Positions 1 through 38,965 of a stretch of 38,965 nucleotides of DNA are shown piece by piece. The DNA is from Armatimonadota bacterium (GTDB lineage: Bacteria; Armatimonadota; UBA5829), in NCBI GenBank assembly GCA_026392045.1, contig JAPLCU010000055.1, positions 1 to 38,965 on the forward strand. The letters are read 5' to 3'. A model generated the notes under the pieces. That model searched no databases and had not been told where the DNA came from. It saw only the letters and a program-made list of their open reading frames with translations. Both the position numbers and the translations under genes were made by a program. Each line of letters opens with the position of its first letter. Position 1 is the stretch's first letter.

Positions 1-697
1 TGAAAGCCTGCGAAATCATCGCGAGCAGCAAAAATACAAGCATAGCCGCAGCCACGGCAACTATTCCGAACTTGGAGCCGGTAAAAAGCAGGGCGATCAT
101 CTCAACCACAAACGCCGCGCCAAACAGCATCTTCATGGAGAATTTGCAGGAGACAAGATACATACCCAAACTGATCGGCAGAGCCAAGGCCAGGAAACCT
201 GCGAGGAAATTGGGGTTAATAAATGTCGCCGCGAGCCGCATCTGATCGTCCGAGCCCATAACCGCCGCCCAAAACGCCGCGCCGCCGCCCGTGCCTATAG
301 CGTAATCCCTGATTCCGAACGCGCAGATGCCCAATGCAGAGATTACAATACCAGCAATAAGCATCGTCGCCGACTTCGCATCATGCGCAACATTAGCCGT
401 AAGAAAATACGCGCCCACGCATGCCGTCACAAAGAGCAAATGCACAAGACTCACATAGATATTCTCGGAAAATATCACAGAAGCGAATATTGCCAAGCCG
501 AACACAGCCAGCGCAATCAGCCCCGGTGGGCGAAACCAGGTTCTCGCTTCCTCACCTTTGCGCAGGGAATAGGCGATAATCGCCCCAAAAACCAATATTT
601 GAAGAATTCCATTGGTCAGCTCGCCGAACCCCCCGCCAATAATCGGGGCCAGCACGAGAGCCGAAAGAAGCAACACAACAGTAACCACGTGAGCCAT
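1..697 (-). CDS. O-antigen ligase/polymerase-like membrane protein (partial, C-terminus off the window)
   Basis: The minus-strand frame stays open from about 724 to the left edge of the window, so only the N-terminal 232 or so residues are present. The product is almost wholly hydrophobic, with about six membrane segments. It carries the signature of the O-antigen ligase (Wzy_C/RfaL) family: an INPNFLAGFLALALP stretch followed by a membrane helix and LLFTGSKFG. Such inner-membrane proteins join or polymerise undecaprenyl-linked glycans, so a role in surface polysaccharide is likely. An ATG at 724 abuts the -10 box of a good promoter (725-753). I therefore prefer the ATG at 697, which is preceded by GGGG at 5-nt spacing. 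Family assignment is good; ligase versus polymerase cannot be decided from the fragment. Confidence 0.75.
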   Translation of the reverse strand, partial: MAHVVTVVLLLSALVLAPIIGGGFGELTNGILQILVFGAIIAYSLRKGEEARTWFRPPGLIALAVFGLAIFASVIFSENIYVSLVHLLFVTACVGAYFLTANVAHDAKSATMLIAGIVISALGICAFGIRDYAIGTGGGAAFWAAVMGSDDQMRLAATFINPNFLAGFLALALPISLGMYLVSCKFSMKMLFGAAFVVEMIALLFTGSKFGIVAVAAAMLVFLLLAMISQAF

Positions 698-724
698 CCT
701 TACCCCAAGCTTGATATTACTCAT

Positions 725-753
725 AGAATACGGCTGAATCGACGCGGTGTCAA
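725..753 (-). promoter_or_regulatory. Sigma70-type promoter for the O-antigen ligase-like gene
   Basis: On the minus strand a TTGACA box (748-753) is followed by a 17-bp spacer and TATTCT (725-730). The predicted transcription start near 718 leaves a leader of about 20 nt before the ATG at 697, and rules out the upstream ATG at 724 as a likely start. Confidence 0.5.
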
Positions 754-808
754 GAAGGAAAGTCGACAGTCGACAGTCCTTAGTCGGGAAGGGATCTTTA
801 GGTGATCG

Positions 809-937
809 TCCGGCAAATCTGTTGCCGGATGCCGTCTCGCGGATATCTGATCCGCAAACCAAGCGTAGCGCAGACGTGCGTGGCGGAACGGATTTCCGCA
901 ATACACAGGCCCTGGAACAGATTTCCAGGCCGATCTA
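809..937. repeat. Cluster of four palindromic repeats with CAGAT/ATCTG-type centres
   Basis: This spacer between hpnE and the O-antigen ligase gene holds four short palindromes in a row. They lie at 809-829 (stem TCCGGCAA, loop ATCTG), 839-855 (stem GCGGAT), 883-899 (stem GCGGAA, loop CGGAT) and 908-931 (arms GGCCCTGGAA and TTCCAGGCC, loop CAGAT). The stems differ but the centre is kept. The last two recur in the same order at 19388-19518. No gene is seen between 754 and 957. Confidence 0.7.
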
Positions 938-957
938 TTGAACGGCGCTTTCAACTT

Positions 958-2247
958 TCAGCTATCTATCACGGCTTGCGCGGCGGCGCGGCCTGAGCGG
1001 ACGGCGCTCTCGATGGTGGCGGGCCAAGGCGTGTCTGTCCAATCTCCCGCCAAAAATATATTAGAAAGAGGCGTAATATTGCCGGGCCTTGCGGATTTGG
1101 ACGAGGCAGTTGTCGAAAATGTCGCCCTGGGGGCTCTGTAAACCAATGCCCGCTTGAGTATAGACTTACTCACCGGAGGCGACGCCTTTTTCGCTGCCCG
1201 CAGCGCCAGCTCAACCAGTTCACGCTTTGACCTGCCCACGATGTTATCCGCCGCACTAGCCACAGCATGTAAACAAGCAAACTCCAGCCCAAAATCATTG
1301 GTCTTATTGAACACCCAGCCGAAAGGCTCGCCAGCTATGCATGCGCAATCAAAATCGGGGTCGATATAATCAAGAAACAGATGCACCCCCACAATCGGTC
1401 GCCAGTGCAAACGATCTCCGCCAAATTGTTCCAGACCCATTTGCTCAAGAGACCACGGCGGCACTGCCATCACGTAAGCATCACTGGAGATCGTTTTCCC
1501 GCTGTTCAATGTCAATGATCTCACGCGTTTACCGGATGTGTTGACTCTGGCTACCTTGGTTTCGAGTCTCGTTTTGCATCCTCGTTTTGTCAGATAACGC
1601 AGCGCAGGCGCCTCCACGATTTCAGTAAGAGGCGCGGAAGGCACACCCAGCCGATAACCGTCCCTGCTTTCCATGAAAACCTTTAGGAGCAACATTCTAA
1701 CGCTCTCGGCGGAAGCCGAGGCTGCGCATTCATTCAAAGCCGAAATAGTAATAGGCTCCACAAGCCTCTTGATCACACTATCCGGGCACGAAAGCGATTG
1801 CAAATATTCCCTGGCGCTGCAATTTTCGCCTGGCTCGTGCGAAGAAAGCGCAGTTAAAGCGCGGGCAAGGCCGATCTTTTCCCTCACAGACAAATAATTC
1901 GTGGCGACGATAGATGGAACCAGATGAAGTGGCACGGGTAGAGGCGAATCTTTTACTCTCAACACCCTTTCGTCGCTTCCTATGATTGTGATGCTATCCT
2001 GAAAACGCACACGACCGATAGACCCGATTTTTTCGAGGAATCCCGCAGCGGCATCGCAGCAGCCCAGCAAAACATGCTGGCAGTTGTCCAGCATTGCGCC
2101 GCTGTCTTTATCACGGAACGAATAAGCTCTGCCGCCCAGATGCTTTTTCGCCTCCAGCAGAATGACCTCTATCCCGGCATCAGCCAGATCACAGGCACAT
2201 GCGAGGCCGGCGATCCCTCCGCCTACAATTGTGACTTGCGTAGATAT
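958..2247 (-). CDS. hpnE: HpnE, hydroxysqualene dehydroxylase (FAD-dependent), with no canonical start codon
   Basis: This is the last gene of the squalene operon. The family reduces hydroxysqualene to squalene with FAD. The N-terminus reads TIVGGGIAGLACACDLADAG and then an acidic residue ending the second strand, the Rossmann FAD-binding motif. The C-terminus has AGDWTDTPWPATIESAV, the usual flavin amine-oxidase closing motif. With the N-terminus the protein is about 429 aa, normal for the family. The first in-frame ATG (2094) would delete the FAD motif. An in-frame TAG at 2260-2262 is followed by AGGAGG (2254-2259), CCG, ATC and ATA. No ATG, GTG or TTG lies between that stop and the FAD motif. 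I place the start at ATA (2245-2247), 6 nt after AGGAGG. The gene overlaps the 3' end of hpnD by 25 nt, so coupled translation is likely. Family call is strong; the exact start is uncertain. Confidence 0.85.
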   Translation of the reverse strand: MSTQVTIVGGGIAGLACACDLADAGIEVILLEAKKHLGGRAYSFRDKDSGAMLDNCQHVLLGCCDAAAGFLEKIGSIGRVRFQDSITIIGSDERVLRVKDSPLPVPLHLVPSIVATNYLSVREKIGLARALTALSSHEPGENCSAREYLQSLSCPDSVIKRLVEPITISALNECAASASAESVRMLLLKVFMESRDGYRLGVPSAPLTEIVEAPALRYLTKRGCKTRLETKVARVNTSGKRVRSLTLNSGKTISSDAYVMAVPPWSLEQMGLEQFGGDRLHWRPIVGVHLFLDYIDPDFDCACIAGEPFGWVFNKTNDFGLEFACLHAVASAADNIVGRSKRELVELALRAAKKASPPVSKSILKRALVYRAPRATFSTTASSKSARPGNITPLSNIFLAGDWTDTPWPATIESAVRSGRAAAQAVIDS

Positions 2248-3125
2248 GATCGGCCTCCTCTAAACCTGGACGTCACCAGCGCTTTTGCCGCTATCGACAG
2301 CTTTCTTGCTTTTGATATGGAAACGTAATTGGTCAAGACATCGCTCGGGCTGCGCTGAATTCTTTTTAGAATGCTCGAATAGATCTCTATCATCGCGCTA
2401 AGCCCCGGTCTGCCGGATGAATCCACCAGCGGCAGCAGCGGACGAGCGGCATTGTAATAATCCTGAGCGCGGCTCGCCTCAAACTTCATCAGCCGCAGAA
2501 AACGTTCATCACTGACACCATTTGCAAGGTCATCCGCGCTGTAGCCAAACGCCCACAGGTCTTCTTCTGGGATATAAACCCTGCCATTGGAAGCGTCCTC
2601 GCGAACGTCGCGCAAAATATTCGTAATCTGAAACGCTATCCCGCAAAACTCCGCATATTTTTGCGCTGCGGGAGAATTGAACCCGAAGATATGAATGCAC
2701 ACCAATCCCACCACCGATGCCACTTTATAGCAATATCTATATAGGTCATCAAAGCTCTGATATCGGTTTATGCGCAGGTCCATAGACGCTCCATCTATGA
2801 GCTGATGAAAGTATTCCGCTGGTATGTCGAACTTACGCAGGGTATCGTGGAACGCTGGAAGAATCAAACTATCGCTGTAGTCCCCGTTCGCTGTCCTATC
2901 CAACGACTCGCCCCACTTTGCAAGCATTCGCTCACGGTCACCAGCCACGGCAGGGTCATCGGCGATGTCGTCACAATATCGCATAAACGCATAAACGGCG
3001 CACATAGCGTCGCTTTTTTCGCGTGGAAGCACCATAAATGAGTAATAGAAGTTCTTCGCTCGCTTTCTGGATACTTCACGGCAATAGCGGTAAGACAGTT
3101 CGAGTTCACTCGATTTACTGATCAT
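2223..3125 (-). CDS. hpnD: HpnD, presqualene diphosphate synthase
   Basis: A trans-isoprenyl diphosphate synthase of the squalene/phytoene synthase family, 300 aa, the usual length. The family member HpnD condenses two farnesyl diphosphates to presqualene diphosphate. Both aspartate-rich Mg-diphosphate motifs are intact: YCDDIADD (about residues 50-57) and RDVRED followed by ASNGRVYIPEEDL (about 172-190). The ATG at 3125 follows AAGGGGATAAG, an acceptable ribosome site. It starts 13 nt after the hpnC stop, and its 3' end overlaps hpnE. The hpnC-hpnD-hpnE order separates it from a plain phytoene synthase. I assign HpnD rather than HpnC from the NGRVYIPEEDL context and gene order. Confidence 0.9.
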   Translation of the reverse strand: MISKSSELELSYRYCREVSRKRAKNFYYSFMVLPREKSDAMCAVYAFMRYCDDIADDPAVAGDRERMLAKWGESLDRTANGDYSDSLILPAFHDTLRKFDIPAEYFHQLIDGASMDLRINRYQSFDDLYRYCYKVASVVGLVCIHIFGFNSPAAQKYAEFCGIAFQITNILRDVREDASNGRVYIPEEDLWAFGYSADDLANGVSDERFLRLMKFEASRAQDYYNAARPLLPLVDSSGRPGLSAMIEIYSSILKRIQRSPSDVLTNYVSISKARKLSIAAKALVTSRFRGGRSYLRKSQL

Positions 3126-3138
3126 CTTATCCCCTTCA

Positions 3139-4056
3139 CTATCCTCTGCGCAGCGAACCGCCGAGCCTCTTTATACACCAAAATGCCATCATCATCGCCT
3201 TTCTCGACTTTGACACAGTCACTCTGCTTCTGAATACATCAAAGTTCTGGCGTTCGATGGATTGAAGGAGGGCCAGGCCTCCATTGGAGAAGAGTTCCAC
3301 ATCCGCAGCCGCGCTGCCGCCAATCATCGCAGGCAAAGATGCTCCGTGCTCAAAGAATTCCCTGGTTCTATTTATCTCAAACCGCATCAAATGCACAAAA
3401 CCGGCGTTCAAAATGTGGTTTCGCAACTCAGCTTCGGTATAGCCAAATCTCTGCATGTCTTCCTGAGGAACGTATATCCGACCGCGCAGGTAATCCGAGC
3501 CTATGTCCTGCCAGAAATTAGCGAGCTGAAGCGCGGAGCAGGTGTAATCCGACAGCTGCTGCCTGGTTTCGTCCCTATAACCCAACAAGCAAAGAAATAA
3601 CCTGCCCACAGGATTTGCTGATCGTGAGCAATAATGCAGAAGCTGCTCGAAAGTTGCGTAGCGTGTCACGTGCTGATCCTGAACAAACGCATCTATGAGG
3701 TCTTCAAATGGCTGCATCGGCAGGTCATAGCGATCTATTGTCTCAGCCAACGCCTGAAACACCGATTGCCGCGGCTTGCATTCATAGCAACTATGCAGCT
3801 CTTCTCTCCACCAATCAAGCAGCCGCAGCGACAGCTCGCGATCATTGGTTTCATCGGCAAGATCATCACAAATGCGGCAATATGCGTAGATGTTGAACAC
3901 ATGTTTGCGAAGCTCGCGGGGCAGCAGTATCGAGCCTACGGTAAAGTTCTCATAGTGATGTTTTGCCAATAGCGCGCATGCTTGCTCAGGCGAATGCGTC
4001 TTGAAATCGAACCCATCCAAAACTGGCACAGCCGCCGCATGGCCAAACTTGCTCAT
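3139..4056 (-). CDS. hpnC: HpnC, hydroxysqualene synthase
   Basis: First gene of the squalene operon. HpnC converts presqualene diphosphate to hydroxysqualene. It is a paralogue of the next gene and carries ICDDLADE (about residues 62-69) and FWQDIGSD followed by RGRIYVPQED (about 181-200), the two aspartate-rich motifs. The frame is open further upstream. I choose the ATG at 4056 because GGGAGG lies 5 nt before it and the preceding residues do not look like the family. This gives 305 aa, close to typical. Downstream hpnD begins 13 nt after the stop. Whether the squalene goes to hopanoids, C30 carotenoids or sterols cannot be told: no cyclase or desaturase is in view. Confidence 0.88.
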   Translation of the reverse strand: MSKFGHAAAVPVLDGFDFKTHSPEQACALLAKHHYENFTVGSILLPRELRKHVFNIYAYCRICDDLADETNDRELSLRLLDWWREELHSCYECKPRQSVFQALAETIDRYDLPMQPFEDLIDAFVQDQHVTRYATFEQLLHYCSRSANPVGRLFLCLLGYRDETRQQLSDYTCSALQLANFWQDIGSDYLRGRIYVPQEDMQRFGYTEAELRNHILNAGFVHLMRFEINRTREFFEHGASLPAMIGGSAAADVELFSNGGLALLQSIERQNFDVFRSRVTVSKSRKAMMMAFWCIKRLGGSLRRG

Positions 4057-4090
4057 GTATTCCTCCCGATCTTCCACATTCTGACCTCTA

Positions 4091-4119
4091 TTTATACGTT
4101 GTCCATAATTTGCCCGTAA
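4091..4119 (-). promoter_or_regulatory. Possible promoter of the hpnCDE operon
   Basis: Minus strand: TATAAA (4091-4096) is preceded at 17 bp by TTACGG (4114-4119). The -10 is good, the -35 poor. It would give a leader of about 30 nt before the hpnC ATG. Confidence 0.3.
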
Positions 4120-4245
4120 TACAAAAAATCTAACCCAGGTTGCTTCGTTATCCTGATGCCAAAGCCGACACCACTCAGCCAAACCCCCAAATCTCAGCGA
4201 TTCAGGAGCTCAAACCCGCCACTCTATTCCCTGTACCCCTAATAT

Positions 4246-4307
4246 GTGAACAAGATTTAACTAAATCATACCAGTAATTTAGCCAAATAATGCCATTCTC
4301 GCCGTCT
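4246..4307. repeat. 62-bp direct repeat, left copy
   Basis: The 62 bp starting GTGAACAAGATTTAAC and ending CATTCTCGCCGTCT recur at 7507-7568 in the same orientation with two mismatches. Sequence similarity ends abruptly on both sides. Between the copies lie only the PEP-CTERM and C39 peptidase frames. Confidence 0.9.
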
Positions 4308-4472
4308 GCTAATAGTGACTATAGTACATCACATATCTCATATGGTAGTTTCCATTTTTGCTCAAGTCATTTTGTTCCGCCCTCTTTTTTCTAAGAATAG
4401 TTTGAACCTCTACTGATTCGGGTATAAACGAGCGGACGTTATGATTCACCTGCTGCAGTGGGGGAGGACAGA

Positions 4473-5357
4473 ATGAATATAAGAAACATTTTCGGGCTGC
4501 TGCTTATCACTCTGGTCATTTTTGTGCTACCAATCTGCGCCGGGGCGGATACCTACAGATTGCCTGTTAGGACGGCTACTTTCGCTGTTCCTTTTGATTA
4601 TTACCAAGGATTCGTCAATGGCGAACCTATTGGGCCTTACGACTTCTACATTGACCCGCAAACACTTCGAGTGGGTTACGACCTATCGTCCGGACTTGTT
4701 TACGAGAGCGCGATTGTCTTTGACTGGAATGAGTTTCCAGACTTTCCCGAAGGCACAATTGCATACGCCAATTTACACTTGACCGCCGTCTCACCGCCTT
4801 CTAATGCTTACTGTTCCATGCCAGAGATATTCGAACTAGACCACTCATTACCGCAACGGTCAGATTTCGATTGGTTGAGTCATTACGGCGGAGATCCGGA
4901 GAGCGGTGGGATCATCTCTGTCCCGTTTGGATTTGACCCCAAAGAGCCAAACGTGCATGTGTTTACTGATTGGCCGGTAAAGAAGAGACAAGGATACAGA
5001 GGCTGGATATTAACGACTGTTGGCAGCACCGATCCAATGATCGATATAGCGGGGATTAACAACAGTATGGGACTGGAAGCTCCTTACATACTTGTAACCA
5101 CGGTTCCTGAACCGACCACAGCACTGTGTTTGGGAACAGCACTGTTTTCGTTGGGAGGTTTTCTGGTTGGTGCTCGGAAGAGACAAGCCTGGTTGCTAAC
5201 TATCTGCATCGTCAGTTTGTTATCTGTGATGGCTATAGCAGTGCTGGCCGATGACGACATGGAGTTAAACTCCGAACCAGGCGGTGGAACCCGCGCTGTT
5301 TTAACATCTGCTAGGATGCCTGTTGAGACTGCCCAAGCCCGCCCGAAGGGTTCGTAA
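4473..5357 (+). CDS. Exported PEP-CTERM protein with an extra C-terminal signal-peptide-like tail
   Basis: An N-terminal signal peptide (MNIRNIFGLLLITLVIFVLP, cleavage near AGA-DT) is followed by a domain of about 200 residues that I cannot name. Then comes a PEP-CTERM tail: VPEPTTALC, a hydrophobic helix and GARKRQ. PEP-CTERM tails are recognised by exosortase; none is in this window. Such proteins normally end at the basic cluster. This frame instead continues through a second hydrophobic segment (WLLTICIVSLLSVMAIAVLA, then DDDMELN). That segment looks like a signal peptide for the next frame. The stop TAA shares its last base with the ATG of the peptidase frame. The start at 4473 is chosen because GGAGG lies 5 nt upstream. 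An internal GGGAGG (5153-5158) precedes a CTG at 5163, so internal initiation of a second exported protein is possible. Confidence 0.75.
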   Translation: MNIRNIFGLLLITLVIFVLPICAGADTYRLPVRTATFAVPFDYYQGFVNGEPIGPYDFYIDPQTLRVGYDLSSGLVYESAIVFDWNEFPDFPEGTIAYANLHLTAVSPPSNAYCSMPEIFELDHSLPQRSDFDWLSHYGGDPESGGIISVPFGFDPKEPNVHVFTDWPVKKRQGYRGWILTTVGSTDPMIDIAGINNSMGLEAPYILVTTVPEPTTALCLGTALFSLGGFLVGARKRQAWLLTICIVSLLSVMAIAVLADDDMELNSEPGGGTRAVLTSARMPVETAQARPKGS

Positions 5358-7360
5358 TGCTGCCAACATTCCCACGACTTTGGTGGAGTGGAGGATGTGC
5401 GCCGACCAGTGGAGCAATGATAGTAGGCTACTACGATAACTCTGGATTTCCCAACATGTGCCGCCAAAAGACGGGGCGAAACCCAGATGTTTATACAGAT
5501 TACCTGTTCCCAACAGGTGGTTACCCGAACGATAATGCCCGCTTTCTTTTGTCGACCGACGACAGATACCTATACCCGTCCAGATGCGATGTATCTGCAA
5601 CCCAGGCCGGTGTATTCGGACGCGATGTCAATGACAAGGGCCATGTTGACGACTATGTTATCGATTATGGCCCACCTGCTTCAGCCCAGGATAACTTCTA
5701 TACACGAGTCATCCCGAACAACGGAATCCTTCACTGGGAACCGCACCATGATGATTGCATTGCCGACTTTATGGGCACAAGCATCAGATGGTACAGGAAC
5801 TGCACTGACGGCAACTCTTGGATTCGCTTCGTAGGAACTGATCTAACTACCGGGGCTCTATCCACTTGGGTGCCGCCATCTTACAACTCAACAAGCGGTT
5901 ATTCGAATTACCCTTTTTCTGATCCTCCTGCAAACTGTTCAATTGACGTAATATACGGACTAGCCAGATATATAGCGTTGCATGCAGGTTATTACTGCAC
6001 CACCAATCATGCTCAGAACAATGACCCGTTCGACGACATCGCCCAATACTATAATCAGGCCATCAAGGGTTACCAAAGCACGACCAACGGGGTGACAGAG
6101 GAAGATGTCATAGCCTCGATCAACGCGGGCCGTCCTATGATTGCATTACTGAATCAGGTAAACCCCAGCAACAACTATTATGAAATGACCTCTCAGCATG
6201 CTTTTCCAATATTCGGCTACAAACAGGAAGAAGGACAACCGCTAAAACTGCTGGCTTATGATACCTGGCGTGAGGACTATCTGAACTATGAGGCTACCAG
6301 CTACCGCGTGGTGGAATTCCTTACGCCAACGCAGGCACACTACCATTCCGGGTACTACAGCTTTGTGCGAGCGTCTCAGAGCACTTACTGGAAACTATTC
6401 GGCTTTGCATTCCTGAAGATCAACAATAACGACCGCTGCCCGCTCCCTCTGGGTACCAACGATTACCCAAGCGCAGTCTACCAAAATCCATTCGATATCA
6501 ACTTCGATCTTCCTGCTGGCAACTCTCGTATCCACTACAGCGGCTTGACACCGACTCCCGCTTCTTCAGCAGTAACACTCGATGCAAACGGTGATGGGAC
6601 GCTTCACATAGACCAGGACTGCGTTCTTAACTTCAGGACTTATCGGGACGCAACACCGCCAAATGGATATCTGGCAAGCGATGTTGTGCGTCGCGTGTAT
6701 TCGGTCTTCTCGGCCAACAAAAACATCAAGAAGTTTGCCGACGATACCGAAGTCACAATGGTCAACGGGATAGTCACGCATGTGCTGGACTCAAACAATT
6801 TCTATTTCGAGGAGAGAGACAAGCGGCTTTTCGGCATCCGAGTTCACAAATCCAATCACGGGCTTTCTGCCGGTGATGAAGTGGAAGTTGTTGTCGGCAA
6901 CATAGATACGGATTCGAGTAATGATGAACGATACATCGAAGCGACAAGCGTAACTGAAACCGCCCCTGCGACCAAGGTCATAACGCCATATTGCATGACG
7001 AACATCTGTTTAGGTGGTAAAGATTACTTGCCTGCTGGAGGTTCCGGCACAGGCTACGGCCAGAAAGGCGTCGTGAACAGCAATAGTCTAAACAATATAG
7101 GTGTGCTGGTGCGCACCGTAGGCAAAGTGACCTATATCGACACCAATGCAGCTTATTTCACCATATCCGATGGTTCAGGTGCGGTCGACAGTGGCGATCA
7201 CGACGGAGTAAAGATTTCGGCCTCGGGTCTGATTCCACAAGGGCTTGCAGTCGATGACTTCGTTATCGCGACAGGAATATGTTCTCTTGAAAAGGACAAC
7301 AACAACCTCTACCCTGTCTTGATTGCGCGCGATTCGGATGACTTGATAGTGGTCAACTGA
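5357..7360 (+). CDS. C39-like cysteine peptidase (papain-fold) with C-terminal OB-like modules; probably frameshifted from its signal peptide
   Basis: The N-terminal 330 or so residues resemble the C39-type (peptidase_C39_2) family. They carry GGCAPTSGAMIVGYYD with Cys14, SQHAFPIFGY with His281, and LLAYDTW with Asp302, a plausible Cys-His-Asp set. After a linker, residues from about 460 to 667 form two beta-rich modules with text such as VNGIVTHV...FYFEE and VRTVGKVTYIDTN...FTISDGSG. These resemble OB-fold accessory domains of secreted proteins; that is my inference. The frame has no signal peptide of its own. The preceding frame ends in one, and reading upstream in this frame gives PPEGFVMLPTFP without a break. 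A one-base frame change near 5335-5345 would therefore restore a secreted peptidase. Otherwise translation may restart at the overlapping TAATG. Confidence 0.72.
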   Translation: MLPTFPRLWWSGGCAPTSGAMIVGYYDNSGFPNMCRQKTGRNPDVYTDYLFPTGGYPNDNARFLLSTDDRYLYPSRCDVSATQAGVFGRDVNDKGHVDDYVIDYGPPASAQDNFYTRVIPNNGILHWEPHHDDCIADFMGTSIRWYRNCTDGNSWIRFVGTDLTTGALSTWVPPSYNSTSGYSNYPFSDPPANCSIDVIYGLARYIALHAGYYCTTNHAQNNDPFDDIAQYYNQAIKGYQSTTNGVTEEDVIASINAGRPMIALLNQVNPSNNYYEMTSQHAFPIFGYKQEEGQPLKLLAYDTWREDYLNYEATSYRVVEFLTPTQAHYHSGYYSFVRASQSTYWKLFGFAFLKINNNDRCPLPLGTNDYPSAVYQNPFDINFDLPAGNSRIHYSGLTPTPASSAVTLDANGDGTLHIDQDCVLNFRTYRDATPPNGYLASDVVRRVYSVFSANKNIKKFADDTEVTMVNGIVTHVLDSNNFYFEERDKRLFGIRVHKSNHGLSAGDEVEVVVGNIDTDSSNDERYIEATSVTETAPATKVITPYCMTNICLGGKDYLPAGGSGTGYGQKGVVNSNSLNNIGVLVRTVGKVTYIDTNAAYFTISDGSGAVDSGDHDGVKISASGLIPQGLAVDDFVIATGICSLEKDNNNLYPVLIARDSDDLIVVN

Positions 7361-7424
7361 GCAAAAGTCGCAGCAAATTCTATTTCTCCAAGTTCTCCAA
7401 TATCTAGTTATAGAGTTTGTTTAT

Positions 7425-7452
7425 GCGTCGGGACTGCATTTCGTTCCGACGC
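7425..7452 (+). terminator. Hairpin after the C39 peptidase gene
   Basis: GCGTCGGGA and TCCGACGC form an 8-9 bp stem 65 nt after the stop codon. No clear T-run follows, so it may be a weak terminator or an mRNA end-stabilising hairpin. Confidence 0.4.
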
Positions 7453-7506
7453 CTCATATTATGCTCCAATCCCATTACTAATATCCTATTCTGGCCGTCG
7501 CTATCC

Positions 7507-7568
7507 GTGAACAAGATTTAACTAAATCATACCGGAAATTTAGCCAAATAATGCCATTCTCGCCGTCT
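7507..7568. repeat. 62-bp direct repeat, right copy
   Basis: Same orientation and 60 of 62 positions identical to 4246-4307. The differences fall in the CCAGTAATTT/CCGGAAATTT segment. Confidence 0.9.
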
Positions 7569-7616
7569 AGTACATGAGAGACAAATTATTTTGGCTGAAA
7601 ATGGAAGGGCAGTAAT

Positions 7617-7641
7617 GGGAGGGCGAGACTCCCGCCGAGCC
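7617..7641. repeat. GGGAGGGCGAG-family GC-rich repeat
   Basis: GGGAGGGCGAGACTCCCGCC followed by GAGCC. Related copies lie at 7813-7836, 7913-7936, 23118-23142 and, inverted, 23163-23187. Confidence 0.7.
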
Positions 7642-7750
7642 AGTTAGTTCCACGCTTTCAAGACCCAATTTCAATACTTTGAAGGAACGAACTCACGCTC
7701 GATTCACGCTCAGCGGTGAGTTTGTTTTAGCGTACTAAATCCATTGCGCT

Positions 7751-7949
7751 TTGTTGTATCGGAAAACCCTTTTCCCGATACCGCCGGACACACAGCTTTT
7801 GCACGCATGACCGGGAGGGCGAGGCTCCCGCCGAGCTTCCCTTCCGGGCTTGTTGTATCAGGAAACCATTTTCCTGATACCGCCGGACACACAGCTTTTG
7901 CATGCGTGACCGGGGAGGGCGAGGCTCCTGCCGAGCTTCCCTTCCGGGC
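7751..7949. repeat. Tandem duplication, two units of 99 and 100 bp
   Basis: Units 7751-7849 and 7850-7949 both begin TTGTTGTATC and end CTTCCCTTCCGGGC. Each holds a hairpin (GTATCAGGAAA pairs with TTTCCTGATAC in unit 2) and one GGGAGGGCGAG-family element. Where unit 1 differs in one hairpin arm it has matching changes in the other, so the pairing is kept. Confidence 0.8.
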
Positions 7950-8104
7950 TCTCCACTCTCCGCTTTCCACTACCCTTCACCCGGGTGGTTTGCAAGCAGA
8001 GAATGTCTGGGAATATGAAATGATGGCAATAATGCCGCCTATGATATTGCGGCAGTGGTTCCGGGCTCTGGGCTCTTCACTCTCCGCTATTCAAGGAAGT
8101 GTTT

Positions 8105-10030
8105 ATGCATGATAAGTTGCTTGATCGCCTTGATTTGCCCCGAGACCTGAGAAAACTCTCAATGGCCGACACGCGGCGTCTCGCTCGGGAAATCAGGGAT
8201 TTAATAGTCGATGTTGTGAGTAATAATGGTGGTCATCTTGCGCCGTCGCTTGGGGTGGTGGAGCTGAGTATTGCCATGCTTGCGGTTATGGATGTGCCAA
8301 AGGACAAGATTATATGGGATGTCGGTCACCAATGCTACGCCTATAAAATCTTAACTGGCCGCCGTGAAGCATTTCATACGCTGCGCCAAGCGGGCGGCAT
8401 AAGCGGTTTCCCCAAGCCCGGCGAAAGCCAATGCGATGCGTTCGCCACCGGCCACGCGAGCACGTCCATATCTGCGGCGCTGGGCATTGCTCAAGGCAGG
8501 GATCTGGCGGGAGAGAATTACGCCGTGACAGCAGTAATAGGAGATGGCGCGCTCGGAGGAGGTATGGCCTGGGAAGCGATTAACAACGCTGGGGCCTCCC
8601 GCGCAAACCTTCTCGTCATATTGAACGACAATCGCATGTCGATTTCCATCAGCATCGGGGCCCTTGCCGCTCACATCGCCCGCCTGAGGACAATGCCTTT
8701 CTACCGCAGCGTGGAAAACGGCGCTGAGAGCTTTTTCAAGAGAATGCCATTGGGCGGCGGGCTGATCCGCAAGACTGCGCAGGCGCTCAAACGCAGTCTC
8801 ACAAGCTGGATATCACCTACCAGCGGCACAATTTTTGAGGCTTTGGGCTTTGAATACCTCGGTCCGATAGACGGCCACGACGTCGCTCAGTTGAAGCACT
8901 TCATAACCCAGGCGCGATCCATAAAAGGCCCTGTTTTGCTCCACGTGGTCACCACCAAGGGCAAAGGCTACCATCGCGCTGAAAATAATGCCCGCCAATA
9001 CCACGGCGTGGCCCCGTTCAATTCCAGCAATGGCAAGGCCTCCAGTAACGGCGGACGCACATACACGGATGTTTTCGGCAAAACACTCTGCGAACTTGCC
9101 CGGCGCGACCCAAAGATCGTCGCAATCACCGCGGCTATGCCGGACGGCACCGGGCTCAACCGTTTTGCCCGAAAGTTTCCAACGCGCTTCTTCAACGTGG
9201 GAATAGCGGAGGAGCATGCCGTCACGTTCGCAGCTGGCTTGGCATCCGCTGGCGCGAAGCCTGTCGTTGCCATTTATTCCACGTTCCTGCAGCGCGCTTA
9301 TGATCAGATAATTCATGATGTCTGTCTGCAAAATCTGCCGGTGGTTTTCATGCTGGACAGAGCGGGAATAGTAGGGGAAGATGGGCCGACCCACCATGGC
9401 ATCTTTGATCTATCTTACCTGCGGCACATTCCCAATCTGACGGTAATGGCTCCCAGGGACGCTAGCGAACTCAGCGATATGCTTTTCACTGCTGTGAAAA
9501 TGGACTCGCCAGTTGCGATCCGTTACCCGCGCGGCGAAGCCGTAGGAAAAAGGCGCGCCCCAATTAAGGAACTGCCTGTGGCAAAATCCGAGCTTCTGCG
9601 AAACGGCACAGACGCCGCCATCATCGCAATCGGCACAGCCGCAAACAGCGCATTGGATGCGGCCATAGAGCTTGAAAAACTGGGTGTGCAAGTGCGCGTG
9701 ATAAACGCGCGGTTCGTGAAACCATTGGATGAAGCCGCAATTATCTCTGCCGCATCAGAGTGCGACGCGCTTGTGCTCGTTGAAGAAAACACCATTCAGG
9801 GAGGTTTTGCGAGTGCTGTGCTGGAGTGTTTGGCTCGAAATCGGCTTCTTAAACAAAATCTGGAAATAGTCGCTTTGCCGGACAGCTTCATAAGCCACGG
9901 CAGAGCGTCGGATATTCGATCACAATATGGGCTCAATGCTAAAGGCATAGTGGACGCGGTCAGCCGAGCGATTACAGGAAAAGAGCCTATAGAATCGGGA
10001 GATAATATTGTCATCCATCAGAGCATCTGA
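8105..10030 (+). CDS. dxs: 1-deoxy-D-xylulose-5-phosphate synthase
   Basis: Dxs condenses pyruvate and glyceraldehyde 3-phosphate in the first step of the MEP isoprenoid pathway, using thiamine diphosphate. At 641 aa it has the usual length. NNGGHLAPS (His about 44), WDVGHQ, the ThDP motif GDGALGGGMAWEAINNAG to NDN (about 146-176), the transketolase central motif GIAEEHAVTFAAGLA and the C-terminal transketolase domain are all present. I choose the ATG at 8105 over a GTG at 8099 because AGGAAG lies about 6 nt before it. The 3' end overlaps fni by 23 nt, so the two are co-translated. No clear promoter was found in the repeat-rich spacer upstream. Confidence 0.95.
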   Translation: MHDKLLDRLDLPRDLRKLSMADTRRLAREIRDLIVDVVSNNGGHLAPSLGVVELSIAMLAVMDVPKDKIIWDVGHQCYAYKILTGRREAFHTLRQAGGISGFPKPGESQCDAFATGHASTSISAALGIAQGRDLAGENYAVTAVIGDGALGGGMAWEAINNAGASRANLLVILNDNRMSISISIGALAAHIARLRTMPFYRSVENGAESFFKRMPLGGGLIRKTAQALKRSLTSWISPTSGTIFEALGFEYLGPIDGHDVAQLKHFITQARSIKGPVLLHVVTTKGKGYHRAENNARQYHGVAPFNSSNGKASSNGGRTYTDVFGKTLCELARRDPKIVAITAAMPDGTGLNRFARKFPTRFFNVGIAEEHAVTFAAGLASAGAKPVVAIYSTFLQRAYDQIIHDVCLQNLPVVFMLDRAGIVGEDGPTHHGIFDLSYLRHIPNLTVMAPRDASELSDMLFTAVKMDSPVAIRYPRGEAVGKRRAPIKELPVAKSELLRNGTDAAIIAIGTAANSALDAAIELEKLGVQVRVINARFVKPLDEAAIISAASECDALVLVEENTIQGGFASAVLECLARNRLLKQNLEIVALPDSFISHGRASDIRSQYGLNAKGIVDAVSRAITGKEPIESGDNIVIHQSI

Positions 10031-11057
10031 GACGAGCCGCCGGAAGATAGACCATGTCAACGCCGCCTTGCATGAAGATGTCGGCTACCACACGCGCACG
10101 GCTGGGTTCGAGCGCTATGACCTGGTCTACCAAGCCCTACCGGAAATAGGCAGAGCGGATATTGACACATCAACCACTCTCTTCGGGCGCCGACTTGCAA
10201 TGCCTTTCATAATCTCGCCGATCACAGGAGGCACACCTGAAGCGGCAGCTATCAACCGCACGCTTGCGCAAGCCGCTGCGCGATTTGGCGTGGCGATGGG
10301 GGTGGGCAGTCAGCGTGCGGCGCTCGAAGACCCGTCGCTCGAATATACATACCGCGTGCGCGATATTGCGCCGGATATTTTGCTCTTTGCCAACCTTGGA
10401 GCTGTTCAACTCAATTATGGCCACGGGGTAGAGAGCTGCGTCCGCGCGGTCGAAATGATCGAAGCCGACGCCCTCATACTGCATCTAAACCCATTGCAGG
10501 AGTCCATCCAATCTCAAGGCGACACCGATTTTCGCAACCTCGCGCACAAGATCAGCGAGGTGCGGGAGGCAATCAATGTGCCGGTGATGGTCAAAGAGGT
10601 TGGGCATGGCATATCTGAACGGGCGGCAAGGCTGTTGGTGGATGCCGGGGTCGACGCCATAGACGTGGCAGGCGCGGGCGGGACCTCATGGGCAAAAGTC
10701 GAGAGTTTTTGTGCGGTCGATACCAGCCAGCGCGCTCTCGGGTCGATGCTGGGGGAGTGGGGTATTTCAACGGTCGATAGCCTGCTCGCAGTTCGCGCCA
10801 TTTCGCCTCACATAACCGTCATAGCCAGCGGCGGGGTGCGCACCGGCGAGGATATAGCCAAATCCATCGCCCTCGGAGCCAACGCAGCAGCAATGGCTCT
10901 CCCTATGCTGCAATGCGCATCACTCGGACGCAACGCCCTATTCGCAAAAATCGCGCAGATTCAGGAAGAGCTTGCCACCATTATGTTTTGCACTGGGTCG
11001 AAAAGTATTGAAGAACTGAAAAGCGCCTGCATAGATACTATCTCTACGGCAAAATAA
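10008..11057 (+). CDS. fni: Type 2 isopentenyl-diphosphate isomerase
   Basis: An FMN- and NADPH-dependent isomerase that interconverts isopentenyl and dimethylallyl diphosphate; 349 aa, typical of the type 2 family. Visible family motifs include RKIDHV near the N-terminus, MPFIISPITGG, VGSQRAALED, HLNPLQE, KEVGHGIS and the FMN-phosphate site DVAGAGGTSWAKVE. It starts with TTG at 10008, 7 nt after GGGAG, inside the end of dxs. The dxs-fni pair makes the building blocks that the hpnCDE products 4 kb away consume. The last 14 bp overlap the convergent membrane-protein gene. Confidence 0.93.
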   Translation: MSSIRASETSRRKIDHVNAALHEDVGYHTRTAGFERYDLVYQALPEIGRADIDTSTTLFGRRLAMPFIISPITGGTPEAAAINRTLAQAAARFGVAMGVGSQRAALEDPSLEYTYRVRDIAPDILLFANLGAVQLNYGHGVESCVRAVEMIEADALILHLNPLQESIQSQGDTDFRNLAHKISEVREAINVPVMVKEVGHGISERAARLLVDAGVDAIDVAGAGGTSWAKVESFCAVDTSQRALGSMLGEWGISTVDSLLAVRAISPHITVIASGGVRTGEDIAKSIALGANAAAMALPMLQCASLGRNALFAKIAQIQEELATIMFCTGSKSIEELKSACIDTISTAK

Positions 11058-11535
11058 TCAGGGATTTCTTTTCTGCAGCCTTTTTAACAGGTTCCTCTGT
11101 GCCCAAATAGCGCACAGCATACGGCGCAACAAAGCATGACACAAACCCGCCCAATATCCATTGAAACCCATTTATAGAAGCCTTAATATCCGCGCTCAAC
11201 AAAAATGCGGCCCAAAATAGGTACAAAAGTGAACAACTCTGCCACAACGCCCATCGCCAATTCCAATCTGGCATAAAGCAGTGATGCAATCTTCTGACCA
11301 CAACCATAAGAGCCACTATACACAACGTAATATCCAGCACGGGCCGTATCCACGCTATTGCTGTCAAAAACATTGTGCTGTAAACGAGAGCCCACGGCAG
11401 CCACAATGTCTGGCTGTCAGAAACGAAAGCCTGCGGATAATGCCCAGTTCTCTTCTTTGTAGTTATGGCTATATAAGCGACTGCCAACAAACATATCGCC
11501 GCAATCGCCATGCATATTCCAGCAAATAAATCCAA
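11044..11535 (-). CDS. Small multi-pass membrane protein of unknown function
   Basis: About 163 aa with roughly four or five hydrophobic segments, Trp-rich loops and a lysine-rich cytoplasmic tail (VKKAAEKK). I do not recognise the family. The frame is open to a TTG at 11550, but AGGAGG (11539-11544) lies inside that extension and sits 6 nt before a second TTG at 11535. That TTG is therefore the likely start (MDLFAGICMAIAAICLL). The gene converges on fni with a 14-bp overlap. Confidence 0.6.
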   Translation of the reverse strand: MDLFAGICMAIAAICLLAVAYIAITTKKRTGHYPQAFVSDSQTLWLPWALVYSTMFLTAIAWIRPVLDITLCIVALMVVVRRLHHCFMPDWNWRWALWQSCSLLYLFWAAFLLSADIKASINGFQWILGGFVSCFVAPYAVRYLGTEEPVKKAAEKKSLIILP

Positions 11536-11592
11536 GACAATCCTCCTCAAAGAGTTGCTTAGTATTACTAATAGGCAAACATGAATAGCATC

Positions 11593-11948
11593 CTAGCCGA
11601 GCCCATCATCCTTTTCGCGTGAAAGGATATTGCTTAGTATGTTCACCAAACTCGGTAAATCAATCGTAACCGTGTCCCAAACGCGGTCAAGGTTAATATC
11701 GAAGTAAGCGTGAATCACCCGATTTCGCATTCCCACGATATCCTGCCACGGCAGTTCCAGACAAGCTGGCGCGTTTCCGCGCTCATTTTACTCGCTGCCT
11801 CACCGATAATCTCAATCGCTCTCACCAACGCGAAAGCAAGCATATTATTAGTATCTAAATCTTTGCGCTCACGCCCCTGCGCGAAGCCTATGGCTTCCTG
11901 AGCCGCATCCAGCATATAACACAAACGAATCCTATCATTACGCAGCAT
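11593..11948 (-). pseudogene. hepT: HepT-type HEPN toxin, frameshifted
   Basis: Read in two frames, this is a complete HepT-like HEPN protein. HepT proteins are RNases of MntA/HepT toxin-antitoxin pairs. The first frame gives MLRNDRIRLCYMLDAA through ALVRAIEIIGEAASKMSAET and then leaves the family at about 11752. The next frame continues with LELPWQDIVGMRNRVIHAYF and ends at a TAG at 11593-11595. The R-x4-H catalytic motif (RNRVIH) is therefore cut off from the N-terminus by an apparent loss of one base. If the read is right, the toxin is dead; the alternative is a sequence error. The ATG at 11948 overlaps the 3' end of mntA by 11 nt, the usual arrangement. Confidence 0.8.
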
Positions 11949-12231
11949 ACTGCACCTCTGCCTCCGCGAGCACATCATCTCTGAAATATCGGCTCAAATC
12001 CTGGGCGGTGCGCAAGTCTGCTTTTCGACCGATTATCTCAGAAAGCTCGCTCTCCAAAGCAGCCATTCCAAGCAAACCGAGTCTTACATCCGGCTCGAAC
12101 TCCACCAACACATCCACGTCACTTTCCGGCCCAAAATCATTCCGCAACAATGAGCCAAAAAACGCGAGCTTACAAATATGATTCCGCCGACAATATTCTT
12201 CAATCGAAGAGCTATCCACGCTAATCCTCAT
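11938..12231 (-). CDS. mntA: MntA-like minimal nucleotidyltransferase (antitoxin)
   Basis: 97 aa with the minimal nucleotidyltransferase motif: FFGSLLRNDFGPESDVDVLV, i.e. G-S, ten residues, then D-x-D. In characterised MntA/HepT pairs the MntA enzyme AMPylates and neutralises the HEPN toxin. The start is the ATG at 12231 with GGGG 8 nt upstream; a TTG at 12246 is less likely. The gene lies directly upstream of, and overlaps, the hepT remnant. The pair may descend from a mobile toxin-antitoxin unit, but no transfer signature is visible. Confidence 0.82.
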   Translation of the reverse strand: MRISVDSSSIEEYCRRNHICKLAFFGSLLRNDFGPESDVDVLVEFEPDVRLGLLGMAALESELSEIIGRKADLRTAQDLSRYFRDDVLAEAEVQYAA

Positions 12232-12270
12232 TGGTTTACCCCGCAAAAGTTATATGCTTTCCTGTTTAGT

Positions 12271-12279
12271 ATTATACCA
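12271..12279 (-). promoter_or_regulatory. Extended -10 promoter element for mntA/hepT
   Basis: Minus strand TGGTATAAT, an extended -10 with perfect TATAAT (12271-12276), lies about 40 nt before the mntA ATG. The -35 region would fall in the T-run of the upstream terminator. Confidence 0.4.
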
Positions 12280-12287
12280 CCATAACC

Positions 12288-12315
12288 AAAAAAAACCGGC
12301 GCTTGAACGCCGAGC
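12288..12315 (-). terminator. Rho-independent terminator of the STAS-HATPase gene
   Basis: On the minus strand CGGCG, a short TTCAAG loop and CGCCG are followed by a run of eight T. It lies about 30 nt after the stop of the gene at 12344-13123. Confidence 0.85.
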
Positions 12316-12343
12316 TTGGATAATTGAATTATGATATTTTTGC

Positions 12344-13123
12344 TTAACCGACCTGTTTAGCCATTCGCACCGTTGTGCCGGATGTGAAATCAAAGCTTAC
12401 TTCATCCATAACGGCGTTCATGCAATGCACCCCGCGTCCACTCTCCGCAAACAATGCATCCTCGAATGATGGAATATCATCCAGGCAGAAACCGAGTCCG
12501 TCATCGCTTATAGATATGCAGATGCGCTCTGGGGTGGCAATACAGCTCACTGTGAACATTTCGTTCGAATCGCCGTTACTTCCATATTTGATAGCGTTCG
12601 TAATAGCCTCGCCCGCCCCCAGCACGATATCCGCTCTGTGGCATTTGCTGAAGCCAACAGACTCGGCTATGCGATCCACCCGATCACGCGCCTCGCGGAT
12701 GCTATTCAGAACTGATGCTAATGAGAATACATCAACTTCCCAGGTTTTGCTGATATGAGAACAGCTTTCGGGGCTACATGGATGGGTGCAACTATCATGA
12801 TGACAGAATATCTCGGTTAACTGAAGCTTTTCGAGCAGGTCTTTGACGGCGCTGCTGGCGCTTCGGAGATGCAGGCGTTTTCTGCGAACCTTAAAAACCC
12901 CCACGCTGCCCGCAAGGCCTTCCAAGGCAGCATTATCGATGCTCTCAAGCTCATCCAGATCCAAAGACACGCAACTGCGGTCTTCTTCTGCAAGCTTATC
13001 CAGCACACTCACAACTTTTGATATATTGGATCTATCGGCTCGTCCTCTCACGCTGATCGACGAGCGATGATCATTTTTGTCTATCCGTATACTAATAGGG
13101 GCCGCATCAATTACAGGGGCCAT
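12344..13123 (-). CDS. STAS domain fused to an anti-sigma-factor-type HATPase
   Basis: 259 aa. Residues about 10-105 are a STAS domain of the anti-sigma antagonist type. Residues about 135-259 are a GHKL HATPase of the RsbW/SpoIIAB class, with GEAITNAIKYG (N box), SDDGLGF (G1) and GRGVHCMNAV (G2). These domains usually sit on separate partner proteins of the partner-switching pathway; here they are fused. At the position where STAS antagonists carry the phosphorylated Ser, this protein has IDNAAL, so that switch is absent. The linker has four Cys and several His in about 17 residues (C107, C112, C116, C121; H108, H109, H114, H123), which suggests metal or redox sensing. A promoter at 13152-13180 favours the ATG at 13123 over a TTG at 13141. 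No sigma factor is in view. Confidence 0.8.
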   Translation of the reverse strand: MAPVIDAAPISIRIDKNDHRSSISVRGRADRSNISKVVSVLDKLAEEDRSCVSLDLDELESIDNAALEGLAGSVGVFKVRRKRLHLRSASSAVKDLLEKLQLTEIFCHHDSCTHPCSPESCSHISKTWEVDVFSLASVLNSIREARDRVDRIAESVGFSKCHRADIVLGAGEAITNAIKYGSNGDSNEMFTVSCIATPERICISISDDGLGFCLDDIPSFEDALFAESGRGVHCMNAVMDEVSFDFTSGTTVRMAKQVG

Positions 13124-13151
13124 GCCACATATACCTACCAATTAAATCGAT

Positions 13152-13180
13152 ATTATACTCAAGTTAAATTTACCTTGCAA
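13152..13180 (-). promoter_or_regulatory. Sigma70-type promoter of the STAS-HATPase gene
   Basis: Minus strand TTGCAA (13175-13180), 17-bp spacer, perfect TATAAT (13152-13157). Predicted transcription start is near 13145. Confidence 0.65.
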
Positions 13181-13274
13181 ACTCAGCTTACCACCAGTTT
13201 AGCTATTAGTCAATAGGTAATGCTAAAAATTTTCCAAATTTGTGCAAAATAATGCTTTTCTGAAATAAATCGGT

Positions 13275-15503
13275 TCAGCTTCTGCACAAGTCAACGGTCC
13301 CATCGAAACCATTTACTATGATTCGCTGACCGTCAGTTACGATGCCCATTACGCCTTCGCAGCCTGTCACAGCGGGGATATTATAATCTTTCATAAACGC
13401 CTGATAGCTCATACACTCCAGGCAAGAGCCGCCCGTAACCAGGCCGGCAGCAACCCCCAAGAACGGCGTCCATGCCAGCCACGGCACATCGATCACCAAA
13501 ATATCCCCGGCCTCAATATCGCCTGCTTCTTCAATGCTGCGCACAATCTTCGCACGTCCGCTGATCACACCCGGGCCTGCGCCAAAACCTTTCATCAATC
13601 CATCTTTTGGGCTACTAATTGCGGATTTCGAATCCGCCGCCGCCATCCGACTCTCCAACCAATACTCATGCTTGCGCATCGCTATCTTTGCAACCATCGC
13701 AGACCGCTCATCGTCGGACTTTGTCTGGGAAATCGCCTTAATCTCGTCGATGGTCAGGTGAAACACATCTTCGCGCTGGGCAATCAGCCCATTTTTGCAC
13801 AATCTCCTGCCCATCTCCAGAGCTGCGAGTCTCATTGCTGTGCACGATAAGACAAATGTCTGCTCGCATTCGTTTCTCGCACAAAGCCAACCTCTGGCAG
13901 CTTGAACCATCTTTCGGAACTTTGTTTTATCTTCAGCCGCCATCCTGAGGCTCTCGAAGGACGCCTGCGCGGCTGATTCCTCCGCCTTACAATGCAGCGT
14001 GACAAGCGACGGCCTGTTGCCGCGCCTGGCAATCGCGCCGATCATCCGGAAAACGACATCTAAATCTTCAATCCAGCTCTTCCAGGATGCCGGGTCCCAC
14101 ATCTCTCCCGAATCCTTGAAAGAATAACCGTATTCACTAGCGAAGCTCTTAACTTCGGTCCGGTAAGACTTCCACCAAAGCTCATCCGCAAGCTTGCCGG
14201 TCTGTTCAGCGGTACTGAATCTATCTCCAAACTCCTGAAGCCGAGCGTCGCGCATGAAAGTCGGGCATGGCAGGCCGCCGATCAATCTGTCATACAGCGC
14301 GGCTCCATTTTCGATTCCGTTCAGCATCTTTCTGAGCATTTTGTTGAACTGCGCGCTTGGGCAGCGCATCTGGTCCATCCACTGTGCCGCCATCAACGAA
14401 ATATCGCCCGCCTCAGCCAGCAATTCAACCACATGGGCATAATCTTTTCTGGTCAAATCCTTGCCGATAATAGCAGCGGCCTTCGCGGAAAGCTCGGGCC
14501 ACGCCTCCTTGCGCCATTTCTCCAGCAATCGCTCCGCCGCAGGCTGCCAGCCCTTCGCGCCCTCCGGCACATCCTTCGCGCAGGCGCTGTATACGTGTCC
14601 GTTTTTCAACTGAACATTAGCATCTTCCCGCTGATTCGACCAAAACAGCGTTCTCGCCATAAACGAGACCGGCTGCCTACTCATTGGAATCAATTTTACA
14701 CTTTGCTCTTCAGCAGGCTTAACATTCACCGACATCGCATCCGCCTGCAGCGCCCAAAACCTGCCGCCCTCATATAGCCATTCAATTTCCACAGGGGACG
14801 AAATCACGCTCTCGGCCAGAATAGCTTGTTCAGCCAACCGCAGCACGCTGGATTCATCAATGGGAGCATTAGCCTCACGCTCAACCACCCGAAAATCTCT
14901 CAAATCTACCTTAAACCTCGCGTGACCCTCTGGCCGATCGCAAAGAACTACCACGCTCAGCGGGTCACCATTCGCAGGGTCCGCCGTAAAAACCTTGCCC
15001 CGTGCAGCGCTTCCAAGCATCTGCTGCACGATTATCGCCACGGCAGGCTCGGTGTTATCCGCCTCAATCCAAGCCGACGCCCAAATCTCCTTGATTGCAG
15101 CCTTAAGCGCGTCCTCACCGGAAACGTTCAAGCAGCTCAAACTGGGGGTGTGAGAATTCTGCTCGACAGCCGATGAACGCACCAGCAGATTTGGGCTGGC
15201 AATCCCGAGCTGAAGCGAAAGCCGATGGTAAGCGTCAGCAATGCTCGCCCAAATATCATTCGGGATTTCGGTGTTGAGGATTGCCGATCGAGTTGATTCA
15301 GGGGACTCTATAGAAGCAGCAACGTTGCGGACGCCGCTAGCCCAAATGTGAAAACTGTGAGCGTCCGCGCTTATGACAAAGCCTCGCGGCACGTCGTAAT
15401 GCGCCCCGATTAGCTTCGAGAGATTAATCGCCTTGCAGCCCGCTTTGCGGCTCTTTTGGGCATCCACAAGCGGTATGACAAATGAGATTTTTGAAGTTTT
15501 CAT
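13275..15503 (-). CDS. PEP-synthase/rifampicin-phosphotransferase-like protein with a degenerate active site
   Basis: 742 aa laid out like rifampicin phosphotransferase or a PEP synthase. It has an N-terminal PPDK-type ATP-binding domain (NLSKLIGAHYDVPRGFVIS, LVRSSAVEQ, VQQMLGSAARGKVFTADP, EIEWLYEGGRFWALQAD), a helical middle, and a C-terminal swivelling PEP-utiliser domain (ILVIDVPWLAWTPF to PAVTGCEGVM). The family catalyses phosphotransfer through a swivel-domain His in a GG-x2-SH-x2-IVARE motif. Here the aligned stretch is TGGSCLECMSYQAFMKDYNI, and the His position is Ser. The usual Q-x-RP at the end of the ATP domain is QADAM. It may be a non-catalytic relative or use another chemistry. 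A strong promoter lies just upstream of the ATG. Confidence 0.78.
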   Translation of the reverse strand: MKTSKISFVIPLVDAQKSRKAGCKAINLSKLIGAHYDVPRGFVISADAHSFHIWASGVRNVAASIESPESTRSAILNTEIPNDIWASIADAYHRLSLQLGIASPNLLVRSSAVEQNSHTPSLSCLNVSGEDALKAAIKEIWASAWIEADNTEPAVAIIVQQMLGSAARGKVFTADPANGDPLSVVVLCDRPEGHARFKVDLRDFRVVEREANAPIDESSVLRLAEQAILAESVISSPVEIEWLYEGGRFWALQADAMSVNVKPAEEQSVKLIPMSRQPVSFMARTLFWSNQREDANVQLKNGHVYSACAKDVPEGAKGWQPAAERLLEKWRKEAWPELSAKAAAIIGKDLTRKDYAHVVELLAEAGDISLMAAQWMDQMRCPSAQFNKMLRKMLNGIENGAALYDRLIGGLPCPTFMRDARLQEFGDRFSTAEQTGKLADELWWKSYRTEVKSFASEYGYSFKDSGEMWDPASWKSWIEDLDVVFRMIGAIARRGNRPSLVTLHCKAEESAAQASFESLRMAAEDKTKFRKMVQAARGWLCARNECEQTFVLSCTAMRLAALEMGRRLCKNGLIAQREDVFHLTIDEIKAISQTKSDDERSAMVAKIAMRKHEYWLESRMAAADSKSAISSPKDGLMKGFGAGPGVISGRAKIVRSIEEAGDIEAGDILVIDVPWLAWTPFLGVAAGLVTGGSCLECMSYQAFMKDYNIPAVTGCEGVMGIVTDGQRIIVNGFDGTVDLCRS

Positions 15504-15519
15504 AATAATGCCTAGTCTG

Positions 15520-15549
15520 ATTATAAGGGGCTAGGCTCAGCAGTGTCAA
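15520..15549 (-). promoter_or_regulatory. Sigma70-type promoter of the PEP-synthase-like gene
   Basis: Minus strand TTGACA (15544-15549), 18-bp spacer, TATAAT (15520-15525): both boxes perfect. The leader to the ATG at 15503 is only about 10 nt. Confidence 0.7.
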
Positions 15550-15673
15550 CCTTCGGCGCGTTTATATATGCAACAATCACTCCAGTTTCTATCAAAACAG
15601 GACCGCAATGACGCCGATTCTTGCCGATGGTCTATTTATTCTGGTAGTTGAGTTTTATCGAATCGGCGAGCGA

Positions 15674-17092
15674 TCAGTTCTTCTCAGTTATGGGAATAGC
15701 CTTCATTTCCAGAAATTCCGTGTCTTTGCTGGCAACCGCAAAAGCGCCGTAAGCATTCTTACGGGCGTCAACCCGGATTTCCGAATCCGGCATCTCTGTC
15801 AGAACAAACTCGCCATTGGCGTCAGTCATAGTAGATGGTTCCCAATCAGGTGAGCACATAAATCCAAATGAAGCATGCACTCTGGCGCCCGCGATAGGTT
15901 TGCCGTTCTCATCAACAAATCGGCCCCTCTGCGTACGATTCGTGGGCTGCATGACTACTTTGATATTATCTTCCAAGGTTTCATCGACTCTAAGCGGCGC
16001 AATCCTGCCTGCCCAATAATATCCTTTGAGCTCGACCTCTAATTTGTATCGACCTCCCCATATAAGATGCTTAAAAGTGCAAATACCATCTTTGTCGGTA
16101 GCGTTGGTTTTCTGCGGAGAAGCGAATGCATGGGATGGAGAGCCGACGAATTCACCTTCCTCAGCCAAAGCTATAGGAGCGACCAATGCGTTTTTCAGAG
16201 GCTTTCCATCGGGGCCATTTACTGTTACTTTCAAACGCTGAAGAGGCCTGACTGTCAGAATGACGGGACTCTTAAGTGATATTTTAGTCCCAAACGATTC
16301 AAACAGACCGACTTGCTGAGCGTCCTGCAAAACTGTCAGGGTTGTGAAAATAACCGGGTTCCTGTCTGGCATCGACCGAACGGCTGTCTTAAAGTGTCCC
16401 TGCGCATCAGAATAGGCTGGATCTCCAGAGGTGGCGATTACTATGGCATTCATAATAGGTTTGCCTGATTCGTCCTGCACCGTTCCAGAAATAATATTCC
16501 CTTTTTTGATCTTGAACTCCACGTTTGAAAGAGGACCGGTGACGTTTATGGGAAGATCCTTCTGATCCATTGCCATATACAATGAGTTGCTGCGGCAATA
16601 ATAAATATGTTTGGAGACGCCGGGTATTGCCCGAAGCTCATATTTTCCATTTTTGTCCGTTTTGTACCATTTATGAGGGTTATTTTCAAGCAGATCCACA
16701 TCAAGAAACACCCCGGCAACAGGCTTTCCGGTGTCGGCGTCAATCACGCGTCCGCTTACAATAACCCCGCGCAAAGCGATGATATCCGGAACTATGCCGG
16801 TTTGCCCCGCTTTAACTTCTGCTTCCACTTGATGCGCAAAGAAGTTCCCTGGCTTGCTCAGAATCAACCTGTAATGCCCTATTGGAAGATCGGCCATTGT
16901 GAAATTACCGTTCTCGCTGGTCATTGCCTGGTTCCACACTTTATCGTTAGTAGAAAGCGCGGCATGGACTTTGACACCCGAGACTGGCTTGTTTTGTTCA
17001 TCTATTACTCTGCCGGACAACGAGTCCGCTTGCGCTAGTGAGCATGCAAATAATACTGCCAGAACAACTGCCGATGATATTTTATGAAACAT
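15674..17092 (-). CDS. Exported protein with multiple carboxypeptidase-regulatory-like (CarboxypepD_reg) repeats
   Basis: 472 aa with a signal peptide (MFHKISSAVVLAVLFACSLA, then QADS). At least four, probably five, beta-sandwich repeats follow. Each begins with a G-x-V-x-D-E-x-G-K-P-V/I-x-G/N-A motif: GRVIDEQNKPVSGVKV, GRVIDADTGKPVAGVF, GTVQDESGKPIMNAIV, VNGPDGKPLKNALV and GRFVDENGKPIAGARV. Each is followed by a T/S-D-x-x-G-x-F/Y motif. The repeat is the transthyretin-like carboxypeptidase D regulatory fold, common on secreted or surface proteins; no enzymatic domain is seen. GGAGG lies 8 nt before the ATG. Role unknown; probably envelope or extracellular binding. Confidence 0.82.
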   Translation of the reverse strand: MFHKISSAVVLAVLFACSLAQADSLSGRVIDEQNKPVSGVKVHAALSTNDKVWNQAMTSENGNFTMADLPIGHYRLILSKPGNFFAHQVEAEVKAGQTGIVPDIIALRGVIVSGRVIDADTGKPVAGVFLDVDLLENNPHKWYKTDKNGKYELRAIPGVSKHIYYCRSNSLYMAMDQKDLPINVTGPLSNVEFKIKKGNIISGTVQDESGKPIMNAIVIATSGDPAYSDAQGHFKTAVRSMPDRNPVIFTTLTVLQDAQQVGLFESFGTKISLKSPVILTVRPLQRLKVTVNGPDGKPLKNALVAPIALAEEGEFVGSPSHAFASPQKTNATDKDGICTFKHLIWGGRYKLEVELKGYYWAGRIAPLRVDETLEDNIKVVMQPTNRTQRGRFVDENGKPIAGARVHASFGFMCSPDWEPSTMTDANGEFVLTEMPDSEIRVDARKNAYGAFAVASKDTEFLEMKAIPITEKN

Positions 17093-17213
17093 GCTTTCTT
17101 CCTCCGTTTACTGTTGAGTGATTCAATCATGTAATTAGACTCACAGAAAGCTGAAATGTGAACATAGATTTGGCGATCTACGGGAGATTGTAAGAACTCT
17201 TCAGCTGGCGCTA

Positions 17214-18284
17214 TCAATACGACTTGCGCCCAAAACATTTTTGAACAATACGGATAGGAAGCAACAAAATATTGAGAACCAACGCCCCCAGGACGAGCAG
17301 CGGGATTCCTCCTGCGAGGACCAGCAACAGCAACAGCACGAATCCGAACGTCAAACCCATCACGGAGCCTGTCAATAATACCGCAAAGACAACCGCTACA
17401 GCGGCAATTCCCAACCCTAGAACTGCCGCGATTACACGCAGCACGGGATTTCGGATTTCCTGCGTGCCAAACCGCACCTGCCAACTGCCGCCGCACTCGG
17501 GTCGACACTCGGAATGCCCTAACGGGCTATGATCTATTGCGGGTGGTGTGCCCTCGCCGGTAAAGATGATCTCGTTGACATTAGCCTTTGGGTCAATCTG
17601 CAGTGATTCGCCGTATTCGACGCGCTTGATGCGGCAGTTTGGGCCGATCTTCAACTGCCGACCTCGCACGACCTTGGCCGTCGTTGCCTCAAGATGAACA
17701 TAGTCTCCCTCAATAGTTTCTACCTCGAGTATTCCCTCCTTCGAGGGCCAGCCAAAACGGAGCATCCAGTTGCCGGCGCTATTCCCGGTCAGGACCGTGA
17801 TGCGCTCGCCACCTATCTCCCGTACTCTTGAGCGCCCATTGAGATTCATCTCTATCATATCAGCGCTAAGAAGCCCACCGACATTGAGCGCCCCTGACGA
17901 CCGGACATGTTCCCCCTCCAAGTCACCGCCGATCTCAGCGCGACCGGAGATGTGCGTAGCTCCAACCTTGACGTTTCCCTTGATGCTTACAGAGCCAGAT
18001 ACATTCAGCTTTTCACACTTCGCATTTCCGCCGACTCGCAGAGACCCAGAGCACTTGGTTTCCATTGATTCAAGGTCACAGGCAATTGCAAGAGACCCCG
18101 ATCCGTCAAGTTTAGATGCATTCACGCTACCATCGAACGTTGCAGCGCCAAAGATTCGAACAGTTTGTGCCTGGACGTCTCCAGTAACCTTGCCTGATCC
18201 GGAGACTGTTATGTCTTCGTAGACCCCACCACTCGCTTTCCCCGAACCAGAGATCGTTATACTGCCCATGTTTCCAGTTTCCAT
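17214..18284 (-). CDS. Bactofilin-like polymer-forming protein with C-terminal membrane helices
   Basis: About 356 aa. The first 160 or so residues are short repeats of V-SGSG-K-V-G-D type (ITISGSGKASGGVYEDITVS, VTGDVQ, SVSIKGNVKVGATHIS). This is the right-handed beta-helix pattern of bactofilins and of the Bacillus YhbE/YhbF polymer-forming proteins. Later comes a region around residues 190-260, a Cys-containing stretch (GHSECRPECGG), and two hydrophobic segments near the C-terminus that would anchor it in the membrane. The start at 18284 is preferred because GGAG lies 7 nt upstream; the ATG at 18290 is too close. It begins 13 nt after the stop of the YhbD-like gene, so the two form an operon. 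Confidence 0.78.
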   Translation of the reverse strand: METGNMGSITISGSGKASGGVYEDITVSGSGKVTGDVQAQTVRIFGAATFDGSVNASKLDGSGSLAIACDLESMETKCSGSLRVGGNAKCEKLNVSGSVSIKGNVKVGATHISGRAEIGGDLEGEHVRSSGALNVGGLLSADMIEMNLNGRSRVREIGGERITVLTGNSAGNWMLRFGWPSKEGILEVETIEGDYVHLEATTAKVVRGRQLKIGPNCRIKRVEYGESLQIDPKANVNEIIFTGEGTPPAIDHSPLGHSECRPECGGSWQVRFGTQEIRNPVLRVIAAVLGLGIAAVAVVFAVLLTGSVMGLTFGFVLLLLLVLAGGIPLLVLGALVLNILLLPIRIVQKCFGRKSY

Positions 18285-18297
18285 AGCCATTCTCCTT

Positions 18298-18981
18298 TCA
18301 TCTCGCCTCCGAATCGCGTAGCCGGAGGTTCAGCTCCTCTACCAATACATTCAGGTTCACCGACGCTACCACTTCAGTGCTGCCATCGAATAGACAAGCG
18401 CCGGTGTGCAGCGCGGAGATCGTAACTCCGTCATGGACGGCCAAGACCAGAAACTTCTCAGCCGTATCGTCGTGAATATCGTCGAATCGCTCCAGGAGCG
18501 TCTCAACAGCCTGGCGAATCGTGTCTTCGCCGAGCGAAGTCGCCAGCAGGCATTGAATTAGCATCAGCGCAAGCAGATGCGGGTAGCGCAGTTCCTCGCG
18601 CTCCTGCCCCGAGGTTAGAATCTCCAGAGCACGAAGCTGGAATATGCCCATAGCTCGCACCTCGGATAGCATGTAGGTGCGGCGGACAGCGTCAGGCGAC
18701 AGCATTTCGCCGATCTCGTCCAGTGACAGGCGATCCTTCAGCTCCTGGATGTGTGCGATCCGGTCCAATACCTTCTGACGAGGTAGAAAGGCCTCCTGCC
18801 CGGTGAAGGTAGAACGCCGGCGGAACCATGCTTCGGGAATCAGCCCCATGCGCTTCCATCGGTAGAACTGCCCGTAAGAAATCCCCGTCTTATGCAGTAA
18901 GTCTTTCTTGGATATCTCTTCGGCGCAGCGCTCTTGGCTCGGCGGCTCGGGGTTCATCTTGCTCTTCTCAATATCGTCCAT
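18298..18981 (-). CDS. yhbD: YhbD-like (DUF4004) MerR-type HTH regulator
   Basis: About 227 aa. The N-terminus (SKKDLLHKTGISYGQFYRWK, then RMGLIPEAWF and TGQEAFLPRQKVLDRIAHI) matches, from memory, the helix-turn-helix head of Bacillus YhbD-family proteins. A helical domain of about 140 residues follows. In Bacillus yhbD precedes the polymer-forming genes yhbE and yhbF; the same pairing is seen here with the bactofilin-like gene. The frame is open to an ATG at 19041, but that lies within the promoter. The ATG at 18981, 8 nt after GGAG, is the best start; an ATG at 19002 is possible. It may regulate its own promoter through the palindrome at 19035-19052. Confidence 0.78.
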   Translation of the reverse strand: MDDIEKSKMNPEPPSQERCAEEISKKDLLHKTGISYGQFYRWKRMGLIPEAWFRRRSTFTGQEAFLPRQKVLDRIAHIQELKDRLSLDEIGEMLSPDAVRRTYMLSEVRAMGIFQLRALEILTSGQEREELRYPHLLALMLIQCLLATSLGEDTIRQAVETLLERFDDIHDDTAEKFLVLAVHDGVTISALHTGACLFDGSTEVVASVNLNVLVEELNLRLRDSEAR

Positions 18982-19031
18982 CGCCAAATCTCCAGTTTGC
19001 ATTGGTTCAGTTGCACTTCCTTCTACAGGCA

Positions 19032-19060
19032 ATTGTAACATAACACTGTTACGTTGTCAA
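19032..19060 (-). promoter_or_regulatory. Promoter with embedded perfect palindromic operator for yhbD/bactofilin
   Basis: Minus strand TTGACA (19055-19060), 17-bp spacer, TACAAT (19032-19037). An 18-bp palindrome with arms GTAACA and TGTTAC, 6 bp apart, occupies 19035-19052, covering most of the spacer and half of the -10 box. This is where a MerR-type or dimeric repressor would bind. The regulator is inferred, not shown. Confidence 0.7.
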
Positions 19061-19256
19061 TACTTTTTTTGGACTTTTACAAGAATAATAGGGGACGGAG
19101 TGTTTGATGGCTTTGCAGACAAAAAATGCCTCAATTGCTTGAATGGTTACTTGCGAGGCGCTGCGACGGTATCGAGAAAGGGGTTTCCCGATAGAACTCA
19201 AGGGATGGGGCGGTTAATCTTATGAGGTTAGCATGCTGCTCATCCTTCGAGTGGCC

Positions 19257-19343
19257 TCAGGATGGCAGAGTGGTGAGCCTCAGATTTGCGAGTTGGAACG
19301 TCAGGATGGCAGAGTGGTGAGCCTCAGGGTGGCGAGTTGGACG
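19257..19343. repeat. 44-bp tandem duplication
   Basis: Two units start TCAGGATGGCAGAGTGGTGA (19257 and 19301) and continue GCCTCAG to a GCGAGTTGGAACG/GCGAGTTGGACG end. Confidence 0.75.
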
Positions 19344-19387
19344 CATAACCATTACGATCCGCCAGTTCACCTACCAGGGCTATACTG

Positions 19388-19518
19388 GCGGAACAGATTT
19401 CCGCAACACTGCGCCCTGGAACAGATTTCCAGGGCGATCTAGCAACACCTGCGCCCTGGAACAGATTTCCATGGCGATCTAGACACTGCGCCCTGGAACA
19501 GATTTCCATGGCGATCTA
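19388..19518. repeat. Array of CAGAT-centred palindromic repeats
   Basis: One palindrome with stem GCGGAA (19388-19404) is followed by three tandem copies of a unit of about 36-38 bp. Each unit holds GCCCTGGAA, CAGAT, TTCCA(G/T)GGC and then GATCTA (19413-19435, 19453-19475, 19490-19512). The first is a perfect 23-nt palindrome. It matches the pair at 883-937. The array lies just downstream of the minus-strand PEP-CTERM gene and could act as a transcript end. Confidence 0.85.
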
Positions 19519-19533
19519 AATTACGGAAATTGG

Positions 19534-20109
19534 CTACTTGCGGCGGAAGCTGAGGAGTTTAGCCGAGCCTGCAAGGCCAATCAGAGAACAAAGAGTCATA
19601 ATAGAAGACGGTTCCGGGACCATTGGAGTGACTGGGTCTGGCGCAGTTGCCATATATGTGATAGGGTCGAACCCAGTGTAATTCCAGGCATCCCATGTGC
19701 CGTTTACAAGGGTTCTGTCACTGGCGCCAGTAAACGAGCCTGACCAGCTTTCTCCATCAGTTGAGTTATAATAACTCCAACCCGGCCATAAACCAGTGGT
19801 GGCGCGCTTTGCCTGATTATTATAGGCGATATCAGATACGAAAATGCCATACGCAGGATCGATAGAATAGCTGAGCACCATGCCGATATTTGCAGAGTTT
19901 ATATCTACAATCATATCAGCGCCAGACTTTGTGCCTTCCCAGTTGTAACCGAACGCATAAGACTTTGATCCAAAATCCACAACAACTACAGCAGAATTGC
20001 TTCCACCGCCCACCCACTGCTCGATCTTCACGTCACCAAAATTGTAGGCATTCGCCGCGACCCCTGCAAACATCATTACCGGGATCAAAATCGCAATCAT
20101 TCTTTTCAT
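19534..20109 (-). CDS. PEP-CTERM surface protein, third gene of the cobalamin-riboswitch operon
   Basis: About 191 aa. Signal peptide MKRMIAILIPVMMFAGVAANA, then a domain with VGGGSNSAVVVVDFGSKSYA, FGYNWEG, SGADMIVDI and, near the end, GTWDAWNYTGFDP. It closes with a PEP-CTERM tail: VPEPSSIMTL, a helix and SFRRK. From memory, the (V)G-x-GSN-x-AV-x-VVDF ... W-x-x-x-(Y/F)-x-x-FDP pattern recurs in exported proteins of other phyla, sometimes near cobalamin-related genes; this needs a search. The ATG at 20109 is chosen because AAGGAG lies 6 nt upstream and a signal peptide begins there. It starts 29 nt after the preceding gene, so it is likely co-transcribed under the riboswitch. Confidence 0.8.
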   Translation of the reverse strand: MKRMIAILIPVMMFAGVAANAYNFGDVKIEQWVGGGSNSAVVVVDFGSKSYAFGYNWEGTKSGADMIVDINSANIGMVLSYSIDPAYGIFVSDIAYNNQAKRATTGLWPGWSYYNSTDGESWSGSFTGASDRTLVNGTWDAWNYTGFDPITYMATAPDPVTPMVPEPSSIMTLCSLIGLAGSAKLLSFRRK

Positions 20110-20138
20110 TTCTTTCTCCTTCTGATTATTCCGCGCCA

Positions 20139-21224
20139 TTACGGCGTCGGTTCGTTGATTATCTCCATGCAAGTCGCTTGAATTTCCCGCTCACCATTGA
20201 CAGTAGTCATCACCCCCTCCACATTAACTTTCTTATCGCGCTCCACTATCCTGCCAGTTACCTTTATAGCGAAGGGCATATTTTTAGTTTGCAAATAGCA
20301 GCAGTCACCAAAATCATCTGTACCTGCAGAGACTATCTGTTCCGTCAGAATCACTCTCGTTCCATCCGGCAAGCTCTTGGCCTGCCCGATGGAAATCGGT
20401 TCGATGGTGTGGCCGACCCTTGAAATCGCGTCCAGCTCGCCGCCATTGCCGGTGATTTTAATATACTTAATCCACTTTCGCCCTGCAGCGTTTACGGGTA
20501 AATTGAGCGAATCGAGGTTGAATGCCGTCCCGCCCCCCGAACTTTTATACATATCTATTGCATCTGCGGCATATTTGCTTATGAAGCTGGCCGTGGTCAG
20601 CGCGGGGTCAACGGGTTTGGTTAAATCCATCTCCGCACCCCAAGTGTCATTTATATAATCCCAGGCATAAGCTTGGGTCGGAGCGAAATCATCAGCATAC
20701 GGGCCAGTTGTGTATGTATACCAGGGGCCGTTGGCATCTTGACTGACGCTCACCACTGATTTCTCCCACCTGCCGCTGGCGGTTGATGATATCCTATAAG
20801 TCTCCATATTGGTGGTTGGAGTAATATAGATACCAGTGCTCCCGTTAAATGCCGCGTTGCCGAAAACTATGAAATCCATGCCATACCAATTGGATGGGTC
20901 ATCTTCGATAGGCGTTGCGAACACTGCCGTGAGCTCGCCGCCTGATTCGATGGTCGTGATTATCGGGCTTCCAGCCAAATCGGTGTTCCACGGCCCTGCC
21001 ACCAGGGAAGAGGCGAACACATTACCATTAGGCTCCTTAAACTTCAGCGTAGGTTTGCCCAACACCGCTAAAGCATCGTTATAGGGCGATTCCCCAAGGC
21101 CAACGGCATTAACGACATCCGACGCGAACATGTCTATTTCAGCGACAGCCGGGCCGACCGACGCAATAAATAAAATCGCAGTCGCTCCCGCCATGTATCT
21201 AACTCCTGCTCTATTTGAGATCAT
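20139..21224 (-). CDS. Exported surface protein with C-terminal OB-like module, second gene of the cobalamin-riboswitch operon
   Basis: About 361 aa. A signal peptide (n-region with Arg, then MAGATAILFIASVGPAVA) precedes a domain containing SPYNDALAVLGKP, ESGGELTAVFATPIEDDPSN, WYGMDFIVFGNAAFNGS and KWIKYIKITG. This general pattern (alignment of a GGS/GEL-TV-F strand, an F-G-x-D-x-x-x-FGN motif and a late W-x-K-Y-I-K-I-x-G) is one I associate with exported surface proteins of uncertain role. Residues from about 285 on resemble an OB-type accessory module (TRVILTEQIVSAG, YLQTKNMPFAIKVTGRIV, VNVEGVMTTVNGEREI), similar to the tail of the C39 peptidase. The ATG at 21224 overlaps the pseudopilin stop by 14 nt and gives the positive n-region; an ATG at 21194 has a better ribosome site. 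No enzymatic motif seen. Confidence 0.7.
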   Translation of the reverse strand: MISNRAGVRYMAGATAILFIASVGPAVAEIDMFASDVVNAVGLGESPYNDALAVLGKPTLKFKEPNGNVFASSLVAGPWNTDLAGSPIITTIESGGELTAVFATPIEDDPSNWYGMDFIVFGNAAFNGSTGIYITPTTNMETYRISSTASGRWEKSVVSVSQDANGPWYTYTTGPYADDFAPTQAYAWDYINDTWGAEMDLTKPVDPALTTASFISKYAADAIDMYKSSGGGTAFNLDSLNLPVNAAGRKWIKYIKITGNGGELDAISRVGHTIEPISIGQAKSLPDGTRVILTEQIVSAGTDDFGDCCYLQTKNMPFAIKVTGRIVERDKKVNVEGVMTTVNGEREIQATCMEIINEPTP

Positions 21225-22002
21225 AAGCCGAATCGTCCTCCGAAAGCGCTCCGCACTCGGGTGCAGATTCCGTATCACAGTTATATTTGGTCTTGACGGC
21301 TATCACATGACCGTCCGCATAAGCCACCGTGGCCAGACCCAGATGGCGAAAATGAACCGTACCATAAGCAAAAAGCTGATCATCGCTCGGGGCACGCAGA
21401 TAATTATGAGGCAATACCGGATTACTGCCATAGCCGCCGTCCGCGAAGATAGCCGTGCGCGATGACTGGGTTATTTCACTCAGCAAGCAAGGAATTTTGA
21501 GCCTTGGAGCTTTATTATACGGGTCGCCGCCGATGTAGCTGGCGTTGTAGGCATAACCTGTGTATTCTCTGCCCCACGCGCCGCCTTTGAGCATCGGGCA
21601 GGCGTTGATGGCGCCATTCTTGAGGTATGGCCCCAGAATGCCCATTTTAGTGATCGGCGGATTGGTGCGGTTATCGATATTGGCATCCCAGGAATAATCA
21701 ATGCCATCGCCTTTGCTGTAGTAAGATGGACACGCGCGCCCGATGTTGTCGTCAGCATACGCTTGCCAGGCCGCAGAGATCTGCCTGAGGTTGGAAATGC
21801 ACTTCACACGCTTGCCATTGGCTTGCGCCGTGACGAGCATAGGAAATAGGATAGACGCCAGCACGGCGATAATCGCTATTACCACCAGCAGCTCTATGAG
21901 GGAAAATCCGCTATAACAACCAAAACGGGCTCCAGGCCCATCTTGGAAGATTTTTTGGCCGGGAACCCGATACACACATGCCGTGTTATCTGTGACCGCC
22001 AT
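21211..22002 (-). CDS. Type II secretion/type IV pilus-like pseudopilin (H-x9-DG type), first gene of the cobalamin-riboswitch operon
   Basis: 263 aa. The prepilin cleavage/methylation motif GFSLIELLVVIAIIAVLASI (from Gly32, Glu37 at position +5) leads a hydrophobic helix. Next comes AQANGKRVKCISNLRQISAA, the usual start of the globular part. The C-terminus holds H-LGLATVAYA-DG, the H-x9-DG motif of the large pseudopilin family of Planctomycetes and Armatimonadota. Prepilin peptidase removes the leader and the product would sit in the inner membrane or a pseudopilus. The leader of 31-32 residues is longer than usual. GGAGG with 5-nt spacing precedes the ATG at 22002. The gene follows a cobalamin riboswitch by about 40 nt, which is unexpected for a pseudopilin. 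Confidence 0.85.
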   Translation of the reverse strand: MAVTDNTACVYRVPGQKIFQDGPGARFGCYSGFSLIELLVVIAIIAVLASILFPMLVTAQANGKRVKCISNLRQISAAWQAYADDNIGRACPSYYSKGDGIDYSWDANIDNRTNPPITKMGILGPYLKNGAINACPMLKGGAWGREYTGYAYNASYIGGDPYNKAPRLKIPCLLSEITQSSRTAIFADGGYGSNPVLPHNYLRAPSDDQLFAYGTVHFRHLGLATVAYADGHVIAVKTKYNCDTESAPECGALSEDDSAYDLK

Positions 22003-22040
22003 CTTTGCCTCCGAAGATGTATATTGCGTATCTTGCGATA

Positions 22041-22205
22041 AGGCAGGTCTTCTGGCTTCCGGATCAATCTACATCGGCTCCTTCCCACAGCGCCTTTCGG
22101 CGCCGCAGTGGATAAAGCCGGTTTCGTCCCCGGTTACAGCGGCGGGCCCGCGACGGCATTTCACCGTCTTCCCTTTTCAACCCCAAGTTGGGGTAACCTT
22201 ACTCG
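22041..22205 (-). promoter_or_regulatory. Cobalamin (B12) riboswitch
   Basis: Read on the minus strand the region has the conserved cobalamin aptamer blocks in order: GGGAAGACGGTGAAATGCCG (P3 region), CCCGCCGCTGTAACCGG, a box close to the B12-box core (ATCCACTG), a hairpin GCGCCGAAAGGCGC, GGGAAGGAGCC, and the closing GGAAGCCAGAAGACCTGCC. It lies between a good promoter (22231-22260) and the ribosome site of the pseudopilin gene (22002). No T-run terminator is visible between the aptamer and the GGAGG. Control of translation initiation is therefore more likely than termination, with cobalamin expected to repress. Confidence 0.93.
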
Positions 22206-22230
22206 CTTAACGTTTTTAAGTTGTTAACAT

Positions 22231-22260
22231 AGTATAGCAAGCAACTTTCTGGAGTGTCAA
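22231..22260 (-). promoter_or_regulatory. Sigma70-type promoter of the riboswitch operon
   Basis: Minus strand TTGACA (22255-22260), 18-bp spacer, TATACT (22231-22236). The predicted start near 22224 lies about 20 nt before the aptamer. Confidence 0.7.
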
Positions 22261-22319
22261 TATAAATTTATACATTTAGGGCAACTATATTGGTCCTATT
22301 TCTGAAATGCGGAGGTATA

Positions 22320-22373
22320 ATGAGCATGGATGTAGAAATTTGCCATATCGACACAACGTTGAACTGGAGGTAG
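22320..22373 (+). CDS. Possible 17-codon upstream ORF before the cytidylate-kinase-like gene
   Basis: GGAGG (22311-22315) is followed 4 nt later by ATG and the peptide MSMDVEICHIDTTLNWR. Its TAG (22371-22373) directly follows the GGAGG (22366-22370) that serves the next gene at 22380. A TATAAT-like string (22316-22321) overlaps its start, so the same bases may instead be a -10 box. Coding is unproven. Confidence 0.3.
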   Translation: MSMDVEICHIDTTLNWR

Positions 22374-22379
22374 GTTCTT

Positions 22380-23081
22380 GTGCCAAAGTCTATTGAAGAA
22401 CTTGTAAGCAGCCAAGTGCGCAAATCCGAGTCATCCCGCCATAAGGATTCGGAGAAAGGCAAATGTCTGCCGAATCTTGTCATCACTATTTCCCGAACAA
22501 TGGGCAGCGGCGCACGCGTTATAGCCGAAAAACTTGCCGAAGAACTCGGTTGGAGCTTTTGGGGCAAAGAACTCATCGAAGCTATAGCCAAGGACGCAGA
22601 TGTTTCGCGAAAGGTTGTCGAAGCCTTTGACGAAAGCACCATCTCCGAAATCGAGCTCATCGCAAGAGCCGCCCTTGGTGACCATGAAATGGGCGACTTT
22701 TTATACGTTCGCCATCTCGCCAAAGCAGTCATCTCCATCGAAAAGCTCGGAAATGCTATAATTCTTGGCCGAGGCGCCAACTTTATCCTGTCAAATGCGC
22801 TCCACGTGCGCATAGACGCTCCCTTTGAGACCCGCGTTCAGAATATGATCAAATTCGAAGGAATGCATTATGATGACGCGGTAGCCAAGCTTAAGCATTC
22901 AGACCACGACCGTCACCGCTTCCTGGTTTCCTTATTCGGCAAGGAAAGAGCCGAAAAAACTCACTTCGATCTGACTCTCTGGATGGATAAACTTACCAAT
23001 GATGAAGCCGTGCATATCTTAAAAGCAGCAGTTAAAGCAAGATGCGAAACCATGAAAGCTGAAAACCTCCTAAGAACCTGA
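22380..23081 (+). CDS. Cytidylate kinase-like family protein
   Basis: 233 aa with a P-loop-like start after an N-terminal extension: LVITISRTMGSGARVIAEKL, then AEELGWSFWGKELIEAIAKD. Later come AIILGRGANFIL and VRIDAPFETRV. This is the cytidylate-kinase-like (Cytidylate_kin2) family, whose substrates are mostly unknown. The P-loop is shortened relative to classic GxxGxGKS/T (GSGARV), as is common in this family. The start is GTG at 22380, with GGAGG 9 nt upstream. It is divergent from the riboswitch operon and 210 bp before the E1 gene. Confidence 0.8.
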   Translation: MPKSIEELVSSQVRKSESSRHKDSEKGKCLPNLVITISRTMGSGARVIAEKLAEELGWSFWGKELIEAIAKDADVSRKVVEAFDESTISEIELIARAALGDHEMGDFLYVRHLAKAVISIEKLGNAIILGRGANFILSNALHVRIDAPFETRVQNMIKFEGMHYDDAVAKLKHSDHDRHRFLVSLFGKERAEKTHFDLTLWMDKLTNDEAVHILKAAVKARCETMKAENLLRT

Positions 23082-23117
23082 AAAGCTCAGAAACGATAAT
23101 TACGTCGCTGCGACCAC

Positions 23118-23187
23118 GGGAGGGCGAAGGTCCCCCTGAGCCGTTCTTCTTCGCAGCTGCAAGGCTCGGCGGGAGCCTCGCCCTCCC
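23118..23187. repeat. Inverted pair of GGGAGGGCGAG-family repeats
   Basis: A forward copy (23118-23142) and an inverted copy (23163-23187) can form a long GC-rich hairpin of about 25-bp imperfect arms, closed by a 20-nt loop. It sits between the cytidylate-kinase-like gene and the E1 promoter and may end transcription of the former. Confidence 0.75.
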
Positions 23188-23195
23188 CTATTTTC

Positions 23196-23224
23196 TTGAC
23201 AGCTATCTATTCCGGTGTTAGTAT
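23196..23224 (+). promoter_or_regulatory. Sigma70-type promoter of the E1/sugar operon
   Basis: TTGACA (23196-23201), 17-bp spacer, TAGTAT (23219-23224). The transcription start would be near 23231, some 60 nt before the ATG at 23292. This excludes a coding start at the TTG of 23196. Confidence 0.55.
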
Positions 23225-23291
23225 AGGTGCAGCTAGATCGTCAAAACGAACAATAACGCACATGCAGCATCCAATGCAAGGAGCAGCCAAA

Positions 23292-25496
23292 ATGCCTGCC
23301 GAGAGCTTTAGCAAAGACCAGCTTGCCGATTATCTTCGCCAGATGTATGAGATTCGTCTTTTCGAGGAGAAAGTAGCGGAGCTTTTGAAAATCGGCCAGA
23401 TCAAGGGGGCATCGCATCTGTATGCGGGTGAGGAAGCGGTTGCGGTCGGCGCTATTTCAGTTATCACCGAGAACGATGTTATCGCCAGCACTCACCGCGG
23501 GCATGGGCACTGCGGCGCTATAGGCGATAAGCACGCGAAAACCGAAGCCGAGCGTCAGGAGCATTGGAACAAAATGATGGCGGAGCTGATGGGCAAATCG
23601 ACGGGTTATTGCAAGGGCAGAGGCGGTTCCATGCACATCGCCGACGTTCAAAAGGGCAATCTGGGCTCCACCGGCATTGTCGGCGGCAACATCCCCATCG
23701 GCACGGGCGCGGCGCTGGCGGAGAAGATCAAAGGCACGGATAATGTCGTCCTGTGCTTCTTCGGCGATGGCTCCACCAACACCGGCAGCTTCCATGAGGC
23801 GCTCAACATGGGCGCGACCATGCTCGGCGGCCTGCCTATTGTGTATATTTGCGAAAATAATCTCTACGGAATGAGCGTGCCGTTCAATGCGAAGTGCGTT
23901 GAGAATGCGGGGCAGGCTTCATGCGTTGAGCATGTAGTTGATAGGGCTGCCGCTTATGGTATGCCCAGCGAGATAGTTGATGGTATGGATGTTTTCGCTG
24001 TCCGCGAGGCCGTGAAGAAGGCGGTTGACCGTGCGCGCAAGGGCTGCGGCCCCACCCTCATAGAGGCAAAAACCTATCGCTGGTTCGGCCACTCCATCAG
24101 CGACCAGCGCATTTACCGCACCAAGGAAGAAGAGGCCGCTTGGAAAGAGCGCTGCCCGATTGTTGTGTTGCGTCAGAAGCTCGCCGAGAGCAACACGCTA
24201 ACTGAAGCCGAGATGGACGCCATTCGCGATAAGGCCAAAATCACAATCGAAGAAGCCACCAAATTTGGCATCGACAGCCCATTCCCGCACGCGAGCGAGC
24301 TTATGGACGATGTATATGTCGATCCTGCCCCGGTGACTCTAGCCTCTCAGATAGCTGCTGAAAAACCCCTCGCGGCAAAGATTAAACGAATAGAAGACGA
24401 CATCCGCGCGTATGGCCGTGAGCAATCCGGCGGGGCCGTGAAAAGCGCGCTTCCCAAGCTCAACAAGGCAGGTCGGACTGAGTTCGAGGCCAAGCACGGC
24501 ATGCCGATTCTTTCCTACGGCCAGGCGATTGTTGAGGCGCAGCGCGAAGAAATGAAGCGCGACGAGAGCGTGGTGATTCTTGGCGAGGATGTCGGGCTTT
24601 ACGGCGGCGCCTACGCCGCCACGCGGGGGCTTTTTGACGAGTTTGGCCCTGAGCGCGTAATCGATACGGCGATTTCGGAAGCAGCAATAGCGGGAGCCGC
24701 AGCTGGCGCTGCTATGCGCGGTCTGAGGCCGATTCCAGAGATTATGTATATAGATTTTATAACAATCGCGTCGGACCAGGTTGTGCACAACATGGCCTAC
24801 AACCGCTATATGTTCGGCGGCAAAACCAAAGTCCCGTGCGTGCTGCGCACCGAGGGCGGCGTTGGCAGGAGCATTGCGGCGCACCATTCTGAGAGCCTGG
24901 AAGCATGGCTCGTGCATATTCCAGGGCTTTATGTTGTGATGCCCTCGACCCCGTATGACGCCAAAGGCCTCCTCAAGGCGGCAATTCGCGATGACAACCC
25001 CGTGATTTTCATAGAGCATAAAGTGCTCTACAGCGGGGTGATGGGGCCTGTCCCGAGCGAGGATTATATAATTCCACTGGGGGTGGCGGATGTGAAGAAA
25101 CAAGGCAGGGATGCAACTGTCGTCGCCTATTCTCGCCAGCTTCACTTCGCCATGGACGCCGCGCTGGAGCTTGAGAAAGAGGGAGTTAGCGTCGAAGTGA
25201 TTGACCCGCGCACCCTGGCGCCTCTGGATGCGGAGACCATAGCCAATTCAGTCCGCAAGACCGGCAAGCTGATAACCGTTTCAGAAGGCTACACCCGCTG
25301 CGGGGTAGGTTCGGAAATAGTGCGGCAGGTGATGGAATATCGGTTTAGTGATGGCACCCTCGGGTTTGATTATCTCGACGCGCATCCAGTGGTGCTGGCA
25401 GCGAAAGATGTCCCAATGCCTATGAGCGAGCCGCTGGAAGATGCAGCCGTTCCGAGCAGGGATGATATAATTATGGCTGTGAGGTCCATACTGTAG
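23292..25496 (+). CDS. Fused alpha/beta E1 component of a 2-oxoacid (pyruvate/acetoin/branched-chain type) dehydrogenase
   Basis: 734 aa. Residues about 10-350 are a dehydrogenase E1 alpha domain with the ThDP motif GDGSTNTGSFHEALNMGATM ending in NN, and GGSMHIAD. After a 60-residue linker, residues about 405-734 are the beta (transketolase pyrimidine plus C-terminal) domain, with LGEDVGLYGGAYAATRGL and an RTEGGVGRSIAAHHSESLEAW stretch that here reads R-T-E-G-G-V. The two subunits are usually separate genes. The complex decarboxylates a 2-oxoacid or acetoin and passes the acyl group to E2 lipoate; no E2 or E3 is in the window. The ATG at 23292 has AAGGAG 8 nt upstream. It is the first gene of a sugar-catabolic series and ends 20 nt before the aldolase. 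Substrate unknown. Confidence 0.85.
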   Translation: MPAESFSKDQLADYLRQMYEIRLFEEKVAELLKIGQIKGASHLYAGEEAVAVGAISVITENDVIASTHRGHGHCGAIGDKHAKTEAERQEHWNKMMAELMGKSTGYCKGRGGSMHIADVQKGNLGSTGIVGGNIPIGTGAALAEKIKGTDNVVLCFFGDGSTNTGSFHEALNMGATMLGGLPIVYICENNLYGMSVPFNAKCVENAGQASCVEHVVDRAAAYGMPSEIVDGMDVFAVREAVKKAVDRARKGCGPTLIEAKTYRWFGHSISDQRIYRTKEEEAAWKERCPIVVLRQKLAESNTLTEAEMDAIRDKAKITIEEATKFGIDSPFPHASELMDDVYVDPAPVTLASQIAAEKPLAAKIKRIEDDIRAYGREQSGGAVKSALPKLNKAGRTEFEAKHGMPILSYGQAIVEAQREEMKRDESVVILGEDVGLYGGAYAATRGLFDEFGPERVIDTAISEAAIAGAAAGAAMRGLRPIPEIMYIDFITIASDQVVHNMAYNRYMFGGKTKVPCVLRTEGGVGRSIAAHHSESLEAWLVHIPGLYVVMPSTPYDAKGLLKAAIRDDNPVIFIEHKVLYSGVMGPVPSEDYIIPLGVADVKKQGRDATVVAYSRQLHFAMDAALELEKEGVSVEVIDPRTLAPLDAETIANSVRKTGKLITVSEGYTRCGVGSEIVRQVMEYRFSDGTLGFDYLDAHPVVLAAKDVPMPMSEPLEDAAVPSRDDIIMAVRSIL

Positions 25497-25516
25497 TTTC
25501 GACAGGAGCAACAATA

Positions 25517-26284
25517 ATGTCAGCAAGAGAAAACGTCTTAGGGCAGCTCATAGATATGTCGCGGTGGTTGGGCGAGGAGGGCCGCGAATTTGCCATTCTG
25601 GGCGAAGGTAACACCTCGGCAAAGATCAGTGAAGATAGCTTTTTCGTAAAGGCCAGTGGCGCGCAGCTCAGTAATATCACCGAAGACGGAATCGTTGAAG
25701 TGTGCTTCGGCAAGGCGCTGGATATGCTGGACGGCCTTGAGATGAGTGATTCTGAGGTCAAAACGCGTCTTTTAGACGCTACAATAAACAACGAAAGCAA
25801 GCTGGCGCCGTCCATCGAGACTCTTTTTCATGCATATTTACTTAGCCTGCCGGGTGTAGGTTTTGTTGGCCACACGCACCCGATTTCGGTAAACGCCATC
25901 ACCTGCTCGGCAGCGTGGAGAGAGTTCACCATGGGCAGGCTTTTCCCTGATGAAATAGTCTGCTGCGGCATAGCGCCCGCATATATAGACTACACCGACC
26001 CCGGCGTAATGCTGGGCCGCGCCATTCGAGATGCTGTGAATATTTACATAGCCGAATACGGCGAGCGGCCAAAATCGATTCTTATGCAAAACCATGGCCT
26101 GATAGCCATCGGCAACACTGCATCAGAAGTAAAAAGCATAACGGCGATGTGGGATAAGACAGCAAAGGTCCTGGCGGGCACTTTCAACTTCGGCGGCCCG
26201 AATTATATGGCGCAGGAAAGCGTGGATAGGATTTACACCCGTCCTGATGAGTTGGATAGGAAGAAGCTGATCGACCAGTTATAG
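25517..26284 (+). CDS. Class II aldolase/adducin-family protein, likely rhamnulose/fuculose-1-phosphate aldolase
   Basis: 255 aa. Class II aldolases cleave sugar 1-phosphates to dihydroxyacetone phosphate and an aldehyde, using Zn held by His residues. Visible here are GEGNTSAKI near the N-terminus, VKASGAQL, GHTHP (two metal His) and LMQNHGLIAIG (third His). It is flanked by rhaA, rhaB and an SDR, so L-rhamnulose 1-phosphate is the likely substrate, giving lactaldehyde. The sequence resembles the aldolase half of fused aldolase-dehydrogenase (RhaE/RhaW-type) proteins more than the short FucA. GGAG precedes the ATG. It is coupled to the E1 gene. Confidence 0.8.
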   Translation: MSARENVLGQLIDMSRWLGEEGREFAILGEGNTSAKISEDSFFVKASGAQLSNITEDGIVEVCFGKALDMLDGLEMSDSEVKTRLLDATINNESKLAPSIETLFHAYLLSLPGVGFVGHTHPISVNAITCSAAWREFTMGRLFPDEIVCCGIAPAYIDYTDPGVMLGRAIRDAVNIYIAEYGERPKSILMQNHGLIAIGNTASEVKSITAMWDKTAKVLAGTFNFGGPNYMAQESVDRIYTRPDELDRKKLIDQL

Positions 26285-26298
26285 GTTATAAGTTTTAA

Positions 26299-26370
26299 GT
26301 TGTAAGTAGCTGGCAGCGGGGCGTTTGTTCCGGACTTATTACTTATTACTTATTACTTATTACTTACAAC
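26299..26370. repeat. Heptamer repeat and inverted arm in the aldolase-SDR spacer
   Basis: Four tandem ATTACTT-type heptamers lie at 26335-26370 and end in ACTTACAAC, which pairs with GTTGTAAGT at 26299-26307. Similar TTATTACTTATTACTTACAA text recurs near 35420. Confidence 0.6.
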
Positions 26371-26388
26371 TGCAAGGAGAAATGTCAA

Positions 26389-27189
26389 GTGTGCGATAAC
26401 AGACAATTTGCAGGTAAAAGCGCGATTATTACGGGCGGCGCGCAGGGTTTGGGCGAGGCTATTGTCGAGCGGCTCGCTGGCGAGGGCGCTAATGTTGTGA
26501 TCGCTGATATAAATTTCGAGAGCTGCCGGAAGGTGGCGGAGGCGGTTGAGTCGAAGTATGGCGTAAAGGCTCTGCCGGTAAAAACGGATGTTACCAAAGA
26601 CGAAGACGTTGAAGCGATGGTGAAAGCCTGCATGGACACTTTCGGCAAGCTGGATATTATGGTTTGCAACGCCGCCATACTTAAGGCGGGCGATATTCGC
26701 GAGTTCACCACGCAGGACTGGCGCAGCGTGATGGAGGTCAATCTGCTGGGTTACTTCATCTGCGCGCGCGAGGCAGCGAAAGTGATGGCGGAGCAGAAAA
26801 GCGGGTCAATTATCCAGATTAATTCCAAATCAGGCAAGCACGGCAGCTTTAAGAACTCGGCTTATGCGGCAAGCAAGTTCGGCGGGATAGGGCTGACCCA
26901 GAGCCTGGCGCTTGAGATGGCGCCGTTTGGGGTGAGAGTAAATGCTATTTGCCCTGGCAATTTGCTGGATTCGCCGCTGTGGGTAAACAGCCTCTACGCG
27001 CAATATGCGGAGCGCTGGAGCTGCACCGAGGAAGAAGTGCGCAAGAAATACGAATCTCAGGTTCCGCTCGGCAGAGGCACGAGTTATGATGATGTTACCA
27101 ACCTGGTCGTGTTTTTGGCTTCGGAACAGTCGAGTTATATGACCGGTCAGGCGATAAACGTAACCGGCGGTCAGGTGATGAGCCCGTAA
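26389..27189 (+). CDS. Short-chain dehydrogenase, SrlD-like
   Basis: 266 aa, a classical SDR. NAD-binding GGAQGLGEAI near residue 18, NAAI, catalytic Ser in INSKSGKHGS, and Y-x3-K (YAASK). The stretch GLTQSLALEMA and the ending TGQAINVTGGQVM are typical of the sorbitol-6-phosphate 2-dehydrogenase (SrlD) branch. In this setting it may oxidise lactaldehyde or a sugar intermediate, as the dehydrogenase half of fused rhamnulose-phosphate aldolase/dehydrogenases does. The GTG at 26389 is chosen because the ATG at 26382 runs into a stop after five codons; AAGGAG lies 9 nt upstream of the GTG. Family certain, substrate inferred. Confidence 0.85.
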   Translation: MCDNRQFAGKSAIITGGAQGLGEAIVERLAGEGANVVIADINFESCRKVAEAVESKYGVKALPVKTDVTKDEDVEAMVKACMDTFGKLDIMVCNAAILKAGDIREFTTQDWRSVMEVNLLGYFICAREAAKVMAEQKSGSIIQINSKSGKHGSFKNSAYAASKFGGIGLTQSLALEMAPFGVRVNAICPGNLLDSPLWVNSLYAQYAERWSCTEEEVRKKYESQVPLGRGTSYDDVTNLVVFLASEQSSYMTGQAINVTGGQVMSP

Positions 27190-27244
27190 TGGCCTGATAG
27201 TCCGATAGTTGGATGGGCCGATGGCAGAAAGTCACGAAACTGTT

Positions 27245-27268
27245 CGGGCAGGATCTCTGATCTGCCCG
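27245..27268. repeat. Palindromic repeat, ATCTCTGAT centre
   Basis: CGGGCAG and CTGCCCG flank a GATCTCTGAT centre, in the spacer between the SDR and rhaA. Same centre on the opposite strand (ATCAGAGAT) as at 32417-32444 and 35388-35411. Confidence 0.7.
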
Positions 27269-27293
27269 TTGCCAAAGCACTATAGGAGACTGC

Positions 27294-28559
27294 ATGAACC
27301 GTCAAAATATTGATAAAGCTTATGAAATCGCAAAGGAACGCTTTGCCGAGTTCGGCGTTGATACGGACGCGGCCATCGAGCAGCTTTCAAAGGTCTCGCT
27401 CTCGATTCATTGCTGGCAGGGTGATGATGTGGGCGGTTTCGAGAAACCCGGCGCTGAGCTTTCGGGCGGCGGGCTGCAGGTCACGGGCAATTATCCCGGC
27501 AAGGCGCGCACGGCTGATGAGCTTCGCGCTGATCTCGAGAAGGCCTATTCGCTGATACCCGGCAAGCATCGCTTGAACCTGCATGCGATTTACGGCGAGT
27601 TTGGCGGAAAGCTTGTTGACCGCGATGAAATAGCGCCGGAGCATTTCGCGAATTGGGTGGCATGGGCCAAAGCCAATGGCCTCGGGCTTGATTTCAATGC
27701 GACCCTTTTCTCACACCCCAAGGCAGATGATGGCTTCACCCTAAGCCATCAGGACAAGGCAATTCGCGATTTCTGGATAGCGCACTGCGACTGCGCACGC
27801 GCGATTACATCATATTTCAGCAGCGCGCTTGAAAGTGTTTCAACCCACAATCTTTGGATTCCAGATGGATTCAAGGATATTCCAGTGGATAGACTCGCCT
27901 CACGCACCCGCTTGAAGGAGTCTTTGGACGAAATTTACTCGACTATTTATCCCCCTTGGACGATTAAAGACTCGGTCGAAAGTAAGCTTTTCGGCATCGG
28001 CAGCGAGAGCTGCGTGGTTGGTTCGCATGAGTTATATATGGGCTATGCGCTCAAAAACGATCTGATGCTGTGCCTCGATTTGGGCCACTTCCACCCGACC
28101 GAATCAGTTGCTGATAAGATTTCCTCAATACTGCTATACTGCCCTGAGTTGCTGCTGCACGTGAGCCGCGGGGTGCGCTGGGATAGCGATCATGTTGTTA
28201 TTACAAACGACGAGCTTTTGGCGGTGATGCAGGAAGTTGTGCGCTGCGGCCTTGATAGGGTGAATATCGCGCTGGATTACTTCGATGCCACGGTTAATAG
28301 AGTAGCCGCATGGGTTATCGGTTCGAGGGCTGCGCTGCGGGCAATTCTTTCGGCGCTTCTTGAGCCGAAAGATCAGCTTAAAGACTACGAAAATACCGAC
28401 AGGCTCTTCCAGCGCCTCGCGCTATTGGACGAAATGAAAGCGATGCCCGTAGGTGATGTATGGAACTACTACTGCGCAAAATCCAACATCCCGGCAGGCG
28501 CCGATTGGATAGGCGAGATCGAAGCTTATGAGGCGGCCGTTATGAATAAGCGGGTTTAG
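27294..28559 (+). CDS. rhaA: L-rhamnose isomerase
   Basis: Converts L-rhamnose to L-rhamnulose; cytoplasmic, Mn/Mg dependent. 421 aa, close to the usual 415-420. Recognisable features are SIHCWQGDDVGGFE near residue 36, LNLHAIYGE, DLGHFHPTESVADKIS (metal ligands), RGVRWDSDHVV and NIALDYFDATVNRVAAWVIG. AGGAG lies 5 nt before the ATG. It follows the SDR and precedes rhaB. Confidence 0.95.
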   Translation: MNRQNIDKAYEIAKERFAEFGVDTDAAIEQLSKVSLSIHCWQGDDVGGFEKPGAELSGGGLQVTGNYPGKARTADELRADLEKAYSLIPGKHRLNLHAIYGEFGGKLVDRDEIAPEHFANWVAWAKANGLGLDFNATLFSHPKADDGFTLSHQDKAIRDFWIAHCDCARAITSYFSSALESVSTHNLWIPDGFKDIPVDRLASRTRLKESLDEIYSTIYPPWTIKDSVESKLFGIGSESCVVGSHELYMGYALKNDLMLCLDLGHFHPTESVADKISSILLYCPELLLHVSRGVRWDSDHVVITNDELLAVMQEVVRCGLDRVNIALDYFDATVNRVAAWVIGSRAALRAILSALLEPKDQLKDYENTDRLFQRLALLDEMKAMPVGDVWNYYCAKSNIPAGADWIGEIEAYEAAVMNKRV

Positions 28560-28567
28560 AGAGTTTT

Positions 28568-28694
28568 ATCACGGAAACGGGAAGCACAGAAGGCAGGGAA
28601 AAAGCAGATTCCTCACTACGCTCGGAATGACTGAGTGCGGCGTTTTCTGGTCTCGATTCCCTTCCATGTTTCCCAAATTCCGTGCTTCCGTGAT
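28568..28694. repeat. Inverted repeat in the rhaA-rhaB spacer
   Basis: ATCACGGAA (28568) and TTCCGTGAT (28686) plus flanking similarity form an imperfect inverted pair around a CCTCACTACGCTCGGAATGA segment. No gene is seen in this 156-bp spacer. Confidence 0.5.
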
Positions 28695-28715
28695 TAAGAA
28701 AGAACAAGTGATTCT

Positions 28716-30137
28716 ATGGCTAACAAATATCTTGCGTTCGATTTTGGCGCTTCCGGCGGGCGGGCTGTGCTTGGAGTTATTGATGGCGGGAAGCTGCGTC
28801 TTGAAGAAGTGCATAGATTCTGGAACGGGCCAGTGTATGTTAATGGCGTCGCTTATTGGGATGCTTTTCGCCTTTTGGATGAGATAAAGCAGGGTATAAG
28901 ACTTGCTGTTCGCAATTTTGGATCGGATATAGCTGGAATTGGAATCGACACATGGGGGGTTGACTTCGGCTTGCTCGGGCCGAATGATTTGCTGATCGAA
29001 ATGCCGCGCCATTATCGTGATTCGCGCACGGATGGTATGATTGAAGAGGGTGACAAACTTCTGCCACGCTCTGAGGTCTATGCGCAGACCGGCATTCAAT
29101 TCATGCAAATAAACACGCTTTATCAGCTTCTTTCGGTGGCAATAAACAACCCTTGGGCGCTCGAAAACGCCCAAAGTTTGCTGATGATGCCGGATTTGTT
29201 CAATTTCTGGCTCACGGGTGTTAAGGCGAATGAGTTTACCATTGCTTCCACTTCACAGATGCTGAACCCGAATACAGGCACGTGGGCGACGGACCTGCTG
29301 GACAAGTTCGGCATTCCCTCGCGCATTCTTGGCAAGATAATTCAGCCCGGAACCGTGCTCGGCAAGCTCAGCGCGAGCGTTGCAATTGAGACTGGCGCGC
29401 CTGAGATTCCGGTGATAGCGGTCGGCTGTCACGACACTGCATCGGCGGTGGCCGCAGCGCCGTTGGTGGGTAAGGACAGCGCGTATATTAGCTCCGGAAC
29501 ATGGTCGCTGGTGGGAATTGAGACTGAGAAACCGATTATAAACGACCAGAGCCTTGCATTCAATTTCACCAACGAGGGTGGAATAGGTAATATTCGCTTT
29601 CTGCGCAATGTCATGGGCATGTGGCTGATTCAAGAATGCAAGCGGGTTTGGGCCGAGGCCGGGCGCGATTATTCATGGGATGAGCTCATTGGCCGAGCCG
29701 CCGCCGCAGAGCCTTTCAGAAGTGTGATCGACCCTGACCATGAGAGCTTCCTGAAGCCCTGCGATATGCCCGAAAAGATTCGCGAATATTGCCGAAACAC
29801 CAATCAGCCGGTTCCCCAGGACGAGGGCGCAGTGATTCGCGCGGCGCTCGATAGCCTTGCGCTGAAGTATAAGTGGGTGATCGAGCGAATGGAAGAGCTT
29901 CGCGGACGGAAGATTGACCAGATTAACATCGTCGGCGGCGGCGTGCAGAACACACTCCTTTGCCAGCTTACAGCCGATGTCACGGGCAGGCGGGTGATCG
30001 CAGGCCCGGTTGAGGCAACTGCCATCGGAAATGTGCTTGTGCAGGCGATGGGACTGGGCCAGATAGGTTCGCTTGATAAAGCCCGCGAGATTGTGCGGGA
30101 TTCGTTTGATTTGGTGACTTACGAACCCAGGGCATAG
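28716..30137 (+). CDS. rhaB: Rhamnulokinase (FGGY family)
   Basis: Phosphorylates L-rhamnulose at O-1 with ATP. 473 aa, normal for the family. FGGY-kinase motifs in order: AFDFGASGGRAVLG (residues 5-18), IDTWGVDFGLL, GCHDTASAV, YISSGTWSLVG, and INIVGGGVQNTLLCQLTAD followed by GPVEATAIGN. The start is the ATG at 28716; upstream there is only a weak AAGAAAG ribosome site. It shares the catabolic series with rhaA and the class II aldolase, which supports the rhamnose assignment over other FGGY kinases. Confidence 0.92.
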   Translation: MANKYLAFDFGASGGRAVLGVIDGGKLRLEEVHRFWNGPVYVNGVAYWDAFRLLDEIKQGIRLAVRNFGSDIAGIGIDTWGVDFGLLGPNDLLIEMPRHYRDSRTDGMIEEGDKLLPRSEVYAQTGIQFMQINTLYQLLSVAINNPWALENAQSLLMMPDLFNFWLTGVKANEFTIASTSQMLNPNTGTWATDLLDKFGIPSRILGKIIQPGTVLGKLSASVAIETGAPEIPVIAVGCHDTASAVAAAPLVGKDSAYISSGTWSLVGIETEKPIINDQSLAFNFTNEGGIGNIRFLRNVMGMWLIQECKRVWAEAGRDYSWDELIGRAAAAEPFRSVIDPDHESFLKPCDMPEKIREYCRNTNQPVPQDEGAVIRAALDSLALKYKWVIERMEELRGRKIDQINIVGGGVQNTLLCQLTADVTGRRVIAGPVEATAIGNVLVQAMGLGQIGSLDKAREIVRDSFDLVTYEPRA

Positions 30138-30146
30138 ATTAAAGTG

Positions 30147-30231
30147 AGCATGCTGAGCCCGTCGAAGTATGCGGCTACGAAGAAAGATGTGACTAAACTT
30201 GGCCGCGCCCTTCGACGGAGCTCAGGATGCT
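30147..30231. repeat. Inverted repeat in the rhaB/isomerase spacer
   Basis: AGCATGCTGAGCCCGTCGAA (30147) and CTTCGACGGAGCTCAGGATG (30210) are near reverse complements, about 42 bp apart. Similar CCTTCGAG...CTCAGGATGG text occurs at about 19243. Confidence 0.7.
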
Positions 30232-30316
30232 GGATTATCTTATTGTCTCTCAAAAGTGAGCTTTTGCTAACTTTTTGACCTTTTGACTTTCAGACTTAAA
30301 TAACCGGAGGTTATGA

Positions 30317-31813
30317 ATGAGAACAACGCCAATTGGAATCGCTATGCTCAATGATGAGCGCGAGCATGTCTACAGCCTGAACAACCCGGCAAATATAGCT
30401 GTGGTTAATAAATGGGCCGATATTTTGCGCAATGGCCTGAAAAACGTCGATGGTTCTGCGCCCGAGATAGTGGTCGCAAGCAAGATCATTACCGGCGTGC
30501 GGGTAGCGCAGGAAGTTGGCGAGGAGCTTGTGCGCAAGGGTTGCAAGCAGGTGATTATGTGCTACAACGTGTGGGATTTCCCATTCCTCGCGTGGCCGTT
30601 TATCAACTGCTTCGGGCGCGATGTGCCGATTCTGTCGCTTTCTAACAATAATGGCCAGTACCCGGGTAATGTTGGGCTGCTTGCCACCGACGGCGCGCTT
30701 CGGCAGGCCGGTAAGCGCACGCATAGGATTGTTGGCGAGATAGACGACCCAGCGACCCAGCGCAATGTGTTTGACTGGGTTCGAGCTTCAAATGCTGCCA
30801 CCACCATAAAAAACGAAGTCTACGGCCTCTACGGCGGCCATTCGATGGGTATGGAGACAGGTTATTTTCACCTCACCCCCACCATTAAGGCGCTCGGCTG
30901 CAATTGTTACCAGATCGACCAGTATTTGCTGGTGAAATATGCTGAAGAATTCAGCAAGGCCGATGTGGAAAAGGGTCGCAAATGGTTTGAGAAGCTGCTG
31001 GGCGATAGATTGCTTTATGATGGCAACATGCTCACCCCCGAGACCCTCGAACGCCAGATTCGCATTTATCTGGCCATGGAGCGCGTAAACCAGGAGGAGG
31101 GCTTCGATTTCTGCGGTCTCAAGGGTCAGCGCGAGCTTACCGAGCATTATACCCTCGGCGATGTGCCTGAGATGGTGATGAATGACCCCTACGATTGGCG
31201 CGGCCCCAAGGAACCGATGGTCTGCGCGACCGAGGCGGATGCATTCGCCGCCATAACCATGCAGCTCATGAAGTATATCTCCGGCGGCCTGCCAACGCTG
31301 TTTATGGATGTTCGCCTTTACTTGCCCGAGCTCGACGCCTGGGATTGGTGCAATTCCGGCAACCACGCGAGCTGGTATGCCTCGCGTTCGTATGACCCCG
31401 CCGAGAACTTCAAGAAGATCTCCTTCCACCCTGCCCTGAGCTTCTATTTCAAGGCGGGAGGCGCGTCTGTGGAGTTCGACGCCGCTCCAGGCGATTTCAC
31501 CTTTGCCAGGCTCGGCCTGTGGGATGAAAAACCGTTCATGTTCATCACCAAGGGCGAGGTACTCGACCTGCCCGCCGATGAGCGAAAACGCATTAATAAT
31601 CTCTCCAACCCCACCTGGCCCCACGTCCACGCCAAACTGGGCTGCAGTTTCGATGAGTTTATAGCCCTCTTCCCCGCAAACCACGTGCAAGGCGTAATAG
31701 GCGACCACGTGCGCTCGCTGGTCTACCTCTGCAAGATCACCGGCATCACTCCGATTGTTGCGGGTGAGGCGGGGAAGGAGCGGATTGCGCCGATTTGGGA
31801 GAGGGTGAAATGA
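30317..31813 (+). CDS. L-fucose isomerase-family protein
   Basis: 498 aa, shorter than E. coli FucI (about 590). It has the fucose/arabinose-isomerase layout: an N-terminal substrate-recognition region (VASKIITGVRVAQEVGEELV, VWDFPFLAWPF, SLSNNNGQYPGNVGLLA), a central GGHSMGMETGYFHL segment, and a C-terminal barrel with MDVRLYLPELDAWDW and NSGNHASWYA. The family interconverts aldose and ketose (L-fucose, D-arabinose). It lies downstream of rhaB with GGAGG 6 nt before the ATG. The cluster therefore has two deoxysugar isomerases and may handle both L-rhamnose and L-fucose, or this one may have another substrate. Confidence 0.82.
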   Translation: MRTTPIGIAMLNDEREHVYSLNNPANIAVVNKWADILRNGLKNVDGSAPEIVVASKIITGVRVAQEVGEELVRKGCKQVIMCYNVWDFPFLAWPFINCFGRDVPILSLSNNNGQYPGNVGLLATDGALRQAGKRTHRIVGEIDDPATQRNVFDWVRASNAATTIKNEVYGLYGGHSMGMETGYFHLTPTIKALGCNCYQIDQYLLVKYAEEFSKADVEKGRKWFEKLLGDRLLYDGNMLTPETLERQIRIYLAMERVNQEEGFDFCGLKGQRELTEHYTLGDVPEMVMNDPYDWRGPKEPMVCATEADAFAAITMQLMKYISGGLPTLFMDVRLYLPELDAWDWCNSGNHASWYASRSYDPAENFKKISFHPALSFYFKAGGASVEFDAAPGDFTFARLGLWDEKPFMFITKGEVLDLPADERKRINNLSNPTWPHVHAKLGCSFDEFIALFPANHVQGVIGDHVRSLVYLCKITGITPIVAGEAGKERIAPIWERVK

Positions 31814-31881
31814 GAGCGGAAAGCTGAAAGTGGAAAGCGGAAAGCCCCGGAAGGGGTAATTGGCTGCTGCTGAGATAATAA

Positions 31882-32382
31882 ATGATAATACGTAAAGCAG
31901 AGATAAAAGATACGGAAGCCCTCTGGCTTATACAGACTCAAGCCATTCGCTGTATAGGGACGAGTCACTACAGCCCAGAGCAGATTGAAGCTTGGGCAGG
32001 CGGGCTAACGCCGGAAGAGAGCCACAGCCGCGCAATAGAAGGCTTCAGCAAGTCCATCGAGCACGGCACTGTGTTTGTTGCAGAAGACTTTGACTCCACG
32101 GTTGTGGGCTTTTCGAGCCTTCACGCGCAGAGCGGCGAGGTTGGCGCAGTCTATGTGCTTCCTACTTACGCCAGACGCGGCATCGGAAGACAGCTCTTCG
32201 AAGCTTTGGAAGAGGAAGCACATCGTTTGGGTGTGCATACACTGCACGTGAAAGCATCGCTTAACGCAGTAGCTTTCTATGATCGAGTCGGGTTTAAGTT
32301 TGAGCAAGAAGCCATTCATCGTTTCCGAACTGGGATTGAGATGCCTTGTGCTATCATGAAAAAGGATTTGCAGGCTACTTGA
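31882..32382 (+). CDS. GNAT-family N-acetyltransferase
   Basis: 166 aa single GNAT domain. The acetyl-CoA pyrophosphate loop is RRGIGRQLFEALEEE (Q/R-x-x-G-x-G/A) after the VYVLPTYA strand; NAVAFYDRVGF is the usual C-terminal Y/F segment. Substrate unknown. The ribosome site before the ATG is weak. It lies 68 bp after the isomerase in repeat-like text (AAAGTGGAAAGCGGAAAG) and may be the last gene of the transcript. Confidence 0.85.
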   Translation: MIIRKAEIKDTEALWLIQTQAIRCIGTSHYSPEQIEAWAGGLTPEESHSRAIEGFSKSIEHGTVFVAEDFDSTVVGFSSLHAQSGEVGAVYVLPTYARRGIGRQLFEALEEEAHRLGVHTLHVKASLNAVAFYDRVGFKFEQEAIHRFRTGIEMPCAIMKKDLQAT

Positions 32383-32416
32383 GCATGAGCACAACCAAAG
32401 ATGCCTGGTTAGGGGC

Positions 32417-32444
32417 TTCGGGCGCATCAGAGATTGCGCCCGAA
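32417..32444. repeat. Palindromic repeat, TCAGAGAT centre
   Basis: TTCGGGCGCA and TGCGCCCGAA, a perfect 10-bp stem, flank TCAGAGAT. The core is repeated at 35388-35411. Confidence 0.8.
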
Positions 32445-32577
32445 CGTCGTATGCGTTTAGGTCAAGAGATGCCAGGGTAAACACTTATTGCTTCCAGCGG
32501 TGTTGAGCCGCGTGGGAGCTCTCTTCTCCTTTCGATTGTTGTGGTAGATTCTTTTCCGCGGATATTTCGCTGCGGAG

Positions 32578-32608
32578 CCCTGCGGCCAATTGACCGCAGG
32601 GTCTTTTT
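32578..32608 (+). terminator. Rho-independent terminator of the sugar/GNAT transcript
   Basis: CCCTGCGG and CCGCAGGG form a perfect 8-bp stem with an 8-nt loop, followed by TCTTTTT. A second hairpin (TCCGC/GCGGA, 32555-32576) lies just before it. The stem could also serve the convergent minus-strand gene. Confidence 0.85.
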
Positions 32609-32624
32609 GTCTGAATGCTCGGGG

Positions 32625-32855
32625 TTAATTGATGCTGGATTCGACCATTCTACCCACAAATAACCCGAAAACTCCTACGAAAAACGCGTAGAAAAGCATG
32701 TAAAATAGAGCGAATATACCTGCTCCGCCGATTAAACCCGTAAGTAATCCAACGACCGCACCGATCACAGCCCCTGCAAGCAGCCCTTGCATATCATCGC
32801 CGCAGGTATAACCTACCCATAATCCGACAAGCCCGCCAAGTATTGCACCTTCTAT
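32625..32855 (-). CDS. Glycine-zipper membrane segment with no canonical start; probable out-of-frame tail of the TPR gene
   Basis: Reads GAILGGLVGLWVGYTCGDD, then MQGLLAGAVIGAVVGLLTG and two hydrophobic helices ending in GRMVESSIN. The glycine-spaced helices look like real protein. No ATG, GTG or TTG precedes the first helix in frame; an in-frame TGA lies just upstream. The only start-like codon is ATA at 32853-32855, which overlaps the TAG of the TPR gene as ATAG. Either translation restarts there, or a frame change joins this to the TPR protein as a membrane anchor. Extent and start are uncertain. Confidence 0.5.
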   Translation of the reverse strand: MEGAILGGLVGLWVGYTCGDDMQGLLAGAVIGAVVGLLTGLIGGAGIFALFYMLFYAFFVGVFGLFVGRMVESSIN

Positions 32856-33415
32856 TGTGCTCTTTCAGCTTCTTCGCGCGCGAAGTCTGGGGGAGCGCCA
32901 GGGTTGGCGAATGTGGAGCCGAAATCGGGCACATGGCCGATAACTGCAGGCTCCGGCACAACTGGGGGCGGCTCGCCCATTATGGTCGGATCGGGCGAGA
33001 TTGGCGCCTGGGCTATGATTGTTTGTTCTTCGGCGGTCGGTGTTGGTGTGATAATTGTGGAGGCGAGTCTTTCTATGGCTTGCAAAGCCAGTGTGTAAGT
33101 AGGGTTTAATAAAACTGCGCTGCGGTAGGATTGAGCAGCGTCGTCTTTCATTCCTGCTGATTCATAAGCCAGACCCAGGTTGTAATGTGCCTTGGGGTTT
33201 TCCTGCAGCGCAAGTGATTTCTTAAATGACCTTATGGCGTTTTGCTTGTCACCTTTCTGGGTGTAAGCCACGCCAAGGCATGTATAAACCTGGGGGTCAT
33301 TGGGAGTGTCGGCAGATATTGCTTTCAGGATAATTATCGTTTCGTCGACACTTCCCGATTTTAACATGTTCATAGCATCTGCAATTGCTGCAGATGAACT
33401 GGCCGATTGTTCCAT
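32852..33415 (-). CDS. TPR-repeat protein
   Basis: 187 aa. At least two tetratricopeptide units are visible at about residues 34-105 (PQVYTCLGVAYTQKGDKQNA, then KAHYNLGLAYESAGMKDDAA), each with the W/Y-x2-L-G/A pattern. A Pro-rich linker follows (about 115-175), ending PPDFAREEAERAQ. TPR units mediate protein-protein contacts; the partner is unknown. GGAGG lies 5-6 nt before the ATG at 33415. The stop overlaps the possible membrane tail described at 32625-32855. Confidence 0.85.
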   Translation of the reverse strand: MEQSASSSAAIADAMNMLKSGSVDETIIILKAISADTPNDPQVYTCLGVAYTQKGDKQNAIRSFKKSLALQENPKAHYNLGLAYESAGMKDDAAQSYRSAVLLNPTYTLALQAIERLASTIITPTPTAEEQTIIAQAPISPDPTIMGEPPPVVPEPAVIGHVPDFGSTFANPGAPPDFAREEAERAQ

Positions 33416-33492
33416 TAAAACCTCCTGTTACCCTGGCAATAGGGCTATATAATTTTATAGTTCGCAATACAACACAAATTTCCTTCATGTGA

Positions 33493-33512
33493 ATCAGGAA
33501 TTTTATCCTGAT
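33493..33512. other. Perfect hairpin in the divergent spacer
   Basis: ATCAGGA, ATTTTA, TCCTGAT: a 7-bp stem between the divergent TPR and DUF4091 genes. It may be an operator or another palindromic repeat; units near 7757 and 7857 have a related stem. Confidence 0.5.
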
Positions 33513-33571
33513 GCTGGGTTTGTGCCGATTAAAAGAATTCCTCTAATTTTGCGCCAATTTGATTATTGCCA

Positions 33572-33600
33572 TTGACATTATGCTCTTCTTAGGGCAAAAT
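33572..33600 (+). promoter_or_regulatory. Promoter of the DUF4091 gene
   Basis: TTGACA (33572-33577), 17-bp spacer, CAAAAT (33595-33600). The transcription start would be near 33606, only about 6 nt before the ATG at 33613, so the message may be nearly leaderless. Confidence 0.45.
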
Positions 33601-33612
33601 ACGGTAGTGCCG

Positions 33613-35316
33613 ATGTGCAAACCGGTCATCATAGAGCTTGTAGAGGAATATCCATTGTCTATATATAAAATTTTGGCCTGGCAGCCGCTGCTTCGGCCGC
33701 CGGCGCCTGATCAACAGCCGCCCGAGGTGCCGAATGTGCCTCTGAAGGCGCTTTCTTGCCGCAATGCTGTTACTTCGTTTGTGGCGCTTGTTATTGCAGA
33801 TGTGCCGGTGGAGTCAGCGCGGCTGGTTTTCAGCGACCTGGTTTGCGGGAGCGATGTGATCCCCGTTCCTGCGGGCGGTATGAGGCTCGTCGGGGTCGTG
33901 AACACCAGTGAGGCGGGAAATGTGTGTGACCCGCTTTATGAGGTGGACGATTTCGCCATTGATAAATCCGCCGCGCTGTATATGAATGTTTTCGTGCCGA
34001 AAAGAATTGCCGCGGGGACTTACAAAGGCAGGGTTGCGCTGATTGTGGATGGCGTGGAGGTCGCAGCGAATGATATGGCGCTTGAGGTCATAAATGTGGA
34101 TCTGCCTGGCGTTCATGAGTGGAATTTCTTCCTGAATGTGTGGATGAACCCGCGTGCGATTGCTCGCAGGCATCGGGTGTATTTGTGGTCTGAGGAACAC
34201 TTCGCTGTGCTGAGGCCTTATATTGAGGACCTGGCTAAGCATGGGCAGAAGACCATGGTCGCGCCGATTTGCTATAAGCCATTTGGAGATCGGACGCACG
34301 ATCTTTATCCGAGCTTGGTTGAATGGAGAATGCGGGCGCGCAAGTTTGAGTTCGATTTCTCTATATTTGATAGGTACGTGGAGCTGCATGATGAGTGCGG
34401 CATCAATAAGGCGATACATTGCTATTCTATTGTGCAGCACGGAAAAACCGACCAGAGCGAAATCCAGTATCTTGACATGGATTCCGGCGAGCGGTGCGAG
34501 AAAGTGATGCATGTCGGCGATGAAGAATATACGCGGGCTTGGAAGGCGTTTCTTGAGGCGTTTGAGAAGCACTTGATCGAGCGCGGCTGGATGCATAAGA
34601 CGTTTTTGGGGTTCGGAAACCTGTCTGCTGAAATGGCTGAAAAGGTAGTTTCGTTTGTGACCCAAAACGCGCCCGAGTTTAAAATGGCGCTGGCAACGGA
34701 TATCGGAATCGAGACGTGTGATAAGGCCGAAGATTTATCACTGAGGATGGATTTCGATAACAGGGGCGTGGCGGAACCTGCATCGGCGGAAAGATCGGCC
34801 ATGGGAATCGCTGAGCTTCTTGACCCCGATAATATCTGCTTGATTACTCGGCGTTGTCCCGAGAAGACCAGCACCACGTTTTATGTGTGCGCGGTGCCGG
34901 AGCACCCGAATACATTCGTCAATTCTCCGCTGGTGGAGTCTCGCATGCTGCCATTTTTGGCGCTGCAGGGCGGTTATGACGGGTTCGTGCGCTGGGCGTA
35001 TAACGATTGGTCTGATGAGCCGTATATCAACCCCGGTTGGGGTGAGTGGCCGACCGGGGATACGTTTTTGGTGTATCCGGGCGAGGCTGGGCCGGTGTCG
35101 TCGCTGAGGTGGGAGCAGCTTCGCGAGGGGATTCAGGATTATGAGCTTGCAATGATTGCATCGATGAATCTCGAGGACCCCGATGAAATGGTGGATTACG
35201 AGCAGGCGATAATGCTTGCATGCCGCGATGCGGATGGCAGCATGAAATCTACCGGCGATATTGAGATCGCGCGGAGACTGCTGATACCTATTGCGGAGCA
35301 TATGGGAGAGGATTAA
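33613..35316 (+). CDS. DUF4091 (GH123-like) glycoside-hydrolase-related protein
   Basis: About 567 aa. The N-terminal part is beta-rich (RLVFSDLVCGS, MNVFVPKRIAAGTYKGRVAL), the middle is a TIM-barrel-like stretch (EHFAVLRPYIEDLAKHG onward). The C-terminus carries the DUF4091 signature GYDGFVRWAYNDW, then WPTGDTFLVYPG and SLRWEQLREGIQDYEL. DUF4091 proteins are related to GH123 hexosaminidases; the substrate is not known. No signal peptide is seen, so a cytoplasmic location is likely. Upstream ATGs such as 33580 lie within the promoter, so I choose 33613. Confidence 0.78.
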   Translation: MCKPVIIELVEEYPLSIYKILAWQPLLRPPAPDQQPPEVPNVPLKALSCRNAVTSFVALVIADVPVESARLVFSDLVCGSDVIPVPAGGMRLVGVVNTSEAGNVCDPLYEVDDFAIDKSAALYMNVFVPKRIAAGTYKGRVALIVDGVEVAANDMALEVINVDLPGVHEWNFFLNVWMNPRAIARRHRVYLWSEEHFAVLRPYIEDLAKHGQKTMVAPICYKPFGDRTHDLYPSLVEWRMRARKFEFDFSIFDRYVELHDECGINKAIHCYSIVQHGKTDQSEIQYLDMDSGERCEKVMHVGDEEYTRAWKAFLEAFEKHLIERGWMHKTFLGFGNLSAEMAEKVVSFVTQNAPEFKMALATDIGIETCDKAEDLSLRMDFDNRGVAEPASAERSAMGIAELLDPDNICLITRRCPEKTSTTFYVCAVPEHPNTFVNSPLVESRMLPFLALQGGYDGFVRWAYNDWSDEPYINPGWGEWPTGDTFLVYPGEAGPVSSLRWEQLREGIQDYELAMIASMNLEDPDEMVDYEQAIMLACRDADGSMKSTGDIEIARRLLIPIAEHMGED

Positions 35317-35329
35317 GCCAACGATTGTT

Positions 35330-35411
35330 CGGGCGGATTTGCAATCCCGCCCGTAAGTGCCATCCGAGATCCAAATGTTACTTTTTGCGGGCGCATCAGA
35401 GATTGCGCCCG
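35330..35411. repeat. Two palindromic repeats after the DUF4091 gene
   Basis: First at 35330-35353 (arms CGGGCGGAT and ATCCCGCCCG around TTGCA), second at 35388-35411 (CGGGCGCA, TCAGAGAT, TGCGCCCG). The second matches 32417-32444. TTATTACTTATTACTTACAA follows at about 35418. Confidence 0.75.
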
Positions 35412-35452
35412 AACATCTTATTACTTATTACTTACAACCTACAACCTAAGAC

Positions 35453-36385
35453 CTATTTCACAGTCAACGCGGCGCTTGCTATTGAGCGGACAAGGACCTG
35501 GGTGTCCATATCGTCGCCTGTTTGAATTTTGTCTGTTCCGACGGCGGTTACCGTGATCATGATGTCTGTGGAGCCCTTGAATACTCCTGCGGGAATGGTG
35601 CAGGAGGTGGTGTCGGGCTTCAGGAGAAGTTTCTTGCTCAGGTAGCTTGCGGTCACGTCTTTGGTTACCGGGCTGGTTTCGATTTCCGAGGCTTTGTCCG
35701 GGTCTGAGCAAGATGTCCAATAGATGGATTCCTTATCATTGCCGCCGAATGCGTTGACTATGTAGCCAACCGCGCGCGGTATCTTTTTCCAGCTTATTTT
35801 GATGGGTTTGGCGGTGTCTACGGTATCGCCCAAGCCGATCAGATTTATGCCCTCAAGAAAGCTCTGCTGATTGTCCAGAGTGATGGATGTCTCCCCGCAA
35901 TAGTTCGAAGTCAGACTATACTTTCCTGCCAATTTGGAATTTGGCCCAGGTACTTTTTCACCGCTGTAGCCTATCGGCCAATAGGCGAATGAGCCGCTTT
36001 GCTGGGTATCGGATGTGTCAGATGCTGCGTCCTCGATCTTGGGCTGGCCGGATGGTATGGTTTCCGAGCCGCCCCAATAGATTTTTGTTTTCATTTTAGA
36101 TGAATCCGCAGGTTTTACGGCTGTTGCAGGTGCGGGTTTCGGAAACTCAACTCTGAGCTTCACGAAAGGTCCCACTTTGAGCCCCTCCGGCACCGTAACT
36201 TTCACCGACGGTATTTCGTCTGTGCGATTGGCGCTGGTGAGGGACATCGTGACCGATTTGGATATCATTTTCGGGTCCAGCGCGGCGCCAGGCTCCTGCC
36301 CGGGCAAGATGGGCATGCCGGGGAAGATCATTCTGGCGGTGGATATTGAGATTATGAATAGTGTCTTAAGTCCCAAGGTAGACAA
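35453..36385 (-). CDS. Exported protein of unknown function
   Basis: 310 aa from a TTG at 36385. The first 20 residues (MSTLGLKTLFIISISTARMI) resemble a signal peptide. The rest is Ser/Thr- and Lys-rich with beta-strand-like segments: IPSVKVTVPEGLKVGPFVKL, WKKIPRAVGYIVNAFGG and a C-terminal IMITVTAVGTD. The KPIKISWKKIPRAVGYIV stretch looks like a fibronectin-III/Ig-type strand pair. I do not recognise the family. AAAGGAAA lies just before the TTG. It converges on the DUF4091 gene; neither neighbour suggests a role. Confidence 0.6.
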   Translation of the reverse strand: MSTLGLKTLFIISISTARMIFPGMPILPGQEPGAALDPKMISKSVTMSLTSANRTDEIPSVKVTVPEGLKVGPFVKLRVEFPKPAPATAVKPADSSKMKTKIYWGGSETIPSGQPKIEDAASDTSDTQQSGSFAYWPIGYSGEKVPGPNSKLAGKYSLTSNYCGETSITLDNQQSFLEGINLIGLGDTVDTAKPIKISWKKIPRAVGYIVNAFGGNDKESIYWTSCSDPDKASEIETSPVTKDVTASYLSKKLLLKPDTTSCTIPAGVFKGSTDIMITVTAVGTDKIQTGDDMDTQVLVRSIASAALTVK

Positions 36386-36496
36386 TTTCCTTTCGATATC
36401 GTAATATGCTCCAATTATCAGAGACGCAAAAACGGTCGAATATGTTCCCTTTAGACGGTTACGGGCGCAATTAGATATAACGCCCTATCAAGAGAG

Positions 36497-36662
36497 TCTG
36501 TCACCCAATTCTTGTCCGGTAAGAGTTCAGTCTTAGTGTATTTGTCATTCCGAACTTGATTCGGAATCTAAGCCTTAAGCATAACAGATCCTGAATCGAG
36601 TTCAGGATGACATGCAATTCCCGCAAGACTGAACTCTCTCTCTGTCACCCAATTCTTGTCCG
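36497..36662. repeat. Composite repeat: direct 22-bp ends around two palindromes
   Basis: A 22-bp segment starting TCTGTCACCCAATTCTTGTC occurs at 36497-36518 and 36641-36662. Between them GAGTTCAGTCTT and AAGACTGAACTC form inverted arms around two hairpins: ATTCCGAA/TTCGGAAT (36547-36567) and ATCCTGAA/TTCAGGAT (36588-36608). The 36386-36743 spacer holds no gene. TTGTCC (36656-36661) and TATAAT (36681-36686), 19 bp apart and with a TGA extension, may form the promoter of the DUF1015 gene. Confidence 0.7.
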
Positions 36663-36743
36663 CATGTGCCTCTTGTGTGATATAATAAGTCAGCATTATG
36701 AGGGACATTTCCCTTTCATGCGAGTAAGTTAAGGAGACGCACT

Positions 36744-37994
36744 TTGGCAGAAATTGCACCATTTAAGGGTATTCGTTATAATCGATCATTGGTAGGCGAC
36801 CTTAGTAAGGTCACGTGCCCACCTTATGATATTATATCACCTACAGATAATACCTATTATCAGGAACTTCATCCAAACAACTTCGTGAGGCTTATTTTGG
36901 GTGATGAGCGCGCGGGCGATAACGATGCTGATAATCGCTATACGCGCGCAAGCGGATATCTTGAGAAGTGGATTGGCGATGGGGTTTTGGACCAGGATCA
37001 GACGCCATCGATTTATATATATGAGCAGCAATTCGAGCGAGATGATGAGCCCAAGACCGTGCGCGGGATAATGTGCGCGGTGAAATTACATCCTTATGCT
37101 GACAGGGTGGTATTGCCGCATGAAAATACGCTTGCCAAGCCGAAATCTCATTTGGCGCCTCTTATTCGGGCCGTTAAGTCGAATTTGGACTGCGTCTACG
37201 GGCTGTATGCGGATGAGCAGCATCGTTTGGATGAAATTCTTGATGCTGAGATGAATGCTGAACCGGCGGCGGATGTGGTGGACCGGGATGGCGTGCGGCA
37301 TCTGCTTTGGGCGATTACGGATGAAGGCGTAATCGCGCGGATAGTTGAGTTTCTTAAGGATAAGCAGATCGCCATTGCCGATGGGCATCATAGATATGAG
37401 ACGGCGCTTGCGTATGCTGAAGAGACGCACGAAAAGGGCGCGGATTACATATTGATGACCATTGCGAATGTGTTTCAGGAGGATCTGACTGTCCTGCCGA
37501 CGCATCGGGTGGTCGGAAATGTGCCGAATGATCTGATGAACGGCCTCGTGGAGAGCCTGTCGGCACTTTTCGAGGTGAAGAAATCTTCCCGCCAGAGCAT
37601 ACTCACCGACATGAAGAGCGAGGGCGCGATCGGGATGTATGGCAAGTCGGGCGCGTTTGCTTTGAAGCTAAAGGCTGACCCGAACAAGTTATTGAGCGGC
37701 TCTGAAGCGAGCCGAAATCTTGAGCTTAATGTGCTTCACAAGCTGGCGCTTGAGCGGTCGCTTGGTATCAACGACGAGAAACTTAGAAATCAGACGAATA
37801 TTATATATATGCGAAGCGCCGATGAGGCCATGGATTTGGTGGACTCGGGCGAGAGACAGCTGGCGTTTCTGCTCAATGAGATGTCGGTCAAGTCTGTGCT
37901 TGATATTGCGGCAGCAGATGAGAAGATGCCTCAGAAGGCGACCTATTTTTACCCTAAGTTGCTGAGTGGGCTGGCGCTCAGGAAGATGGATTGA
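36744..37994 (+). CDS. DUF1015-family protein
   Basis: 416 aa, typical for DUF1015. The N-terminus MAEIAPFKGIRYN with LSKVTCPPYDII, then LPHENTLAKPKSHLAPLIRA and, in the middle, IADGHHRYETAL and MTIANVFQEDLTVLPTHRVV, are family hallmarks. The biochemical role of DUF1015 is unknown; the ADGHHRYE motif suggests a hydrolase or metal site. The start is TTG at 36744, 7 nt after GGAG. The next gene starts 3 nt after the stop, implying co-translation. Confidence 0.85.
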   Translation: MAEIAPFKGIRYNRSLVGDLSKVTCPPYDIISPTDNTYYQELHPNNFVRLILGDERAGDNDADNRYTRASGYLEKWIGDGVLDQDQTPSIYIYEQQFERDDEPKTVRGIMCAVKLHPYADRVVLPHENTLAKPKSHLAPLIRAVKSNLDCVYGLYADEQHRLDEILDAEMNAEPAADVVDRDGVRHLLWAITDEGVIARIVEFLKDKQIAIADGHHRYETALAYAEETHEKGADYILMTIANVFQEDLTVLPTHRVVGNVPNDLMNGLVESLSALFEVKKSSRQSILTDMKSEGAIGMYGKSGAFALKLKADPNKLLSGSEASRNLELNVLHKLALERSLGINDEKLRNQTNIIYMRSADEAMDLVDSGERQLAFLLNEMSVKSVLDIAAADEKMPQKATYFYPKLLSGLALRKMD

Positions 37995-37996
37995 AG

Positions 37997-38965
37997 ATGA
38001 TCGATAATTCTATCAAACAACTCGTTACCGGAAATGAGTTCGTATCTATCTCTGACATCGCTACCTCAGGCGGTGGAATCGGAAAGGTGGGCTTTCTGCA
38101 CAAAGGCTTCAGGGCATGCGTGGAGATGCGCGGTTCGGAGGATCTTCCTTTACTGAAGCCCACTGTGACGGTTGACGACGTGGAGATTTTCGCAGGCGGT
38201 TTGGAAAGCGAGCTTCTTTCATATTGGATACCGCAGTTTACGGCGAAATCTGAGAAGATCACGGTGAGGGCGTCTGTGTTTGCGCCGCTGGAACGCAGGG
38301 GCTTTGTGTGTTTACTGATTCTTCGGAACAATACTCAAAGCACAGTCAAGATAAAGGCTGGCTGGGAAGGGTGTTGGAAGTCCAGCCACGTTACGGCCAA
38401 TATTTCCCGTGATTTGAATGGGACCAAGCACGGCAGCGTGAGTTCGTGGAAAGAGGGCGTGCCCGTTATCGAGTTCAGAGGGCAGACGCCGATGTTTGCC
38501 ATTGCTTTGCTTAGCCAGGAAGTCACTCCCTCCGAGATTTGGGATGGCGATGGGCAGGCTCGGATCATGAACTGGACCAAGGAATGCATATCGGCGCCCT
38601 CCGGCAAGGCGATTCATTATAGAGTGGCCGATGCTTACGCGCTTCAGGCAAATGAGGAAATCACCATACCTTTATATGTTGGGATAGGGCTTGAGGAAGT
38701 GTCAGCGGTGGCATCCGCGCATGAGCTTCGGCTGCAGGGCTGGAGCAGAACGTTTCAGCATACGAGAGAGTGGCTGGATAATCATGCTATTGAATGCGAC
38801 GACCCATATTTCAACTGGCTGATCAATATCAACTCATTCTTCAACTATTTTTATTCGCAGGGAATCACGTTGGATACCGAAGAGGTGATAATGACCACCT
38901 CCCGCAATTCACTCAACGAACACTGCGGCGCCTATATGGATAGGGATGCTATGCGGTGGTCGCTG
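37997..38965 (+). CDS. Glycoside-hydrolase-like (six-hairpin type) protein, partial at the right edge
   Basis: The frame runs from the ATG at 37997 to the end of the window (323 codons seen) without a stop. The first 250 or so residues are beta-rich (IKQLVTGNEFVSISDIATSG, ITVRASVFAPLERRGF, GIGLEEVSAVASA). From about residue 270 the sequence turns helical and includes TTSRNSLNEHCGAYMDRDAM. An S-R-x4...G-A-Y-x-D-R-D stretch is typical of the catalytic part of amylo-alpha-1,6-glucosidase/GH63-like six-hairpin glycosidases. No signal peptide. It is tightly coupled to the DUF1015 gene. Family-level call only, because the catalytic domain is truncated. Confidence 0.65.
   Translation, partial: MIDNSIKQLVTGNEFVSISDIATSGGGIGKVGFLHKGFRACVEMRGSEDLPLLKPTVTVDDVEIFAGGLESELLSYWIPQFTAKSEKITVRASVFAPLERRGFVCLLILRNNTQSTVKIKAGWEGCWKSSHVTANISRDLNGTKHGSVSSWKEGVPVIEFRGQTPMFAIALLSQEVTPSEIWDGDGQARIMNWTKECISAPSGKAIHYRVADAYALQANEEITIPLYVGIGLEEVSAVASAHELRLQGWSRTFQHTREWLDNHAIECDDPYFNWLININSFFNYFYSQGITLDTEEVIMTTSRNSLNEHCGAYMDRDAMRWSL

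Follow-up and report, generated by a model that had tools for sequence, protein, structure and literature searches.

A lineage of phosphotransferase-fold proteins without the phospho-carrier histidine, often encoded beside partner-switch genes in Armatimonadota

The stretch of DNA analyzed here, an Armatimonadota contig of 38,965 nucleotides (JAPLCU010000055.1; the window), encodes a 742 aa protein with the fold of a rifampicin phosphotransferase (RPH) and no phospho-carrier histidine. In RPH-type dikinases the swivel His is described as essential (excerpts of PMC4844700 and PMC12167813). Judged from the aligned sequences, its loss is a trait of the whole lineage to which the window protein belongs. 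The loss of the transfer chemistry in this clade is well supported, and the protein, here called a pseudo-dikinase, has probably given up phosphate transfer of the old type and become a regulator.

The gene (13275..15503, reverse strand, ATG start) was characterized with Pfam, alignments and an AlphaFold2 model. On the same strand it encodes an ATP-grasp (PPDK_N) domain (residues 1-262; 14718..15503), a middle domain resembling the RIF-binding domain (residues 263-632; 13608..14717) and a swivel (PEP-utilizers) domain (residues 633-742; 13278..13607). Pfam places PPDK_N at residues 21-186 (E 8e-25) and PEP-utilizers at residues 664-735 (E 5e-5), the latter at 23.3 bits, barely above the 23.1 cut-off. 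For the model (mean pLDDT 87.8, pTM 0.84), rifampin phosphotransferase 5hv1 is a match across 692 residues at an rmsd of 15.9 Å. Two of its parts each align at 2.3 Å: the ATP-grasp domain to 5hv6 (247 residues) and the swivel to pyruvate kinase 2e28 (107 residues). Because the parts of the model align to known structures, the RPH domain order of ATP-grasp, substrate domain and C-terminal swivel is complete; Pfam and the overlays on RPH structures thus bear out what an earlier, sequence-only reading had proposed. No PEP/pyruvate barrel was matched by Pfam at E 0.01, and the model shows an alignable middle domain of the RPH type. The protein scores 121.9 against NCBIfam NF041857, far under the 999-bit cut-off. 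PADLOC, which covers anti-phage systems, returned nothing for this protein or its downstream neighbor, and an anti-phage reading was dropped.

The His-less clade was found in 13 of the 291 Armatimonadota genomes searched, and the relatives are largely from metagenome-assembled genomes. They were recovered by an alignment-based scan of genome contigs, from which the best 80 of 140 loci were kept; the same scan with a single protein as query gave no relatives. A plasmid collection yielded remote relatives only, none with 80% query coverage. Twelve of the 71 non-clade loci were placed in the alignment and three more in the tree, chosen for a C-terminal-His architecture. L035, whose C-terminus is missing, was omitted from the tree, and G010 and G014 hold only gene pieces at contig ends, hence no full-length rows. 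All 11 clade rows fall to one side of a branch with SH-aLRT 99.

In the window, the phospho-His column is occupied by Ser699 (codon 13407..13409, reverse strand), the substitution that the sequence-only reading had picked out, and residues 633-742 are free of His. A one-residue insertion near this column allows M, S or Y to be placed there, none of which is His. The carrier position reads S, G, G, A, I, R, A, I and T across nine clade rows. The alignment has the carrier His in 12/12 outgroup rows, partly by choice because of how those loci were picked, and in 0/9 clade rows; all 11 aligned clade C-termini lack it, as does the C-terminal piece of G014 (by eye). A fairer count comes from testing the 80 kept loci with a swivel profile. 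His is present in 65/65 non-clade loci with a detectable swivel, six of the 71 giving no swivel match, vs. 0/8 clade loci. Two other relatives carry Gln at the phospho-His position. A catalytic His moved within the swivel, which the sequence-only reading had named as its own refutation, is rejected, since 4 of the 11 clade swivels are His-free and no His column is common to more than two rows. The first reading had suggested looking at the conservation of C, M and S in the GGSCLECMSYQ segment; the clade swivel has no conserved nucleophile that could replace the His. The acceptor-site Glu is present in 11/12 outgroup rows and 0/9 clade rows (N544 in the window); the Arg of the acceptor pair (R666-E667 in RPH-Lm) is present in 6/9. 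Excerpts of PMC12167813 report that H581Q in HpeH and a His-to-Ala change in a Bacillus RPH abolished activity.

The clade nonetheless carries marks of selection, in line with the selected, non-canonical role suggested earlier. dN/dS was taken between relatives, the window copy itself being only 43% identical to its nearest relative. It is 0.14 overall for G002-G007 (0.167 in the swivel and 0.074 in the ATP-grasp domain, the most constrained part), 0.127 for G001-G006 and 0.124 for the N-terminal part of G002-G014. The frames of the listed orthologues contain no internal stops. A clade-specific hinge motif, RKHxxWLxxR (610-619), lies near the end of the middle domain, with H612 and W615 in 11/11 clade rows and 0/20 outside; H52 is also clade-invariant and occurs outside in 2/16. 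Of the three domains, the middle one is conserved least (32% within the clade). The word degenerate, used in the first reading, therefore fits the catalytic losses but misses the clade-specific conserved residues gained.

The ATP site is partly kept. The ATP ligands of RPH-Lm are Lys22 and Arg117 (PMC4844700, excerpt), and their equivalents K24 and R109 are each found in 10/10 clade rows. The QxRP motif, already recognized as altered, reads Q253-A-D255-A in the window; its Arg is present in 12/12 outgroup rows and 1/10 clade rows. The columns of the flap (GEAVVSG) are gaps in 10/10 clade rows, and the Mg-ligand Glu is retained in 7/10. With the fold and the ATP-phosphate ligands retained, nucleotide is probably still bound. 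ATP binding may be lost in the window protein specifically, because it is five residues short in the loop preceding the RPH Thr136 equivalent. The retained ligands make a different ATP chemistry possible, e.g., a direct kinase, AMP or ligase transfer without phosphohistidine, with a bound substrate or the neighboring switch protein as acceptor. Such a live enzyme would agree with the tight constraint on the ATP-grasp domain and the invariance of H52 and H612. It could do without the Mg ligand, as Glu297Ala RPH-Lm remained active (PMC4844700, excerpt). The gapped flap, the QxRP Arg gone in 9/10, the incompletely conserved Mg-ligand Glu and the partial loss of the SFAG loop in the window protein speak against it, and we consider it unlikely. 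The different transfer chemistry once suggested for this protein gained no positive support, given the variable carrier position and the lost acceptor Glu.

The gene is preceded by a sigma-70-type promoter, TTGACA-18-TATAAT (15549-15520, reverse strand). The first reading had correctly seen a promoter here and understated it as near-consensus; the match is perfect (12/12). The -10 element ends 16 nt upstream of the ATG, and the transcript would be near-leaderless. In the window's genome the perfect pattern occurs 27 times and its reversed control not once. Of 12 orthologues scanned, nine have a perfect site no more than 110 nt from the start, and in G015 one sits further upstream.

The next gene downstream (12344..13141, reverse strand; likely ATG near 13123, by eye) encodes an RsbW/SpoIIAB-like fusion of STAS and HATPase_c_2 domains. 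The N, G1 and G2 boxes of its HATPase are intact, with E178, N182, D213, G215, G217 and G235-R-G237 invariant in 6/6 rows. Its sequence matches in the PDB are RsbW/SpoIIAB, which are also among the top fold matches of a mediocre model (pLDDT 68.9). The STAS part has Asn at what we take to be the position of the SpoIIAA phospho-Ser, and because of this replacement the window's fusion may be atypical. Ser or Thr occupies that position in 5/8 fused STAS domains; the stand-alone STAS of G015 has Ser.

The STAS-HATPase gene is immediately downstream in 6 of the 10 family genomes scored (G010 was outside this set), where rough gene numbers predict about 0.1; two of the six, G001 and G006, have the HATPase without the STAS. 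A SpoIIE gene directly adjoins the C-terminal piece in G014 and is separated by one small gene in G002 and G007. In the sister-family genome G015, STAS and HATPase genes, each above its Pfam cut-off, lie about 1 kb upstream. Among 12 His-bearing relatives, 0/20 neighbors are HATPase, STAS or SpoIIE genes; the 20 include four TetR regulators and six MatE, MFS or ABC pumps. This control is independent of clade-trained models and covers 20 of 24 sides (L039 left and L067 right are geneless; L090 left and L095 left were omitted). The HMM flank control has lower sensitivity in distant phyla, and its clade matches arise by construction because the models were trained on clade genes.

The immediate neighbor is a gene other than STAS-HATPase in G002, G007, G013 and G014; in G013 peptidase and enolase genes take that place. 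Inherited synteny could explain some of the adjacency, because the STAS-HATPase gene has remained together with idi-dxs in G002, G007 and G013. G017 has a pseudouridine synthase gene downstream and its upstream side is cut off. A fragment of the pseudo-dikinase gene is present in G010 (67% complete), which gave no STAS-HATPase match at orthologue level. The four family genomes without the pseudo-dikinase have no STAS-HATPase match and 0-1 HATPase_c_2 genes, a co-absence that also fits a general loss of such switches.

From the gene order we infer that the switch is the partner of the pseudo-dikinase, which favors the regulatory role raised as a possibility by the sequence-only reading. The gene has a strong, conserved promoter, and the protein most likely acts stoichiometrically. 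It would feed the neighboring RsbW/SpoIIAB-like switch, possibly with a SpoIIE-type phosphatase, as the gene order in four genera suggests. When ATP, ADP or a small molecule occupied the former pocket of the middle domain, the swivel and hinge would rearrange, and this change would release or sequester the switch protein. The state of the switch would then set transcription, perhaps, and this is speculative, of the adjoining isoprenoid/squalene genes. We give about an even chance to the pseudo-dikinase being a stoichiometric, nucleotide- or ligand-responsive input or scaffold for the STAS-HATPase switch. That an RPH-type antibiotic/aromatic dikinase was turned, lineage-wide, into a dead, nucleotide-gated input to an anti-sigma switch, and so into a new kind of sensor, is put forward tentatively.

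Another possible setting for the protein is isoprenoid metabolism. The window carries dxs (8099..10030, forward strand), a type 2 isopentenyl-diphosphate isomerase gene (idi; 10008..11057, forward strand) pointing toward the STAS-HATPase gene, and, in the same conserved isoprenoid neighborhood, HpnE, HpnD-like and HpnC squalene synthesis genes (958..4182, reverse strand). dxs and idi adjoin the pseudo-dikinase/STAS-HATPase pair in three genera (G000, G003, G011), and the middle domain is equivalent to the substrate domain of RPH. The protein could accordingly bind or sequester a small molecule for this cluster with no role in the switch. The switch neighbor is kept without adjoining dxs-idi in G001, G006, G008 and G015, however, and the proposed binding domain is the least conserved, so this role seems improbable to us.

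A phospho-carrier moved elsewhere, e.g., to the hinge His612, or a swivel supplied in trans, is very doubtful. The clade-wide presence of His612 would suit the former, and dikinases split into two components (PMC12167813, excerpt) are a precedent for the latter. In the model, however, His612 sits on the helix before the swivel, and the acceptor Glu is gone. The only other PEP-utilizers domain over the cut-off in the genome belongs to a normal PPDK with GGRTSHAA (a third site, E 0.19, falls below it), and a His from another swivel protein is rejected. A decaying pseudogene, to which the several lost catalytic motifs and the extra loop deletions of the window copy might point, is very improbable in view of the stop-free frames, the dN/dS of 0.12-0.14 between relatives, the conserved promoter and the clade-specific conserved residues.

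If the switch-input reading is right, a large phosphotransfer machine was recruited as a regulator, dropping its relay and keeping its fold, ATP ligands and strong promoter. RsbW/SpoIIAB-like switches in a little-studied phylum would thereby have an unexpected input component, and the PEP-synthase superfamily a dedicated pseudoenzyme clade. Among the matches listed from the open-licence literature, we found no description of a His-less RPH/PEP-synthase clade, of its link to STAS, HATPase or SpoIIE, or of an RPH-fold component in a partner-switching system. Among the closest known systems is RPH itself (RPH-Lm; PDB 5hv1/5fbs), which is alike in its three-domain order, near full-length fold and Lys22/Arg117 ligands; the window protein differs in lacking the carrier His, acceptor Glu and flap, at about 18-20% identity. 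The two-component aromatic dikinases HpeHI and PpsAB have homologous ATP-grasp, middle and swivel domains, and HpeI (9goj) is among the fold matches, but the window protein is a single chain without the essential His. PEP synthase and PPDK have the ATP-grasp and swivel folds in common with it; its swivel, unlike theirs, is C-terminal, and it has no Pfam barrel match and no His. The likeness to RsbW/SpoIIAB-SpoIIAA-SpoIIE switches lies in the neighboring genes, which encode a STAS-HATPase fusion, joined in some genomes by a SpoIIE phosphatase.

The pseudo-dikinase, a protein of the rifampin phosphotransferase (RPH) fold that lacks the phospho-carrier histidine, is encoded by an ORF at 13275-15503 on the minus strand (742 aa, ATG start; Pfam PPDK_N and PEP-utilizers). 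It lies on contig 11 of its host genome, G000 (3.55 Mb, 98% complete). The missing carrier His is a trait of the whole lineage. An orthologue profile run over 291 Armatimonadota genomes, with three candidates scored per genome, found the clade of His-less orthologues in 13 genomes: 11/15 of the window's family and both of those sampled from one sister family. Weaker non-clade matches (E up to 1e-30) occur in 17 further genomes; a third family of the order, with its two genomes, gave no match to the profile. The clade comparison rests on metagenome-assembled genomes, and 6/9 relatives are labelled Armatimonadetes or Armatimonadota.

The carrier column of alignment A2 (22 rows, including 12 outgroup rows picked for their C-terminal-His architecture) holds His in 12/12 outgroup rows and S, G, G, A, I, R, A, I and T in the nine clade rows that have the region. 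The replacement of the swivel His by Ser in the window protein, claimed in the sequence-only reading, is thus confirmed. In a profile test of the best 80 of 140 loci, His is present in 65/71 non-clade loci, the other six being without a detectable swivel, and in 0/8 clade loci with a swivel. A catalytic His preserved at a shifted position, which that reading named as the evidence against it, is absent from the 11 clade swivel domains, since four contain no His anywhere and, where a His column is shared, it is by two rows at most, sister pairs in each case. A quick IQ-TREE tree, made with the His region taken out beforehand, places the 11 clade rows together on one side of a branch (SH-aLRT 99). 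His loss over this tree takes three changes in all, because two Armatimonadota RPH-like proteins outside the clade (L015 of genome G042 and L019 of G052) have Gln at the carrier position independently. The nearest His-bearing row is L023 from G007, on a long branch of uncertain placement; G007 has a remote His-bearing copy in addition to its clade member.

Outgroup-conserved columns were set against the residues tested in the Listeria enzyme RPH-Lm (PMC4844700). The ATP-phosphate ligands K24 (Lys22 of RPH-Lm) and R109 (Arg117) are kept in 10/10 clade rows. The Thr136 equivalent is Ser or Thr in most clade rows, in a loop five residues shorter in the window protein (both by eye). The Mg-ligand Glu is kept in 7/10 clade rows, and RPH-Lm with this Glu changed to Ala is still active (PMC4844700). 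The Q-x-R-P motif is indeed altered: Gln is present in 8/10 clade rows, and its Arg in just 1/10 in A2 and 3/12 in a second alignment, A1 (by eye). The GEAVVSG flap is gapped at both of its Val columns in 10/10 clade rows. The acceptor-site Arg666-Glu667 pair of RPH-Lm, located by alignment, retains Arg in 6/9 and Glu in 0/9. Carrier-His mutations abolish the activity of HpeH, a dikinase, and of a Bacillus RPH (PMC12167813). With carrier His and acceptor Glu lost and K24 and R109 kept, both relay halves are gone and the ATP-phosphate ligands remain. Since the canonical His is absent throughout the clade, the known phosphohistidine relay cannot run at the swivel site. Thus, the old transfer chemistry has very probably been lost, and from its retained residues the protein is a putative nucleotide binder.

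The gene is selected, as had been supposed. The dN/dS (Nei-Gojobori) is 0.14 for G002-G007 (ATP-grasp 0.074, middle 0.181, swivel 0.167), 0.127 for G001-G006 and, for the N-terminal part only, 0.124 for G002-G014, with dS at least 2 and near saturation in the latter two pairs. The neighbouring genes measured gave 0.058-0.105, versus 0.124-0.14 for the pseudo-dikinase. These values come from pairs of relatives, the window copy having no close one, which leaves some room for a decaying pseudogene; with dN/dS this low between relatives, that reading is highly improbable. Selection is further indicated by 34 clade-specific columns (same residue in <35% of outgroup rows) among the 102 conserved in at least 10/11 clade rows. 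H612 and W615 (11/11 clade rows, 0/20 outside) sit in a hinge signature, R-K-H-x-x-W-L-x-x-R, directly before the swivel; Q423, D440, W474 and R493 are clade-specific residues of the middle domain.

The promoter, previously described as near-consensus, is better than that: TTGACA-18-TATAAT matches the consensus at 12/12 positions. A 12/12 site lies within 110 nt upstream of the start codon in 9/12 orthologues, its -10 box ending 12-16 nt before the ATG, and a transcript starting 6-7 nt past this box would be nearly leaderless. G013, G015 and G017 have no such site within 110 nt; G015 has one farther upstream, and there is also one at the gene fragment in G010. The ten 12/12 sites found at 212 long ORFs of the fetched regions, a count that left out the G006 copy (a long stop-to-stop frame), are all at pseudo-dikinase copies. 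Genome-wide, G000 has 27 perfect TTGACA-17/18-TATAAT sites and none of the reversed pattern; the promoter is therefore one member of a small, strong class and not peculiar to the pseudo-dikinase.

The next gene downstream, on the same strand, encodes a fusion of STAS and HATPase_c_2 domains (12344-13141; Pfam), here STAS-HATPase. RsbW and SpoIIAB are the solved structures that match it by sequence, and both are also near the top of the Foldseek matches to its mediocre model (pLDDT 68.9), under a Leptospira response regulator. Residues of the N, G1 and G2 boxes of the HATPase are identical in 6/6 rows. At the STAS residue after Asp69, which we take to correspond to SpoIIAA Ser58, the window's fusion has Asn, and 5/8 fusions have Ser or Thr. 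Several cysteines of the linker between the domains (FC...C...C...C, by eye) are conserved in most fused orthologues and could bind metal or sense redox state.

Neighbours were scored in 10 family genomes, omitting G010, which has a gene fragment only. STAS-HATPase directly adjoins the pseudo-dikinase in six of these, from four genera (fused in G000, G003, G008 and G011, HATPase-only in G001 and G006), against ~0.1 expected when HATPase_c_2 gene counts and approximate genome sizes are used, a figure that is no strict probability as the genomes are related. A SpoIIE gene lies directly beside the C-terminal piece of the pseudo-dikinase in G014 and beyond one small gene in G002 and G007. This small gene (L113:7913-8443, L114:7414-8028) has hydrophobic stretches by eye, and its L113 copy has no Pfam match. 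The neighbours in G013 are neither STAS-HATPase nor SpoIIE. In sister-family genome G015 a STAS gene (68.8 bits) overlapping a HATPase gene (35 bits) lies ~1 kb upstream and divergent, with nothing but short ORFs between; in G017 the downstream gene is a pseudouridine synthase gene, and a contig end lies upstream. A phosphofructokinase gene lies upstream in G003, G008 and G011 (L115, L116, L111), called by Pfam on the L116 copy and by the same cluster for the others.

A flank scan of the best 80 of 140 loci gave HATPase or SpoIIE matches at 6/9 clade loci and 0/71 others, and one weak STAS match among the non-clade loci; its models were trained on clade genes, which makes clade matches a matter of construction and lowers sensitivity elsewhere. 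In a Pfam control, none of 20 immediate or nearest neighbours of 12 His-bearing relatives was HATPase, STAS or SpoIIE; four were TetR regulators and six MatE, MFS or ABC transporters. Thus, drug-handling genes tend to surround the His-bearing relatives but not the His-less clade. In Lachnospiraceae-type loci (L038, L044, L090, L109) a MatE efflux gene comes after a His-bearing RPH-like gene that, in all three scanned on its other side (L038, L044, L109), has a TetR gene ahead of it; this arrangement is a drug-handling cassette. In the family genomes without the pseudo-dikinase (G004, G005, G009, G012) the STAS-HATPase protein found no match, and there are 0-1 HATPase_c_2 genes versus 7-22 elsewhere. 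The joint absence is compatible with dependence and also with general loss of switch systems. G010 (67% complete) has no orthologue-level STAS-HATPase match.

The isoprenoid genes dxs and idi point at STAS-HATPase both where the pseudo-dikinase is included (the window, G003 and G011) and where it is not (G002, G007 and G013). In G014 STAS-HATPase is just beyond dxs-idi, on the same contig as the pseudo-dikinase piece. Nearby in the window are HpnE and HpnC, both above the cut-off, and an HpnD-like gene that falls just short of it. Since the switch neighbour persists in G001, G006, G008 and G015 with no adjoining dxs-idi, the pseudo-dikinase/switch pair is independent of this cluster. Between idi and STAS-HATPase is a toxin-antitoxin-like pair of MNT-type nucleotidyltransferase and HepT-like genes (11715-12246, minus strand), the former with a PADLOC match to candidate family PDC-S09. 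A short protein at 19534-20172 (minus strand) carries VPEPSS... at its C-terminus, a PEP-CTERM-like sorting signal.

Starting from a clade without the carrier His, a retained fold with its ATP-phosphate ligands, a selected gene, a strong conserved promoter and adjoining switch genes, we suggest that the pseudo-dikinase may bind a nucleotide or ligand and would act stoichiometrically on the STAS-HATPase switch, whose targets might, speculatively, include isoprenoid synthesis. We give this whole model, a nucleotide- or ligand-binding input to the switch, roughly even chances. We did not find a description of such a His-less clade, or of its link to switch genes, among the open-licence papers listed.

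The AlphaFold2 model of the pseudo-dikinase is good (mean pLDDT 87.8, pTM 0.84; 22 sequences). Its best full-length Foldseek match is the Listeria rifampin phosphotransferase 5hv1 (E 1.9e-32), with 692 residues aligned at an overall rmsd of 15.9 Å (VIA-align). Single domains fit far better: 2.3 Å over 247 residues for the ATP-grasp against 5hv6, and 2.3 and 2.0 Å over 107 residues for the swivel against 2e28 and 2wqd. These matches give the RPH domain order, with ATP-grasp, middle and C-terminal swivel in the same succession. Of the complete RPH/PEP synthase fold order that had been claimed, the RPH part therefore holds and the PEP synthase part does not, as the domain order of PEP synthase differs. 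The pseudo-dikinase is a variant within a known fold family, and it stands outside the RPH enzymes because their defining His was looked for and is absent.
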